Of a stretch of DNA of 64,000 bases, positions 1 through 64,000 are shown one piece after another (the first letter of the stretch is position 1; every line of letters begins with the position of its first letter). Source of the stretch: Desulfovibrio sp. TomC (GTDB taxonomy: Bacteria; Desulfobacterota; Desulfovibrionia; Desulfovibrionales; Desulfovibrionaceae). The notes beneath the pieces were generated by a model. The model was not told the origin of the DNA, ran no database searches, and was given only the letters and a program-made list of their open reading frames with translations. The DNA lies in assembly GCF_000801335.2 (NCBI RefSeq), contig NZ_JSEH01000012.1, positions 1-64,000 on the forward strand. The letters are read 5' to 3'. Position numbers and translations under genes: made by a program.

Positions 1-1
1 G

Positions 2-334
2 TCAAATGTTGCCCTCGCTCACCGTATTTTCTAAAACATCATTGATGCCAAATGTTTGCGACGACATTTTTCCAGCTTCCAGGATGTATCGGGTAATGGT
101 CCAGGCCTCGTTGTCGATGACGTCGAGGTGGCCGTGGCAGCCCGCGTCAGTCACGGCGGCCAGGGCGTCTATGAAGCCATCGACATCGGCCCAGCGGCCT
201 TCGTGTTCCAGGCGCAGCACGCCGTCGGCAAAGTCCGCCGTCTCAAAGGGGCATGCGGCGGCCAGCCCGGCCCCGGCCGTCTCGGTGAGGCCGCGCACTT
301 CGCCGTAGACGCGCATGTCCGGCCCTACGGGCAT
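2..334 (-). CDS. Small hypothetical protein (110 aa)
   Basis: Complete reading frame whose TGA stop is the reverse complement of bases 2-4. The start at 334 is preceded by GAGGG at about 7 nt spacing and overlaps the end of the upstream gene (stop at 325-327), so the two look translationally coupled. An alternative ATG lies six codons in, at 316, with a poorer ribosome binding site. The protein is soluble and mildly acidic, with no signal peptide or membrane segment. I recognise no family or function. Partner of the 90-aa gene upstream. Confidence 0.55.
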   Translation of the reverse strand: MPVGPDMRVYGEVRGLTETAGAGLAAACPFETADFADGVLRLEHEGRWADVDGFIDALAAVTDAGCHGHLDVIDNEAWTITRYILEAGKMSSQTFGINDVLENTVSEGNI

Positions 335-597
335 GGCACGCCCTCGTCGGCCAGCAGACGTTTGGCCACGTTCAGGTCATACAACTCCAGCGGATCGGCG
401 CCGGCACCGCGCTTTTTGTATTCCTCGGCCGCCGCCTCGATGTCGGGGTAGGGAATCCAGTCGTGGCGATCCCAGATCTCGGCGTGTTCGCTGTTCCAGA
501 GGCGAAACTCGACCTGTCCGAAGCTCACCCGCACGTACATACGCACGCGCTTTTCCGTGGGATTGGGATAGTAGTAGATACCCAGCGTGTCTTTCAT
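325..597 (-). CDS. Small hypothetical protein (90 aa)
   Basis: Starts at ATG 597 behind a clear GAAGGA ribosome binding site. The sequence begins MKDTLGIYYYPNPTEKRVRM and is rich in aromatic and charged residues, with no signal peptide, membrane helix or metal-binding motif. It overlaps the next leftward gene by 10 bases, so the pair is probably one operon. No family is recognised, and the function is unknown. Confidence 0.6.
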   Translation of the reverse strand: MKDTLGIYYYPNPTEKRVRMYVRVSFGQVEFRLWNSEHAEIWDRHDWIPYPDIEAAAEEYKKRGAGADPLELYDLNVAKRLLADEGVPCP

Positions 598-670
598 AAT
601 GTCCTTCTCATCTTTCTATACAAGCCCATCCGGCTTGAATGCTGTTTACAAAACCCCTTGAGGAACTTCC

Positions 671-719
671 CCCTTTGCAGGGGTCCGGGGGGATCATTCC
701 CCCGGCCGCCGGAGGCATC
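671..719. repeat. GC-rich palindromic intergenic repeat, copy 1
   Basis: Contains the modules GGGGTCCGGGGGGATC and GGCCGCCGGAGGCAT seen at about ten other intergenic places in the window. It lies about 20 bases downstream of the stop of the leftward glycosyltransferase gene. The self-complementary GGGGG/CCCCC core could fold as a hairpin, perhaps acting as a terminator or mRNA end stabiliser. That role is inferred. Confidence 0.7.
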
Positions 720-737
720 TCCCCTCTTCTCCCCCAT

Positions 738-1859
738 CTACCCTCTCTCCAAGCTCTTCTCGAACTCCTCCAGCGTGCGCCGGGCGGTTTCGTCCCAGGA
801 GAACAGGGCCGAGCGGGCCAGTCCCAGCCGGGCGCTCGTCTCCCGCAGGGCGTCGTCGACGGCCACCCGGGCGAGTGTTTCGCCCATGGACACGGGATCG
901 GACGGCGCGTCGAGATAGATGCCGGCCTCGCCAGCCACTTCGGGCAGGCTGGTCAGCCGCGTGGTCACCACCGGACAGCGGCAGGCCATGGCCTCCAGCA
1001 CCGGCAGGCCGAAGCCTTCGTAGATACTGGGATACACCAGGGCCAGGGCCTTGGAGTACAGCGCAGCCAGGGTGGCGTCGTCGCAGTAGCCCATTTCGAT
1101 GGGGGGCGTGCCTTCCATGCGTTCGCCGGACCAGCCGCTCCAGCCGGCCGTGACCAGCGGTACGGACAGGCCGGCGGCAGCCAGGGCCTTGGGGATGACG
1201 TGCAGGTTCTTGCGCGGGTCGTTGGTGCCGACAAAGAGGAAATAGCGCTCGGGCACGCCGGCCGGCAAGGGGAGGTCCACGGGATGGAAGACCTCCGGTT
1301 CATGCGCGTTCCAGGTGACCCGGATGCGGGCCGGATCGAGATCGAGCAGCCGCACCATCTCGGCCTTGGTATACTTGGACACGGCCAAATACCGGGCCAC
1401 GCCGGGCAGGCGCTTGTGGAAATAGCGGTTGAAGTAGCGCACCCGTTCGGCCGGATGGCGCTCGGGCATGGTCAGCAGCGACAGGTCGTGGACGGTAAAG
1501 ACCGTGGCCACCCCAGGCGGCACGCGAAAGGGGAAGAAGGCGGCCTCATGATAGATGTCAAAGCCCTTGGCGGCCCGATAGAAGGCGGCCTCGCGCTGCC
1601 AGTGGCGGGCCAGACGCACGGCCAAGCCGACGGCCGGGGGGAGCTTCCACAAGAGGCTGGTCAGGTGCGAGCGGCCGGCCAGATTTTCCGGCGGCCGGGG
1701 CGGGGTGTCCGAGACGGCGCGGCCGTCGAAATAGGCGATGTCCAGCCGGTCACCGTAGGCCCGCTCCAGGGCGGCGTAGAGGCAGCGCAGGTAGCGGCCG
1801 ATGCCGGTATTGACCGTGGCCAGGGGCACGGCGTTGACGATAACACGCAGTTTTCTCAT
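738..1859 (-). CDS. GT4-family glycosyltransferase
   Basis: This 373-aa protein probably transfers a sugar from a nucleotide-sugar donor to a growing surface polysaccharide or lipid-linked acceptor at the cytoplasmic face. The N-terminal glycine-rich loop (VNTGIGRYLR, about residues 17-26), the central FVGTNDPRKNLH segment that opens the donor-binding domain, and the EX7E-type signature YEGFGLPVLEAMA near residue 290 place it in family GT4 (GT-B fold). The start at 1859 overlaps the stop of the upstream glycosyltransferase by 4 bases (ATGA), so the two are translationally coupled. The donor and acceptor cannot be told from the sequence. Confidence 0.85.
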   Translation of the reverse strand: MRKLRVIVNAVPLATVNTGIGRYLRCLYAALERAYGDRLDIAYFDGRAVSDTPPRPPENLAGRSHLTSLLWKLPPAVGLAVRLARHWQREAAFYRAAKGFDIYHEAAFFPFRVPPGVATVFTVHDLSLLTMPERHPAERVRYFNRYFHKRLPGVARYLAVSKYTKAEMVRLLDLDPARIRVTWNAHEPEVFHPVDLPLPAGVPERYFLFVGTNDPRKNLHVIPKALAAAGLSVPLVTAGWSGWSGERMEGTPPIEMGYCDDATLAALYSKALALVYPSIYEGFGLPVLEAMACRCPVVTTRLTSLPEVAGEAGIYLDAPSDPVSMGETLARVAVDDALRETSARLGLARSALFSWDETARRTLEEFEKSLERG

Positions 1860-2983
1860 TTTTTCTCTGGTGTGGGCTGCGAGCGGCCCGCCATGACCCG
1901 GGCAGCCACGGCCTGCATGTTGCGGATAAAAACGGCTGTGTCAAAGGCGGCGGCCCGACGTTGGCAAGCCTCGCGCATCCCAAGGGCCACGTCCGGCCCC
2001 AGTTCGGCCACGGCCCGGGCCACGTCGGCCGGCCCGGGGTCCGGCGGCAGCAGGATGCCGGTTTCACCGTGCACCACCGTCTCGGTCAGCCCGCCCTCGC
2101 GCACCCCAATGACCGGTTTGCCGGCGGCCATGGACTCCACCGGCGAGATGCCGAAATCCTCGTCGCGCGGAATGTAGATGGTGGCGATGGCCGTGCCGAT
2201 CAGCCGGCGCAGCTCGGCCGCCTCGGTCCAGCCCCGGATCTCGATATTGGCGTGCCCGGCGGCGAGCTCCCGCACCCGGGCCAATTCCGAGCCGCCCGAC
2301 ACCACCACCAACCGCTTGTCCGGCAGGGCGGCAAAGGCTTCAACCACCACATCGACCCGCTTGAGCACATCCACCCGGGCCGTGGACAGGTAGAACGGCT
2401 CCTGCCCGAGGTTGGGAAAGGCGACGGTCGCCACCGGCGGATGGACCACCTCGGCCTCAAGGCCGAGAAATTGCCGGATGCGGCGGCGCACGGTCTGGGA
2501 ATTGGCCACCACCGCGTCCATGGCCCGGATGGCCGTTTCATAGCGGCGGCGGTAGCGGGCGGCCAGGAGGCGGTAGGCCGGCCGGCGCAGCGGCGACTGG
2601 CGGGCCAGATAGAAATCGCGGTGGTCGTAGAGAATGCGCGGCGGGGTGTGGCAATAGAGCACTTGCGGCCCGGCGATGCGGCCATGGGCCAAGAGGGTCA
2701 GGGCGCCGCTGTGCAGAGCCAGGGGCACGTCCGTCCGGGGGAGGTGCTCAAAGGCCAGACACATGGCCAGGGTCGCGGACAGTCGCGCAGCCAGGGGATG
2801 GCGGCCGGGGGCGTCGAGGCTTTGCGGCAGGGCGCTGCCGAAATAGTCCGGGGCAAAAGCCGCCTGGTCGAAAACCCCGGTCATCAGATCGGCGTCAAAG
2901 GCCCGGGCCAGGGTGACGGCGACCTGTTCGCCGCCGCCGGGAAAGGCGAAGGCGTCGTGCAACACAAGCGAACGATGGGACAT
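1856..2983 (-). CDS. GT4-family glycosyltransferase
   Basis: This 375-aa GT-B enzyme is the first gene of a two-gene operon with the glycosyltransferase downstream. The N-terminus carries a GGGEQVA loop (residues 15-21), typical of the acceptor-side Rossmann domain. The C-terminal domain has FYLSTARVDVLKRVD followed by PRDEDFGISPVESMAAGKP, which contains the EX7E donor-binding signature. I chose ATG 2983 because the family homology begins there (MSHRSLVLHDAF). A longer frame to 3139 adds 52 residues without family features and would overlap the divergent zinc-ribbon gene. The substrate is unknown. Confidence 0.85.
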   Translation of the reverse strand: MSHRSLVLHDAFAFPGGGEQVAVTLARAFDADLMTGVFDQAAFAPDYFGSALPQSLDAPGRHPLAARLSATLAMCLAFEHLPRTDVPLALHSGALTLLAHGRIAGPQVLYCHTPPRILYDHRDFYLARQSPLRRPAYRLLAARYRRRYETAIRAMDAVVANSQTVRRRIRQFLGLEAEVVHPPVATVAFPNLGQEPFYLSTARVDVLKRVDVVVEAFAALPDKRLVVVSGGSELARVRELAAGHANIEIRGWTEAAELRRLIGTAIATIYIPRDEDFGISPVESMAAGKPVIGVREGGLTETVVHGETGILLPPDPGPADVARAVAELGPDVALGMREACQRRAAAFDTAVFIRNMQAVAARVMAGRSQPTPEKK

Positions 2984-3119
2984 GGCGGCTCCTGCCGGGT
3001 TTTGCCGCCTGCGATAGCCCGGGACGCTGTCCCTGGCAATCCCCGACCCGTCCCGGACCTTGCACCGGACGCAAACAGTGTTACATTCCCTGGAAAGAAC
3101 ATCAGCCCAGGAGGCGGTC

Positions 3120-3314
3120 ATGGCCGATGCAACAACCATTATGCTTGGCGGCGTGGAATGCGACTACGATCCACAGACCAAAATCGCCCTGATCTACTGC
3201 GCCAACTGTTCCGAGCGCAACGAGGTGGAGGTGTGGATCAATGAAGCCGGCGTCGTGGAATACGCCGGCTTTGTCTGTGAAAAGTGCGGTTTTTTCAACC
3301 CGCCCGAGGGATAA
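3120..3314 (+). CDS. Small zinc-ribbon protein (64 aa)
   Basis: A small protein with two CxxC pairs (YCANCSE at about residue 23 and VCEKCGF at about residue 54), a spacing expected for a single structural zinc site. The start at 3120 is set by GGAGG eight bases upstream. It is divergent from the glycosyltransferase operon and followed by another small gene after about 95 bases. Such single-ribbon proteins often bind nucleic acid or protein partners, but nothing here fixes the role. Confidence 0.75.
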   Translation: MADATTIMLGGVECDYDPQTKIALIYCANCSERNEVEVWINEAGVVEYAGFVCEKCGFFNPPEG

Positions 3315-3409
3315 CTCCTGCCTGTTGTCCATTCCGCTGTTGCCCCCGCCGGCGGCCTCGGCTACACCCAGAGCCACAGGAATCAGGCACGCTCGGGAGG
3401 CTTGCCGCC

Positions 3410-3625
3410 ATGGAACAGGAAAATACCATCGCCTACTATTTGGATATGATCGAACGGGCTCCGAGTTATCAGGACCTCGTGTTCATCCGCAACCGGATCT
3501 TTGACGCCATTGAGGCCACCCTGCCCCAGGAAGACGTGGGGGTCATCAAGCGGGCCTGGACCGACCGGGCCAAGGATGAACGGGTGCCGGTGGTCCCGAT
3601 AGGCCAGAAGAACACCGGCAACTGA
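3410..3625 (+). CDS. Small hypothetical protein (71 aa)
   Basis: Begins MEQENTIAYYLDMIERAPSY behind a GGGAGG ribosome binding site at 3395-3400. The composition is that of a compact helical cytosolic protein, with no signal, membrane or metal motif. It follows the zinc-ribbon gene in the same direction and may be cotranscribed with it. Family not recognised. The 3' end is followed by a strong hairpin at 3626-3652. Confidence 0.7.
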   Translation: MEQENTIAYYLDMIERAPSYQDLVFIRNRIFDAIEATLPQEDVGVIKRAWTDRAKDERVPVVPIGQKNTGN

Positions 3626-3652
3626 ACCTCCCCGGCCCCAGGGCGGGGAGGT
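3626..3652. terminator. Hairpin between convergent genes
   Basis: Arms ACCTCCCCG (3626-3634) and CGGGGAGGT (3644-3652) pair perfectly around a 9-base loop. It lies immediately after the stop of the rightward 71-aa gene and just before the stop of the leftward 124-aa gene, so it may end transcription from both sides. There is no clear U tract. Confidence 0.6.
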
Positions 3653-3654
3653 GG

Positions 3655-4029
3655 TTACGGGCCGGGCTGACGGGTCAGATGGAGCGGCAGAGACGGCCCG
3701 GATTTCGGGGTGAAGACGGCCTCGGCCGTGTCAGGCCCGGTGAGCGTGCCTTTCAGCAGATGGCCGCTGCCATGCTGGGCCGCGAATTCCGCCCCCAGGA
3801 TCACGCCGGCCACATGGTAGGTGTTGGACGTACCGCCCATGTCCGGGATGACGATCACGCCGAAAATCATGTCGTCCTTGCGGGTGAAACTGGCCGTGAC
3901 CTGCTGGCCAAGGACCGTCGCCGACCAGTTGCCGACGATGCCGGCGTCCTTCTGGGCCGCAGCCGGCGAGGGCGTCCCCAGCCAGAGGACGGCCAGCAAG
4001 ACCGCCATCAGAAGCATCAAACGGTTCAT
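3655..4029 (-). CDS. Secreted hypothetical protein (124 aa)
   Basis: Has a Sec signal peptide (MNRLMLLMAVLLAVLWL, cleavage likely after AAA near residue 25). The mature part of about 100 residues reads like a small beta-rich domain (GIVGNWSATVLGQQVTASF). No cysteines or catalytic motif are visible in the mature part. The start overlaps the stop of the upstream 68-aa gene by 4 bases (ATGA), so the two are coupled. Periplasmic location is inferred from the signal. Function unknown. Confidence 0.7.
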   Translation of the reverse strand: MNRLMLLMAVLLAVLWLGTPSPAAAQKDAGIVGNWSATVLGQQVTASFTRKDDMIFGVIVIPDMGGTSNTYHVAGVILGAEFAAQHGSGHLLKGTLTGPDTAEAVFTPKSGPSLPLHLTRQPGP

Positions 4030-4232
4030 AGGAGCCCCTCGCGGCGCATGAGCGTCACGAACTTGGTCCGCACGGTTTTAAGCTCCAGGAGAATGGATTC
4101 CACCTGAGCGTAATGACTGGAAAAGCGAACGGCTCCGTCAAGTTCGCGCTGACGCTTGGCCAGTCGCTGATTGACGAAGTCGAGAAAGGCCTGGGGTCCG
4201 GATTCCTTACTCTCCAAAGGCAACTCCCGCAT
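4026..4232 (-). CDS. Small hypothetical protein (68 aa)
   Basis: Starts MRELPLESKESGPQAFLDF at 4232. The frame stays open upstream to 4337, but that extension is arginine-rich and would overlap the predicted promoter, so the shorter start is preferred. Predicted helical and basic towards the C-terminus (TKFVTLMRREGLL). No ribosome binding site of note. Coupled to the secreted protein downstream. No family recognised. Confidence 0.5.
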   Translation of the reverse strand: MRELPLESKESGPQAFLDFVNQRLAKRQRELDGAVRFSSHYAQVESILLELKTVRTKFVTLMRREGLL

Positions 4233-4302
4233 GTCGCCGGCGGGGCAAGAATTCGCCCGCGCCCTTATCCGGACCCGGGGTCCGATACGGCGGCGTCTTC
4301 GG

Positions 4303-4331
4303 GCTATAATCACGAACTGTCCGGCCATCAA
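4303..4331 (-). promoter_or_regulatory. Predicted sigma-70 promoter for the 4232/4029 gene pair
   Basis: On the minus strand TTGATG (4331-4326) and TATAGC (4308-4303) are separated by 17 bases, about 65 bases upstream of the 68-aa gene start. It lies downstream of the predicted terminator of the adjacent non-coding block, so the pair seems to have its own promoter. Confidence 0.4.
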
Positions 4332-4358
4332 GTCCAAAGGGTGGGAAACGGTCAGGGA

Positions 4359-4410
4359 AAAAAGCGGAAGCCGCCCAGGCCCAGGGAGTGGCCCAAGCGG
4401 CTTCCTAAAA
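4359..4410 (-). terminator. Rho-independent terminator (leftward)
   Basis: On the plus strand GGAAGCCGC (about 4366-4374) and GCGGCTTCC (about 4397-4405) form a perfect 9-bp inverted repeat. On the minus strand it is followed by GCUUUUUU, the usual U tract. No leftward gene lies upstream of it, which supports the non-coding transcript proposed here. Confidence 0.6.
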
Positions 4411-4563
4411 AGGCCGTGGTGGCGTGTTGGGGGAGGAGGCTAGGGGGTGACCGCCACGGCCAGTGATTCGAAGCGGTTCGGGTTTTGGAAGGCCGCCCGC
4501 TTACGGGGTTCCTTTAGCAAGACAGGGGCCAACGCGCAGACATTTCGGATAAATATTTTTTTA
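4359..4563 (-). ncRNA. Candidate leftward small RNA in a 500-bp non-coding block
   Basis: The stretch 4233-4741 has no credible gene. On the minus strand a perfect TATAAT (4575-4570) is followed about 160 bases later by GGCCGTGG...CCACGGCC plus five U, and about 40 bases further by GGAAGCCGC...GCGGCTTCC followed by GCUUUUUU. A GCGUUGG/CCAAC-ac-GC pairing could close the region between. This is the layout of a free-standing small RNA with one or two Rho-independent terminators. Length (about 150 or 205 nt) and shape are compatible with 6S-type RNA, but I see no sequence signature that proves it. Confidence 0.35.
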
Positions 4564-4741
4564 TCTGTAATTATAGTATGTTAACTGAGATACCCGAAAA
4601 AAATGCCGCCAAACCCGAGCAAAAAGCCGGCTGACGCCTTTCCTTTCGGTTAGCTTTTTTACAATCTTAATCTGTCCCATGCATATTTCCCGCCCCGGCC
4701 CCATACAAGCGCCCGGCGGATCGACCGGAGGCAAACACGCA

Positions 4742-6007
4742 GTGGTCAAACGCAGTATCGGAGATATCACCCCCGGCATGGTGGTCGGCCGGGACGTCAG
4801 TGGTCAGGACGGGGTGCTTCTGGCCCAGGGCGGCGTCACCCTCTCTGAGGAACACCTGCGCCTTATGCGGGCTTTTGGCGTACGCAACGTGGAAATAGCC
4901 AGCGACGACGACGGCGACGACGAGGCCGCCGTCAGACTGGAGATCGCCCGGGCGCGCTGCCGCGACCTGATGCGGCCCCGTTTCCAGGCCCTGGACCTGG
5001 AAAGCCCCTTTGGCCGGGCCGTCTTCGACCTGGCGGTCGGGCGCGCTGCGGCCCGGGCTTTGGCCGAAGGTCTGGACCTGGACACCGTGTCCGACGTCCC
5101 GACCCTCACCTGCCTGCCGCCGGAAGACCAACTTTTCGACACCTCGGCCGTGGACCCGGGCATCCTCGTCTCCGGCGAGGTGGAACTGGCCACCCTGCCC
5201 GAGGTGTATGTACGCCTGCTTGAGGCCCTGCACTCGGAAAAGGCCTCGTCCGGCGAGTTGGCCGACATTATCGGCCGCGACCCGAGCCTGACCGCCAAGC
5301 TGCTGCGGCTCGTCAACAGTCCGCTGTACGCCTCCCGGACCCCAGTCGACTCCATTGGCCGGGCCGTGTCCATGGTCGGCCAGAAAGAACTGACCACCCT
5401 GGTCACCGGGCTGGCCGCCGTGTCCGCCTTTTCCGACATCGCCCCGGGGTTGTGCGACATGCGCATGTTCTGGCGACACGCCGCCGCCTGCGGCACCTAC
5501 GCCTCGCTTCTGGCCCAATCCGTGCCCGGGGCCGACCCGAACCGGACCTTTGTGGGCGGGCTGCTCCACGACATCGGCCAACTGGTGATCCTTTGCAAAC
5601 TGCCGGCTGCGGCCGGCCGGGCCCTGCTCCTCTCCCGGGTTGAGGGACTGCCGGCCAGCGAGGCCGAGATCGCCGTGCTCGGGTTTGACCATGCCGCTGT
5701 CGGCCGGGCCTTGTTGACCAACTGGAACTTCCCGCCATCCCTGATCGCCATGACCGCCGACCATCATCACCCCGATGGCCTGCCCCAGTCCCGGGACACG
5801 GCCCTGGTCCATATTGCCGACATCCTGGCCACGGCCTGCGTCTGGCCGGCCCTGTCCGGACCGCCGACCCCGGCGGTTTCCGAGGCCGCCTGGCGCAGCC
5901 TCGGCCTGCCCGAGACCATTCTCCAAACCGTGGTCCAGGCCGGCGACGACCGAATCCGGGAGATCGAGTCCATCTTTTTGAGCGACACTGCCTCTCCTTC
6001 CCAGTAA
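4742..6007 (+). CDS. HDOD-domain signalling protein
   Basis: A 421-aa protein with a small N-terminal domain (about residues 1-120) and an HDOD domain (about 160-370; LPEVYVRLLEALHSE, IIGRDPSLTAKLLRLVNSPL, GLLHDIGQLV). HDOD proteins are relatives of HD phosphohydrolases that usually act as regulatory or scaffold modules. The GLLHDIG motif is kept, but the full HD-GYP catalytic set is not evident. I prefer GTG 4742, which has GGAGG at 4727-4731, over ATG 4679, which has no ribosome binding site. Followed after 13 bases by a TPR protein, probably cotranscribed. Confidence 0.85.
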   Translation: MVKRSIGDITPGMVVGRDVSGQDGVLLAQGGVTLSEEHLRLMRAFGVRNVEIASDDDGDDEAAVRLEIARARCRDLMRPRFQALDLESPFGRAVFDLAVGRAAARALAEGLDLDTVSDVPTLTCLPPEDQLFDTSAVDPGILVSGEVELATLPEVYVRLLEALHSEKASSGELADIIGRDPSLTAKLLRLVNSPLYASRTPVDSIGRAVSMVGQKELTTLVTGLAAVSAFSDIAPGLCDMRMFWRHAAACGTYASLLAQSVPGADPNRTFVGGLLHDIGQLVILCKLPAAAGRALLLSRVEGLPASEAEIAVLGFDHAAVGRALLTNWNFPPSLIAMTADHHHPDGLPQSRDTALVHIADILATACVWPALSGPPTPAVSEAAWRSLGLPETILQTVVQAGDDRIREIESIFLSDTASPSQ

Positions 6008-6020
6008 CCGAGGAGCCCTC

Positions 6021-6578
6021 ATGACCACGGACAAGCCCCGCGTCGTCCCCCGTCGCCACCTCTTTCGCGCCCTGCTTGGCCGCGAAATTCCGACCGAGAC
6101 GCCGCCGGCCACCCCGGGCAACGATCCCGTTGCCTCGCGCCCCGCCCCCCACGCCGCCGGCGACGCGGCCTACGCGCTTGGCGACTATCCCGCTGCCGTG
6201 GCCGCCTATCGGGAATCAGTGCGCGGCGACCTGTCCAATGTCCCGGTGCGGGCCAGACTCGGCTATGCCCTGTACGTCACCGGCCACCTTGTCCAGGCCC
6301 GGGTGGAGTTTGAGCACGGATTGCGACTCACCGACGGCGCGGATGCCTTTTGCCGTCTGGGACTCGGCCTGACCCTGATTGCCCTGGGCAAGGTTGAAAA
6401 AGCGGCTGACGTCCTGGAGCATTTTACGGCCCCGGATCTGGAGGAGTTGACCGCCCTGGCCCGGCGCATTGCCGGCCGCCTGCGCGCCGCCGAAATGACG
6501 GACCCGACGCCCCTGCGCCTGACCCTGGAGCGCTCGGCCCGGGCCATGGCCTTTTTACCGGAAACCGGCGCGGCCTGA
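6021..6578 (+). CDS. TPR-repeat protein
   Basis: A 185-aa soluble protein. Residues about 45-135 read as tandem TPR helices (GDAAYALGDYPAAVAAYRES, VRARLGYALYVTGHLVQARV, CRLGLGLTLIALGKVEKAAD). The ribosome binding site is GAGGAG, 13 bases after the HDOD gene stop. TPR proteins mediate protein-protein contact, and the position suggests a partner for the HDOD protein or for the PAS sensor downstream. No enzyme motif. Confidence 0.75.
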   Translation: MTTDKPRVVPRRHLFRALLGREIPTETPPATPGNDPVASRPAPHAAGDAAYALGDYPAAVAAYRESVRGDLSNVPVRARLGYALYVTGHLVQARVEFEHGLRLTDGADAFCRLGLGLTLIALGKVEKAADVLEHFTAPDLEELTALARRIAGRLRAAEMTDPTPLRLTLERSARAMAFLPETGAA

Positions 6579-6607
6579 CCGGCCCGCCAGGGTCTCCGGT
6601 TGCACCT

Positions 6608-6634
6608 GTGTACCGTACACGCTATCGTGTACGG
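6608..6634. promoter_or_regulatory. Overlapping palindromes directly upstream of XRE-PAS gene
   Basis: GTGTA-ccg-TACAC (6608-6620) overlaps CCGTACACG-ctat-CGTGTACGG (6613-6621 / 6626-6634), a perfect 9-bp inverted repeat ending three bases before the ATG at 6638. The position would block translation initiation or transcription. It is a likely operator, most simply for the XRE protein it precedes. Confidence 0.5.
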
Positions 6635-6637
6635 GTT

Positions 6638-9601
6638 ATGGCAACCCACCCTTTTGGCGAACGGATTCGCAGCAGACGACTGGCCCGGCTGGCCGAAGAC
6701 AACACCTTCACCCTGCGCCGACTGGCCGGACGCCTGGGCATCCAGCCCTCGTACCTAAGCCGGCTCGAACGCGGCGCTCCCCCGAGCCTTTCCGAGGACC
6801 ACATCCAGGCCCTGGCCCGGGAACTCGGGGACGACGCCGACGCCTTGCTCGCCCTGGCCGGCAAGATTCCCGGCGACGTGCGCCGCCTGCTCCTGGATTC
6901 CCCGGAGCGGCTGGCCCAGGTGCGCGCCCTGGCCAAACCGTGTGCCCTGGGTCCCCAGGCCGACAACACCCCGCCCCGATTCTGGCAATCCTACCGGGAA
7001 TCCCAGCGTTTGGCCCGGGTCGGCAGCTTCGTGCGCGATCTGGTCGCCAATGAAGACTTTTGGAGCGAGGAATTTTTCCGCATCTTCGGCCTGCCGCCGG
7101 GCAGCCCCACCCCGGACTTTGACCAATTTCTGGCCCTGGTCCATCCCGAAGACCAGCCGGCGGTCCTTGGCGTCCGGGCCAGACTGGCGGCCGGGGGCGA
7201 ACCTGTCCATTACACCTACCGTTTCCGGCATAGCGACGGCTGCTGGCGCCATGCCAAGGCCGTGGCCCGGTGCGAATACGACGCTTCGGGACGCGTGTGG
7301 CGCATCCACGGCACGGTGCAGGACGTCACCACCGAGCGCCAGGCCCTGCTCGACCTGCGCTCGGTGGCCCAATTTCCCGAGGACAATCCCCACCCGGTGC
7401 TGCGCGTGGGCAAAGACGGCCGGCTGGCCTACGCCAACCAGGCCAGCGCCGCCCTGCTCAACGCGGCCGGTCTGGCCGTAGGCGAGTCCGTGGGATCGCT
7501 GCTCCTGGCCGAAGTCCAGGCCGCTCTGGACAGCGCCGCGCCCCGGGTGTTCGAGCTGCCCGTGGCCGAGGCCGTCCTTCGCATAACCGCCGTCCCCCTG
7601 CCCGCCCAAGGGCAGGTCAACCTCTACGGCTGCGACGTCACCGGCGAACGTACCGCCCAGGCCGCCCTCGAAGCGGTCCGCCGGGAATGCAGCGCCACAA
7701 ATGCAAGCATGCTCCAGGCCGTTCTGGACGCCAGCCTGGATGCCATCACCTTCGTTTCCGCCGAGGGCCGTATTCTGCGGGCCAATAGCGCCATGGCCCG
7801 CGCCATGGGGCCGCCCTACGACAGCGATCCGGCCTTGCTCGTCGGTTTGCGCCGAAACGATGTCTTTGCCCCGGACACCGCCTTGGCGGTCGAACGCGAC
7901 GATCAGGCCGTCATGACCCAGGCGGTGCCGCTTTTGGCCACACGGCCCATGGCCATCGTCACCCGCGACGGCATCACCCGCCGCCTGCTTCTGTCCCGCA
8001 GCCCGCTGCATGATGCGAACGGGAACGTCATCGGATTTTGCGCCGTCGGGCGCGACGTCACCGACTGGCACGACACCGCCAAGGCCCTGGCCGCCTCCGA
8101 AGCCCGCTACCAGCGCCTCATCGACGATGCCGTGCTGGGGGTTTTTCGCACGACCGTCGACGGCCGCATCCTGGCGGCCAATCCGGCCATGGCCCGGATG
8201 CTCGGCTACGACACGCCCAAGGAACTGATCGAACACATCGGCCATAATGTTGCCCTGGGATTTGAGGCCCCGCAGCGCCGGCAGGAGATTGTGGAGCGGC
8301 TGGCCGATGGCCATGGGCTGCTCAACTTCGATAATACCTACGTCTGCAAGGACGGCACCCGCATTATCGGCAGGCTCCACGCCCGCTTGGCCACTGACGA
8401 GAACGGCGAACGCGTGGTTGAAGGGTTCGTTGAAGACATCACCGAGCGCAAACGGGTCGAGGCAGAACTGGTGGCCAGCGAGGAACGCCTCAAGACCCAT
8501 CTGCAAAACTTCCCCCTGCCCTCCTTCACCTTCGCCCTTGAGGACCGCCAACTCATCCTCACCAACGCCAACAAGGCGGCCGAAGCCCTGTTCCGGGGCC
8601 GCATCGGGGCCAGCCTCGGAGCTTCGGCCGAAGCCATGTTCGAAGAGGCCCCGGATGTCTATCTGGCCCTGTGGAACGCCTTCGAGAGCCGGCGCACCGA
8701 CCGCCGCCGCCTGAGCCTGCGGCCGCCCGGCGCGTGCGAGGTCGGCCTGTTCGATATGACCTTTGTGTTCGTTTCGCCAGACACGGTGATCCTCCACGCC
8801 GAGGAGATTACAGCCATGGCCCGGATGCGCGAAAACCTGCATCGGACCTCGGAACAGCTGCGCTCCATCCTCGATCACGTCCCCTGCGCCATCTATTTCA
8901 AGGATACCGCCGGCCACTGCATCATGATCAACCGGGCCGTGGAAGAGGCCTTCGGCCGACCGGCGGCCGGGGTCGTCGGGCAGGCCCCCGGCTCCATCCA
9001 CGAGCCGGAGGTGGCCGCCCGCATCGCCGAGGACGACCGCCGGGTACTCGAATCAGGCCGGGCCGACACGTTTGAAGAGGATGTGCTGGCCAAGGGGCAG
9101 GTCCGCCGGTTTCTCACCACCAAGGTGCCGCTCAAGGACGAACGAGGCGAACCCTATGCCATCTGCGGCATGTCGCTGGACATCACGGACCACAACAACC
9201 TGGAACAGGCCATCAAGAACGAGCGCGACACCCTGAAGGCCATCCTGGCCCATGTCCCCTATGCCGCCTTGCTTGCCTCGGCCGATGGCGGCGTGGTGTT
9301 TCTCAACCAGTATTTCATTGATCTGGTCGGCTACACTCTGGAAGATATCCCCGATCTTGCCGCCTGGTTGCCAAAGGCCTACCCGGACGAGTCCCTGCGC
9401 GCCCGGGTGGCGGCCGACTGGCTGACCGTCCAGGGCCGGAACTGCCATCGGATCTACCCCGTGCGCTGCGGCGACGGCCGGTCGCGCTGGATCGAGTTCA
9501 AGTCCGTGGCCCTGGGCGATGGTCGGATGCTGCTCACCTTATGCGAAGCCGACCCCCGGCCGCTGCCCGGCTGGGCGCGCCAGCCCGAAGCCGACGCCTG
9601 A
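6638..9601 (+). CDS. XRE-family HTH regulator with about seven PAS domains
   Basis: A 987-aa cytosolic protein with no membrane segment. Residues about 5-65 are an XRE/Cro-type helix-turn-helix (TLRRLAGRLGIQPSYLSRLE). The rest is about seven PAS/PAC modules, several ending in the usual DxT-ER-type linkers (VQDVTTERQ, GRDVTDWHD, VEDITERKR, SLDITDHNN). No histidine kinase, GGDEF, EAL or AAA domain follows the last PAS, so the likely output is DNA binding by the N-terminal HTH. The start at 6638 is chosen because the HTH begins there. A GTG at 6608 lies within the upstream palindrome and has no family support. Followed by a bidirectional terminator. Confidence 0.85.
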   Translation: MATHPFGERIRSRRLARLAEDNTFTLRRLAGRLGIQPSYLSRLERGAPPSLSEDHIQALARELGDDADALLALAGKIPGDVRRLLLDSPERLAQVRALAKPCALGPQADNTPPRFWQSYRESQRLARVGSFVRDLVANEDFWSEEFFRIFGLPPGSPTPDFDQFLALVHPEDQPAVLGVRARLAAGGEPVHYTYRFRHSDGCWRHAKAVARCEYDASGRVWRIHGTVQDVTTERQALLDLRSVAQFPEDNPHPVLRVGKDGRLAYANQASAALLNAAGLAVGESVGSLLLAEVQAALDSAAPRVFELPVAEAVLRITAVPLPAQGQVNLYGCDVTGERTAQAALEAVRRECSATNASMLQAVLDASLDAITFVSAEGRILRANSAMARAMGPPYDSDPALLVGLRRNDVFAPDTALAVERDDQAVMTQAVPLLATRPMAIVTRDGITRRLLLSRSPLHDANGNVIGFCAVGRDVTDWHDTAKALAASEARYQRLIDDAVLGVFRTTVDGRILAANPAMARMLGYDTPKELIEHIGHNVALGFEAPQRRQEIVERLADGHGLLNFDNTYVCKDGTRIIGRLHARLATDENGERVVEGFVEDITERKRVEAELVASEERLKTHLQNFPLPSFTFALEDRQLILTNANKAAEALFRGRIGASLGASAEAMFEEAPDVYLALWNAFESRRTDRRRLSLRPPGACEVGLFDMTFVFVSPDTVILHAEEITAMARMRENLHRTSEQLRSILDHVPCAIYFKDTAGHCIMINRAVEEAFGRPAAGVVGQAPGSIHEPEVAARIAEDDRRVLESGRADTFEEDVLAKGQVRRFLTTKVPLKDERGEPYAICGMSLDITDHNNLEQAIKNERDTLKAILAHVPYAALLASADGGVVFLNQYFIDLVGYTLEDIPDLAAWLPKAYPDESLRARVAADWLTVQGRNCHRIYPVRCGDGRSRWIEFKSVALGDGRMLLTLCEADPRPLPGWARQPEADA

Positions 9602-9623
9602 CGCTTGCGCGGCGCAGGCCATG

Positions 9624-9662
9624 CAAAAAGCCCGGCTCGCAACAGCACAGCCGGGCTTTTTC
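9624..9662. terminator. Bidirectional Rho-independent terminator
   Basis: AAAAAGCCCGGCT (9625-9637) and AGCCGGGCTTTTT (9649-9661) are perfectly complementary around a short loop, giving a U tract on either strand. It sits between the rightward XRE-PAS gene and the leftward SGNH gene, which converge here. Confidence 0.9.
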
Positions 9663-9681
9663 ACGTCCGCAAGCGAAACCT

Positions 9682-10695
9682 TCAGTTCGCCGGCGGGGCA
9701 ATGGCCCGGGAGAGCATCTCGGCCATTTCGGCGTTGAGCCGGACATTGGCGTGGCTGTCCACGCCGTTGACCACCAGATCCGCCGGGTTTTTACCGATCA
9801 GCATCGGGGTCATATCCAGGGTTTCAATGTTGCGCTCGGCGAAATACGCCGCCACCCGGGCGGTCATGGGCGCGCTGCCGGCCACGTCGGACAGGCTGGG
9901 GATAATAAGCGCCACCAAGCGGATGCGGCGCTCCCGGCACCAGTTGACAATGGCGTCGAGTTCCCCGGCATGAGCGGCAAAGACCGTGGGATCGGCATAG
10001 GCATCGCGCAGACGCTGCCAGAATCCCTTGGCCGCGTCGTCCACATTGCCCACCCGGGCCAGCCGCCAATAGGCGAAGTTGGCCAGCGCGAAATGATCGA
10101 CCAGATAGTTGAGCGCCCGGCCCTGGGGAAACTGCACGGCAAAGGTCAGGGGATGCCCGTTTTTCTCGGCCGCCCGGTAGATGTCGTTGACGAAATAGGC
10201 CAAGACCACCACGTCCGGGGTCACCGGATAGGCGGCCAGGGCCTCGTATTCATCCACCGTGTCCCAACCGATCTTGGCGATGTTGACCACCCGCCAGCCC
10301 GCCCCGAGGCGCTGGCCGAGCCCATTGGCAAAACGGTCCTCGGCCCGGTTGATGCCATGGCCAGCCACAAAGGAATCACCCAGGACCGCCACAATTTTTT
10401 CATTGCCCGACCGGGGGGCCGGTTCCACGTCCCGATAGCCCAGAGAATTGATTGGCTGCCAGTAGTGGGCAAACCACTGGCGACTGGACATGGTAATATT
10501 GAAGCCGTCGGATTGGACAAAGAAAAAGGCCATGAAGACTTCGAGCAGCAACAGGACCACCACCACGGCGTCCACAGCCACGAGCACCCCCATGCCGGTC
10601 GAGCGCCCCCGCCCCCGGCGCAGCCGGGACAGAAAAAGTCCGGCCAGCACATTGAGCGCGACCAGTCCCAGGAAAACGTACAGCAGGTGCAGCAT
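9682..10695 (-). CDS. SGNH-hydrolase-like membrane-anchored protein
   Basis: A 337-aa protein with two N-terminal membrane segments (about residues 1-20 and 35-63) followed by an SGNH fold: GDSFVAGHG (block I with the serine nucleophile) near residue 105, an FVND block near residue 168, and a DSHANVRLN segment near the C-terminus containing the DxxH-type catalytic pair. Such proteins are esterases or acyltransferases acting on cell-surface polymers. The substrate is not evident. It is 3 bases downstream of plsY in the same direction, so it is probably cotranscribed. Confidence 0.75.
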   Translation of the reverse strand: MLHLLYVFLGLVALNVLAGLFLSRLRRGRGRSTGMGVLVAVDAVVVVLLLLEVFMAFFFVQSDGFNITMSSRQWFAHYWQPINSLGYRDVEPAPRSGNEKIVAVLGDSFVAGHGINRAEDRFANGLGQRLGAGWRVVNIAKIGWDTVDEYEALAAYPVTPDVVVLAYFVNDIYRAAEKNGHPLTFAVQFPQGRALNYLVDHFALANFAYWRLARVGNVDDAAKGFWQRLRDAYADPTVFAAHAGELDAIVNWCRERRIRLVALIIPSLSDVAGSAPMTARVAAYFAERNIETLDMTPMLIGKNPADLVVNGVDSHANVRLNAEMAEMLSRAIAPPAN

Positions 10696-10698
10696 GGC

Positions 10699-11301
10699 TC
10701 AGCCGGCTGCCTTGGCGCGGTCCTTGCGCCAGGATTTTTCCTGGCCGGCCCGCAGCCGGGCGATGTTGTCGCGGTGCTTGTAAATAATGAGCGCCGCCAC
10801 AACCCCGGCGGCCGGGACCAGGGGGACCGGGCCAAGGACGGCGCACAGGACCGGCACAGCCACAGCCAGGACCAGGGAACCGGCCGAGACGTAGCCCGAC
10901 AGCCAGATGACGGCCACGCAGGCAGCCACGGCCAGCAAGGCCACGACCGGAGCCGCGCCCAAAAAGACGCCAATGGTGGTGGCCACGCCCTTGCCGCCCT
11001 TGCCGTACAGGAACACCGAAAACATGTGCCCGACCACGGCCGCCACCAGGACCAGGGAGACGAAGACCGGCGAATCGGACATGGCCCGGGCGCACAGGAC
11101 CGGCACGAGTCCCTTGGCCAGATCGAGCAGCAGGGTCAGGACGCCGAGCTTGGTGCCGCACAGCCGCGACACGTTGGTGGCTCCGGTGTTGCGACTGCCG
11201 GCCAGCCTGGGGTCAATGCCGCAGCCCACCAGGGCCACGAGCAAACCAAAAGGAAAGGCGGCCACCAGATAGGTCAACAGGATAAAACCAAGAGAGGCCA
11301 T
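10699..11301 (-). CDS. plsY: Glycerol-3-phosphate acyltransferase PlsY
   Basis: A 200-aa integral membrane protein with five or six helices. PlsY transfers acyl groups from acyl-phosphate to glycerol-3-phosphate in phospholipid synthesis. The family motifs are visible: AGSRNTGATNVSR (active-site loop, about residues 36-48) and FLYGKGGKGVATTIGVFLG (about residues 93-111). The start at 11301 gives the expected N-terminal helix, whereas a longer frame would run into the upstream nuclease gene. It lies 28 bases after that gene and 3 bases before the SGNH gene. Confidence 0.92.
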   Translation of the reverse strand: MASLGFILLTYLVAAFPFGLLVALVGCGIDPRLAGSRNTGATNVSRLCGTKLGVLTLLLDLAKGLVPVLCARAMSDSPVFVSLVLVAAVVGHMFSVFLYGKGGKGVATTIGVFLGAAPVVALLAVAACVAVIWLSGYVSAGSLVLAVAVPVLCAVLGPVPLVPAAGVVAALIIYKHRDNIARLRAGQEKSWRKDRAKAAG

Positions 11302-11329
11302 GGTACACTCGCTTTGCCGGCTGCCCGGG

Positions 11330-13441
11330 TCAGGACGCGCCGGCCTCCGTAAAGAGCTGTTCATCCGGCAGGCTGGCTGGAATTTCTTCCGCGCCAAACA
11401 CCCGCAGTTCATTGGTCAGCGGATCAATCCTGCCCAAACGTAGCGCATACCGCTGGCCGATGTAAATCGTATCGCCCAGCGTGTCCCGGGTGGCCCGGAC
11501 ATAGATCTGCATATCCGGCAGGGACAGGGAGACAAACGCGCCGTTGCTGTCCACCACCACGCCCTCAAACGTGCGTTCCTTGCAGGTGCGCTGCAGGAAC
11601 AGGAGCTTCCAGTAGCGCGGCCGGAAACGCTGGACCCGGCCCACGGCCTCGATGCGGGCCGAGAGCTGGGGCAGCCGGGCCTCAAGCTCCCCCCGGCTCC
11701 AGCGCGGCGCGCCGGTGCGCAGCAGCCATTCGAGCTGGGCCAGATTGATCAGATCGCCGTAGCGGCGAAGCGGCGAGGTCACCGGCGCATAGGCCGCCGC
11801 AGCCAGGGTGGCGTGGGGCCTTGGGTCCGGCTCGGTGAGCGTCGGCGGCAGCTCGCGCACCGCCCGCTGGATGGCCGGCGGATCGCTGTGCACGCCCCGG
11901 ACTTCCGGCGGCAACTGTGCGTCCTGGGTGCGGAAGAGCATGGCCGCGCCATGGGAGACGGCGTACTCGGCGGCAGCGGTGTTGCCGAGGATCATAAACT
12001 CGCTGACCAGCAACTGGGCCTTGGGATAGCTCGGGCAAACGGCCATATCCACCTGGGCGGCGTCCGGAAACCCGGTCAGGATGATCTCCGGCTCGGGCCG
12101 TTCGATAATGACCGCGCCCCGATCCAGGCGCTGCTGGCGCAGCATGGCCGCCAACCGCGCCCCCAGGACGATATGGGCCGGCGCATCGCCCCGGTCCAGG
12201 GCCGCCTCAACCACGGCGTAGCAGGTGTTTTCCGCCACCCGGACAAAGGTCTTGCGCATGGCAAAACCGTTGACTGCGCCGTCGGCGGCAAACTCCCATT
12301 CCATCAGAAGCGAGGGCCGGACCTCGCCGGCCCGCAGGCTGTAGAGGTCGGTGCCAAGGGACTCGGGCAGCATGTGGCTGACGCCCTCGGGCAGATACAG
12401 GCTTGAGGCCCGGTGGGCCACGGCCGTATCCAGCGGACCGCCAAACTCCCAATCCAGGGCCGGATCGGCCAGGGCCAGACACAGGCGGATGTTGCCGTCG
12501 GGCAGTACCTCGGCGAAAAAGGCATCATCAATGTCCCGGGTGGTGGGGGAATCGATGCTGACAAAGGGAATCGGCTCCGGCTCCCGGGTCAGGGCGGCCA
12601 GCCCCTGGCGTCGGGCTTCGATCTCGTCGGCATAGGGCTGCCACCAGCTGTCGCCGGCATCGTAGTCGGCCTGATCGAGATGGTAGTTGTGGTGTGGCGA
12701 GACGATGCCCCACTGGCCGGCCAGAATGAGCGGCAGGAAGGGATGCTCGGGCAGGCCCTTTCGCAGCATGGCCCACAGGGTGGACACCTCCTGGTCGTCG
12801 GCGTCGGCAATGAGCCGGCGCAGCAGATCGGCCAGCCTGGTCGCGGCTTCGGGATCGAGCTTGGCAGCCAGGGCCGCGCCTTTCTTGCGGTCGGCCGACG
12901 CCCAGCCCTGCCAGAGTTCCTTGAAAAAGGTCTGGCCGGCCACGACAACCTTTTCGCGCTCCTCGGCCGCCGCCGCCTCGGTCAGCCGGCGCTCGACCAC
13001 CTCGGCCGAGTAGACCTCGAACTTGGGCGGATGGAACTTGAAATGGGTCTTGCAGCCGAGTAGCGCCCGGCCCATGGCCGCCACGGCGTCCACGTCCGGC
13101 GTTTCGCCGACCAGGCCGGCAAACCACTCGGCCGACTCCTCGCGCACCTCGCCCTGAGCCAACTCCCACAGTTCCAGCGGCTCAATGGCCTTGGCCGCGG
13201 CCTCGCGCCGCGCCTGATGGCTGGCCAGGATCTCGGAAATTTCGCTTCTGTCCCTGGCCCCGTCATAGCGCGGCCCCATCCACGGCAACACCCGCGAGGC
13301 CGCCATCTTCTCCTCGCGGTGGGTGAGCGTGTAGACCCGAAGCCGACCCGAAGATTCCTCCAGCACCCAGGCCACCTGGCTCTGGTTACCCTGCATGAAC
13401 TCCACCAGACACCCCGGTCCGGCATACCGTTCCAACGCCAT
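11330..13441 (-). CDS. RNase II/RNB-family exoribonuclease
   Basis: A 703-aa enzyme of the RNB superfamily, which degrades RNA 3' to 5'. The catalytic motif SIDSPTTRDIDDAF (residues 295-308) carries the conserved aspartates that hold magnesium. SPLRRYGDLINLAQL near residue 560 is the second RNB hallmark. A long N-terminal region of about 290 residues is less conserved and contains no obvious cold-shock domain. The C-terminus after residue 620 looks like an S1-type beta domain. It heads an apparent leftward operon with plsY and the SGNH gene. Confidence 0.88.
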   Translation of the reverse strand: MALERYAGPGCLVEFMQGNQSQVAWVLEESSGRLRVYTLTHREEKMAASRVLPWMGPRYDGARDRSEISEILASHQARREAAAKAIEPLELWELAQGEVREESAEWFAGLVGETPDVDAVAAMGRALLGCKTHFKFHPPKFEVYSAEVVERRLTEAAAAEEREKVVVAGQTFFKELWQGWASADRKKGAALAAKLDPEAATRLADLLRRLIADADDQEVSTLWAMLRKGLPEHPFLPLILAGQWGIVSPHHNYHLDQADYDAGDSWWQPYADEIEARRQGLAALTREPEPIPFVSIDSPTTRDIDDAFFAEVLPDGNIRLCLALADPALDWEFGGPLDTAVAHRASSLYLPEGVSHMLPESLGTDLYSLRAGEVRPSLLMEWEFAADGAVNGFAMRKTFVRVAENTCYAVVEAALDRGDAPAHIVLGARLAAMLRQQRLDRGAVIIERPEPEIILTGFPDAAQVDMAVCPSYPKAQLLVSEFMILGNTAAAEYAVSHGAAMLFRTQDAQLPPEVRGVHSDPPAIQRAVRELPPTLTEPDPRPHATLAAAAYAPVTSPLRRYGDLINLAQLEWLLRTGAPRWSRGELEARLPQLSARIEAVGRVQRFRPRYWKLLFLQRTCKERTFEGVVVDSNGAFVSLSLPDMQIYVRATRDTLGDTIYIGQRYALRLGRIDPLTNELRVFGAEEIPASLPDEQLFTEAGAS

Positions 13442-13497
13442 TTATAGTCCTTCTGCTTCGCGCCCAAGGCCGCCGCCGCCGCCGGAGTATGAGAACA

Positions 13498-13611
13498 AGA
13501 TGCCTCCGGCGGCGGGGGGATGATCCCCCCGGACCCCTGCAACGGGAAAAATTATTATAGAGGGAGGGTCCGGGAGGGGGTTACCCCCTCCCGGCCGCCG
13601 GAGGCATCTTC
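13498..13611. repeat. Two head-to-head GC-rich palindromic repeats, copy 2
   Basis: One unit (13498-13546) reads GATGCCTCCGGCGGC then GGGGGGATGATCCCCCC and GGACCCCTGCA. A second, inverted unit (13566-13610) reads GGGTCCGGGAGGGGG then CCCCCTCCC and GGCCGCCGGAGGCATC. The pair is separated by an AT-rich spacer and lies between the stop of the AICAR transformylase gene and the start of the nuclease gene. Confidence 0.75.
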
Positions 13612-13627
13612 TGCCTTTTCTTTTTCT

Positions 13628-14905
13628 TTAATGTCGAAACGACCGCTGGCCGGTAAAGACCATGGCCACTTGGGGCGTGGCCTCGTTGCAGGCGGCGATG
13701 ACTTCCGTGTCGCGGATGGAGCCGCCGGGCTGGGCAATGGCCGTGACCCCGGCCGCGATGCACAGGTCCACGCCGTCACGGAAGGGGAAAAAGCCGTCGG
13801 ACACCACCACCGAACCGGCCAGTCCGCCACAGGTGGCCTCGGTGCGGGCCTTGATTTCATCCAGGCTGACCTTGGCCTCGGGGTCGGCGGCGGCCTTCTG
13901 GGTCAGCTCATACAGCGACAGTTTGTGGGCGGCAAAGGCCAGCCCGTCGGCGTACTTGGTCTTGGCCTTGAAAATGGTCAGCTCCACCACCCCGACCCGG
14001 TCCTGTTCGCCCGTGCCGATGGCCACCGTGGCCCCGTTGCGGACAAAGATCACCGAGTTGGAGGTGACCCCGGCTTCGATGGCCCAGGCAAAGAGCAGAT
14101 CCTCGGCCTCCTGCTTCGACGGCGCGCGGGCCACAACCGAGGTCCCGGCCTTGTCCGTGGCCTCGGCCGGCAGGAAATCGTCCACCGATAAGATGCGGTT
14201 TCGAAAGGAAAACTGGACGACCAGCCCGCCGTCGGCCAGGGATTTCATATCCAGATAGGGCTGTCCCACCAGTTTTTCCAGCTGGGCAAGGCCCGGCAGC
14301 TTGAAAATGCGCAGGTTCTTTTTGGACTTGAGGATGGCCAGCGCCTCCGGCTCATAGTCCGGGGCGGCCACCACTTCGAAATAGACGGCGTTTATCTGTT
14401 CGGCCGTGGCCACGTCCAGGGTGCGGTTGACCACGATGGCCCCGCCAAAGGCGGCAATGCGGTCGGACGCAAAAGCGGCCGTAAACGCGGCGGCAAGGCC
14501 GGCATCGGACCAGGCTGCGCCGCAGGGATTGTTGTGTTTGAGGATAACGGCGGCCGGCTTGGCGGTCAGGTACTGGAGAATGTTGACGCCGTTGTCCACG
14601 TCGGTGAGATTGGTCTTGCCGGGATGTTTGCCGGACTGGAGCAGATGCTCCTCCGTGGCCGCACACACCAGCCCGTCGCCAGGACCCCGAAATTCCACGC
14701 CGCCCAGATTCAGCCGGCCGGAAACCGGCGCATACAGCGCGGCAGGCTGGTCCGGGTTTTCCCCGTAGCGCAGGCCCTTCTCCTGGCCGTCGATGGTCCA
14801 GGTGCGCTTGGCAAAGGCCATCTCGGCATCGCCCAGGCGAATGACCAATTCAGACGGGAAAGGATCCTCCACCATGGTGGTGTACATTTTTTTGAGGTCG
14901 CTCAT
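13628..14905 (-). CDS. purH: AICAR transformylase, single-domain PurH
   Basis: A 425-aa enzyme that formylates AICAR with 10-formyl-THF in the penultimate step of IMP synthesis. The motifs LRYGENPDQPAALY (about residue 45) and ILKHNNPCGAAW (about residue 118, containing the catalytic Lys-His) are those of the PurH C-terminal domain. The N-terminal IMP cyclohydrolase (MGS-like) domain of bifunctional PurH, about 200 residues, is absent, so IMP closure must be done by another protein. The start at 14905 follows GGAGCGG. Divergent from purA, another purine gene. Confidence 0.9.
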   Translation of the reverse strand: MSDLKKMYTTMVEDPFPSELVIRLGDAEMAFAKRTWTIDGQEKGLRYGENPDQPAALYAPVSGRLNLGGVEFRGPGDGLVCAATEEHLLQSGKHPGKTNLTDVDNGVNILQYLTAKPAAVILKHNNPCGAAWSDAGLAAAFTAAFASDRIAAFGGAIVVNRTLDVATAEQINAVYFEVVAAPDYEPEALAILKSKKNLRIFKLPGLAQLEKLVGQPYLDMKSLADGGLVVQFSFRNRILSVDDFLPAEATDKAGTSVVARAPSKQEAEDLLFAWAIEAGVTSNSVIFVRNGATVAIGTGEQDRVGVVELTIFKAKTKYADGLAFAAHKLSLYELTQKAAADPEAKVSLDEIKARTEATCGGLAGSVVVSDGFFPFRDGVDLCIAAGVTAIAQPGGSIRDTEVIAACNEATPQVAMVFTGQRSFRH

Positions 14906-15055
14906 GGCTAGACCGCTCCTTGTCGCATACGTGCAAGCGTGCCTAGCACAGGCGGGGCACAGGGGCAAATTGCATTTGGAAGCCCGGTCCAATTCTGCTA
15001 ACAAGGCCTGTCCGCGGCGCATGACGCCGCAGTTTTTCCGGGCAAGGGAGTTGTC

Positions 15056-16721
<1,666 letters not shown>

Positions 16722-16727
16722 GCCGGA

Positions 16728-16790
16728 GCCAGGGGCGCTGCCCTGCACCCGCCGGGGGGGTCACCCCCCCGGCCCCCCGGATGGATGGGG
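16728..16790. repeat. GC-rich palindromic repeat, copy 3 (diverged)
   Basis: Following the purA stop, CAGGGGCGCTGCCCTG and CCGGGGGGGTCACCCCCCCGG form adjacent short palindromes of the same class as the other intergenic repeats, here without the GGCCGCCGGAGGC module. Possible terminator for purA. The rest of the 236-base gap up to 16957 shows nothing else I can support. Confidence 0.5.
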
Positions 16791-16957
16791 TGGGCGAACG
16801 CTCGAGTTGCAGGCTAGAAGTATGGACGGCAGCGGAAGGCTGCCTCTGATGGGGGTGGAAGGGACGCCGATGTTGACGCCGCTGTCGCGGCAGGCGCAGC
16901 GGCACCCCTTTTGCCCCCAATCTTGTTGTCGCAACCGTTGCGAAAGGCCAAACCACG

Positions 16958-17821
16958 ATGACGACCGCCGCTAGACCGTTTCCCTTTGGCGTCCCTGTGC
17001 GCCAGTCCCACGTGCTGGCCGGCCTGGACGCTTTGGCCCGGGCCATCCCCCAGGCGCTTATTCTGGAGGGCGGCACAGCCAACGAGCGTTCGGCCATGGC
17101 CATGTGGCTGGCGGCGCGGCTCAATTGCCGGGCCGACTTGCCGCCGTGCGGGGTCTGTCCGGTCTGCGTGCAGATCCGAGATCTGGTCTTTCTGGATTTG
17201 CAGGTTTTCGACGGCGGCGTGGAGACGATCAAGGTGGCGGACATGCGCGAGGTGCGCACGCTGGTGGGCGAGCCGCCGCGCGGGGCTGGCTGGCGGGTGA
17301 TTATCCTGGCCGAAGCCCAGGGATTGACGGACGAAGCGGCCAATGCGCTCCTCAAAGCCATGGAGGAGCCGCGTCCGGGCAATGTTTTCGTGTTGTTGTC
17401 GCCCCAGCGGGAACGACTGTTTCCGACATTGGTCTCACGGTCGTTTGTGATGACCCTGGCCTGGCCGGATGCGTCGGTGTCGTTGCCGACCGGCGGCGAG
17501 GACGATCCCTGGCCGGTGCTGGACGCCCTCTATGGTTTCTGGCGTTCGGGCCGGGGCTGGTTTACCGGGGTGAAGGGCCGGCCGACGCGGCTGACGGCCG
17601 AACGGGTGCTGACCGAATTGTCGCGTGAGCTGGCCGGCTTTCTGGCCGGGCGCACGGACACGCCGTTTACGGCCCGGCTTGGGGTCTGCGGTGATCCGGA
17701 CGTGCCGCGCCGCATGGATGTGCTATTGGCCGAGTGCCAGGAGGCGCTTATCGCCATGGTCAATCCGGCCGTGGTGCTCGACCGGCTGGCCACCCGGGCT
17801 TATTTATGGTTGCGGGGCTAG
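16958..17821 (+). CDS. holB: DNA polymerase III delta-prime subunit (HolB-like)
   Basis: A 287-aa clamp-loader subunit. CRADLPPCGVCPVC (about residues 52-65) is the expected zinc module. IILAEAQGLTDEAANALLKAMEEP (about 111-134) and the following FVLLSPQRERLFPTLVSRS carry the sensor-like segments of the delta-prime AAA+ fold. The Walker A loop is degenerate, as is usual for delta-prime, which does not hydrolyse ATP. It converges on the SGNH gene with a 4-base overlap of stop codons. A modest AAGG lies before the ATG. Confidence 0.8.
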   Translation: MTTAARPFPFGVPVRQSHVLAGLDALARAIPQALILEGGTANERSAMAMWLAARLNCRADLPPCGVCPVCVQIRDLVFLDLQVFDGGVETIKVADMREVRTLVGEPPRGAGWRVIILAEAQGLTDEAANALLKAMEEPRPGNVFVLLSPQRERLFPTLVSRSFVMTLAWPDASVSLPTGGEDDPWPVLDALYGFWRSGRGWFTGVKGRPTRLTAERVLTELSRELAGFLAGRTDTPFTARLGVCGDPDVPRRMDVLLAECQEALIAMVNPAVVLDRLATRAYLWLRG

Positions 17822-19545
17822 TTGGCCGTAGCGCCCTGCCCTGGGGTTTCGGTCGGGTAGCAGACGATTTCAAAGCGCCGCCAGGGTGGGGTTATTGATT
17901 CGGCAAACACCCAGGCCTGATCGCGCAGCCGCAACCGCAGATAGAGTTGTCGGGCCGGCTCCGTGCGCAGATCGAGTTCACTGAAGCGGCTCGCTTCAAA
18001 ACCTTCCGGCTCTTTGAGATCTTTGTCCGAGGCAAACTGCAGCTGTCGAAACACGGTGTTGTCGCGGGACCAGGCCAGTTCCATATACCCGCTGGCCGGC
18101 GCAAACAGTCGGCTAAACAGGGTGACTGTCACCTGATCCAGGGGCACGGTACTTTCAAGGCGCACGAGCAGTTCGCCAAACGGCCCATGGGCCAGATCCG
18201 GCCGCAGCCCGTCGATACGGTTGCCGCCCGCCATATCCACCGAAAAGAATTCCAGATTTTCATTGTGTATCGGGGTTACCGACACCGGACCGTTGCCGGC
18301 CGGCAGAATGCCTTGCGGCCCCAGGGCCAGGGTCAGGGCAATGGGATTCTGGTAGCCAAAGGGAACGGCACAGGGCCGGACAACAACCCCGCCGGGCCTG
18401 ACGGCGGCATCGGGCGCAAAAGCCTCAGCCACGGACTTGGCCAGAATGGTGTTGCCCTCGGCATTGAGGTGCCCGTTTCGGGGAACCAGAAAATAGCGGT
18501 CCGGATTGCCATTGGACATGGCCCGCAGCGTTCTGGCCAAATCAATGAGCGGGATGGCGTTTTCCCGGCAAAAAGGAACCAGGGCGGCGGCCGGGGCATT
18601 TTTATCCTCGCGCACTTGGTCCATATCCGGGGCCAGGACAAGGAGGAAGGCTGCGCCGCTGTCGCCCACTTCGTTTCGCAGCATGGCCAACGCCTGCCGG
18701 TAATTCTTCCAGAAGCGACCCATGGCCGGAACACTGGCCGCGGATAGAAGGGCAGACTTGTCGTTGAGCAGTTCTTTTTCCATCCCCGAGGCCTGCAGGC
18801 GAAAGGCGCGAAACGGGTCGGACCGGGCCGGTCCCGAGCCGACGCTTCGGGCCGGGACCGACCCAAGCCTTCTCAAACCGGGAAACTGGCTGTCGAGCCA
18901 GGTATTGAGGCGTCGTTCCACGGCTTCCCGACCGATGCTCTGATCGAAGGCATTGTACAGGCCGCCCTGGCGGACCTTGAGATCCTGGCGAAAAAAAGAT
19001 CCGGCCATGGCTTCGAGGTCGTTGCTGTAAAACTGGAGCACCACCACGTCGGCAGCCAGATAGCGGCCTTTGTCCCGGTAGTAGGAAAGCTCGTCAAAGA
19101 TGTCGTAAAACGGAATGCCGGCGTTGATGACTTCCACGCTCCGGTCCGGGAATCGTTCTTGGAGGTAGATTTGGAGCAGGGCCGGATAGGTTTGCTCGTC
19201 ATTGACGCCGACGCCATAGGTGAAGGAATCGCCGAGGCACAGGACGCGCAGCGCAGGCCTGGAATCGGCAGCCGGCCGGGGACCGCTGCTGCGAAACCCC
19301 TGGGCATCGGTGGACACGGCGTAGGGCAGATTCGGAATTTCCCGGGAGACGGTGTCCAGGCGCGGTTCGAGGTCGCCGGCTACATTGTTGTAGGCGCGGG
19401 GTTCCGCCTGGATCGGCGGGGCGGTATCCGTGATGCGCCAGAAGGCCCGGGTAGCCAGATGGACGCTTATACAGGCGAGAAAGACGGCAATGCCGGCCAA
19501 AACGGTCAGCCGTCTGAGGCCGCCTGCGGCGGGGCGGGTAATCAT
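17818..19545 (-). CDS. SGNH-hydrolase-fold protein with N-terminal membrane anchor
   Basis: A 575-aa protein with an N-terminal membrane helix (about residues 12-30) followed by an exported SGNH domain: LCLGDSFTYGVGVN (block I serine) near residue 107 and a C-terminal RNGHLNAEGN motif near residue 375 with the catalytic His. After residue 400 there is a further beta-rich domain of unknown type. The fold resembles AlgX/DltD-like polymer-modifying proteins, so surface-polysaccharide acylation is possible. The start at 19545 is preferred because a TTG at 19581 lies inside the preceding terminator hairpin. Confidence 0.75.
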   Translation of the reverse strand: MITRPAAGGLRRLTVLAGIAVFLACISVHLATRAFWRITDTAPPIQAEPRAYNNVAGDLEPRLDTVSREIPNLPYAVSTDAQGFRSSGPRPAADSRPALRVLCLGDSFTYGVGVNDEQTYPALLQIYLQERFPDRSVEVINAGIPFYDIFDELSYYRDKGRYLAADVVVLQFYSNDLEAMAGSFFRQDLKVRQGGLYNAFDQSIGREAVERRLNTWLDSQFPGLRRLGSVPARSVGSGPARSDPFRAFRLQASGMEKELLNDKSALLSAASVPAMGRFWKNYRQALAMLRNEVGDSGAAFLLVLAPDMDQVREDKNAPAAALVPFCRENAIPLIDLARTLRAMSNGNPDRYFLVPRNGHLNAEGNTILAKSVAEAFAPDAAVRPGGVVVRPCAVPFGYQNPIALTLALGPQGILPAGNGPVSVTPIHNENLEFFSVDMAGGNRIDGLRPDLAHGPFGELLVRLESTVPLDQVTVTLFSRLFAPASGYMELAWSRDNTVFRQLQFASDKDLKEPEGFEASRFSELDLRTEPARQLYLRLRLRDQAWVFAESITPPWRRFEIVCYPTETPGQGATAN

Positions 19546-19581
19546 TGGAAGCGGGATACCCGGCCCGGGTGCAAACAGCAA

Positions 19582-19614
19582 GCGCCCGTTCGCCGGAAAC
19601 CGACGAACGGGCGC
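19582..19614 (-). terminator. Terminator of the ech operon
   Basis: GCGCCCGTTCG (19582-19592) and CGAACGGGCGC (19604-19614) form a perfect 11-bp stem. On the minus strand it follows echF by 30 bases and is trailed by UUGCUGUUU. It separates ech from the SGNH gene. Confidence 0.8.
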
Positions 19615-19643
19615 CTGGGTATCAGGTTTCGATCAGGAAACGG

Positions 19644-20006
19644 CTATTCGGCAGCTTCCTTTTTCTTTTTCTTGGGCACGCCCTGGTAGGACATGGTCTG
19701 CTTTTCCGTGGCCACCTGGCGGTGGTCGTTGGTCATGGACAGGCAGCCGGTGGGGCAGACGTCCACGCACACGCCGCAGTACACGCAGCTCATGGCTTCG
19801 CAGGTCCAGGTGCCGGCCTTGTTGTCGACGGCGATGCACTGGGACGGGCATTTGATCATGCAGGTCCGGCAGAAGATGCATTCGTCGATATTGATGTGCA
19901 ACGTCCCCCGAAACCCCTCGAAATGGCCCCGCACGGCAAACGGATAGAGCCTCGTGGAGCTTTTGGCGAAGAGGTTCGCGACGACGTTTTTGGTCATGTT
20001 GAACAT
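19644..20006 (-). CDS. echF: Ech hydrogenase subunit F (2[4Fe-4S] ferredoxin)
   Basis: A 120-aa polyferredoxin with two cluster motifs, CIFCRTCMIKCPSQC (about residues 43-57) and CVYCGVCVDVCPTGC (about 74-88), that relays electrons between soluble ferredoxin and the EchC cluster. The C-terminal lysine-rich tail (PKKKKKEAAE) is probably flexible. Last gene of echABCDEF, 17 bases after echE, and followed by a strong terminator. Cytoplasmic side of the membrane complex. Confidence 0.92.
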   Translation of the reverse strand: MFNMTKNVVANLFAKSSTRLYPFAVRGHFEGFRGTLHINIDECIFCRTCMIKCPSQCIAVDNKAGTWTCEAMSCVYCGVCVDVCPTGCLSMTNDHRQVATEKQTMSYQGVPKKKKKEAAE

Positions 20007-20023
20007 GGAAACGCGCTCCTTTT

Positions 20024-21250
20024 TTACCGTTCGGTGCAGCTGATGCAGGGGTCGATGGAGAGTACGATGACCGGCACGTCAGCCAGCTCGCAGCCCGGCA
20101 GCATGGCCAGAAGCGGCGGGATGTTGGCGAACGTGGGGGTGCGGATGCGCACCCGGTCCATATGCTTCGAGCCGTCGCCCTTTAAGTAGTACATGAGTTC
20201 GCCGCGCGGCTGTTCCACGCGGGTGACCGCTTCCCCGTCGGGTTTGCCCTTGACCTTGGCGGCGAGGGCGCCGGCCGGGATGTCCAGGTTTGGGGGCGGG
20301 GCGGCGGTGATGTGGTGGTGCTTGTCGCGGTTGTAAGACTGTATGATGTTGCCGCGATTGCCGGTAATGGTCGTCGGGGTGTCGTCGTCCGAGCCGCTGT
20401 CGACCGTGGCGGCGGTTTCGCCGGCCGGCATCCGGGCAATGGCCAGGCGCACGATGTCAAAGGACTGGAGGGTTTCCCGGAACCGCACGGCGCAACGGGC
20501 GTAGGAGTCGCCGTCGTATTCGACGATGGGCTCAAAGCCGAGTTCGCCGAAGGCGGCGTAGCCGGTCTGGCGGGCGTCCTGGGCCCAGCCCGAGCCGCGC
20601 AGCATGGGACCGACCGCGCCGAGCTGGTAGGCCTGCTCCTTGGTCAGCACGCCCTTGCCGCAACAGCGCTTTTTCACGGTGTAGTCGTTTAAGATGGTGG
20701 TCTGGAGCTGGCGGATTTCCTTTTCGGAAATGATCAGCTGCTGTTCGATCCACTGGCACTGTTCCGGGGAGAGGTCGCGGCGCACGCCGCCGACGACGTT
20801 GACCGAGACCACCACGCGGTTGCCGCAGGTGGCTTCCATGATGTCCATGATGCGCTCGCGCACCCGCCAGAACTGCATGAAAAGGCTCTCAAAGCCAAAC
20901 GCGTCGGCAAAAAGGCCCAGCCAGAGCAGGTGGCTGTGGACGCGGTGGAGTTCGCCCCAGATGGTGCGCAGGTATTTGGCGCGACGGGGCACTTCGATGC
21001 CCATGATCTCCTCGATGCCTTCGCAGTAGCACAGGGCATGCAGGCAGGAGCAGATGCCGCAGACGCGTTCGACGATCTGGACCATCTGGTTGAAGTCACG
21101 GACTTCGCACAGTTTTTCCAGTCCGCGGTGGACGTAGCCGAGCGTGGGCAGGGCTTCGACCACGATTTCGTTTTCAATGGTCAGTTTCAGGTGCAGGGGT
21201 TCCGGCAGGACCGGATGCTGCGGACCAAAAGGCAATATAGTACGGGCCAT
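20024..21250 (-). CDS. echE: Ech [NiFe]-hydrogenase large subunit EchE
   Basis: A 408-aa catalytic subunit. The nickel-binding motifs are intact: ERVCGICSCLH (residues 61-71; Cys64, Cys67) and DPCISCTER at the C-terminus (Cys402, Cys405). The protein ends right after this motif, so no C-terminal maturation peptide is visible, as in other Ech enzymes. Residues about 281-328 are a polar insertion (SGSDDDTPTTITGNRG, an HHH run and Ala/Pro stretch) between MPAGETA and AAKVKGKPDGE, where I would expect continuous sequence. Related to the 49-kDa subunit of complex I. Confidence 0.95.
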   Translation of the reverse strand: MARTILPFGPQHPVLPEPLHLKLTIENEIVVEALPTLGYVHRGLEKLCEVRDFNQMVQIVERVCGICSCLHALCYCEGIEEIMGIEVPRRAKYLRTIWGELHRVHSHLLWLGLFADAFGFESLFMQFWRVRERIMDIMEATCGNRVVVSVNVVGGVRRDLSPEQCQWIEQQLIISEKEIRQLQTTILNDYTVKKRCCGKGVLTKEQAYQLGAVGPMLRGSGWAQDARQTGYAAFGELGFEPIVEYDGDSYARCAVRFRETLQSFDIVRLAIARMPAGETAATVDSGSDDDTPTTITGNRGNIIQSYNRDKHHHITAAPPPNLDIPAGALAAKVKGKPDGEAVTRVEQPRGELMYYLKGDGSKHMDRVRIRTPTFANIPPLLAMLPGCELADVPVIVLSIDPCISCTER

Positions 21251-21262
21251 ACGCTTCCCTCT

Positions 21263-21628
21263 CTAAGACTGTTTTTGGGCCACGCTGACCTTGCAAAACG
21301 GCATGGCGCGGACTTCAGCTTCAAGGTACAAGGCCCCGCCGAAATCGAGGACGATGTCGGAGAAGCAGATGCCGAACTGGTCGCGGATCTCGTTTTCCAC
21401 GAGGAGCGCCGCAAAGTAGACGGGAGAGATGCTCGGCACCACGGTCTCCTTGGGGATGGAGAGCCGGTAATGCTTCATGACCAGATCTTTGTCGTAGTGG
21501 TAAAAGATTTCAAAGCCGGCCTCGCCGGTATCCACAGCCGTCATGGTGACCAGCCGCCAGCCGCCGTCGAAGTGCTCTTTGGCCACGGCGACGACTTCGT
21601 CGAGGGGAAGAGGAATCGTTTCCAGCAC
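21263..21628 (-). CDS. echD: Ech hydrogenase subunit EchD (30-kDa-subunit-like)
   Basis: A 121-aa hydrophilic subunit related to NuoC. GWRLVTMTAVDTGE and FEIFYHYDKDLVMKHYRL are the recognisable NuoC-type segments, followed by ENEIRDQFGICFSDIVLD, the family's ERE-type region. It probably scaffolds the EchC/EchE interface on the cytoplasmic side. 12 bases before echE, 51 after echC. Confidence 0.88.
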   Translation of the reverse strand: MLETIPLPLDEVVAVAKEHFDGGWRLVTMTAVDTGEAGFEIFYHYDKDLVMKHYRLSIPKETVVPSISPVYFAALLVENEIRDQFGICFSDIVLDFGGALYLEAEVRAMPFCKVSVAQKQS

Positions 21629-21679
21629 AGTATTCTCCTGGCCTTCGGGGACGGTCCCCGGTGCCTCGTCGGTTTGCGG

Positions 21680-22123
21680 CTAGGCGGTCATGCCAAGCAG
21701 CGTCTTGACCTTTTCCAGGGCCGCGACCACGCCGTCGATGATGACCTCGGGTCGGGCCGGGCAGCCGGGCACGTACACATCGACCGGGATGACCTTGTCC
21801 ACGCCGCCGACGACGTTGTAGGCCTCGCGGAAGACGCCGCCGGTGCAGCCGCAAGCGCCGATGGCGATAACGGCCTTGGGTCCGGGCATCTGGTCGTAGA
21901 TGTTTTTAAGCACATGCTTGTTGCGCTGGTTGACGGTGCCGGTGACGAGCAGCACGTCGGCGTGCTTGGGGTTGCCGATGTTCAAGATGCCGAAGCGCTC
22001 AATGTCGTAGATGGGCGTGAGGCAGGCCAGCACCTCGATGTCGCAGCCGTTGCAGCTGCCGCAATCGAAATGGACCACCCACGGGGATTTGATGCGTCCC
22101 TGATTGATCAGATTGCCTAACAT
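21680..22123 (-). CDS. echC: Ech hydrogenase small subunit EchC
   Basis: A 147-aa subunit related to NuoB that carries the proximal [4Fe-4S] cluster. Cluster ligands appear in DCGSCNGCD (residues 20-28), AIGACGCTGG (about 87) and YVPGCPARPE (about 117). It lacks the Tat signal of periplasmic hydrogenases, fitting a cytoplasm-facing complex. Begins 30 bases after echB. Confidence 0.92.
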   Translation of the reverse strand: MLGNLINQGRIKSPWVVHFDCGSCNGCDIEVLACLTPIYDIERFGILNIGNPKHADVLLVTGTVNQRNKHVLKNIYDQMPGPKAVIAIGACGCTGGVFREAYNVVGGVDKVIPVDVYVPGCPARPEVIIDGVVAALEKVKTLLGMTA

Positions 22124-22153
22124 GGCGTGCTCTCTCTTTTGGCTTGTCGGTCG

Positions 22154-23005
22154 TTATTGGGCATAGAGCCAAAGCATGTTGACGACGGTGAGGGCCAGAC
22201 CCATGCCGACGGCGGACTTAAGCATGAAGCGCCAGGTCAGGCGCGCCGTGACGTTGTCCACGATGATTTCGGCCAGGTAGGTCACCGCCACCAGCACGAC
22301 CATGCCGACGACGCTGGTCGACCAGAAAAGCGCGCACAGCCCGAGCACGAGGATGACTTCGTACCAGTGGGCGATCTCGATCATGGCCAGGAACGGACCG
22401 GAGTACTCGGTGTAGACGCCGCGCACCAGTTCCTGGTGGGCGTGGGCGCTGGCCGAGATGTCAAAGGGCGACTTGCGCAGCTTGATGGTGAGCGCATAGC
22501 CCAGGACAATGTACATCAGCGGCAGGTCGTAGAGCAGCGGCCGGGACAGTTCGTACACCGCGCTGACCTTGAAGCTGCCGGTCACCATGGCGATGGCGGC
22601 AAAGACCAGGATCAGAAGCGGCTCGTAGGCCAGCATCTGCAGGAGTTCGCGCTGGCCGCCGATCTGGCTGTAGGGCGAGGGCGAGGCCAGGGCGCCCATG
22701 ACCAGGAAGACCGCGCCGACCGTCAGCACGAAGAAGATCAAGAGCAGGTCGGAGCCGGTAAAGAGCAGGACCACGGACAGGGCCGCGCCGACGATGTAGA
22801 CGTAGGCGCACACGGCCTGCCAGGTGTTGGTGACCATGGGCTCTTTGCCCAGGAGCTTTAAGACGTCGTAGATGGGCTGGAGGATCGGCGGCCCATAGCG
22901 GGACTGCAGCCAGGCAGTGATCCGGCGGTCCACGCCGGTGATCAGCGCCCCGAGGAGCGGAGCCGCAACCAGAGCCAAGACGGCGAGTATGATCTTGGTA
23001 ATCAC
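22154..23005 (-). CDS. echB: Ech hydrogenase membrane subunit EchB
   Basis: A 283-aa NuoH/HycD-type integral membrane subunit with about eight helices. LQSRYGPPILQPIYDVLKLL (about residues 34-53) and RKSPFDISASAHAHQELVRG (about 180-199) are the characteristic loops at the hydrogenase interface. The start is GTG at 23005, which overlaps the echA stop by 4 bases (GTGA) and follows GGAGG. An in-frame ATG further upstream lies inside echA and is not used. Confidence 0.92.
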   Translation of the reverse strand: MITKIILAVLALVAAPLLGALITGVDRRITAWLQSRYGPPILQPIYDVLKLLGKEPMVTNTWQAVCAYVYIVGAALSVVLLFTGSDLLLIFFVLTVGAVFLVMGALASPSPYSQIGGQRELLQMLAYEPLLILVFAAIAMVTGSFKVSAVYELSRPLLYDLPLMYIVLGYALTIKLRKSPFDISASAHAHQELVRGVYTEYSGPFLAMIEIAHWYEVILVLGLCALFWSTSVVGMVVLVAVTYLAEIIVDNVTARLTWRFMLKSAVGMGLALTVVNMLWLYAQ

Positions 23006-24921
23006 AGGGCGCCTCCAAAGAGCATGATCACCAGCACAGCGAGCGCGATGACGTTGATCCATCTGGAGAGCATTTCCTCTCCAAAGAACTGGGCGAGGTA
23101 GTAGTTGCCGGCGGTGGCGGGCACATACTGGTTCAGGGGGCCGAGGAAGCCGGGCTTGCCGTCAACCGTCAGCTGCTCGCCGCACATGTAGGGCTGGGAG
23201 CACTGGGCGGCCGTCACCTTGCGGGCCTGCCGCAGGGCGAAGAACAACCCCAGGCCAAGCAGGATGAACAGCGGGTAGACCAGGAAAATGCCCATCTTGG
23301 AATCAAAGTTGCCGTAGGGCAGGGTGTAGGGCACGGTCTTGTAGTACATGGCCACCACCGGGGCGACCAGGGTGTTGTAGACCACCGGCGAGAAGAAGCT
23401 GACCACCATGGCCAGGCCGGCCAGGATGTAGAGCGGCGCGCGCACGGTGATGTCCTGGGCCTCGGGCCGGCCCTTGGCCACCGGCGTGCCGAGCATGAGC
23501 CCGGCCCAACGGCACCAGAAGAGCACGGTGACGCCCGAACCAAGGGCCAGCATGATCATGAGCAGGAACTGCCCCTGGGCGGATTCAATGGCCATCCACT
23601 TGGCCATGAGCATGCCAAAGGGCGGCAGCATCATGGTCATGATGCCGATGATGGCGACCAGGGCCGTACGGGGCATGACCGCGAACAGGCCGCGCATGTC
23701 CTCGATGTCCCGGGAACCGATCTTCTGCTCAATGGCGCCCACGCACAGGAACATGAGGGCCTTGGAGATGGCGTGGAACAGGATCAACATGATGGCTGCC
23801 GTGATGGCCGCCGGGGTGTTGATGCCGGCGCAGGCAATGATGAGCGCCAGGTTGGAGATGGTGGAATAGGCCAGGATCTTTTTGCCGTTGGACTGTCCGG
23901 CGGCCAGGCAGGCCGTGGCCAGAAACACGAAGGCCCCGAAAAGGGCCACGAAGTTGCTGAAGTAGGTTCCGGCGTAGACCGGGGCCAGACGCACGATGAT
24001 GTAGACGCCGGCCTTGACCATGGTGGAGGAGTGGAGCAAGGCCGAGACCGGGGTGGGCGCGACCATGGCGCCGGTCAGCCAGCTCTGGAACGGGGCCTGG
24101 GCAGCCTTGGTCATGCCGGCAAAGACCAGCAGGAACATGGGCACCAGGATGGCTCCGCCGGCCACGGCGAATTGCGGACCCCGGGCCAGGATGTCCTGGA
24201 GGGACAGGGTGCCGACGATCTTCTGCAACAAAATGATGCCGAACAGGAAGGCCGTGCCGCCAAGGACGTTCATCCACAAGGCGCGCTCGGCGTTTTTCCG
24301 GGCGATTTCCGTGCCGTCATGCCCGATGAGCATAAACGAACACAGGGTGGTGCATTCCCAGAAAAAGTACATCCACAGGAGATTGTTCGCCAAAACCAGC
24401 CCGTTCATGGCCCCCAGGAAGAGCACGATGAAAAAGAAAAACTGGGGCTGCTTCGACTTGGTCAGATGCAAATGTTCTTCGTGTTCCTTCATGTAGCCGA
24501 TGCCGTAGACGGCGATGAGGGAACCGACGATGGAGATGACCAGCACCATAACCAGGCTCAGGTCATCCGCGAAGAAGGCCGGCACGGACCCGTGTTCCTT
24601 CAGCGTGAAGAAATCAAGCCAGATGAGGGCGATGATCTGGGCCGCGGTGAGCCAGATGATAATCTGGTTTTTACGTTTCATACCGACAAACAGCACCACA
24701 AACAGTATGACAAAATCACCCAGGGTGATAAGGGAGTCATACAGTGGCGCTGGCGACATGATAAACGCACCGCCCCGGAGCATGGCCAGCGACGCGAGTG
24801 CAAGCACTCCCGCCGTGGCGACCAGGATGACCTTGCGCAGATTTTGCTCTCGCAAAACCAGCAACACGGCTGCAACCAAAAATGGCAGCAGCACCGTCAC
24901 AAAGACCAGCGTGTCGAGCAT
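23002..24921 (-). CDS. echA: Ech hydrogenase antiporter-like subunit EchA
   Basis: A 639-aa NuoL/Mrp-type membrane subunit with about 16 helices that carries out ion translocation. The proton-pumping core is recognisable: FFWECTTLCSFMLIGHD near residue 185, TKAAQAPFQSWLTGAMVAPTP with conserved Lys near residue 265, and LLHSSTMVKAGVYIIVR just after. First gene of the operon. The start at 24921 follows GAGGTG. A longer frame to 24963 adds 14 residues with no support. Confidence 0.92.
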   Translation of the reverse strand: MLDTLVFVTVLLPFLVAAVLLVLREQNLRKVILVATAGVLALASLAMLRGGAFIMSPAPLYDSLITLGDFVILFVVLFVGMKRKNQIIIWLTAAQIIALIWLDFFTLKEHGSVPAFFADDLSLVMVLVISIVGSLIAVYGIGYMKEHEEHLHLTKSKQPQFFFFIVLFLGAMNGLVLANNLLWMYFFWECTTLCSFMLIGHDGTEIARKNAERALWMNVLGGTAFLFGIILLQKIVGTLSLQDILARGPQFAVAGGAILVPMFLLVFAGMTKAAQAPFQSWLTGAMVAPTPVSALLHSSTMVKAGVYIIVRLAPVYAGTYFSNFVALFGAFVFLATACLAAGQSNGKKILAYSTISNLALIIACAGINTPAAITAAIMLILFHAISKALMFLCVGAIEQKIGSRDIEDMRGLFAVMPRTALVAIIGIMTMMLPPFGMLMAKWMAIESAQGQFLLMIMLALGSGVTVLFWCRWAGLMLGTPVAKGRPEAQDITVRAPLYILAGLAMVVSFFSPVVYNTLVAPVVAMYYKTVPYTLPYGNFDSKMGIFLVYPLFILLGLGLFFALRQARKVTAAQCSQPYMCGEQLTVDGKPGFLGPLNQYVPATAGNYYLAQFFGEEMLSRWINVIALAVLVIMLFGGAL

Positions 24922-25024
24922 AGGCACCTCGATAAAAAAGTTAGGGGACCGCCTGGGACACACGTTCTACCCCCGCCGCAGGGCAAAACAATCCGCAAGC
25001 AAAGTGACCGCCTGCTTTTGAATT

Positions 25025-25053
25025 ATTTTGCTCCCCCAGGGGAAGAACGTCAA
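25025..25053 (-). promoter_or_regulatory. Predicted promoter of the ech operon
   Basis: On the minus strand TTGACG (25053-25048) and CAAAAT (25030-25025) are 17 bases apart, about 100 bases upstream of echA. No other leftward candidate in the 450-base gap fits as well. Confidence 0.5.
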
Positions 25054-25266
25054 GTTTATGCCTCTTACGAGATATTTCCACCCGCTGCAACAGCGTGATT
25101 CCTTTCACAAGGGTCTCTTTCCTGGATAAATCAGGCCGTTCCGCTCTTTTCCCAGGCTCCGGGCTGCGACCGCCCCGGCTGTTCCAAAAGAAGAATTCGA
25201 CATTCCAATATGTTACAAAGAACCAAGAAAAATTGACCGAACCCATTTTTTTTGCCCGAATGCCCC

Positions 25267-25294
25267 TTGCCTTTCGCGGCAATGTGTTTAGATA
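25267..25294 (+). promoter_or_regulatory. Predicted sigma-70 promoter of groESL
   Basis: TTGCCT (25267-25272) and TAGATA (25289-25294) are separated by 16 bases and lie just upstream of the CIRCE element, the usual arrangement for HrcA-repressed groESL. Confidence 0.6.
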
Positions 25295-25309
25295 TTTTCC
25301 CGCCAACCG

Positions 25310-25336
25310 TTGGCACTCGCCCCGGTCGAGTGCCAG
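25310..25336. promoter_or_regulatory. CIRCE operator (HrcA binding site)
   Basis: TTGGCACTC-N9-GAGTGCCAG (25310-25318 / 25328-25336) matches the CIRCE consensus TTAGCACTC-N9-GAGTGCTAA in spacing and in 16 of 18 arm positions, with the changes symmetrical. It lies between the promoter and groES, so heat-shock control through HrcA is expected. hrcA itself is not in the window. Confidence 0.92.
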
Positions 25337-25373
25337 CAGCCGGTCCATCTGAAAAATCCATGGAGGTCATAGT

Positions 25374-25664
25374 ATGAAGCTTAAACCCTTAGGCGATCGC
25401 GTCCTTGTGAAGCGTCTGGAGCAGGAAGAAGTCACCAAAGGCGGCATCATCATCCCCGATTCCGCCAAGGAAAAGCCCATGAAAGGCGAGATCATCGCCG
25501 CCGGCCCGGGCAAGATCGCCGACGACGGCAAGCATCTCAAGATGCACGTCGAAAAGGGCGATCTGGTCCTTTTCAACAAGTACGCCGGCACCGAGATCAA
25601 GGTGGATGACGAAGACTTCCTCGTCATGCGCGAAGACGACATCCTGGCCGTCATCGAAGCCTAA
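25374..25664 (+). CDS. groES: Co-chaperonin GroES
   Basis: A 96-aa co-chaperonin that caps GroEL. Typical sequence: [19 protein letters not shown], the mobile loop [15 protein letters not shown] (about residues 20-34) and the C-terminal EDDILAVIE. The ribosome binding site is GGAGG. Followed after 53 bases by groEL and repressed through the upstream CIRCE. Confidence 0.97.
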
Positions 25665-25717
25665 GGCCCCAACGCCTTTGCTTTTTATTTACGATTTTTA
25701 GCCCAAGGAGAATATAC

Positions 25718-27358
<1,641 letters not shown>

Positions 27359-27389
27359 CCGACCGCTTCCCTTCCTAGGTTACCGTCAA

Positions 27390-27418
27390 GGGGCCGGGCT
27401 TTTGCCCGGCCCCTTTTT
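27390..27418 (+). terminator. Rho-independent terminator of groESL
   Basis: GGGGCCGGGC (27390-27399) and GCCCGGCCCC (27404-27413) form a perfect 10-bp stem with a TTTT loop, followed by TTTTT. Confidence 0.95.
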
Positions 27419-27465
27419 GTTGCGCGCTGTGGGATTCCAAAAGGCGGTCACTCCCGTTGATCGCC

Positions 27466-27640
27466 GCAGCCGCAGTGGTTCTCGTCAAGGTCAAACGCCG
27501 CCTGTTCCGGCCCGGCCTCTTTCCACCTCTTCTCTTGCCGGACTTCCGCCCGCCGATCTGGCAGCGTCCACAGTCAACTCAAACTCCCCCCAGGAGGGGA
27601 TTCCAACGGGACGCAATCCCTTTGGCCGCCGGAGGCATCC
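27466..27640 (+). repeat. ~170-bp dispersed repeat, copy A (with GC-palindromic end module)
   Basis: From GTGGTTCTCGTCAAGG to GGCCGCCGGAGGCATC this stretch is closely matched, in inverted orientation, by 38573-38742. Shared blocks include CTTGCCGGACTTCCGCCC, GATCTGGCAGCGTCCACAGTC and AAACTCCCCCCAGG. The right end carries the same GGCCGCCGGAGGC module as the shorter palindromic repeats. It lies between the convergent groEL and norB genes. Confidence 0.8.
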
Positions 27641-27651
27641 GTCCCCTCCCC

Positions 27652-29946
27652 TCACACGGCACCCCCGGCCGCCGGCGCCGTCGTCTTCATGCGCCAGTAC
27701 GTCAGCATCGCCGCCAGCACCATGGGCACGACGCCGGCGGCAATAAAGACCACGTCGCCTGGCATCCGGCCCCATTCGATGAGCCGGGTCAGGTCGCGAT
27801 TCAAGTAGTCCAACCCCCGGGCGTGCCAGTAGCCGTTTTGCAGCACGTCGTAGACCTGCAGCACGCCGCCCGGGAAGAGGCTGCCGGCCGCCATCATGGC
27901 CAGACCGATGTTGAGGCCCCAAAAGGAGATGCGGATCAGGCGCTGCGGCCCGGCCCACTGCTCGTCGGTGAGCACCTGCCGGAAGCAAAGCACCATGAGC
28001 GCCAGGGCTTCCATGCCGAACACGCCCATGAGGGCCATGTGGCCGTGGTTGGGCGTTAACAGCGTACCCACCTCGAAGTAGCTGACGATGGGCAGGTTGA
28101 TGAGAAAGCCGAAGATGCCGGCTCCGACGAAATTCCAGAACCCGACGGCCATGAGGAAGTAAAACGCCCACTTGTGCGGGATGTTGACCTGCCTGCCGCA
28201 GACGTCGCAGTGCGACCGGGTCAGCTTGACGAAATCCCAGGCGTCCAGGGTCAAAAGGGTCAGGGGCACCACTTCCATGGCGGAAAAAAGAGCCGACAGG
28301 GACATGTTGAGGTTGGACTGGCCGCTGAAGTACCAGTGGTGGCCGGTGCCCACGATGCCGCTGCCCAGAAACAGGATGGCGTCGAGGTAGATGACCCGGG
28401 CGGCAGTGGTGCGCGAGACCATGCCGAGCCTGAAAAAGGTCACGGCCACCATCACGGTGACGAACAGCTCGAAAAAGCCCTCGACCCACAGATGGATGAT
28501 CCAGAACCGCCAGTTGTCCACCACCGTGAAATTGGTGGTCGCGCCGAAGAAAAAGGCCGGCAGATAAAAGACCGGGATGGCCAGGGCGGCCAGCAGGAAC
28601 AAGGTCGTGATCTCGCGCCGGTTGGGATCGAGCAGGGCCGGCATGACGCTTCGAAGCAACATGAGCACCCAGCCGATCAGGCCGATGGCCAGGAGAATCT
28701 GCCAGCCCCGCCCCAGGTCGAGATATTCCCAGCCCTGGTGGCCGAACCAGAACCACAGATCCCCCAGCCACTGGCGAAGGCCGGCCAGTTCCCCGAAAAG
28801 ACTCCCGGCCACGACCAGGACCAAGGCCCAGAAGAGCCCATGCACAAGCCCCGCCTGCCCCCGGGGTTCCTTGTCGCCCAGAGCCTGCCCCAACAGCAGC
28901 CCTCCGGCCACGAAGGACGTGGCGATCCAGAAGATGGCCGATTGCAGGTGCCAGGTGCGCAGCAGATTGCTCGGCAGGATCGTGGTCAGGTCGAAGCCGT
29001 AGAAACTGCCCGGATCGGCCCGAAAATGGGCCGTGGCCCCGCCCACCATGACCTGGAAAAGAAACAGCAGCGCGGCCGCCAGGAAGTATTTGACCAGCCC
29101 CCGCTGGCCGGGTGTGGCCACGCCCGGAAGCATCTGCGGGTGGACATGCTCGCCCGTGCCCTTCCAGCCCAGGTAGTCGAACTTGCCAAAGGCCGACAGC
29201 ACCAGGGCTATGCCGGTGAGCAGGGTGATGAGGCTCAGCGCGCTCCACAACACGGTCTGGCTGGTCGGCGTATTGCCCAGGGCCGGATCGTAGGGGAAAT
29301 TATTGGTGTAGGAGAAATCCTGGTCCGGCCGGTTGGCGATGGAGGCCCAGGCCGTCCAGGCGAAAAAGGCGGTCAGATCATGCAGTTCCTTGGCGTCGCT
29401 GATGTATTTTGCCGGCAGACCGCCGCTTGCGGCCGAATCGGTGAAATAGCCCGTCCAAGCTGCGATCTGCTGCCGGAAGGCTTGGGCCTCAAAGGGCGTT
29501 AGCCGCAGGGTTTTGGCCTTCTCGTCATAGCGGTTTTCCTTGAGCAGCAGGGAAACTTCCTTGCCAAGGATTTCGCGCTCCTGGGGCGAGAGCGCCTCAA
29601 AATCCCGGCCAAACCGCTGGGGAGCCAGGCCCCGGCTGACGGACAGGCCCAGCTCGTGGAGATACTGGGCCGAAAAATCCGGCCCGAGATAGGCCCCGTG
29701 GCCCCAGATCGAACCGTTTTCCATGAGCCCGTATTTGAGGAAAATCTGCTGGCCGGCCACGATGTCCGCGCCCGTGAACACGACCTGGCCGGAGCCATCG
29801 CGGACGCTGTCCGGGACAGGCGGCGCATTGCGGTAGGATTGAAACGCGATAAGGATTTCCAGGGCAAAGCCGATCACCAGCGCCGCAACGACTCCCTTGC
29901 GCCACCAGGGCGACAAGGATGTCTCGGAAGTACCGTCGGATGGCAT
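27652..29946 (-). CDS. norB: Quinol-dependent nitric oxide reductase (qNOR)
   Basis: A 764-aa membrane enzyme that reduces NO to N2O using quinol. The N-terminal extension with a membrane anchor and a cytochrome-c-like fold ([20 protein letters not shown], about residues 54-73, no CxxCH) marks the single-subunit qNOR type. The catalytic NorB core has conserved histidines in [14 protein letters not shown], the [11 protein letters not shown] helix, [10 protein letters not shown] and [18 protein letters not shown]. The start at 29946 follows AAGGAGG. A monocistronic detoxification gene is likely, divergent from the DUF202 gene. Confidence 0.93.
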
Positions 29947-29973
29947 GTCTCCCTCCTTTCCCGATGCAAAGAC

Positions 29974-29993
29974 AAGATGGATTGCTCCATCCT
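29974..29993. promoter_or_regulatory. Imperfect palindrome upstream of norB
   Basis: AAGATGGA-ttgc-TCCATCCT lies about 30 bases upstream of the norB start. The arms match at seven of eight positions. Its place over the likely promoter suggests an operator for an NO-responsive regulator. The AAGATG half resembles NsrR-type sites, but this is only a resemblance. Confidence 0.35.
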
Positions 29994-30177
29994 ACGCTGG
30001 ATTCGACCGAACGCAATGGGTTGGCGCGTTTTCCCTGCCCTGGCAGCGCCCCTGGCCTTGCAGCCAGGCAGCCGACGCCGTCCATCCGTCGCCGTCCCGC
30101 GTCCGCCGTCGTCCCGCGTTGACCACTGCGCCCCTGCCGGGCTATTCCATGGCAGCCTCAGCTCACAAGGAGTCGCC

Positions 30178-30612
30178 ATGCCGGATGCCGCACCCAATGA
30201 CCAGACCAACCACCCCTATGATCTGACCAACCCGCAGGTGCTTCTCGCCTGGCAGCGCAACCATCTGGCCAACGAGCGCACCTTTCTGGCCTGGTGCCGC
30301 ACCGGCCTGGCCCTTTTCGGCTTCAGCTTCGTCATCGAGCGTTTCGACTTCTTTATCCGCCAACTACAAAACGTCCCCATGTTCGAGGGCATGGCCCAAA
30401 AGCATCTGCACACCGAGGCCGTGACCCTGTCCACCTTTGCCGTGGGCGTTTTGGTCATGGTTGTGGCGGTGTGGCGCTTCTGGTACATCCGCCGCTGCAT
30501 CAACACCGGGGCCAAGGTCTTTTCCCCGACCCCTGACATCATTTTCACTGTGGCCGTGATCGGCATGATCCTCGGCCTGTCTTCGGTCTTCTGGCATCTG
30601 ATCATGCAGTAA
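30178..30612 (+). CDS. DUF202-family inner-membrane protein
   Basis: A 144-aa protein with three membrane helices. [20 protein letters not shown] (about residues 29-48) is the DUF202/YidH signature. AAGGAG precedes the ATG at 30178. Family members are inner-membrane proteins of unknown biochemical role. It is the first gene of a rightward run with the Cache protein (22 bases on) and the CobD-CobQ fusion. Confidence 0.85.
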
Positions 30613-30634
30613 CCGCCCCGAGAGAGGAGCCGCC

Positions 30635-31705
30635 ATGCGCGCCCTGACTGTTTTCTTGCTGGCGCTCTTAGCCGCCGGCAGCCTTCTGCCCGCCCGGGTC
30701 CGGGCCGAGGCCGCGCCTTCGCCCCTGGCCGCCGCCCTGGTCGCCACTGCGGCCGGCCGCCTGGACGATGCCCTGACCGCCCTGGAGCAAAGCGCCAAGG
30801 GCCTGGGCGCGGCCTACCGCGACCTCGCCCGCACCGCCCCCCCGCCAAGCCCGGAAGAACGCAGCCGGGCGCTCCAGAGCTACGCCATTAAAGACGGCAC
30901 TGTGTCCTTCCGCGACCTGCAAGGCCCCTGCGGCCCGGAACCGGCGGCCAAGGCCCCCTGCCAGTCGCTCTTTTTTTATGACGGCGAAAATTTCACCGAC
31001 GACACCTTCCGCGAGATCTCCGTCCTGTCCCGGCTGGCCCCGGCCATGGCCGCCAGCTATGACGCGCTGCCCTCGTCCTGGGTCTACCTGACCACCCCGG
31101 GCCAGAGCTTTGCCATCTATCCCCACCTCCCCCTGGCCGAGGCCGTCAACAACTATAAGCCCACGGACAAAGGCTTTTACACGGTGGCCGATTTTGCCGG
31201 CAAAGCCTGCGGCTGGGAGTCGCCCTATCTCGATCTGGCCGGCGACGGCATGATGGTCACGGTGTCCTGCCCGGTCTACGACGGGGAAACCCTCCTGGCC
31301 GTGGCCTCCCGCGACGTCACCATCCCCCAGCTCTCCAGCCGGATACTGGCCGATCTGGCGGCCATTCCCGGAGCCAGGGCCGTCATCATCAACCGGCGCG
31401 GCAAGGCCATTGCCGCCAGCGACCCCAAACTGGCCGCCTTTATGGACAGTGAAAACGCCAAGGCCGGCGACGCGGTCGTTTACTTCCGGGCGGACCGGGG
31501 ACTGGCCGCCATGGGCCTGGAAAAGGGGCTGTCTTCACCGGATGCGGCGTTAAACGCCGCTGGCGAGGCCGTCATCGAACGGGCTGAAACGGAAAAACGC
31601 TGGCCCATGGTCTTGGCCCAGGGCAAGGAGCTGGTCCTGGCCGCAAGGCTTCGCGCCACGGGCTGGTATCTGGTCATGCTCGTGCCGCAAAGGGCAGGCA
31701 GATAA
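30635..31705 (+). CDS. Exported stand-alone Cache-type sensor domain protein
   Basis: A 356-aa protein with a Sec signal ([20 protein letters not shown]) and a periplasmic double-Cache-like ligand-binding region. [39 protein letters not shown] and [20 protein letters not shown] are the segments I read as Cache. Unlike chemoreceptors or sensor kinases there is no second membrane helix and no output domain, so it must act through a partner or as a soluble binding protein. Its stop overlaps the CobD-CobQ start by one base (TAATG). Confidence 0.7.
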
Positions 31706-34293
31706 TGCAACAACAATCCTTTCCCCACGGCGGCAACCTGCGCGCCCTGGCCGCCGCCTGCGGCCGCGACCCGGCCGACATCCTGGACGCCTCGGCCAGC
31801 ATCAATCCGCTGGGGCCGCCGCCCTGGCTGCGCGACGCCGTAGGCGCCGGCGTCTCCGATCTCATCCATTACCCGGACCCGGAAGCCACCGATCTCATTG
31901 CCGCTGCCGTCGCCCGCTACGGCGCGCCAGCCTCGCATTTCGTGGCCGGCAACGGCACGAGCGAACTCCTTTTTGCCCTGCCCCGCTGCACCGGACTGGC
32001 CCGGGCGGTCATCCCTTCCCCAGCCTACGCCGACTATGCCACGGCCAGCCATAAGTCCGGCATGGACGTGCGCCGTCTGCCCGGGTCGGAACTCGACGGC
32101 TTCGCCCTGCACATCGACCGCGTCGAGGCGGTCCTGCGCTCGCCGTCCATGGTCGTTATCGCCAGTCCGGCCAATCCCACCGGCGCACTGGCCAGCGTGG
32201 CCGACATCGTGGCCCTGGCCGACCGGCATCCCCAGAGCCTTTTCGTGGTGGACGAAGCCTTTGCCGACTTCGTTCCCGATTTCGTCAGTCTGGCCGGGGA
32301 CCGGCCCCACAACGTGGCCGTGCTGCTGTCGCTGACCAAGAGCTTCGCTATTCCGGGCCTGCGCCTGGGACTCTTGGCCGCCAGTCCCGATCTGGCCGAC
32401 TGGGTGCGCCGCAGCCTGCCGCCCTGGTCGGTCAGCTCCCTGGCCCAGGCCGTGGGCACCCGGGCCTTGGCCGACGCCGACTTCCTGGAAGCCACCCGCC
32501 GGGCCCTGCCGCCCCTGCGCGAAGCCCTGGCCGCCGGACTGGCTGCCCTTGGGCTGACGGTCTTTCCCGGCGCAGCCAATTTCCTGCTGGCCCGGCTGTC
32601 CCTGACCGGCCCCAATGCCCCGGAGGTCTGCCGCCGGATGCTGGTCGAGCACGGCGTGGCCCTGCGCGACTGCTCCAATTTTTCCGGCCTCACCGACCGC
32701 TATCTGCGCATCGCCGTGCGCCCCCTGGCCGAAACCCGGCGCATTCTGGACGGGCTGGCCGCCGTCCTTGACGCCTGCCCCATCCCGGCCACCCGCCCCA
32801 AACGCCCCACCCCGGCGCTCATGCTCCAGGGCACGGCCTCCAATGCCGGCAAATCCGTGCTGACCGCCGGCATCGGCCGGTTGCTGGCCCGGGCCGGCTA
32901 CCGCGTGGCCCCGTTCAAGTCCCAGAACATGTCGCTCAATTCCGGGGTCACGGCTGACGGCCTGGAAATGGGCCGGGCGCAGATCGTCCAGGCCCGGGCC
33001 TGCCGCTTGGCCCCGGACGCCCGCATGAACCCCATCCTGCTCAAGCCCACTTCGGAGTGCGGCTCCCAGGTCATTGTGCTTGGCAAGCCGGTCGGCACCA
33101 TGCGGGTGGGCGAGTACATCACATATAAGCCCACGGCCTTTGCCGCAGCCAAGGACGCCTACGACGCCCTGGCCGGCGAGGTTGACGTCATGGTCATCGA
33201 GGGCGCGGGCAGCCCGGCCGAGATCAATTTGAAGGCCCATGACATCGTCAACATGGCCATGGCCCGCCATGCCGGGGCGCGCGTGCTGCTGGCCGCCGAC
33301 ATCGACCGGGGCGGAGCCTATGCCGGACTTCTGGGCACCATGGAATGTCTGCCCGAAGACGAGCGGGCCATGGTTGCCGGCTATATCTTAAACCGCTTCC
33401 GAGGCGACGCCGGCCTGCTGGCTCCGGCCAACGCCTTTTTGCGGCGGCGCACCGGCCGCGACGTGCTGGCCGTGATGCCGTATCTGTCCCACCTTGGGTT
33501 GCCGGAAGAGGATTCGGTGACTTTTAAAGAGGGGGGAAGCCTGCCCGAGACATTGCCCGGCGACGCAACACTGCTCGACATCGCGGTCATCGACCTGCCC
33601 CATGGGTCCAATTTCACCGACTGCGACGCCTTTGCCGTGGAGAGCGACGTCCGGGTGCGCCGGGTGACGGCGGCTGCGCGTCTGGGCCGGCCCGACGCGG
33701 TCATCGTGCCCGGCAGCAAGAACACCCTGGCCGATCTGGCCTGGCTTCGGGATTCGGGCCTGGCGGCGGCCATTTCGGCCCTGGCCGGGGAAGGGAAAAC
33801 CGAGGTGGTGGGGCTGTGCGCCGGGTTGCAGATGCTCGGGCAAACGGTCAGCGATCCGCTTGGCCTGGAGTCGGGACGCGGCGAGGCGGCCGGGCTGGGG
33901 CTTTTGCCCCTGGCCACCACGCTTGCCGCTGAAAAGACCCTGACCCTGACCCAGGCGGTCCACACGGCCACGGGCCTCCCGCTTGCCGGCTATGAGATCC
34001 ATCACGGCGTGACCACGGCCAAGGACGGGCTGGGCGTGGCCGTGGCGCGGGCCGACGGCGCAGCCATCGGCTACGCTGCGGCAGACGGCCCCATCTGGGG
34101 GGCCTACCTGCACGGCATCTTCGACGCCGACGCCTATCGCCGGGCCTTTTGCGACGGCCTGCGCGCCCGGCGGGGACTGGCTCCGGTCGGCCGTCTGGCC
34201 GTCTACGACATCGAACCGGCCCTGGACCGCCTGGCCGACGCCATCGAGTCCAGCCTGGGCCTGGCCGCCGTGGTCCGGCTGCTTGGCTTGTAG
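31705..34293 (+). CDS. cobQ: CobD-CobQ fusion (threonine-phosphate decarboxylase / cobyric acid synthase)
   Basis: An 862-aa bifunctional corrinoid enzyme. Residues 1 to about 355 are a fold-type I PLP enzyme of the CobD/CobC type ([22 protein letters not shown], and [14 protein letters not shown] with the PLP lysine K212), which makes aminopropanol phosphate. After a PATRPKRPT linker, residues 371-862 are Cob[21 protein letters not shown] and [13 protein letters not shown] in the ATP-dependent synthetase part, and a glutamine amidotransferase with [11 protein letters not shown] (Cys at about 705) and GAYLHGIFD (His), amidating adenosylcobyrinic diamide. No frameshift or stop at the junction. 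Confidence 0.93.
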
Positions 34294-34334
34294 CCTTGCG
34301 TCCGCGCGGCTGATTCCCGTTTTTTCCTGCACGG

Positions 34335-34356
34335 CTTCCAAGCACCGGCTTGGAAG
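34335..34356 (+). terminator. Hairpin downstream of the CobD-CobQ gene
   Basis: CTTCCAAGC (34335-34343) and GCTTGGAAG (34348-34356) pair perfectly around ACCG, about 40 bases after the stop. No U tract. Confidence 0.55.
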
Positions 34357-34362
34357 TGTGCG

Positions 34363-34428
34363 CGGTCAAATCAAACAGCCCCCAGGTGGGTTTCCAAAGG
34401 GCACTGCCCTTTGGCCGCCGGAGGCACT
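34363..34428. repeat. GC-rich palindromic repeat, copy 5
   Basis: GTCAAATCAAACAGCCCCCAGG and AAAGGGCACTGCCCTTT followed by GGCCGCCGGAGGCA match the right half of the 170-bp repeats at 27.6 and 38.6 kb. A shortened copy of that family. Confidence 0.65.
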
Positions 34429-34473
34429 CTTTTTATTCTCCGCCTCTCCCCCCGCCACGCAACAAAACCGCCC

Positions 34474-34519
34474 GCCGTATTGGCCGCGTTTTCCAAAAAG
34501 AAAACGCGGCCAATACGGC
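34474..34519. terminator. 20-bp perfect palindrome between convergent genes
   Basis: The arm 34474-34493 (GCCGTATTGGCCGCGTTTTC) is perfectly complementary to 34500-34519 with a CAAAAA loop, and pairing can extend outward through CCCGCC/GGCGGG with a 2-base bulge. It lies about 35 bases beyond the stop of the leftward FmdB-type gene and faces the CobD-CobQ gene. On the minus strand it ends in GUUUUGUU, so it could terminate leftward transcription. The stem is far longer than a normal terminator. Confidence 0.6.
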
Positions 34520-34555
34520 GCAGGCGGGAAAATCTCGGGGGTCGCCGGCAGGCGG

Positions 34556-34900
34556 CTACGAGCTGGCGTCTGAACTGGCGGAAGCGCTCGAACCGGCGCT
34601 GGGGCAGGACGAACAGGAACCGGAAGAACAGGGCGAGGCAGCCGGGGCAGCATCGGCGGCCGGGGCGTCGGACGACTTGGCCGTGCCGCCCTCTCCGCCG
34701 CCCGAGGCGCTGCAACCGCCGTTGGCCTTGTAGTCGGTGACGTACCAGCCCGTGCCCTTGAGCACGAAGGACGTGTTGGACATGAAGCGCTTGCCGGGCG
34801 CGCCGCAGTACTCGCACGGCGCTTCATCGACATCGAAGCGGCGCTGCAGCACTTCAAATTCCTTGCCACACTTGGTGCATTTGTATTCGTAGATGGGCAT
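34556..34900 (-). CDS. FmdB-family zinc-ribbon protein
   Basis: A 114-aa protein whose first 55 residues are the FmdB/CxxC_CXXC_SSSS domain: [33 protein letters not shown] and the [10 protein letters not shown] end. The two CxxC pairs bind one zinc. The last 50 residues are Ser/Ala/Gly-rich and disordered with extra cysteines ([11 protein letters not shown]). The family is named after a putative regulator of formamidase, but its biochemical role is not established. Confidence 0.88.
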
Positions 34901-35280
34901 GATCCTCTCCCCAAAACAAGGCTTGCGACCGTAAAATCCGGCCGAAACCAGTCCACCTTAAGCCCCTGTTTGTCAAGGGCCGTCCCTGCTGCCGCAATTT
35001 TTTGAGCAGCACTCGGCAACGTCGAGCGCCAATTAGAATAAGCGGTTACCCCGGGCAGTCAAGGGGCGCTGCGGGCGAAAAACCCGTCTGCGCGGGCTTT
35101 CCCGGCCGGATGCGGCCGCCTGTGGAGGGCCGTGTCCCCAACGGCGCCGCGGTGTCGGGGTTTTCCCGGCCGGGAGCGGACGTCAGCGGGGCGCATCCCG
35201 TCCGACCGGGCCGCCGTGCCCCGGATGTTCCCGGCCGGGAACGGACGGGCGCGGGCGACCGGGCCGGGACTGGCCGGAGA
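34901..35280. other. 380-bp gene-free stretch with three spaced CCCGGCCGG palindromes
   Basis: No credible gene. From 35090 on, TTTCCCGGCCGGATGCGG (35098-35115), TTTTCCCGGCCGGGAGCGGA (35161-35180) and GTTCCCGGCCGGGAACGGAC (35227-35246) recur at intervals of 63-66 bases. The last is a perfect 16-bp palindrome. They lie just downstream of the leftward radical SAM gene. Confidence 0.5.
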
Positions 35281-37290
35281 TCAGGCCCGGCCGGCCGGCG
35301 GCGAGGCGAGGCCGGGCAGCAGGTTGCCCTCGCCGCCCGCATTGACCTGCCGGCCGTAGGCCAGGATGTACTCCGGGTAGCTCAGTTGGAAAAGCGCCTG
35401 GGCCTTGGCCACGGCCTGGCGCAGCTCCTGCGACCCGCCGCCTTCGCGTCTGTCCAGGGCGGCCTCGGCCAGGGGGACGATGGGCAGGTAAAAAATGCGC
35501 AGGGCGGCATCAATGGCCGCAACGGCGACTGCGTCGCTGTCTTCCTGCAACAAGAACGCAAAGGCGTCCTGGGCCTTGACGCCCCGGTAGTGGGCCATGC
35601 TCTCGGCCAGGACAAGACGGTTTTCCGGGCGGACCGTCTCGGCGTGGGCAAACAGGGCGTCGAGGTCCAGGCCGGCCAACGGGGAGGTAAATCCCAGGGC
35701 TGCCAGCCGGACCTTGGAAATCGATTCGTGGCGCAGCTGATTGAGGAGAACGACGCCGGCCAAGCGGAAGAAACGCTCGGCCGTGTCATTGCCCTGCCGC
35801 CACAGCGGATCGACCTCCTCGGCCAGGATCGGGCCGATGTCGCCTGCCCCCCCAGCGTCGGCATTGGCGCTGTCCTGGAGAAACTGCATGACAACCCGCT
35901 CCCCCTGCTTCCAGAAGCCGTGACTTTCCGTGTAATATTTCAGGAACAGGGTCTCGCGGCTGGAATTGAGAAAATACGGCAGCAGATAGCCCATGCAATA
36001 ACTCTTTTGCTGATAGGCGACATAGCTCTCCATGGCCGGCAGCACCTGATAAAAAATGGTGCAGCATTGATCAAAGAGCTTTTGGACGGCCGCATCCTGC
36101 AAGGCGTATTTCTTGATGCCAATGGACGGCTTTTCGTCAAAATTCTCGGTTATTTCATCGGCAATAGCCGACCCTTTGTAGCAGGTCAGCTTGGAATTCA
36201 TGGATTCGAGCGACTGGAAATGAATCCGCTTCATGACGTTTATGGTGTCGTTTATTTCCGACACCTTGGTCCACTGGTCAAAAAAGATGAAGCCCGGATT
36301 GGTGGTAATGCCGAGGTCATTGAGCGTACTGATGGCCTCGATGTGCTCCTCGACGGTTTCCTGCTTGCGGTAGCGGTCGAGCACGGGCTGCGAAAACGAT
36401 TCGATGCCCAGAAAGACGCCGGACAGCCCGGCCTTTTTAAGCAGCGTAAAGAGTTGCGTCTCAATGGCCGCCGAGCGGCACATGAAGCCAAACCGGATAT
36501 CCGGCAGCTTTTCCAGGACCAGATGGGCGAAGCGCTCGGCCCGTTGGCGAGAATTGGCCGTTGGCAGCACGAAATTATCGTCTACAAAATAGAAATGGGC
36601 GCAGTGGTGGCGCTTGTGGATGAACTCCATCTCGGCCACGACATCCTCGATATTGCGCGGCCGCCAGCCCTTTTTCCCGCCGGGCTGGGGGATGCTGCAA
36701 AAACTGCAACGGTATGGGCAGCCGCGGGAGGATGAGATGCTCGTTTGCGGATGCAGCCGCAGCTGCCAGGGCAGCATGTCCCGCGCCGGCCAGCCCACGG
36801 CGTCCACGTCCAGGGGAACATCCTGGGACACCTCCAGCACATCCTGCGCCCCAGTCCCGGCAGCGGCGTCAAGGGCGGTCAGAAGCGGCGCCACCAGGGC
36901 TTCGCCTTCCCCCCGGACAATGGCGTCCGGGTGAAACATCCCCAGCTCGTCCGTGGCCAGCGAGGTGGGCAGGATGCCGCCCAGGACAATCCGTATCGAC
37001 GGATCGAATTCCTTGATCTGTGCCGCCACCTGCACGCCCCCGTTGGCGTTCATGGTGGACAGCGACAGGCCGACATAGTCCGGAGACAATTTTTGAAGGA
37101 GCGGCTTGATGAATTTCCCGGCCGGGTCCACAATCGAGCAGTCCCAGATATGGGCCTCGTGGCTGTCGCCAAGCTCGCGGCGAACGGCTGCGGCAATATA
37201 GCCCAGGCCAAGATTTTCCAGATGCAGTTGTTTGCCGACATCCGCATTGGCCGGGGGATTGATCAGGAGCAGCTGTTTTTTCGACCGCAT
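35281..37290 (-). CDS. Radical SAM protein with B12-binding-type N-terminal domain
   Basis: A 669-aa protein. Residues about 1-150 form a Rossmann-like B12-binding-type domain (LLLINPPANADVG, GLGYIAAAVRREL, IRIVLGG) without an evident DxHxxG cobalamin histidine motif. Residues about 185-400 are the radical SAM barrel with SSSRGCPYRCSFCSIP (CxxxCxxC) and FVDDNF. The last 250 residues are helical and unassigned. The architecture is that of BchE-like methylases, cyclases and oxidoreductases, but no neighbour reveals the substrate. The start has a weak ribosome binding site. Confidence 0.85.
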   Translation of the reverse strand: MRSKKQLLLINPPANADVGKQLHLENLGLGYIAAAVRRELGDSHEAHIWDCSIVDPAGKFIKPLLQKLSPDYVGLSLSTMNANGGVQVAAQIKEFDPSIRIVLGGILPTSLATDELGMFHPDAIVRGEGEALVAPLLTALDAAAGTGAQDVLEVSQDVPLDVDAVGWPARDMLPWQLRLHPQTSISSSRGCPYRCSFCSIPQPGGKKGWRPRNIEDVVAEMEFIHKRHHCAHFYFVDDNFVLPTANSRQRAERFAHLVLEKLPDIRFGFMCRSAAIETQLFTLLKKAGLSGVFLGIESFSQPVLDRYRKQETVEEHIEAISTLNDLGITTNPGFIFFDQWTKVSEINDTINVMKRIHFQSLESMNSKLTCYKGSAIADEITENFDEKPSIGIKKYALQDAAVQKLFDQCCTIFYQVLPAMESYVAYQQKSYCMGYLLPYFLNSSRETLFLKYYTESHGFWKQGERVVMQFLQDSANADAGGAGDIGPILAEEVDPLWRQGNDTAERFFRLAGVVLLNQLRHESISKVRLAALGFTSPLAGLDLDALFAHAETVRPENRLVLAESMAHYRGVKAQDAFAFLLQEDSDAVAVAAIDAALRIFYLPIVPLAEAALDRREGGGSQELRQAVAKAQALFQLSYPEYILAYGRQVNAGGEGNLLPGLASPPAGRA

Positions 37291-37696
37291 GATCTGACGC
37301 CTGTGAGGGGATGGCAGGTTTGCGCGGGCCGGCCGAAGACCGACGGATCGTCGCCAACGGCGGCGTCTGCCATCTGTTGCCGGTCATGGACGAGGGGCCG
37401 GCGAAATTCAGGCAGTCTGTCTCCCGCTACTTCTTTTCAGGCAAGGTACGCGGAATCCGCCCCTTTTTCCACGCCAATCTTTGGGCCGCTTACCCGCTTG
37501 GGCCTAAAGCATCAGCGGCCATGGCCAGGGGACAGGAACCGGGAAGGAAGTGCGGCGGACCGCGCCAGCGGACAGCCCGCCAGCCGGACAAACAAATCGG
37601 GCCGGGGCTTTGCGGATTGCGCCAGCGCTCCACGCTTTGCACAAAAGGCAGCCACGGCCCGAAACAGGCAAGGCAAACTATTTTCTACGCCCGCGA
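37291..37696. other. 405-bp stretch without a supported gene
   Basis: Open frames here have no ribosome binding site and an arginine/glutamine-rich composition typical of non-coding high-GC DNA. It separates the MucR-like gene from the radical SAM gene, both leftward, and presumably contains the promoter of the latter. I see no convincing hairpin or repeat. Confidence 0.5.
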
Positions 37697-38092
37697 TTAG
37701 GCTGCGGTCTGGTCCTGGCCGCGGCGTTCCCACAGGCGCAGTTCACGCATTTTCTTGCGGCGTTCGCGCTGCAACGCCTTGCACACCAGCGGCATATCCT
37801 TGGCGTACCCCCACTTCACCCGGTACTCGTCCGGCGTCAGGCCGAATTTGGCCAGATGCTTGCGGGTCAGTATCTTAAACGGCTTGCCGGATTCCAGGCA
37901 GGTGATGGTCCGTTCCTTGACGGCCTTCTTGGCGTCGGCCGCCGTGCTGCCGGGTACTGCGGCATCAAGGTCCATGCTCCGTATGGTGGCCGACAATTTG
38001 GCCACCAGGGACCGGATTTCCTCTCCGCCCATATTACGGACCTTGGCCTGGGCCTTCACGATTTCCAATGCCAGGGACAAATGCTCTTCCAT
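37697..38092 (-). CDS. MucR/Ros-family transcriptional regulator
   Basis: A 131-aa DNA-binding protein. The C-terminal half, TCLESGKPFKILTRKHLAKF then GLTPDEYRVKWGYAKDMPLV, is the MucR/Ros zinc-finger-like domain. Only the first cysteine of the canonical C2H2 set is visible, as in many MucR relatives that do not need zinc. The start at 38092 follows GGAGG. A longer frame to 38284 has no support. Such proteins silence AT-rich promoters and control surface polysaccharide or motility in other bacteria. Confidence 0.88.
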   Translation of the reverse strand: MEEHLSLALEIVKAQAKVRNMGGEEIRSLVAKLSATIRSMDLDAAVPGSTAADAKKAVKERTITCLESGKPFKILTRKHLAKFGLTPDEYRVKWGYAKDMPLVCKALQRERRKKMRELRLWERRGQDQTAA

Positions 38093-38235
38093 GGGTAGTC
38101 CTCCAAACTGCGAGATAGATCGGGTGCGAAAACACAACACCCCCATGTCAGGCATGTCGCCTGTCAGCGAAAAAGGTTGCAGGCGAAGAGATGACAAAAT
38201 ATTCAGGAGAGAAATATGTTCGCAAAGGAACCTGC

Positions 38236-38556
38236 ATGAACCTGACGTTGCGCCCGGCGGCAATCGCCGCTGTCCTGCTGGCAACCGGCCTGGGACTGGC
38301 CGGCTGCGGCAAATCCTACGTCAACTCCAACATCATCGACCAGTCCCAGGCCAAGGCCCGCCTCGCCCAGGACAAGGAACTCTGCAAAGCCGAAGCCAAC
38401 AGCGACGTGCCGCCCACCTTTGGGCTGGACCGGTTCGAGTACGACCCCACCATCGAGGCCCAGGCCACGCGCTGGGTGGCCAACGTGGCCGAAGACGACG
38501 CCAACCAGGATGCCTTTACCAAGTGCATGCGGATGCGCGGCTGGCGGTACCGCTAG
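38236..38556 (+). CDS. Small lipoprotein (106 aa)
   Basis: A lipoprotein signal (AAVLLATGLGLAGCGKS) puts the lipidated Cys at about residue 25. The mature part of about 80 residues contains two further cysteines, likely a disulfide (KELCKAEANS and TKCMRMRGWRYR). The C-terminal CMRxRGW motif is often seen in small bacterial outer-membrane lipoproteins of unknown function. The start at 38236 follows AAAGGA. Divergent from the MucR-like gene. Confidence 0.75.
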   Translation: MNLTLRPAAIAAVLLATGLGLAGCGKSYVNSNIIDQSQAKARLAQDKELCKAEANSDVPPTFGLDRFEYDPTIEAQATRWVANVAEDDANQDAFTKCMRMRGWRYR

Positions 38557-38572
38557 AACGCGAAGAGGCAGA

Positions 38573-38742
38573 GGCCTCCGGCGGCCAAAGGGACTGCGTC
38601 CCTTTGGAATCCCCCCTGGGGGGAGTTTGATTTGACTGTGGACGCTGCCAGATCGGTGGGCGGAAGTCCGGCAAGAAAAGAGGGGAAAAGAGGCGGGAGC
38701 GTCACAGGCGGCGCTTGGCCTTGATGAGAACCACCGTTGCCG
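38573..38742 (-). repeat. ~170-bp dispersed repeat, copy B (inverted relative to copy A)
   Basis: In reverse complement it matches 27466-27640 over nearly its full length, including the block for the translated string LAGLPP-DLAAS and the end module GGCCGCCGGAGGC. It begins 16 bases after the lipoprotein stop. Confidence 0.8.
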
Positions 38743-38987
38743 GGGGTCGGGAGATAATCCCCCAGGACCCCGGCAATGGAAGAAGTTGTCGAGGAATTCT
38801 TGGCGTTGGCTGGCAAGCCGGCCGGTTGTGGATCGGGACAAACCGTCGTTTGCGCGTAACGAGCGGCGGCGCTGTTCCGGCAGCCGGACCTGAAGCCCCC
38901 GGCAAGGGGAAAAGAGCGCCATTGGAAACCCACAGTACTGTGTGTTGTAGTGGGTGCAGGCTCGTCGCCGGAACAACGCTTGTTTCG
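38743..38987. other. Gene-free stretch after repeat copy B
   Basis: Starts with a further GC palindrome (TTGCCGGGGGTC at 38737 paired with GGACCCCGGCAA ending at 38778, around AGATAATC). A CACAGTACTGTG palindrome lies near 38931-38942. No gene is supported. Confidence 0.4.
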
Positions 38988-39479
38988 TTAGTGGATCGCG
39001 CCGCTGGCCGGCGTGGCCGGATTGCCGGCAGTGGCCAGATTGGCGGCGAAGCGGGCCACGGCCGGGTCCTGCCGCCAGACGGTGAAAAGCCGCTCCCATT
39101 CAAGCAGAGGCAGCGCCTCGGCGTCGAGCATTTCCTCGTGGCCGGACAACCAGACCGAGAAAAGCTTGAGCATAAGGGCCAGGGGTTTGCCGTCAAAGGC
39201 CCGGGCTACCAGGCCAGGCGGGTAGGAGCCGCCTTCCATGGTGCGAAAGACAAATTCGGCCACGGACCGGCGCGAGGATTCCATGTCGATGGACTGGCCG
39301 TTGACGCCGGCCACGAACTCGCCCAGAACGGCATCCGCCCCCTTGAGCGCCTCAATCACCTCGGCCGGCACGTCGAGGAACACCACGCCCTCGTTCTCCA
39401 TGGCGAAATAGAACCGAACCCAGTGTTCGGCCATAAAGACGCGGAATATTTCCTGACTGGCTCTTTCGATGTCGTCCAT
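38988..39479 (-). CDS. Hypothetical protein (163 aa)
   Basis: Starts MDDIERASQEIFRVFMAEHW at 39479 behind AGGAGAG. Predicted helical and cytosolic, with no cysteine cluster, signal peptide or membrane segment. The middle part (VFLDVPAEVIEALKGADAVL) and the end (WERLFTVWRQDPAVARFA) suggest a compact all-helical fold. It precedes a palindromic repeat and is probably monocistronic. No family recognised. Confidence 0.65.
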   Translation of the reverse strand: MDDIERASQEIFRVFMAEHWVRFYFAMENEGVVFLDVPAEVIEALKGADAVLGEFVAGVNGQSIDMESSRRSVAEFVFRTMEGGSYPPGLVARAFDGKPLALMLKLFSVWLSGHEEMLDAEALPLLEWERLFTVWRQDPAVARFAANLATAGNPATPASGAIH

Positions 39480-39536
39480 CGCTTCTCTCCTTGCGTATCG
39501 TTCGTGTCGTGTCCCGCCCGTTCCCGCATCCAAGCG

Positions 39537-39603
39537 TTGCGGGGGTCCGGGGGGATCATCCCCCCGGTGGGGTCCGGGGCAAAGCCCCGGCCGCCGGAGG
39601 CCT
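39537..39603. repeat. GC-rich palindromic repeat, copy 7
   Basis: GGGGGTCCGGGGGGATCATC, then CCCCCCGG, then a separate hairpin CCGGGGC-aaa-GCCCCGG, then GGCCGCCGGAGGC. Directly downstream of the leftward ATPase gene ending at 39625. Confidence 0.75.
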
Positions 39604-39624
39604 CTTTTCTCTTCTCTTCCTCTT

Positions 39625-40602
39625 CTACAGGCGCGAGCAGCGCACAAAATGTCCGGGCGCGACCTCGGCCAGGGGCGGGCTTTCGTCGGCGCAGCCGGGC
39701 ACGGCCCGGTCGCAGCGGGGATGAAACACGCAGCCTGTCGGGGCGGCGGCCGGATTGGGCGTTTCGCCGGGCAGGGCAACCCGTCGCCGCTGGCCGGGGT
39801 CGAGTCCCGGCACGGCCGCGAGCAGCGCCCTGGTATACGGATGGCGCGGCCCGGCGTAAAGGGCGCGGGCCGGGGCCAGTTCCATGATCCGTCCCAGGTA
39901 CATCACCGCCACCCGGTCGCTTAAATGGCCGACCACGGCCAGATCGTGGGAAATAAACAGATAGGCCAGCCCGTGACGCTCCTTGAGATCGGCCAGAAGG
40001 TTTAGGACCTGGGCCTGCACCGACACGTCCAGGGCCGAGACCGGCTCGTCGCACACCAAAAGGGCCGGCGACAGGGCCAGAGCCCGGGCAATGGCCACCC
40101 GCTGGCGCTGGCCGCCGGAAAACTGGTGGGGAAAACGTCTGGCATGTTCCGGGGCCAGTCCCACCTGGGTCAGCAACGCGGCCACCCGTTCCCGTCGCTC
40201 CCGGCCGGACAGGCCGCCCATGGCCCGCAGCCCTTCGGCCACGGTCCAGCCGATAGGCAGGCGCGGATTGAGCGAGGAATAGGGGTCCTGGAAGATCATC
40301 TGCACCAGACGCGGCAACTGGCGGCGCTGGGCCGTGGTTCCGGCCCAGGGGTCGATGCCGGCCAGACGCGCTGTGCCGGCACTGGGCGGCTCCAGGCCGA
40401 CGGCCATGCGGGCCAGGGTCGATTTGCCGCAGCCTGATTCGCCGACCAGCCCCAGCGTCTCGCCCGGAGCCACGACAAGGTCCACATCGTCCACGGCCCG
40501 CACCACCCGTTCGCGTCGGGTGAAAAAACCCTCTTTGGTGCTATAGCGGCGGGAAACGCCGGCCAGTTCCAGCAGCGGTTTGGCGGAGTCTTCAGGATGC
40601 AT
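39625..40602 (-). CDS. dppF: Oligopeptide/dipeptide ABC transporter ATPase (DppF/OppF type)
   Basis: A 325-aa ATPase with Walker [17 protein letters not shown] (about residues 50-65), Q-loop FQDPYSSLNPRLPIG, signature [14 protein letters not shown] and Walker B ALLVCDEPVSALD. The C-terminal oligopeptide-transporter extension with GCVFHPRCDRAVPGC can bind an Fe-S cluster or disulfide. The start overlaps the upstream dppD by 11 bases. No permease or binding protein is adjacent, so the partners must be encoded elsewhere. Confidence 0.9.
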   Translation of the reverse strand: MHPEDSAKPLLELAGVSRRYSTKEGFFTRRERVVRAVDDVDLVVAPGETLGLVGESGCGKSTLARMAVGLEPPSAGTARLAGIDPWAGTTAQRRQLPRLVQMIFQDPYSSLNPRLPIGWTVAEGLRAMGGLSGRERRERVAALLTQVGLAPEHARRFPHQFSGGQRQRVAIARALALSPALLVCDEPVSALDVSVQAQVLNLLADLKERHGLAYLFISHDLAVVGHLSDRVAVMYLGRIMELAPARALYAGPRHPYTRALLAAVPGLDPGQRRRVALPGETPNPAAAPTGCVFHPRCDRAVPGCADESPPLAEVAPGHFVRCSRL

Positions 40603-41560
40603 GGAGCCAGCACCTCGCCTGCCGGCCGCCGGGCAAGGCAAAAAGCGGCGGCGTCTGCCGGGAGCAGGGTTCAAATGTGTGGGGGCAGCGGGGGTGGAAA
40701 TGGCAGCCGGCCGGCAGGTCGGACAGACCTGGCACCGTGCCCGGGATGGGGGACAGGCGGCGTCCGGGGGCATCGACGCGCGGCAGCGAAGCGAGCAGGC
40801 CCTGGGAATAGGGATGGGCCGGACCCTTGAAAAATGCCGCCACCGGGGCGCGTTCCACCACCCGGCCGGCATACATGACGGCCACGTCGTCGGCGGTCTG
40901 GGCCACCACCCCGAGATTGTGGGTGACAAGCAGGATGGCCGTGCCGGCGTCCCGGGCCAGATCGAGCATCAGTTCCAGGATTTGCCCCTGGACCGTGACG
41001 TCCAGGGCCGTGGTCGGCTCGTCGGCGATCAAAAGCTCCGGGGAGAGCATGAGCGCCATGGCGATCATGACCCGCTGGCGTTGGCCGCCGGACAGTTCGT
41101 GGGGATAGCCGGCCAGCCGGCGACGCGGCTCGGGCAGCCCGACCCGGGCGAGCATGGCCTCGGCCGCATCAAGGGCCTCGCGCCGGGAAGCCCCGGCATG
41201 GACGCGCAGCGGTTCGGACACCTGATCGCCGATGGTCAGCACGGGATTGAGCGCGGTCATGGGTTCCTGAAAGATCATGGAGGCCCGCCGGCCCCGAATG
41301 GTGCGGCGCTCGCTCTCGGGCAGGGCCAGGATGTCCACCCCGCCCAGAAGCGCCCGGCCGGCCGTCACCCGCCCGGGCGGCGACACCAGCCCGAGCATGG
41401 ACAGGGACAGCACGGTCTTGCCGCAGCCCGATTCGCCGACAACCGCCAGCACCCCGCCCCGGTCCAGGGTCAGGTCGACGTCGTCAACGGCCATGGCCGG
41501 CCCGGACGGACCGTCAAACACCGTGGTCAGCCCTGTCACTTCTAAAAGCCGTTGCTCCAT
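40592..41560 (-). CDS. dppD: Oligopeptide/dipeptide ABC transporter ATPase (DppD/OppD type)
   Basis: A 322-aa ATPase with Walker [16 protein letters not shown] (about residues 36-50), Q-loop [15 protein letters not shown], signature [14 protein letters not shown], Walker [15 protein letters not shown] and the [15 protein letters not shown]-terminal motif. GAAGGAG precedes the ATG at 41560. First gene of a two-gene unit with dppF. Substrate class (peptide, nickel or glutathione) cannot be told from the ATPases. Confidence 0.9.
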
Positions 41561-41662
41561 GCCGCTCCTTCGCTCCCCCGGCTGGCCCGGTTCCACTTGC
41601 CACCGGCCAAACGGCGCGTTATAGACTGAACATAGTCTCGTTTATTCCTCAGGAGGATTCAC

Positions 41663-42379
41663 ATGAGCTACCCGTACCGCTCAATGCAAACGACGCAGTC
41701 CCGCGTCGAAGTTGTAAACGCCTTCATGCGCGGCGTCTACGGCTGGATGAGCCTGGGCCTGCTGGTGACCGCCGCCGCTTCGGTCTTCGTGGTCTCAAGC
41801 CCGGCCATCAGGCAGGCCGTCTTCGGCAATGCCATCATATTCTATGGCCTGATCATCGCCGAACTGGCCCTGGTCGTCGGCCTGTCCGCCGCCATAAACC
41901 GTCTGTCGGCCGGCACGGCCAGCGGGCTGTTCATGCTCTACAGCGCGCTTAACGGCGTGACCCTGTCGTCCATCTTCATCGTCTACACCCAGGCCACGAT
42001 CTTCAAGGCCTTTCTGGTCACCGGCGGCATGTTCGGGGCCATGAGCCTCTACGGCCTGATGACCCGGCGCGACCTGACCAGCCTCGGCAGCTTCATGTTC
42101 ATGGGCCTTATCGGCGTGGTGATTGCCTCGGTGGTCAACATCTTCACCAAAAGCGCCATGATGGACTTCATCATCTCCTGCGTGGGCGTGCTGGTCTTCA
42201 CGGGCCTTACCGCCTACGACACCCAAAAGCTCAAGGTCATGGGCGACATGGCCCCGGCCGACGACGCCACGGCCGTGCGGCGGGGGACCATCCTCGGGGC
42301 GCTCACCCTCTACCTCGATTTCATCAACCTGTTCCTCATGATGCTGCGCCTTTTTGGCGGCGGATCGAGCAGGGACTAG
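41663..42379 (+). CDS. BAX inhibitor-1/YccA-family membrane protein
   Basis: A 238-aa protein with seven membrane helices of the BI-1 family (AFMRGVYGWMSLGLLVTAAA, ALNGVTLSSIFIVYT, LVFTGLTAYDTQKLK). Bacterial members are calcium-leak-type channels or partners of the FtsH protease. The role here is not fixed by context. AGGAGG upstream of the ATG. Confidence 0.9.
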   Translation: MSYPYRSMQTTQSRVEVVNAFMRGVYGWMSLGLLVTAAASVFVVSSPAIRQAVFGNAIIFYGLIIAELALVVGLSAAINRLSAGTASGLFMLYSALNGVTLSSIFIVYTQATIFKAFLVTGGMFGAMSLYGLMTRRDLTSLGSFMFMGLIGVVIASVVNIFTKSAMMDFIISCVGVLVFTGLTAYDTQKLKVMGDMAPADDATAVRRGTILGALTLYLDFINLFLMMLRLFGGGSSRD

Positions 42380-42396
42380 GCCCTTCATTGTACATG

Positions 42397-42428
42397 CCCG
42401 TTTCCGGCCAGCCTTGGCCGGAAACGGG
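42397..42428. terminator. Hairpin after the BI-1 gene
   Basis: CCCGTTTCCGGCC (42397-42409) and GGCCGGAAACGGG (42416-42428) form a perfect 13-bp stem with a 6-base loop, 18 bases after the BI-1 stop and 11 bases before the LpxK-type start. No U tract, so it may be a Rho-independent-like or processing hairpin. Confidence 0.6.
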
Positions 42429-42439
42429 TAATCCCCGCC

Positions 42440-43603
42440 ATGGCCAACGCACGTCGCACCCGGCGGCGAAGGGACAAACCTTCCCGCCCCTCCACCCTTT
42501 CGGCCCCGCGTCCGGCTCCGGGCGACCTCGGCCGCCGGCTCCTTCGGGGCCTGCTCATCCCGCCGTCCAGACTTTTTGCCCTCTACCGACGCCTGGAAGC
42601 CCGCTGCTTTGCCCTGGACCTGGCCAAAGTCTGCCGGCCGGCTGCGGCCACGGTGGCGGTCGGCGGCATGTCCCCGGACTGCCGGGGCCGGGTGATGCTG
42701 ACCTCCTGGCTTCTGGGCTGGGCTGCGGCCCGAGGCGTGGGCGCGGCCGTGGCCGGGCCGGTCGGCGACGGCTGCCCGCCGGCCCACCCGTTCCAGGTCA
42801 TGCCCGGCACCCACCCGGACGAGGCCGGCGTCGAAGCGGCCCTGCTGGCCCGCTACGCCCCGGCAGGACGCATCCTCATCGACGCCGATCCGCGAAACGC
42901 CGCTGCCTCGGCCATCCGCACCTTCGGCCCGGACATGCTGCTCCTCCAGGACGCCCTGGGCCAGCCGCGCCTACGCCGGGACCTGGAGCTGGCCATCCTC
43001 ACCCCCGACGACCTGGGTGCGAATTTCGGCCGGGTGTTCCCGGCCGGCTCCTGGCGGCGCGGGCAAGAGGTGCTGTCCCAGGCCGCGGCCTTCATCATCC
43101 ACGCCGGTCCCCACACCATCCAGGCGGCCATGGCCGCAGCCGAGAAACGTCTGGCCGTCTACGGCAAGCCTATTTTCGCCATGACTTTCGACCTCTGGCG
43201 CTGGCGTGGCCCCGACGGCCCGGCCGAAGCCTCGGCCCTGGCCGGCACACCCTACATCACGGTCCTTGGCGAATCCGACCGCGACAGCCTGCCCGATCTC
43301 TTTCGCCGCGACCTCGAAGCCGCGCCGCGCATGGCCTTTTTCGTCCATGACCGCCATCGCTTCACCCGCCAGGACTTCGAACACCTGCGGGCCGACGCCA
43401 TCCGGTTGCGGGCCGCCACCATCGTCACCAGCCCGCGCTTCGATCTCAAGCTACGCCAAGGCGCGGCCCATCTGGACGGTCTGACGGTGTGGACCTATGA
43501 TCCGGAAGTGGTTTTTGGCCCAACGCTTTTTACCGACCAGCCGTTCCTGGCCTGGTGGGAAGACCATTTCGGCGCCATTTTGTCCCAACGACTGACCGAC
43601 TAG
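42440..43603 (+). CDS. lpxK: LpxK-family protein (tetraacyldisaccharide 4'-kinase) with degenerate P-loop
   Basis: A 387-aa homologue of the lipid A 4'-kinase. The LpxK-type central region is visible: LLLQDALGQPRLRRDLELAI (DGMQH-like loop replaced), followed by ANFGRVFPAGSWRRGQEVLS. However, the Walker A segment that normally reads VGGTGKTP is VGGMSPDCRGRVML (about residues 74-87) and lacks the invariant lysine. Either the protein uses another residue or it is no longer a kinase. It lacks a strong ribosome binding site. It lies 8 bases before the binding lipoprotein gene. Confidence 0.65.
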   Translation: MANARRTRRRRDKPSRPSTLSAPRPAPGDLGRRLLRGLLIPPSRLFALYRRLEARCFALDLAKVCRPAAATVAVGGMSPDCRGRVMLTSWLLGWAAARGVGAAVAGPVGDGCPPAHPFQVMPGTHPDEAGVEAALLARYAPAGRILIDADPRNAAASAIRTFGPDMLLLQDALGQPRLRRDLELAILTPDDLGANFGRVFPAGSWRRGQEVLSQAAAFIIHAGPHTIQAAMAAAEKRLAVYGKPIFAMTFDLWRWRGPDGPAEASALAGTPYITVLGESDRDSLPDLFRRDLEAAPRMAFFVHDRHRFTRQDFEHLRADAIRLRAATIVTSPRFDLKLRQGAAHLDGLTVWTYDPEVVFGPTLFTDQPFLAWWEDHFGAILSQRLTD

Positions 43604-43611
43604 GAGCGTCC

Positions 43612-44787
43612 ATGCCAATGCGCCGCCGCCCCCCGCTGCCGGTCCTCTTTGCGGCCCTGGCCCTGGGAGCCGGCCTGCTCTTTGCGGCCGGCTGCTTTGG
43701 CAACAAAGACACGGAACTGCGCCTGGGCTTTATCGCCACATTTAGCGGCGAGGACTTCCGGACCGGACGCGACGCCCTGGAAGCGGCCCGGTTCGCCGTG
43801 GACGCCGCCAATGCCGCAGGCCAGCCGACCATCGACGGAAAGCCCTGTCGCCTGCGCCTCTTTATCGCCGACGACAAGGATTCCCCGGAGGAGGCGGCCC
43901 AGGCGGTCAAAAAACTTGTCGAAAAAGACCATGTGACCGCCATTATCGGCCCCTACGCCAGCAGCCAGGCCGACGCCGCCGCCCTGGCCGCCGATGCGCT
44001 CGGCATTCCGCTCATCGCCCCCTCGTCCACGGCAGCCGTAGTCACGGCCGGCCGGCCCAACATTTTCCGCATCGCCTTTACCGACGCCTTCCAGGGCATG
44101 GTCCTCGGCCGGCTGGCCAGCCGGGAACTGGGACTGACCCGGGTGGCCATCATCGCCAATGCAGACGATCTCTCCAGCCAGTCCCTGACCGACGCCTTTG
44201 CCCAGGCCTTTAGCGCCTGCGGCGGCCGCCCGGCCGTGTTCGTTTACCAGGACCGCACCCGCCAGTTCGGGGATATCGTGGCCCAAGCCCTGGCCGACGC
44301 GCCGCAAGGCCTGTTCCTGCCGGTCGCCGGCAAGGAAGCGGTGCTGCTTGGCCTGGCCGCCCGCAAGGCCGGATTCACCGGCATCCTCATCGGCGGCGAC
44401 ACCTGGGACGGCCCGGAAGTCTCCCGGCTGGCCGCCTTTGACGGGGCCTATTTCGTGGACCACTGGCGGCAGGAAGCCCCGGGGGCGCGGGCGGCGGCCT
44501 ACGCGGCCGCCTTTGCCCGGGAACGCAAACGCCCGCCCACCGAACTCGGAGCCCTGACCCAGGACGCCGTGGACGTGCTCGTCGCCGCCGCAGCCCAGGC
44601 CGGCTCGGTCAAACCCCAAGCCCTGACCAAAGCCCTCATCGAACTCCCGCCCCACGACGGCGTCACCGGCGTCTTCGACTTTATCGACGACGGCAACCCG
44701 GTCAAATCCCTCTACATCAGCCGCGTGGCCGGCGGCGGCTCCCGCCTCGACACCATCGAAGCCCCGCCGCCGCAGCCGTGCGACTAG
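43612..44787 (+). CDS. Leu/Ile/Val-type ABC substrate-binding lipoprotein
   Basis: A 391-aa periplasmic binding protein of the type 1 fold. A lipobox (LLFAAGCFG) places the lipidated Cys at about residue 27. LRLGFIATFSGEDFRTGRDA, AIIGPYASSQADAAALAAD and IPLIAPSSTAAVVT are characteristic of LivJ-like proteins. TAGGAG precedes the ATG at 43612. No permease or ATPase genes adjoin, so the ligand and transport role are open. It could also be a sensor component. Confidence 0.85.
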   Translation: MPMRRRPPLPVLFAALALGAGLLFAAGCFGNKDTELRLGFIATFSGEDFRTGRDALEAARFAVDAANAAGQPTIDGKPCRLRLFIADDKDSPEEAAQAVKKLVEKDHVTAIIGPYASSQADAAALAADALGIPLIAPSSTAAVVTAGRPNIFRIAFTDAFQGMVLGRLASRELGLTRVAIIANADDLSSQSLTDAFAQAFSACGGRPAVFVYQDRTRQFGDIVAQALADAPQGLFLPVAGKEAVLLGLAARKAGFTGILIGGDTWDGPEVSRLAAFDGAYFVDHWRQEAPGARAAAYAAAFARERKRPPTELGALTQDAVDVLVAAAAQAGSVKPQALTKALIELPPHDGVTGVFDFIDDGNPVKSLYISRVAGGGSRLDTIEAPPPQPCD

Positions 44788-44840
44788 TGAGGGGGAGGGA
44801 GAGGCTAGAGAGGGGGAGAGAAGAAGGGGAAGAGAAAGAG

Positions 44841-44887
44841 TGCCTCCGGCGGCCGGGGGGGATAATCCCCCCGGCCCCCTTGATGGG
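44841..44887. repeat. GC-rich palindromic repeat, copy 8
   Basis: GTGCCTCCGGCGGCC, then GGGGGGATAATCCCCCC, then GGCCCCCTTGATGGG. It lies between the convergent binding-protein and lysozyme-like genes. Confidence 0.75.
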
Positions 44888-44955
44888 AACCAATTTTCCA
44901 GGGGGTTTGGCGCTGGACGAGAGCTGGAGGGGCGGGCGCCCTGGGCGACGGTCCC

Positions 44956-45690
44956 CTAGACGCGAAGCGTCTGGGCGGCCGTGGCCGCGACGCACAGGCC
45001 GGCAGCCCCGGCCGGCCAGGACACGGCTGGTTCCCGGTTCAAGGGCAACATCGCCAATCCGGTTTCCTCGCCCGGCCGATGCGCCGCCCGGTCTCCGGGC
45101 AGTTCGGCCAGACCAGCCTCAAGCAAGGCCCGCAAGAGGGCCATGCCGCCGCATTGCCGGCTCACTGCCGACTGTGACCAGACATGGTCAGCCACATACT
45201 TGCCCGACACATAGACCGTCGTGAAGCTCCACAAATAGGGACTGGGCACGGGCGGCGTCCGACGGCGATAGCCAAAGCCGTTATACCGCTCCAGGACGTA
45301 GGCCACTCCGGGAATGCTCCAGTCGTCCCAGGCGTCCAGACCGGCCAGGGCCAGGGCGTCTGTGGCGCTGTCCTCCCAGGCAAACGGCGGGGTTCCGGCC
45401 AGGGGGCGACCCTTGGGCACGCGCACGGTGCGCCCGGTCAGCGGATCGCCGTTGTGCAGGTGGCGGGTAAAATCCAGGCTCCCTTCCAAGGCGTGCAGGA
45501 TGGCCACGACAAACCAGGGCACGCCGACCCGGTCCCCGACCGTCCGGTAGCGGGCCAACCGGGTTGGCTCGGCCATGCGTCGGGCCAGACGGGCCGTTTC
45601 AGCCGCCCGCTCGGGGCGGATGGCGGCGGCGGCATACAGGCGGCGGTATTCTTCGGCCAGGGACGAGGTGAAGGCGACGGCAGGCGACAT
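44956..45690 (-). CDS. Lysozyme-like protein (tentative)
   Basis: A 244-aa protein without a clear signal peptide. VPWFVVAILHALEGSLDFTR, HLHNGDPLTGRTVRVPKGRP, ERYNGFGYRRR and PYLWSFTTVYVSGKYVADH resemble a lysozyme-type domain common in cyanobacteria and proteobacteria. The glutamate in ILHALEG would be the acid catalyst. GGAG precedes the ATG at 45690. If correct it cleaves peptidoglycan, perhaps as part of a larger secretion or lysis function, but no such genes adjoin. Family assignment is from memory of motifs only. Confidence 0.5.
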   Translation of the reverse strand: MSPAVAFTSSLAEEYRRLYAAAAIRPERAAETARLARRMAEPTRLARYRTVGDRVGVPWFVVAILHALEGSLDFTRHLHNGDPLTGRTVRVPKGRPLAGTPPFAWEDSATDALALAGLDAWDDWSIPGVAYVLERYNGFGYRRRTPPVPSPYLWSFTTVYVSGKYVADHVWSQSAVSRQCGGMALLRALLEAGLAELPGDRAAHRPGEETGLAMLPLNREPAVSWPAGAAGLCVAATAAQTLRV

Positions 45691-45856
45691 GAAGGGACTC
45701 CTTCGGTTGTGGGTTGCATGACACTCCCACAACTCTATGAGTCCACGCCCAGGCGATTTCGTCAAGTCCGAAACCAGAGCGCACCCCCCAGCCGCGCATC
45801 ACACACAAATGCGACAAGGGGATAACGCAAGAGGCTTCGGTAAAAATAAGCTTTTC

Positions 45857-45949
45857 CCTGTGCAGGGGTCCGGGGGGATCATCCCCCCGGCCGCCGGAGG
45901 CATTCTTTATTCTTCTCGCACGCGACACCCCGGCCGCCGGAGGCATTCC
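45857..45949. repeat. GC-rich palindromic repeat, copy 9, plus truncated copy
   Basis: Full unit 45857-45904 (TGCAGGGGTCCGGGGGGATC, CCCCCCGG, GGCCGCCGGAGGCATT) and 22 bases later a second GGCCGCCGGAGGCATT (45931-45946). Both lie just downstream of the leftward J-domain gene. Confidence 0.75.
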
Positions 45950-45969
45950 CCCTCCCAAAATCAAGCCTT

Positions 45970-47034
45970 TTACACAGCCCAGGCGGTGGCGGTGCGGCGG
46001 CCGGCGGAGAAGCGCATGGCCAGTTCATAGGCCACGTTGACGTCTTTCATGGCTTCTTCGTCGCCGCCAAGATCGGGGTGGTGCATCCGGGCCATGTGAC
46101 GGTAGGCGTTTTTGATCTCATCCACGGAGCAGGGATAATCCAGGCACAGGATATCGTAGGCGCACTTGAGATTCATGCCGTTTTTGCGGGCCATCTCCCG
46201 GGCGCGGTATTGGCGGTCGCGGTCAGGGCGAAATCCATCGGCCGCACGTTCGGGACGTGGCCGGGCATGGGGCCGCGAAGCTCCGGCGGCCTGCTGGCCT
46301 TGTTGCGAGGCTCCCCGGGCGCTGCCGGTTGCCCCGGCGGTCGTCCCGGTCCGGCCGGCGGCTCCGGCAGCCGTGCCATTGCTCCCGCCGGCGGTTGTCC
46401 GCTGCTGTCCGGTGCTGCGGGAACCGGCGTCGGCTTCAGGACCGGCCGTCCTGGCCCGGAAGGTCGATTCCGGGCGCGGGCGTTCCCGGTGGACGCCGGC
46501 ATGGGCGCGGAAGGTGGATTGGCCGGGCCGGGCCGATCCGGTGTGGCTGGCGCGGGTCCTGTCCTCGCCGGCAGCGGCCTGACCGGCTCCAGGGCGCTGT
46601 TGTCCTGCGGCCGAGGCCTGGGCGCTGCCGGCCGAAGACGCCCCGGCGGCCGGCCCTTTGGCCTCGGCGTGGGGGCGCGCCTTGAAGCGGTTGCGCTCGA
46701 AGGTCCCGGCCGAGGGTCCGGCCGCTCCCTGGGCCTGGGTGCGGGAAAAGCGGTCCGCTCCGCCCGGCGGCGGCGGAGGAGGGGGCGGCTGGCTGCGAAA
46801 ACGGGAGTCGCGGGCAGTGGTGAAACGGGCGCCGGCGGCCTCAGCCCGACCGGCGGATGCGGTGGAGCCATTTCGGGCCGTGCGCAAATTTTTAAGGACT
46901 TCCTGCAGATGGACGAGAATTTCCTGCAACAGCACGCGCGTCCGGGTGAGCTGCACTTCCAGGGCCTGCCAGTCGGCCACGCCGCTCCCGGCTTTGGCCC
47001 CATAGCCGCTTTGCCCCTGGGCGTGCCTAGGCAT
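45970..47034 (-). CDS. J-domain protein with long disordered region
   Basis: A 354-aa protein. Residues about 15-55 may form a coiled coil (LEVQLTRTRVLLQEILVHLQ). About 230 residues of Ala/Gly/Arg/Pro/Thr-rich low complexity follow, including a run of eight prolines. A J domain occupies the C-terminal 60-70 residues (CAYDILCLDYPCSVDEIKNA and HMARMHHPDLGG with the HPD motif). The C-terminal J domain is the reverse of classical DnaJ and suggests a DnaK recruiter tethered by its N-terminus. The ORF extends upstream to 47142, but GGAAGG supports 47034. Confidence 0.8.
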   Translation of the reverse strand: MPRHAQGQSGYGAKAGSGVADWQALEVQLTRTRVLLQEILVHLQEVLKNLRTARNGSTASAGRAEAAGARFTTARDSRFRSQPPPPPPPPGGADRFSRTQAQGAAGPSAGTFERNRFKARPHAEAKGPAAGASSAGSAQASAAGQQRPGAGQAAAGEDRTRASHTGSARPGQSTFRAHAGVHRERPRPESTFRARTAGPEADAGSRSTGQQRTTAGGSNGTAAGAAGRTGTTAGATGSARGASQQGQQAAGASRPHARPRPERAADGFRPDRDRQYRAREMARKNGMNLKCAYDILCLDYPCSVDEIKNAYRHMARMHHPDLGGDEEAMKDVNVAYELAMRFSAGRRTATAWAV

Positions 47035-47314
47035 GAACGCCTTCCCCCGCGCCCCGGGCAGGATCGGGAGTCTTTTCGCCGGCAGGGCCAAAACCCCTGC
47101 AACGCGCTGGTATTGCAGATTTTTCTCGTAACAAAACAGCACCTTCCCTTACTATTCCTACGCAATACGCACCGCTGTGGCAAGGCGTATTTCCGGCTGC
47201 AAAAGCCTGTACAGGCCCCTAGTGACAGAGCTGGAGGTTTTGATGTAGTGTGCGGCGCGATACGTTGATTCGTTGACACGCCCGCCATACCCGGCAGGCA
47301 ACCCGAGGACGCCC

Positions 47315-47782
47315 ATGAAACCGACCGATGCTGAAGTTGCCAAGCCCTTTGTCGATGCCACCAGGCATGTCCTGACCATGATGGCCCAGCTGGATCCCAA
47401 ACCGGGCAAACCGTACGTCAAAAAAGCGTCAGCCGCTGCTGGCGACGTTTCCGCCGTCGTTGGCCTGACGGGCGACCGCAACGGCAGCATCTCCATCAGC
47501 TTCTCCAAGAAATGTGCCATTGCCGTCGTCAAGAACATGCTCGGCGACGATATTGCCGATATCATCCAGGATGCCAAAGACGCCGTCGGTGAAATCACCA
47601 ACATGATTTCCGGCCAGGCCCGGGCAGGCCTCAGCCAGCTTGGCCTCAATCTGTCCTCGTCCACGCCCACGGTCATTTTCGGCGACAATCACACCATCAG
47701 CCACATCACCTCCGGCCCTGTGGTGGCCATCCCGTTTTCCACCGAGTATGGGGATTTCACTCTGGAGTTCTGCTTCGAGTGA
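47315..47782 (+). CDS. cheX: CheX-type phosphatase-like protein
   Basis: A 155-aa protein of the CheC/CheX/FliY phosphatase family. DAVGEITNMISGQARAGL (about residues 89-106) contains the ExxN active-site signature that removes phosphate from CheY-type receivers. DVSAVVGLTGDRNGSISISF is the typical preceding beta segment. GAGG precedes ATG 47315. The dsbD-type gene starts within its stop codon. Confidence 0.85.
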   Translation: MKPTDAEVAKPFVDATRHVLTMMAQLDPKPGKPYVKKASAAAGDVSAVVGLTGDRNGSISISFSKKCAIAVVKNMLGDDIADIIQDAKDAVGEITNMISGQARAGLSQLGLNLSSSTPTVIFGDNHTISHITSGPVVAIPFSTEYGDFTLEFCFE

Positions 47783-49992
47783 TCCGCCGCGCCGCCAGCC
47801 GATCCCGGGGCATGCGACCGCCCGGGACCGCGCCAGGGATCGCCGCCATGGCACCAACACGCCTTGCGGATTGCGACCGCTTCCCCCCCCGGCCCCGCGC
47901 CCGTCGCTTCCGGCCAGCCTGTAACGGCCTGCTGCTGGCCGCCCTGGTCCTGTCGATCCTGTGCCTCGACGGCCTGTCTCTGGCCGGCGCCCAGCCCCCG
48001 ACGACCGACAGGCCCGACCTCCGGACGGTTGCGGCGGTCCCGGCAGCAGCCACGGCCGGACCAGCCGGCCTGCCCGCTGCCCAGGCGATCTCCCAGCCGG
48101 CCGCAACGCCGGCTGCCCCGGAACCCGTTGCCGCAGCCGCAGCCCAACAATTGCCGGCCCGGCTGGAACCCGCCCTGTTCCGTCTGCCCAAGGGCGACCC
48201 CTCGGGCCAGATCCTGGCGGTGGTGACCCTGGTTTCCGCCCCGGGCTGGCACGCCTATGCCGTGGGTCCGGCCGAGTCCGGCCAATCGGCCCGGGCCAAC
48301 CTGACCGCCGGCGACATCCAGGCCCCGGCCCTGTTTCCTCCGGGCATCCCCACCCCGGACCCGCTGGAGCCTGAAAAAACCGTCCTGATTTACGAAGGCC
48401 GCACCCCCATTTTCGTGCCGCTCTCCGACCAGGCCCGCAGCGCCCCGGTCCTTAGCGGCGAAATCCGGGTGTTTTCCTGTTCCGACACCAGCTGCTGGCC
48501 CTCGACCCTGGCCGTGTCGCTGCCCCTGGCTGAGCTGGCCGTCGTCGATCTGCCCCAGGCCGAAACCCAGCCCTGGTGGCCGCTTTTCCTGGCCCTGCGA
48601 AACGCGGCCCTGGCCTCGCCCCTGACCGCCTGTCCCGATCCGTCCCTGCCGGCCTCCCTGCTCCACCCTCCGGTTGCGGCCGTGCCCGCGACCCCGGCCG
48701 CTGCATCGCCCGCGCAGCCGGCCACCCCCAGCCTGACCCCGCGCTCGTTTACCCCGGCCCTGGAGGTTTCCGGGCTGCTCAAGGCCGCCATGCTGGCCTT
48801 TGCCGCCGGATTCATCCTCAATTTCATGCCCTGCGTGCTGCCGGTGGTGAGCCTCAAGCTCTCGGGCTTGCTGGCCATCAGTGGCGAGGAGGGCAAGCTC
48901 GAGCGCCGGCGCATCCTGCGTGAGCATAATTTCTTTTTTGCCCTGGGCATCGTGGTCTATTTTCTGCTTTTAAGCCTCATCCTCGGGGCGTTCGGTCTGG
49001 CCTGGGGCGAGATGTTCCAGTCGCCAGGGCTGGCCATTGTGGTGGCTGTGGTGCTTTTTGCCCTGTCGCTGAGTCTTTTTGGCGTCTTCCACCTGCCGGT
49101 GGTGGATCTGAAGATCTCTTCCGGCACCCGGGGGCACACCCGGCGCGGCGCTTTCTTGACCGGAGCCCTGACCACTTTGCTGGCCACCCCGTGCAGCGGA
49201 CCGTTTCTGGGCGGGGTGCTGGCCTGGACCCTGCTGCAACCCCAGCACGTCATCATGACGGTCTTCACCGCCATCGGCCTGGGTATGGCCTCGCCTTACG
49301 CCGTCCTGGCCATCTGGCCGCGGCTGGTGCGGCTTTTGCCCCGCCCCGGCGCCTGGATGCAGAGCCTGGAGCGGGCTATGGCCTTTGTGCTGGCGGCCAC
49401 CTGCCTGTATTTCCTGGCGCTCCTGCCGCCGGGGCGCATCCTGCCCACTTTGGCCGCTTTCTGGGCCATGGCCCTGGCCGCCACGCTCTTTGGCCGGATG
49501 CATCTGGCCCAGAGCGCCCTGCGCGGCGCGATCATGGGCGTGGCGGCCCTGGCCGTTGCCGGCGGCGGTCTGGCTTTTGCCCTGACCTTCACCCCGCCGG
49601 TCGAGGCCGAGTGGGTGGCCTACACGCCTGAGACCTTTGCCGAGCGCCTGGGCCGGGACAATCTGGTCCTGGATTTCACGGCCGACTGGTGCCCGACCTG
49701 CAAGCTTCTGGAACGCACGGTCCTCACCCCGGCCCGGGTGGCCCAGTGGGGCACGCGCCACAAGGCCGTGTTCATGAAGGTGGATCTCACCCGGCAGACC
49801 CCGTCGGCCATGGCGCTTTTGCGCGCCCTGGGCAGCCAGTCCATTCCGGTGGCCGCCTTTTTCCCGGCTGGCGACGAGGCCAATGCCCCGCTTGTCCTGC
49901 GCGATCTCTTCACAGCCGGCCAGTTCGAGCAGGCCATGGACGAAGCCTTCAGCCGGCCCTACGCCCAACCGGCCGGCCTTCCGGCCGATTAA
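47779..49992 (+). CDS. dsbD: Thiol:disulfide interchange protein DsbD
   Basis: A 737-aa protein that carries electrons from cytoplasmic thioredoxin across the membrane to periplasmic thiol pathways. N-terminal signal (about residues 50-70), periplasmic N-domain with the pair CSDTSC near residue 235, eight-helix core with MPCVLPVVSLKL and ATPCSGPFLGG providing the two transmembrane cysteines, and a C-terminal thioredoxin domain with DWCPTCK (CxxC). GTG 47779 overlaps the cheX stop. ATG 47812 or 47848 are possible later starts. Confidence 0.92.
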   Translation: MIRRAASRSRGMRPPGTAPGIAAMAPTRLADCDRFPPRPRARRFRPACNGLLLAALVLSILCLDGLSLAGAQPPTTDRPDLRTVAAVPAAATAGPAGLPAAQAISQPAATPAAPEPVAAAAAQQLPARLEPALFRLPKGDPSGQILAVVTLVSAPGWHAYAVGPAESGQSARANLTAGDIQAPALFPPGIPTPDPLEPEKTVLIYEGRTPIFVPLSDQARSAPVLSGEIRVFSCSDTSCWPSTLAVSLPLAELAVVDLPQAETQPWWPLFLALRNAALASPLTACPDPSLPASLLHPPVAAVPATPAAASPAQPATPSLTPRSFTPALEVSGLLKAAMLAFAAGFILNFMPCVLPVVSLKLSGLLAISGEEGKLERRRILREHNFFFALGIVVYFLLLSLILGAFGLAWGEMFQSPGLAIVVAVVLFALSLSLFGVFHLPVVDLKISSGTRGHTRRGAFLTGALTTLLATPCSGPFLGGVLAWTLLQPQHVIMTVFTAIGLGMASPYAVLAIWPRLVRLLPRPGAWMQSLERAMAFVLAATCLYFLALLPPGRILPTLAAFWAMALAATLFGRMHLAQSALRGAIMGVAALAVAGGGLAFALTFTPPVEAEWVAYTPETFAERLGRDNLVLDFTADWCPTCKLLERTVLTPARVAQWGTRHKAVFMKVDLTRQTPSAMALLRALGSQSIPVAAFFPAGDEANAPLVLRDLFTAGQFEQAMDEAFSRPYAQPAGLPAD

Positions 49993-50147
49993 AACCGCTT
50001 TGTCAAGCCTGTCTGTTCCTCATTGCCCAGGACGGCGTAACCCCCGTGAGCGGCCGTCCGGCCCCGCCCCGACACCAGCATGGCAGAAACAGCCGCGCTA
50101 GGGGCGCGCTGCGGCAGATCCTCGGGTTCGATGTCGACAGCGCCCAT
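49989..50147 (-). CDS. Small protein (52 aa)
   Basis: Starts MGAVDIEPEDLPQRAP at 50147 behind a very good ribosome binding site (GGAGGAAC, 8 bases upstream) and ends overlapping the dsbD stop in the opposite direction. Acidic at the N-terminus, Ala/Gly-rich in the middle. No signal or membrane segment. It lies downstream of the terminator of the carboxypeptidase gene, so it would need its own promoter. Real but unknown is my best guess. Confidence 0.4.
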   Translation of the reverse strand: MGAVDIEPEDLPQRAPSAAVSAMLVSGRGRTAAHGGYAVLGNEEQTGLTKRF

Positions 50148-50170
50148 GGTTCGTTCCTCCGCGTGATGCG

Positions 50171-50200
50171 AAAAAAAGGGGAGCGCCCTGGGCGCTCCCC
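50171..50200 (-). terminator. Rho-independent terminator of the carboxypeptidase gene
   Basis: GGGGAGCGCCC and GGGCGCTCCCC (50178-50200) pair almost end to end, and on the minus strand the stem is followed by seven U (50177-50171). Confidence 0.9.
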
Positions 50201-50254
50201 TCAAAAAATCATCCACCAGCCGCCTGCGTGCGGCCTGGGCCAACCGGGCCGGCC

Positions 50255-51409
50255 CTATGGGTGGGCCGGGACCCCGCCGGCCGGGCCGATCGCCGCCACA
50301 GGCGTCGGAGCGGTCGTTTTCTTGGCGTGGACCATCTTAAAGCCCTTATCCAGCAGCTTGATCGTCTCGCGCTCCCGCACGCGGGGATTGCGCGAGCCCA
50401 AGACCACGGCGATCAACCGGGTGTCGCCGCGTTTGGCCGTGGCCACGATGTTGTAGCCCGAGGCGCACACAAACCCGGTTTTGAGTCCGTCCGCGCCTTC
50501 GTACCGGCCCAGGAGCGAATTGGCGTTATGCCGCTGGCGGTTGTTGTGGGTGAAATACTGCATGGAATGGATGGTCAGCGCCTTGGGGAACTGCTCCAGA
50601 TAGGCCGCGGCCAATTTGAGCATGTCCCGGGCCGTGGTCACCTGCCCTTCGGCCGGCAGGCCGTTGGGATTGTGGAACACGGAATTGGTCATGCCCAGAC
50701 GCTTGGCCGTGTCGTTCATAAGGGCCACGAACGCCTCGGCATTGCCGTTTTCCAGGTTGTCGGCAATGGCCATACAGGCGTCGTTGGCCGAGGCCACGGC
50801 AATACCCTGGATCAGGTCCGTGATCTTGACCTGTTCGCCGCTGCGCAGATGCATGTTGGACCCGCCCTGGGTCGCGGCCCGTCCGGACACCTCGATGACG
50901 TCCCAGGGCCGAAGCCTGCCCTGGCGGATGGCGTCAAAGAGGATGTACAGGGTCAGCACCTTGGTCAGGGAGGCCGGCGGGATCTGCACGTCGGGATTTT
51001 GCTCGTAGAGCACCTCCCCGGTGTTCATGTTCCACAGGATGGCCGATTTGACCGTGAGGGTGGGGACCGCGCAGGCCCCGATATCGCCCTCTTCGTTTTC
51101 AATGTCGGGGCTGACCGGCGGGGCGGCTTTCCGGCCGCGCCGGGGCTTTTTGGCCGGGCTCTCGGCCACGGCGGCCTTGGCGTGTCTGGACGGTTTTTCG
51201 GCCTTGGCCGCTTTGGCGGTCTTGGCTGTTTTGGGAGCCTTGGCCGCTTTTTCGGCCTTGGCCGGTTTGTGGGCGGCGGACCCGGCCGGGTGCTTCTCGG
51301 TGCGGCCGGTATCCTTGGCCAGGGCCTGGGCGTTTTCCACAACCGGAGCGGCGACAAAAACCAGGCTAGCCACGAGGGCTATGACCATGGCGCGAAGTAC
51401 GTAGTGCAT
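50255..51409 (-). CDS. D-alanyl-D-alanine carboxypeptidase (PBP5/DacA family)
   Basis: A 384-aa exported serine peptidase that trims peptidoglycan stem peptides. Sec signal (VIALVASLVFVAAPVVENA), then a 70-residue Lys/Ala-rich segment (about residues 35-105) that may be a wall-interacting spacer, then the penicillin-binding domain with PPASLTKVLT (SxxK) near residue 145, VASANDA (SxN) near 205 and DGLKTGFVCASGY (KTG) near 312. The usual C-terminal amphipathic anchor of PBP5 is not evident. Confidence 0.92.
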   Translation of the reverse strand: MHYVLRAMVIALVASLVFVAAPVVENAQALAKDTGRTEKHPAGSAAHKPAKAEKAAKAPKTAKTAKAAKAEKPSRHAKAAVAESPAKKPRRGRKAAPPVSPDIENEEGDIGACAVPTLTVKSAILWNMNTGEVLYEQNPDVQIPPASLTKVLTLYILFDAIRQGRLRPWDVIEVSGRAATQGGSNMHLRSGEQVKITDLIQGIAVASANDACMAIADNLENGNAEAFVALMNDTAKRLGMTNSVFHNPNGLPAEGQVTTARDMLKLAAAYLEQFPKALTIHSMQYFTHNNRQRHNANSLLGRYEGADGLKTGFVCASGYNIVATAKRGDTRLIAVVLGSRNPRVRERETIKLLDKGFKMVHAKKTTAPTPVAAIGPAGGVPAHP

Positions 51410-51611
51410 GTAGATGGATTCCCCTTGCGCGGCGAAAGGGCCAGACTTGGTGCCGGCGGTTGCGCCGGAAACGACGTTGCGCTTTTACCCGCGCCGATAA
51501 GGAAAGTCAAAACCCCGGATTCCCGGCGTTGCGCCCGGGGGGCGCTTGCCGTAGGATAGCCGCAGGAAGCGGGGAGACGTCTGGCCTCTCGCTTCTACCA
51601 GGGAGCCTTTC

Positions 51612-51767
51612 ATGCCGCGTTTTGAGCTCGTCCAGCCCGTTTCGGCCGTCTGTTGCCGTGCCGGTGGCCGTCTTTCCGGTTGTCCTGCCCACCGCGTGCC
51701 GGGGTTGGTTGGGGTTGTGTCGTGCCGTAAGAAACCCTGCGACCGCCTTGACGCCGGCAGGCGCTGA
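51612..51767 (+). CDS. Possible small Cys-rich upstream ORF (51 aa)
   Basis: ATG 51612 follows GGGAGCC at 6-8 bases spacing and the frame ends 8 bases before the kinase ATG. The peptide begins MPRFELVQPVSAVCC and contains five cysteines. Arginine/valine-rich composition is also what random high-GC DNA would give, so it could equally be a leader without product. The rest of the 366-base gap 51410-51775 shows no other feature apart from the divergent promoters it must contain. Confidence 0.25.
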   Translation: MPRFELVQPVSAVCCRAGGRLSGCPAHRVPGLVGVVSCRKKPCDRLDAGRR

Positions 51768-51775
51768 TCCCATCC

Positions 51776-53257
51776 ATGGCCGATTCCCTTGATTTTCCAG
51801 ACATCCAGGAGCGCCTGCTCGCCCTGGAAGAAGCCTTTGCCGACCACAATAGCTACCGGTTTAAAAAAACCATTGCCGAGTTGCGCCGGACCGTCAAAAT
51901 GCGGGCCAACGCCACGGCCCTGGCCCAGGCCGAACTCCTTGACAGCCGCAAGGAAACCGAACGCAACCGCAAGCAATGCGTGGATTTGCAGGCCAAGCTC
52001 AAGACCGTGGTGGATCGCTTCGAGGGCAGCTTCACGGCCTTTGAAAAATTTCGCAAGGCCATCCGGGTCGTGGAACTCATGCGCGCCCATGAAGATCTGC
52101 CGGCCGTGCTCGATCGCATCAAGGACCTTTTCGGGCTGCGCGCCGTCAGCCTGCTGCTCGACGCCGGCGAATACGCCCCCTTTGAACCGCCCGGAGCCCG
52201 GCTGGCCGAGGCCGCCGAGCTGCGCAAGGGGCTGGCCGAACTCATGCCCAAGGCCACCGGCCCGGGACCGTTCATGGGGTCCATCAAAGCCGTGCCCAAA
52301 CCGGAATTCTTCTTTGGCCCGGGCTTTTGCGCCGAACGCAAGGTGCTGCTTTTGGGTTCCTGCTTCATCTACCCGCTGCGCGACAAGTTCGGCCCGCAAA
52401 AGCTCGTCGGCATCCTAAGCTTTTTCGACTCCAACCCGGACCGCTACACCAGCGAGAAAGGCTCGGAATTCGCCACCCACTTCGCCGACATCCTGGGCTA
52501 TACCATCGTCGACATCACGGATCGCAAAAAGGCCGAACGCCTGCGCGAAGACGTCGAGCGCATGACCCGCCACGATCTCAAGTCCCCGCTGACCGCCGTG
52601 CTCACCCTGCCCCAACTGTTGCGCCGCGACGGCAACCTGACCGAGCGGCAAAACGACATGTTAAGCCTCATGCAGCACGCCGGCTACCGGATGCTCAACA
52701 TGATCAACCAGTCCCTTGATCTCTACCGCATGGAGCGCGGGGTCTACGAACTCTCGCCCCAGCAGGTGGATATTCTCCCCATCCTGGACAATATCGCCGG
52801 CGAGCTGCGCGGGGTCATTGAGGCCACGAACCTGAGCCTTGAGGTGACGGTGCGCGGGCGCGCCCGGGCCGAGGGGGATGCGTTTGCCGTGCGCGGCGAA
52901 GAAATGCTGCTCTATACCATGCTGTCCAACCTGATCAAAAATGCCCTGGAGGCCTCGCCAAACGGAGCGCGGGCGACAGTGGCCCTGACCGAGGGCCGCA
53001 CCCTGGATGTGGCCGTGCACAACGCCGGGGCCGTGCCGGCTCCGGTGCGGGACCGGTTTTTCAGCAAATTCGCCACTGCCGGCAAGAAAGACGGCACCGG
53101 CCTTGGGGCCTACGGAGCCAAACTCATCGCCGAGACCCACGGGGCCAAAATCGCCATGGCCACCTCGGAACAAAAAGGCACCACCGTCACGGTGTCGTTC
53201 CCCAAGCCCCGGACCACGGACAAAACCGCCGTCGCCCGCTCGGGCATTCTCAAATAA
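51776..53257 (+). CDS. Soluble sensor histidine kinase
   Basis: A 493-aa cytosolic kinase. Residues about 1-95 are predicted coiled coil, about 95-245 a GAF/DUF484-like sensor domain (LFGLRAVSLLLDAGEYAPF), then HisKA with RMTRHDLKSPLTAVLTLP (phospho-His near residue 264) and a HATPase domain with NLIKNALEASPNG and GTGLGAYGAKLIAETHG. No membrane helix and no receiver domain. No response regulator gene adjoins, so its partner is elsewhere. Confidence 0.88.
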   Translation: MADSLDFPDIQERLLALEEAFADHNSYRFKKTIAELRRTVKMRANATALAQAELLDSRKETERNRKQCVDLQAKLKTVVDRFEGSFTAFEKFRKAIRVVELMRAHEDLPAVLDRIKDLFGLRAVSLLLDAGEYAPFEPPGARLAEAAELRKGLAELMPKATGPGPFMGSIKAVPKPEFFFGPGFCAERKVLLLGSCFIYPLRDKFGPQKLVGILSFFDSNPDRYTSEKGSEFATHFADILGYTIVDITDRKKAERLREDVERMTRHDLKSPLTAVLTLPQLLRRDGNLTERQNDMLSLMQHAGYRMLNMINQSLDLYRMERGVYELSPQQVDILPILDNIAGELRGVIEATNLSLEVTVRGRARAEGDAFAVRGEEMLLYTMLSNLIKNALEASPNGARATVALTEGRTLDVAVHNAGAVPAPVRDRFFSKFATAGKKDGTGLGAYGAKLIAETHGAKIAMATSEQKGTTVTVSFPKPRTTDKTAVARSGILK

Positions 53258-53292
53258 AAAAAACGCCAAGGCCGGACCAGCGCCAGCCCGGT

Positions 53293-53727
53293 TTACACCC
53301 GGGCCGCCACCATGACGCCGGTGCGCCCGCTGCTGGCGGCGGCGGTCGCAGCCCCGGCCCGGTCATAGGCCCGAAGCGCCCGGCCGGTCGTTGGGGCGGA
53401 GGCTGTCTGGAGGCCGGTAGCAGCCGATCCGGCGGACGGTCCCGAAGCCGCCGCCAGGGAGGTCAGCACGACGGCCTGGCGGGCCAGGCCCTGGCCGCTG
53501 TCCCCGAAGTCGCGCCCGCCCAGGGCCGATCCGTCCGCGCCGGGCTCGGACGGCGTCACCGGGACGCTGCCCTGGCTCTGGATGGGCTGGACGGCCTGGC
53601 CCGCCCGGGCCGGTTCGGCGGCGGGACTCGTGACCGGCGGCGTGGGCGGCGCTTCGGGCACGACCGGAGCCTGGGCCGCATACAGCCCAAGCACTCCGTA
53701 GCCGCCGCTGTCCACCGCATCGATCAT
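53293..53727 (-). CDS. Low-complexity hypothetical protein (144 aa)
   Basis: Begins MIDAVDSGGYGVLGLYAAQ and is otherwise Ala/Pro/Ser/Gly-rich with no hydrophobic core segment beyond a short helix near residue 85 (LARQAVVLTSLAAA). Probably disordered. GGAGCAG precedes the ATG. Family unknown. It converges on the histidine kinase gene. Confidence 0.5.
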   Translation of the reverse strand: MIDAVDSGGYGVLGLYAAQAPVVPEAPPTPPVTSPAAEPARAGQAVQPIQSQGSVPVTPSEPGADGSALGGRDFGDSGQGLARQAVVLTSLAAASGPSAGSAATGLQTASAPTTGRALRAYDRAGAATAAASSGRTGVMVAARV

Positions 53728-53825
53728 GGCCTGCTCCTGTCGGTTCGCTCCGTATCAAAAGCCCTATCGGTTCCCCAGGATCCCTTCTTTAGTCCCAAGG
53801 GGAAATACTGTAGGCTGCGCTGCGT

Positions 53826-54860
53826 ATGACCACTCCCGACATCGCCATCTACGCCGTCACCGAAAAAGGGGCGCGCCTCGGCCAAACTCTCGCCGCAGCC
53901 CTTCCGTCCAGGCTCCACGCCCTGTCCCGGCTGGCCGTCCCGGAGGCCGCGCCGTTTGCCTCGCTTGCCGACCTTGTCGCCGGGACCTTTGCCCGGTTTC
54001 GCGCCCACATCTTCATCTGCGCCTGCGGCATCGCCGTGCGCTCCATTGCCCCGTTTGTCCGCGACAAGACGTCCGATCCGGCCGTGGTCTGCCTGGACGA
54101 CACCGGCCATTTCGCGATAAGCCTGCTCTCCGGCCATCTGGGCGGCGCCAACGATCTGGCCCGGCGCGTGGCCGACCTGACCGGGGCCATGCCCGTTGTC
54201 ACCACGGCCACTGACGCGGCCGGCGCCCCGGCCATCGAACTGCTGGCCCGGGACCTCGGCCTTGGCCTGGACAATCCCGTGGCCACCCGCCGGATCAATG
54301 CCGCCCTGGCCGCCGGCCAACCCGTGGCCGTCTTCGATCCCCTGGGTCTATTTGCCGTGACGCACGCCAAGGCGCTCAACCATTTCGAATGGGTGGCCGC
54401 CCCGGAACAGGTTGCGCCGGACTCGCCCCTGATCCTGGTGGACTGGCGCACCGGCCCGCACACGCCAACGCGCCTGTATCTGCGCCCCCGGGTGCTCACG
54501 GCCGGCGTGGGCTGTCGCCGGGGGACCCCGGCCGCCGACATTTTGTCCCTGCTCGACCATGTCTGCCGGGAGCGCCGGCTGGCCCCGGGAAGCCTGGCCG
54601 CCCTGGCCAGCATCGAGGCCAAGCGCGACGAGGTCGGGCTTCTGGAAGCGGCCCGGACCCTCGGCCTGGACATCCTTTTTTTCACTGCCGACCAACTGGC
54701 CGGCGTCAGCGTGCCCCACCCCTCGGCGGTGGTGGCCAAACATATGGGAGTGGGCAGCGTATGCGAGGCCGCGGCAATACTGGCGACGGGGGGAGGCAGA
54801 CTGCTGGCTCCGAAAACAAGGACCGGCTTTTCCACGGCAGCCATCGCCCTGGCTCGCTGA
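53826..54860 (+). CDS. cbiG: Cobalt-precorrin-5A hydrolase CbiG
   Basis: A 344-aa enzyme of the anaerobic cobalamin pathway that opens the delta-lactone of cobalt-precorrin-5A. IFICACGIAVRSIAPFVRDK, DPAVVCLDDTGHFAISLLSG and HLGGANDLARRVADLTG (about residues 62-123) are the CbiG N-terminal motifs. The C-terminal domain has LTAGVGCRRGTPAADI near residue 223. Overlaps the methyltransferase gene downstream by about 100 bases. Confidence 0.93.
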   Translation: MTTPDIAIYAVTEKGARLGQTLAAALPSRLHALSRLAVPEAAPFASLADLVAGTFARFRAHIFICACGIAVRSIAPFVRDKTSDPAVVCLDDTGHFAISLLSGHLGGANDLARRVADLTGAMPVVTTATDAAGAPAIELLARDLGLGLDNPVATRRINAALAAGQPVAVFDPLGLFAVTHAKALNHFEWVAAPEQVAPDSPLILVDWRTGPHTPTRLYLRPRVLTAGVGCRRGTPAADILSLLDHVCRERRLAPGSLAALASIEAKRDEVGLLEAARTLGLDILFFTADQLAGVSVPHPSAVVAKHMGVGSVCEAAAILATGGGRLLAPKTRTGFSTAAIALAR

Positions 54861-55606
54861 CCGTGGTGGGCCTTGGCCCAGGCGACCCTGCCCTCCTGGC
54901 TCCCATGGCCCAGACGGCCTTGCAGGCGGCCGACATGGTGGTCGGCTACACCGCCTATATCGAGCTTGTGCCGCCGCCGCTGCTGGCCGGCAAGACCGTG
55001 GCCGCCACCGGCATGACCCACGAAGTGGCCCGCTGCCGCACCGCCCTGGAAGCCGCGGCCGAAGGCCGGCGGGTGGTGCTCGTCTCCAGCGGCGACGCCG
55101 GAGTCTACGGCATGGCCGGACTGGCCCTGGAAATGCTGACCACCCTTGGCCTGGACGGGCATGTCGCCTTTACCGTGGTGCCGGGAATCCCGGCGGTCTG
55201 CGCCGCAGCCGCCCTGCTCGGCGCGCCGCTCACCCACGATTTCGCCGTCGTAAGCCTCTCCGACCTGCTCACGCCCCGGCCGGTCATCGAACAACGCCTG
55301 GAAGCCGCCTTTGCCGCCGATTTCGTCGTGGCCATCTACAACCCGCGCTCCCGAAAACGCGCCGGCCACCTGACCGCCGCCCTGGCCTGCGCCGCCCGCC
55401 ACCGCAGCCCCGAAACCCCCGTCGGCATGGTCAAAAGCGCCTTTCGCCCGGCCCAGGCCATCCGCGTCACCCCGCTTTCCGCCGCCGACCCGGCCTGGGC
55501 CGATATGCTCACCATCGTCATTGTCGGCAACAGCGCCAGCCGCATGGCTGCCGGACGCATCCTCACCCCGCGCGGCTATAGCGGCAAGTACGACCTGGGA
55601 CAGTAA
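54761..55606 (+). CDS. cobJ: Precorrin-3B C17-methyltransferase (CobJ/CbiH)
   Basis: A 281-aa SAM-dependent methyltransferase of corrin-ring contraction. LTVVGLGPGDPALL, VLVSSGDAGVYGMAGLALEM and VVPGIPAVCAAAALLGAPLT are the family's cofactor- and substrate-binding segments. ATG 54761 has GGAG upstream and gives a 32-residue leader before the conserved start. GTG 54868 or CTG just before LTVVG are alternatives without the overlap with cbiG. Together with cbiG it forms a two-gene cobalamin unit. Confidence 0.9.
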   Translation: MRGRGNTGDGGRQTAGSENKDRLFHGSHRPGSLTVVGLGPGDPALLAPMAQTALQAADMVVGYTAYIELVPPPLLAGKTVAATGMTHEVARCRTALEAAAEGRRVVLVSSGDAGVYGMAGLALEMLTTLGLDGHVAFTVVPGIPAVCAAAALLGAPLTHDFAVVSLSDLLTPRPVIEQRLEAAFAADFVVAIYNPRSRKRAGHLTAALACAARHRSPETPVGMVKSAFRPAQAIRVTPLSAADPAWADMLTIVIVGNSASRMAAGRILTPRGYSGKYDLGQ

Positions 55607-55644
55607 TTTCCGACTGCTGCAGGACGGAATCTACCGTCTTTTCC

Positions 55645-55686
55645 GGCCAGTACACCTTGACAGCCTGTCCAGGCTGGCCGTACACC
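55645..55686 (+). promoter_or_regulatory. Promoter with operator-like palindrome upstream of cytochrome c3
   Basis: TTGACA (55657-55662) and TACACC (55681-55686) are 18 bases apart. Between them CAGCCTG-tc-CAGGCTG (55661-55676) is a perfect 7-bp inverted repeat. Flanking direct repeats GGCCAGTACACC (55645-55656) and GGCCGTACACC (55676-55686) bracket it. This looks like a regulated sigma-70 promoter about 40 bases before the gene. Confidence 0.45.
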
Positions 55687-55725
55687 CTCTAAGTGAACAA
55701 TTATTCTTGGAAGGAGGTGTGAGGA

Positions 55726-56115
55726 ATGAAAAAGGCATTGTTATCGTGTCTCATGTGTGCAGCGTTGGTGGGCTTCGTGGCCCTGCCCGTGGTGCAGGCC
55801 GTGGATGCCCCGGCTGATGGCGTCATCAAGGCCCCCGAGGGCTTTGCCGCCACCCAGGGCGAAGTGAAATTCTCCCACAAAGGCCATGCCAAGGTCGACT
55901 GCAAAGTCTGCCACCACAAAGGCGAAGCCACCCAGAAGTGCGCCTCGGCCGGGTGTCATGACAGCACCGACCCGAAAGACAAAACCAGCGACAAATCGTT
56001 CTACCGTGCCTTCCATGACATGAAGAGCGAAAACAGCTGCATGGGCTGCCACAAGAAGGAAGCCAAGGGCCCCACCAAGTGCCCCGAGTGCCATCCCAAG
56101 AAGGGCGGCGCCTAA
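55726..56115 (+). CDS. Tetrahaem cytochrome c3 (type I)
   Basis: A 129-aa periplasmic electron carrier between hydrogenases and transmembrane complexes. Sec signal (residues 1-25, cleavage after VVQA). Four haem sites: CKVCH, CASAGCH (the CxxxxCH form typical of c3), CMGCH and CPECH. The axial histidines FSHKGH and RAFHDMK are also in the expected places. Lysine-rich surface as in type I c3. GGAGG precedes the ATG. Confidence 0.97.
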   Translation: MKKALLSCLMCAALVGFVALPVVQAVDAPADGVIKAPEGFAATQGEVKFSHKGHAKVDCKVCHHKGEATQKCASAGCHDSTDPKDKTSDKSFYRAFHDMKSENSCMGCHKKEAKGPTKCPECHPKKGGA

Positions 56116-56129
56116 ACTCCACGAAGGAC

Positions 56130-56160
56130 GCGAGGCCGGGTGCCTATCACCCGGCCTCGC
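56130..56160 (+). terminator. Hairpin after cytochrome c3
   Basis: GCGAGGCCGGGTG (56130-56142) and CACCCGGCCTCGC (56148-56160) form a perfect 13-bp stem around CCTAT, 15 bases after the stop. No U tract. Confidence 0.75.
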
Positions 56161-56194
56161 GCCCGCATTGACGCCTAATCGGCCGAGGTATCCC

Positions 56195-58234
56195 ATGGCG
56201 ATCGACAAGCCCCTTCCCGACAGCGACGACGACATCATCGACCTCACCGACTTCGTGGAAGAGGGAACCGACTCCAAAAGCGCGGCCGGCGACAACGACG
56301 TCGACATGAGTTTCGAACAGGAACTCGACGACCTCTTCGGCGATGCCGAACCCATGCCGGCCAAAGCCGTTCCGGCGGCTCAAAACGCCACGGCCGACGC
56401 CGACGACGAACTGTTCGATCTGGCCGGCTTCGAAATCGCGGACGACGACGCCAAAGCCACCCCCACTGCCGCCACCGCCGACGCTGACGCCGACGACGAC
56501 ATCATGGATCTCGCCGGCCTTGGCCTCGATGCACCCGACAGTCCGGACATCCTCGCCTTCGACGAGGACAAGCCCGCCGCCCCCGCCAAGGCCGCCGTCC
56601 CGGCCAGTGCCGACGACGACGCCCTGGATATTTCCGACATGAGCTTCGACGACCTGGGCAAAGGCGACGCGCCCAAGGCCAAAGACACGGCCGACAGTTT
56701 CGATGACCTCGATTTCGGCGACCTCGAAGAACAATCCTCTGCCGACGCCCCGGCCGAAGAAGCCCTGGATGGCGCTGCCGCAGACAGTCCGAAACTGCAA
56801 ACGCCTGAAGCCATCGCCGCCGTCCTCACCGACGACGACGACGCGGTGTCCGACGCCGACCTCGACGCCCTGTTGGCCGAACCCTATGCCGACGATGCCG
56901 CCATGCCCGACCTGCTTGGCGCGCTGCCCGATTCCCCTGAAGTCGATCTGCCGGGCATGGCGGACATGCCCGATATGGCAGACATGGCGAACGGGACGGA
57001 CGATGCCGTCGCCCCAGCCGCAGCCATGGCCGCTGCCGCCGTGCCCCTGGCCGCCATGGCCGCAGCTGCCTCGGCCAGAGCCGACAACGGGCCTTCGGTT
57101 GGCGGCATTGACCTCGGCGCGCTCGACACCCTCATCGACTCGTCCAAGGCTCCCCAGGCCCAACCCGAGGTCCAGCCCGCCCCGGATGCGGCCCTGGCCC
57201 AACGTCTGGCGGCCCTGGAAACCGCTGCCGCCGACCTCGGCCAACGCCTCGACGCCCTGCCCGAAGTCCCGAACGAGGACGCCCTGGCCGTGGCCCTGGC
57301 CTCCCGGCTGGAAGGAGCCCTGTCACTTCGCCTGGAAACCCTGCTCGCCAGCCACAGCCCGGCTCTGGATCTGGACGGATTCAAGGCCGGAATCCTTGAA
57401 GAACTGCACGCCACTCTGGACGACCACCTGACAGCCTTGCGCGACGAACTGCCGGCCGCCGGCGATCCGGCCCGCAACGACGAGCTGACCGCAGCCCTCG
57501 ATAGCCTGCGCGAAGCCGTCACCCGCCAGGAAGCCCTGTCCCAGGGACGCCACACCCAGTTCGAAGATTTCGCCCAGACCATGGAAACCCGCATCGCCGA
57601 ATTGCGCCGCGAACTGCCGGACCCCGACGATTTCGTCACCGCCAAACGCCTCACCGAAGCCCTGGACAGCCTGCGCGAATCTCTGGGCGACGATCTGGCC
57701 GAACGCCTGCAAACGACCGGCGACAGCCTGCAAACCCTGGCCGGACGCATCGAAGCCCTGGAAACGGATCGCATCGACCCCGACGCCCTAGCCGAAAAAC
57801 TGCGGACCAGCCTGACCGACGAGTTGACCGCCAGCCTGGAGACCCGCTTGGACGAAACGGCCAAAGACGCCCGCGAGGCCGTCGAAAGCCTGGGCGACAC
57901 CCTGGCCGGACGCATCGAGGCCCTGGAATCAGACCGCATTGATCCCGACGCCCTGGCCGAAAAACTACGCGCCAGCCTTCTGGCCGACGCAGCCACCCCC
58001 AAAGACCTGGAGAAGGCCGCCGAAACCGCTGCCCAGGCCAAGGCCGATGCCCAAAAAGCCCTGGAGGGACTCGACTCCCGCCTGACGCCCGGCGATCTCG
58101 ACGCCGCCCTCAAAAAGCTGCGCAGCGACTTGACCACCGAGATGGCCGCTGCAATGGAACGCACCGTGCCCCAGGCGGCAGCGGCCGTCATCCGCGAAGA
58201 GATCGCAGCCTTGTTGCAGGAGTTTGAAGGGTAA
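56195..58234 (+). CDS. Acidic coiled-coil protein with internal repeats (679 aa)
   Basis: Residues 1 to about 300 are extremely Asp/Ala-rich and disordered, with recurring short motifs ending in DDD, DLAGF, DISDM and LDALL. Residues about 310-679 are helical with coiled-coil character and contain two near-identical units, LAGRIEALETDRIDPDALAE and LAGRIEALESDRIDPDALAE, about 56 residues apart. There is no signal peptide or membrane segment. GAGG precedes the ATG. Could be a cytoskeletal, scaffold or pole-organising protein. No family recognised. Confidence 0.7.
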   Translation: MAIDKPLPDSDDDIIDLTDFVEEGTDSKSAAGDNDVDMSFEQELDDLFGDAEPMPAKAVPAAQNATADADDELFDLAGFEIADDDAKATPTAATADADADDDIMDLAGLGLDAPDSPDILAFDEDKPAAPAKAAVPASADDDALDISDMSFDDLGKGDAPKAKDTADSFDDLDFGDLEEQSSADAPAEEALDGAAADSPKLQTPEAIAAVLTDDDDAVSDADLDALLAEPYADDAAMPDLLGALPDSPEVDLPGMADMPDMADMANGTDDAVAPAAAMAAAAVPLAAMAAAASARADNGPSVGGIDLGALDTLIDSSKAPQAQPEVQPAPDAALAQRLAALETAAADLGQRLDALPEVPNEDALAVALASRLEGALSLRLETLLASHSPALDLDGFKAGILEELHATLDDHLTALRDELPAAGDPARNDELTAALDSLREAVTRQEALSQGRHTQFEDFAQTMETRIAELRRELPDPDDFVTAKRLTEALDSLRESLGDDLAERLQTTGDSLQTLAGRIEALETDRIDPDALAEKLRTSLTDELTASLETRLDETAKDAREAVESLGDTLAGRIEALESDRIDPDALAEKLRASLLADAATPKDLEKAAETAAQAKADAQKALEGLDSRLTPGDLDAALKKLRSDLTTEMAAAMERTVPQAAAAVIREEIAALLQEFEG

Positions 58235-58277
58235 GTTCTGTTGCGAAGAGTCGAGAAGAGCTGAAAACAAAAGAGAA

Positions 58278-58326
58278 GATGCCTCCGGCGGCCGGGGGGG
58301 GCACCCCCCCGGACCCCTGAATGGGG
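58278..58326. repeat. GC-rich palindromic repeat, copy 10
   Basis: GATGCCTCCGGCGGCC then GGGGGGG-gca-CCCCCCC and GGACCCCTGAATGGGG, about 45 bases after the acidic protein gene. Confidence 0.75.
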
Positions 58327-58370
58327 GAGGCGGGTGGCAGCAAGGCCGGTTCGCGTGAGCGTGAGAGAAT

Positions 58371-58415
58371 GGGTGTTGGAATCGGGGGGCGATGCGCCCC
58401 CCGATTCCAACACCC
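58371..58415. other. 21-bp perfect palindrome with 3-base loop
   Basis: The arm 58371-58391 (starting GGGTGTTGGAATCGG) is perfectly complementary to 58395-58415, with only ATG between. It is the longest perfect inverted repeat I see in the window and lies in the 459-base gap between the convergent acidic protein and tupA genes. No U tract on either strand. Confidence 0.8.
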
Positions 58416-58579
58416 AACTCGCCAGAGGATTTCCAATGGATCCCTTGTCCACCTGAATTTTCCCGCCGTTGGCTGCCTTTCCGGGCGAACCTGCGGCAAA
58501 GCCGCCAAGCGCTTTCGCGCCCAACAGTCTTTCCGTCCTCCTGCCCCCGCATCCGTGCCTTACCCCGACCGCACCATGC

Positions 58580-58692
58580 GCCCCCTTCCAGGGGGCCCGG
58601 GGGGGATGATCCCCCCCGGCAGGTCCAGGACAGCGTCCTGGCAGGGTCCGGGACAGCGTCCCGGCGGGGTCCGGGGCAGCGCCCCGGCAGTC
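58580..58692. repeat. GC-rich palindromic repeat, copy 11, with three tandem hairpins
   Basis: After a standard unit (GGGGGGATGATCCCCCC), three 23-base units each form a 7-bp stem with an AGC loop: CCAGGAC/GTCCTGG (58625-58641), CCGGGAC/GTCCCGG (58648-58664), CCGGGGC/GCCCCGG (58671-58687). Differences between units are compensatory. The array ends 6 bases before the tupA stop. Confidence 0.85.
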
Positions 58693-58693
58693 T

Positions 58694-59539
58694 TTATTCG
58701 TATTTCTTGGCGTAGGCGGCGTCGTTGTAGAGGGCTTCGCCGTGGGTTTCTTTGCCAAAGGCATTGATGATGGCTTGGCCTTTGGGCGAGGCGACAAAGG
58801 TGATGAAGCCTGCGGCCAGGTCGGAGACGGGTTTGCCGTCTTTCTGGGCGCACAGGGCGTGGTAGGTATTGACGAGCTTTTTATCGCCCGAGAACAGGAC
58901 GGCCAGTTTGGGCGTATTGTTTTTTTCGGCCGCCCAGGTGCTGCTGTCGGTCATGAAGTAGCCGCCTTCGTCGTTGGCGCGTTTGAGGGTGGCGGTCATG
59001 AAGGCTTTGGTGACGATGTACCAGTCGCCGGCGGGTTCGATGCCGGCGTCTTTCCAGGTATCCATTTCTTTTTTGTGGGTCCCGGAGTTGTCGCCGCGCG
59101 AGAAGAATCTGGCCTGGGCTTTGGCTATCTTCTGGTAGGCGGCGGCGGCGGAGGCGGCTTTGGCGATGCCGGCAGGGTCGTTGGCCGGACCGACGATGAA
59201 GAATTCGTTGGAGCCGATGAGGCTGGCGCAGCCAGCCCAGCCTTCGGCCTGGGCTTTTTTCTCGGCGGCCGGGGCGTGGACCATGATCATGTCGGTTTCA
59301 CCGGCTTTGAGCAGATCAAGGGACTGTCCGGAGCCGGCCTTGATCCAGTCGAGGCGGCATTGGTTGGCCGCGCAGTAGGCTTCGCCGAGCTGACGCAAAA
59401 GGCCCAGCTCGCCGGGGCTGCCGGTGGCCAGGGTGAAGCTCTTGGGCCCGGGACCATAACGCTCTTCGACGTTGGGGCCGGCGAATGCGGCGGCGGCGAA
59501 CAGACACAGGACCAGGACCAGAAGGCTGATGGTGCGCAT
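58694..59539 (-). CDS. tupA: Tungstate-type ABC transporter substrate-binding protein (TupA-like)
   Basis: A 281-aa periplasmic binding protein with Sec signal (LLVLVLCLFAAAAFA). KSFTLATGSPGELGLLRQL, GETDMIMVHAPAAEKKA, NEFFIVGPANDPAGI and SRGDNSGTHKKEMDTW are typical of TupA/WtpA-like oxyanion binders. AAGGAGG precedes the ATG at 59539. No permease or ATPase adjoins leftward, so the rest of the transporter is elsewhere. Tungstate supply would serve formate dehydrogenases and aldehyde oxidoreductases. Molybdate is an alternative ligand. Confidence 0.8.
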   Translation of the reverse strand: MRTISLLVLVLCLFAAAAFAGPNVEERYGPGPKSFTLATGSPGELGLLRQLGEAYCAANQCRLDWIKAGSGQSLDLLKAGETDMIMVHAPAAEKKAQAEGWAGCASLIGSNEFFIVGPANDPAGIAKAASAAAAYQKIAKAQARFFSRGDNSGTHKKEMDTWKDAGIEPAGDWYIVTKAFMTATLKRANDEGGYFMTDSSTWAAEKNNTPKLAVLFSGDKKLVNTYHALCAQKDGKPVSDLAAGFITFVASPKGQAIINAFGKETHGEALYNDAAYAKKYE

Positions 59540-59559
59540 GGGGGCGTCCTCCTTTTGGG

Positions 59560-59627
59560 GTGTACTGTACAAGCGTAACAACACTTGCTGGCCCGGAGTC
59601 AATGGAATCTATTAGAATCAAAGTGTT
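59560..59627. promoter_or_regulatory. Palindromic motifs upstream of tupA
   Basis: GTGTACTGTACA (59560-59571) resembles the GTGTACCGTACAC upstream of the other XRE-PAS gene. A widely spaced inverted pair AACACTT (59580-59586) and AAGTGTT (59621-59627) follows. Both lie within 90 bases of the tupA start. Confidence 0.35.
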
Positions 59628-59670
59628 ATGTCATTTTTAGCAAACACCTTCCCGCTCCATAGAGGGCTTT

Positions 59671-59691
59671 ACACGTAATGGGATTACGTGT
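59671..59691. promoter_or_regulatory. Palindrome upstream of XRE-hybrid kinase
   Basis: ACACGTAAT-ggg-ATTACGTGT is a perfect 9-bp inverted repeat about 40 bases before the kinase ATG, in the expected place for an operator. The ACACG/CGTGT ends match the arms at 6617-6630, though the spacing differs by 7 bases. Confidence 0.5.
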
Positions 59692-59732
59692 TTTTATCGG
59701 GCCAGCAAAACACTCCCTGGCTGGAAACCCGC

Positions 59733-62700
59733 ATGGCCCGAACTGATTTCAACTTTCTTTTTGGCCGCAGATTGCGGCACTTACGGCGCTTATGCGGTCT
59801 GACCCAGGCTGGTCTGGCCGGCCAGTCGGGCGTTTCCCTTGAGCATTTAAACAAGATCGAGCGAGGAGCGGCCGCTCCGTCCCTGGCTGTGGTCGAGGCC
59901 TTTTGCCAGGCGCTGGCGGTGGAGCCGGCGGTGTTGTTTTTGTTTAGCCCGGGCAACCGGGATGCACCTGACGCGGCCGGCATCAACTGGGCCGCGGCCC
60001 ACGCCCGACAGGGATTTTTCGCCTGGCAGCCGGCCAGCGGGATAATGCGGGTGGCCGGGTCGTTGCGTCGGCTGCTTGGCTATTCCGGCAAAGAGCGGCA
60101 TGAACCGTTGCAGTCATTTTTCGACACGGTCTTCCCCAAGGAGGCTGCGGCAACGGCTGCCGCGCTGGCCGCCCTGACCGCTCCGGGCGACCGTCAGACG
60201 CTGGCGGTGCTCTTTTGTCGCCGTGACGGCGAGTTGCGCCATGGGTCCCTGATGCTGGAGCTGGTGGGCAACACCCGCGACGGCCTGTGGGGCGTGGGCG
60301 TGTTGGCCGACGTGTCCGAACCGTACCGGCTGGAGCGGATGGTGCGGGCCGAAGCCGCCCTGGTGGATCGACGGGTGCGCGAGCGCACGACCCGGCTGGA
60401 ACGAACCATGGATCGGCTGCGCCGGGAAGGCGCCGAACTGGCCGAGCAGCTGCGCCGTTACCAGGGTGTTTTCGAAAATGCCCCGCTGGGCATTGCCCTG
60501 ACCACCCCCGAGGGCCGCTATATCGAAGCCAATACGGCCTTGGCCCGGCTGTACGGCTATGACTCGCCAGCCCAGTTGGGGCGCATGGTCCACAACATAG
60601 CCGACCAGCTCTATGCCGATCCGACCAAGCGCGACGAGCTCGCCCTCCGGTTGGCCGAGGATGGCCGGGTGGACCGTTTCGAGGCCTCGGTGCGGCGACG
60701 GGACGGCACCTTGCTGGCCACCCGGCGAAATGTCCGGATCGTAACCGGACCAACCGGGGAACTCTCGCATTACGAGCATTTCGTACAGGATTCTTCGGCC
60801 CTGGAAAGCGCCGAACACGATCTGCGCCGCTATGCCCGTATCATTGCCGCCTCCTCGGACCTCGTGGCCCTGGTCGATCCGCAGGGCCGGTATCTGTTCG
60901 TCAACGACGCCTATGTGGCGGCCTATGGCCGGAGCCAGGACGCCATTGTCGGCCACCATGTCGCAGAATTTCTTGGACAACAGTATTTCGACGAGATCAT
61001 GGCCCCGCGGATGGCCGAATGCTTGCGCGGCGACAATGTCCGTTTCGAGGTCTGGCTGCAGTTGGAAGGCCTGGGTCGCCGCTATCTCTCCATCCAGTAT
61101 TCGCCCTGGTCCGAGGCAGGACTCGACCACCGTTGCGTGGTCATCAATGCCCGGGACATGACCGAGACCAGACTGGCCGTGGAAGAACTGCGCGACAGCG
61201 AAAAAACCACCTCCATCCTGTACCGGGTCTCCAGTGCCGTGGCCACGGAAGAGGACATGGACGGTCTGTTTACGACCATTCGCAACATCCTTGGCGAAGC
61301 CATAGACGTGCATGAATTTTCCATTGCCCTGGCCGATCGGGACAACGATTGCCTCGACTATGTGCTTTTCGACAGCCAGGACGAACCGCAGCCGCCCCCT
61401 CTGACGGGTCTGGCCAACCGGCTCACCCCCCTGACCCGCGACAATTTCAGCGACTTCAAGGAAACAAGCGTCTTGATCGAAGTCATGCGCACGGCCCACC
61501 CCCTGCTTGTCACCCGGCGGGGGATGCGCCTGACCGGTCTGACCTGTCCGGGCGGCCGTATCCCCGAGGTCTGGCTTGGCGTCCCCATCCGGGTGCGCCA
61601 GGAGGTGCTCGGCGTCATGGCGGTGATGCATTTTTCCGATGCCGGCCGGTACGGCAAGAAGGAAGCCGAACTCCTGCTGTCCGTGGCCGAACAGCTGGCC
61701 CTTGGCGTGGAGCGTCGGCGCAACCTCAAGGCCCTTTGGGCCGCCAAAGAGGAAGCCGACCGGGCCAACCAGGCCAAAAGCCGGTTTTTGGCCAGCATGA
61801 GCCACGAAATCCGCACGCCCATGAACGCCATTTTGGGCCTGACCGACATGACCCTGCACACCGCACTGACCCCGGAGCAACGCGACTACATGGAAACGGT
61901 CCAGGAATCGGCCCAGCACCTGCTCGGCATTTTAAACGACATCCTGGACTTTTCCAAAATCGAGGCCCGCCAGATGGACCTTGAGCTGGTGGATTACGAT
62001 CTCCACGAGCTATTCCGTTCGGTGGTCAAGACGCTCGGCGTTTCGGCCCGGAACAAGGACCTGTGGCTCAACCTGGACATCACCGCCGGCGCCCCCCGCC
62101 TTGTTCGCGGCGATCCCGGCAAAATCCGCCAGATCCTGGTCAATCTTGTGGGCAATGCCGTCAAATTCACCGCCGCCGGCGGCGTGTCCCTGCGGCTTTG
62201 CCATGCGCCGCCTGACGCGGGACAGCCCCCCCGGCTGCATCTCACCGTGGCCGACACCGGCATCGGCATCGACCCGGCCCTGTTTGACACTATTTTCGAA
62301 AGCTTCCGCCAGGCCGACAATTCCACGGCCCGCCGCTACGGCGGCACCGGCCTTGGGCTGGCCATCAGCCGGGAGATGGCCCATCTCATGGAAGGCGACA
62401 TTACCGTGGTTTCCACCCCGGGCAAGGGCAGTTGTTTCACCCTGACCATCCCCTTTGTCCCGGGCCGGCCAACCACCGCCCACCCAGTCCCCCAGCCGGG
62501 CAGACGACGCCGCCTGCGGGTGCTGCTGGCCGAGGACAACCCGGTCAATATCAAACTGATGAACATTCACCTCGCCAAACTCGGCCATGAGGCGGTCATC
62601 GCCACCTCCGGCGAGGCGGCTTTGACCGAGCTGGCCCAGTCGCGTTTCGACCTGGTGCTGATGGATATCGAGATGCCGTCCATGGACGGCCTGACCGCCG

Positions 62701-63305
62701 CCCGCCTCATCCGGGCCGGCGGCAGGCCCCAGAACCCGGTAACTGATCCCGACGTGCCCATTGTGGCCGTCACCGCCCATGTTTCCCAGGATGTGCGCCA
62801 GGCCTGCACCGCCGCCGGCATGAATGCCTATATCTTCAAACCGATCAACCTCGACGAACTGGCCTCGACCATCGACCTGCTCACCCCTTCGGAAGCCGCC
62901 ACGCCCGTCACGCCGGCGGCGGCGACGGAACTGCCGGCCCCGCCGGCCCAGTCCCCTGTCCCGGCCGACGGCCCCAAGGGCGTACTGGACACGGATTGGG
63001 CTTTGGCCCGCCTGGGCATCGATCAAGAAATCTTCAGTCCCATTCTGGCTATTTCTTTGCAGGAATTACGAAAACGCCTGGAGGCGACGGACCTCGCCCT
63101 CAAGGATCGGGACATGGCCAAGCTGTCTCTGCACGGCCACACCATGAAATCGGCGGCAGCCACCATCGGCGCAGCCCTATGCCAGGAATTGGCCGCCGCA
63201 CTGGAACGGGCCGGCAAACAGCAACACTATGACGAAGCGGTGCGCCTGACCGCCCAGCTTCGAAACGCCTTTGCCGACGTCCTGGCTGCTGTCGGACAAT
63301 CTTGA
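59733..63305 (+). CDS. XRE-HTH / PAS / GAF / hybrid histidine kinase with receiver and Hpt domains
   Basis: A 1190-aa cytosolic protein. Residues about 8-65 are an XRE HTH ([20 protein letters not shown]). Three PAS domains (about 85-490) and a GAF domain (about 495-660) follow. The kinase has [19 protein letters not shown] (phospho-His near residue 692), [19 protein letters not shown] and [11 protein letters not shown] receiver follows with [15 protein letters not shown] and [13 protein letters not shown] (phospho-Asp), then a C-terminal Hpt domain with [14 protein letters not shown]. Thus sensing, full phosphorelay and DNA binding are in one chain. ATG 59733 chosen because a GTG at 59688 lies in the palindrome. 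Confidence 0.9.
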
Positions 63306-63378
63306 CGCCGCCAGCCGCATTTGCGAAAAATATACCCTTACGCCAAGCCAGCCACGCCGCTGGCACAGGAAAGACGCC

Positions 63379-63747
63379 ATGCCCGTATTGCTTATTGCCG
63401 ACGACTCCATGTTCCAGCGATTCCAGACCGCCAAAACCGCCAAGGAAGCCGGGTTTGACGTCCTCGAGGCCAAGGACGGCGAAGAATGCCTGCGTCTGGC
63501 CCGGGAACACCGCCCCCACGTCCTGCTCCTGGACCTCAACATGCCCGATCCGGGGGGGGTGGCCGTGCTGGAAGTCCTGTCCCGGGAACAGCCCGGCATC
63601 CAGGTCTGCGTGGTCACGGCCGACATCCAGGAAACCACCCGTTCCCGGTGTATGGAACTCGGCGCCCGGGAGTTTCTCAACAAGCCCGTTGACCAGGCCG
63701 TCCTGCGCGAGACCCTGGCCAGCCTGCTTGTCTCCCGCAAGGATTGA
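63379..63747 (+). CDS. Stand-alone CheY-type receiver
   Basis: A 122-aa response regulator receiver: acidic pair and start (VLLIADDSMFQRFQTAKTA), LLLDLNMPDPGG with the phospho-Asp near residue 53, VVTAD (Thr switch) and EFLNKPV (Lys). No output domain. It follows the hybrid kinase by 73 bases and precedes a CheC-like gene by 5, so it is probably the target of one or the other. Confidence 0.9.
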   Translation: MPVLLIADDSMFQRFQTAKTAKEAGFDVLEAKDGEECLRLAREHRPHVLLLDLNMPDPGGVAVLEVLSREQPGIQVCVVTADIQETTRSRCMELGAREFLNKPVDQAVLRETLASLLVSRKD

Positions 63748-63752
63748 CCGCC

Positions 63753-64000
63753 ATGCCGCTTTCCTCCTTGCAGCTCGACATCATGCAGGAGCTGATCAAT
63801 ATCGGCGTGGGCCGGGCCGCCGGAATGCTCAACCAGATGGTCAACACCCACATCCAGCTGCAAGTGCCGGTCTTGCGGGTGTTGACGCCAAACCAGCTGG
63901 CGGCGCTGTACGCCACGCGCCCCAACTCGGTCTTCTCAGCGGTCCAGCTGTCGTTTACCGGCCAATTCGCCGGCATCAGCGCCCTTATTTTTCCGCCCAA
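63753..64000 (+). CDS. cheC: CheC-type phosphatase (partial, cut by window end)
   Basis: The first 82 residues are present. SLQLDIMQELINIGVGRAAG followed by MLNQMV is the CheC/CheX/FliY active-site helix with the ExxN signature. The gene is 5 bases downstream of the CheY-like receiver. CheC dephosphorylates CheY-type proteins, so this pair is likely functionally linked. Confidence 0.75.
   Translation, partial: MPLSSLQLDIMQELINIGVGRAAGMLNQMVNTHIQLQVPVLRVLTPNQLAALYATRPNSVFSAVQLSFTGQFAGISALIFPP

Follow-up and report, generated by a model that had tools for sequence, protein, structure and literature searches.

Organisation of the locus

The DNA analysed here, referred to as the window, comprises the first 64,000 nucleotides of contig NZ_JSEH01000012.1 from Desulfovibrio sp. 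TomC. The nearest named genomes belong to Solidesulfovibrio, and the host of the kinase described below is a Solidesulfovibrio. Near the end of the window, a hybrid histidine kinase of 1190 aa (59733..63305), a stand-alone CheY-like receiver of 122 aa (63379..63747) and a predicted CheC-like phosphatase of 196 aa follow one another on the plus strand. The CheC-like gene occupies 63753..64000 in the window and ends at contig position 64340. A TupA-like gene (58697..59542, minus strand) diverges from the kinase, and a 21-bp palindrome at 59671..59691, a putative operator, lies in the kinase promoter. The preliminary description of this DNA, in which an XRE helix-turn-helix (HTH) shared one 1190-residue chain with a hybrid kinase, a receiver and an Hpt, was correct in coordinates and domain order according to the ORF and Pfam search. 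The stand-alone receiver and the CheC-like protein were also found downstream as described, the latter running past the window edge. The operator and the divergent TupA-like gene had been overlooked.

The order HTH-PAS-PAS-PAS-GAF-HisKA-HATPase-REC-Hpt is based on the ORF, Pfam matches, motifs and the predicted fold, and the start ATG at 59733 aligns with an M1 that is invariant across 12 aligned orthologues. Failure of the N-terminal region to match HTH profiles had been named beforehand as a reason to abandon the description. The region matches both HTH_31 (4.5e-14, 53 bits against a cut-off of 27) and HTH_3 (2.3e-9, 37.6 bits against a cut-off of 23), giving an XRE head at residues 10–67 (59760..59933, plus strand). 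The first PAS domain (PAS_3, residues 106–170) scores slightly below the Pfam cut-off, and it is followed by Pfam PAS domains at residues 241–350 and 366–480 and a GAF domain at residues 508–657 (2e-8). No periplasmic sensor domain was matched in the Pfam search of the kinase. The predicted fold of residues 1–665 (mean pLDDT 70) consists of a five-helix head, a PAS domain, a long helix (195–249) and two further PAS domains, with the GAF domain poorly resolved.

The C-terminal half carries HisKA (residues 681–745, 61773..61967, PF00512, 9.6e-21), HATPase_c (residues 793–908, 2e-27), an internal receiver (residues 930–1047, 62520..62873, PF00072, 4.5e-24) and Hpt (residues 1104–1185, 63042..63287, PF01627, 3.5e-8), all on the plus strand, and the phospho-acceptor motif of Hpt, HTMKS, starts at residue 1136. 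With these four domains and their phospho-acceptor residues, the protein is a hybrid kinase with Hpt of the ArcB/BarA/TorS type, and its core matches the TorS, BarA and ArcB models, each below the equivalog cut-off. The catalytic motifs (one ending [VIL]KF; DTGIGI; LMD[IV]EMP; HT[MLI]KS) remain intact in all orthologues whose sequence includes them. Within the genus, the head is conserved to the same degree as HisKA. Invariant positions make up 57% of the HTH, 63% of the recognition-helix region and 63% of HisKA, compared with 26% of the first PAS domain.

The kinase is present in all 14 Solidesulfovibrio genomes examined. It is adjacent to CheY and CheC in all 13 genomes that could be judged from their contigs, so that the conservation of the pair beside the kinase in relatives, on which the preliminary description depended, is borne out; G012 was left out of this count because its contig stops inside the kinase. 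The orthologue in G010 (L058:9262-12567) is 1101 aa long with a PAS region about 85 residues shorter, and it retains both the head and the operator.

The TupA-like gene diverges from the kinase in 12 of the 13 judged genomes. It encodes a periplasmic solute-binding protein (PF12849) similar to the TupA-type structures 3lr1 (2e-45) and 5my5 (1e-39), and it is an orphan with no transporter partners beside it. Against the NCBIfam TupA equivalog, which requires 400 bits, it scores 113 bits. A better TupA candidate elsewhere in the genome (G000:C5:83537) reaches 346 bits, which is also under the 400-bit cut-off. The oxyanion of the TupA-like protein may differ, because the TTST stretch of structure 3lr1 aligns to TGSP. 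Two further plus-strand genes were observed in the window: a candidate class III cytochrome c of 129 aa containing several CxxCH motifs (55726-56115), and a 688-aa acidic, alanine-rich, coiled-coil-like ORF without a Pfam match (56168-58234).

The promoter palindrome and the XRE head

The putative operator, ACACGTAAT-GGG-ATTACGTGT, is a perfect 9+3+9 inverted repeat. Its genus form, ACACGTAAT-NNN-RTTACGTGT, is found in 14/14 Solidesulfovibrio genomes, and the distance from its end to the kinase start is 38–42 bp in every one of them. When the sequences were aligned on the site, no block other than CTTTACACGTAAT....T(t)ACGTGTTT was conserved across the surrounding 140 bp or so, the flanks having diverged. 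Searching the 14 genomes with up to 3 mismatches returned one site per genome, plus one extra 3-mismatch site each in G011 and G012, and a reversed control pattern at the same tolerance gave 0–3 matches per strand. There is essentially no second credible copy of the palindrome in any genome. A second AT-rich motif about 30–45 bp before the operator seemed conserved by eye and was set aside, being loosely kept and in part matching a minus-strand -35 for the TupA-like gene.

The palindrome appears to overlap the kinase promoter. A probable sigma-70 promoter (59668..59697, plus strand) combines a fair -35, TTTACA (59668-59673), which is invariant in the genus, with an 18-bp spacer and a possible -10, TTTTAT (59692-59697). 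The promoter scanner excludes this stretch, as its rule accepts a -10 only with A as the second base. A terminator scan flags the same palindrome, with 9 pairs followed by TTTTAT, and the element could accordingly be read as an RNA hairpin or terminator with a 9-bp stem and a T-rich tail rather than as a protein site. This reading is highly improbable and was rejected. The arms conserve their sequence and not merely their pairing, and one arm of the G010 operator carries a mismatch that breaks a pair. The tail varies within the genus (TTTTAT, TTAATT, TTCTAT, TTGTAT), the related sites described below in g40 and g50 have no T tail at all (TCAGAG, CCAAGC, TCTTCT, CGTCGG), and there is no plus-strand gene directly upstream to be terminated.

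The distribution of the site beyond Solidesulfovibrio points to the protein that probably binds it. At up to 1 mismatch, it occurs in 13 of 297 genomes of the order, 11 from Solidesulfovibrio and 2 from genus g40. Both g40 sites lie upstream of the closest HTH-PAS homologue and nearer to this gene than to the divergent livK, and the two g40 proteins consist of the HTH and PAS domains without a kinase. A third g40 genome and one g50 genome, which both encode HTH-PAS-HisKA-REC proteins, have degenerate sites matching 15 and 16 of 18 positions, so that 2 of the 4 cases outside Solidesulfovibrio (3 g40 genomes and 1 g50 genome) are degenerate. A branched-chain amino acid ABC cluster, led by a livK-like gene, is transcribed divergently from these g40 and g50 genes (L097, L098, L139, L141), and an SIS_2 gene stands beside the HTH-PAS/ABC cluster in three of the genomes (L098, L139, L141).

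The 260 bp upstream of 47 distinct HTH-PAS homologues were then compared with the recognition helix of each head, the site being scored out of 18 with a threshold of at least 15. The site was present for 14 of 15 homologues with an SLEHx[NS]K recognition helix, the class of the TomC head with SLEHLNK, and for 0 of 32 with other helices (Fisher p 4e-11, uncorrected for relatedness; the orthologues are related and do not represent 47 independent events). The top score in about 2400 random windows never exceeded 14. The only homologue departing from the pattern, in G027, has a helix of the SLEHx[NS]K class, yet its site scores only 13/18. Other palindromes stand upstream of homologues with other helices, for example ACTCAAACYCCCGGTTTGTGT before TEQYIS and AAACAAGATGGAATCTTGTTT before TKQHLGQ, which may point to different operators for these heads. 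Among the other XRE proteins of the TomC genome, the three closest have different helices, including SLQSVGE and SLKHLGE.

Because the single-copy palindrome co-varies with the recognition helix across the HTH-PAS homologues, the head most likely binds the palindrome in its own promoter. The competing explanation is that another regulator, for example one of the TupA-like gene, owns the palindrome, with the HTH head being a vestige or serving protein interaction. The divergence of the TupA-like gene from the same intergenic region in nearly all judged genomes is in its favour, but in G004 the TupA-like gene is absent, with an unrelated gene in its place, and the palindrome is retained, which disfavours a TupA-linked owner. 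In addition, the g40 and g50 HTH-PAS genes, whose livK neighbour is unrelated, are preceded by this palindrome or a degenerate form of it. The co-variation of site and helix and a head as conserved as HisKA also speak against this explanation. Ownership by another regulator is hence quite improbable. TunR, the Desulfovibrio tungstate regulator, was considered for a motif comparison with the palindrome, and in a literature search for this name none of the papers listed carried it.

The preliminary description had also proposed that the kinase itself can sit on DNA. This part of the proposal gains strong though indirect support from the operator, which is single-copy and varies together with the recognition helix. 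The head itself has the appearance not of the phosphorelay's output but of an autoregulator of its operon, given that in relatives the same operator precedes HTH-PAS proteins lacking any kinase.

The CheY-CheC pair and a model of the relay

The stand-alone receiver (PF00072, 9.1e-25) adjoins the kinase in all judged genomes. The CheC-like protein matches PF04509 and, below its equivalog cut-off, the NF041093 CheC model (4.4e-17). It is similar to the Thermotoga CheC structures 2f9z/1xkr (1.9e-13), and both E..N motifs (ELIN, EVGN) are present. In other families, CheY also directly precedes CheC beside PAS-HisKA-REC-Hpt kinases in a different gene order (L099, L100), and the pair accompanies kinases without an HTH, CheA-type kinases or PAS-GGDEF proteins as well. 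Since it is found in such varied company, CheY-CheC is an exchangeable module. The repeated occurrence of the pair next to REC-Hpt kinases favours a functional link, while its association elsewhere with CheA-type kinases or diguanylate cyclases means that adjacency is no proof of this kinase as the sole phosphate source. In other families (L101, L102, L105, L106) the CheY-CheC pairs neighbour PAS-GGDEF proteins, in some cases together with CheA, a hint that the module may control c-di-GMP. A second CheC family in Solidesulfovibrio (L108:149-796, L109:6835-7452) is accompanied by a conserved ORF of some 530 aa, without an adjoining CheY.

From these features we consider that the protein is probably a phosphorelay kinase that sits on DNA and regulates itself, its head controlling its own operon while the relay runs to CheY and CheC resets it. 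The XRE head, probably as a dimer, would bind the single 21-bp palindrome and control the operon kinase-cheY-cheC. Repression is the favoured sign of regulation because the palindrome lies across the inferred -35/-10 region. The PAS/GAF sensors in the cytosol may feed the head and the kinase core alike, thereby coupling signal to DNA binding. In the active kinase, phosphate would pass from His (HisKA) to Asp (REC), to His (Hpt) and on to the stand-alone CheY, and CheC would reset CheY-P; both the order of transfer and the action of CheC on this CheY are deduced from the protein families.

Head and relay may instead be separate devices that share sensors, with the head a one-component autoregulator deaf to phosphorylation and CheY-CheC answering mainly to another kinase, in chemotaxis or c-di-GMP control. 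The kinase-less g40 HTH-PAS proteins with the same operator are consistent with this arrangement, as are the CheY-CheC pairs beside CheA or PAS-GGDEF genes in other genera and the dozens of further hybrid kinases encoded in the TomC genome. However, the strict kinase-CheY-CheC adjacency within Solidesulfovibrio and the reappearance of the CheY-CheC pair next to a REC-Hpt kinase of another family argue against it, and we regard such a separation as unlikely. An extension of the self-regulating model, in which a dimeric kinase seated on its operator changes its autokinase state, appears quite unlikely. Were this two-way coupling true, the promoter-bound relay would sense the occupancy of its own gene and signal it through CheY from DNA.

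Comparison with known systems

As a rule, the effects of a histidine kinase are mediated by a separate DNA-binding response regulator. No described case of a kinase fused to an XRE head was found in an open-access literature search, which is not proof of absence, and HTH-PAS kinases occur in several genera of the order. The solved structure closest to the head is the restriction-modification controller protein C.AhdI. Controller proteins of this kind are a class of small self-regulating XRE proteins; unlike the TomC kinase, C.AhdI has a single domain and neither sensor nor kinase. Closer relatives are the g40 XRE-PAS one-component regulators (G139, G244), which share the head class and the same operator upstream of their own gene, but have only several PAS domains and no kinase, and are divergent from livK. 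Hybrid kinases of the ArcB/BarA/TorS type have no DNA-binding domain in the chain, in contrast to the N-terminal HTH of the TomC kinase.

DNA-binding kinases are already known in other forms. TodS was reported in 1997 as a bZIP-type kinase (cited in PMC4321377). It resembles the TomC kinase in being a complex PAS-containing kinase with an internal receiver and a reported DNA-binding-type element, and differs in having a bZIP-like element instead of an XRE head, two kinase modules and the dedicated response regulator TodT, with no CheY-CheC. The Bacteroides hybrid two-component systems also unite a kinase and a receiver with a DNA-binding domain in a single chain (PMC11253607). There, the sensor is in the membrane and the DNA-binding domain is C-terminal, after the receiver that controls it, whereas the TomC kinase has its XRE head N-terminal to the sensors, an Hpt rather than an HTH after REC, and a predicted relay on to CheY. 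For the downstream pair, the CheC-like DifG of Myxococcus xanthus speeds dephosphorylation of the CheY-like DifD, a proposed phosphate sink (PMC4671073). DifD-DifG is likewise a stand-alone CheY with a CheC, but it is fed by the CheA-type kinase DifE and not by a DNA-binding hybrid kinase.

Two features are new here: a complete REC-Hpt relay, accompanied by CheY-CheC, that bears an XRE head, and a predicted self-operator whose occurrence follows this head whether or not the protein includes a kinase. A full four-step relay would thus have its own operator-specific head, with a defined DNA target that is nearly unique in each genome. This opens DNA-binding hybrid kinases, a rarely studied class, to direct tests that need just a single protein, a 21-bp probe and a receiver. 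Compared with the one-component HTH-PAS regulators, the case points to a route between these and phosphorelay regulators along which the same operator is retained.
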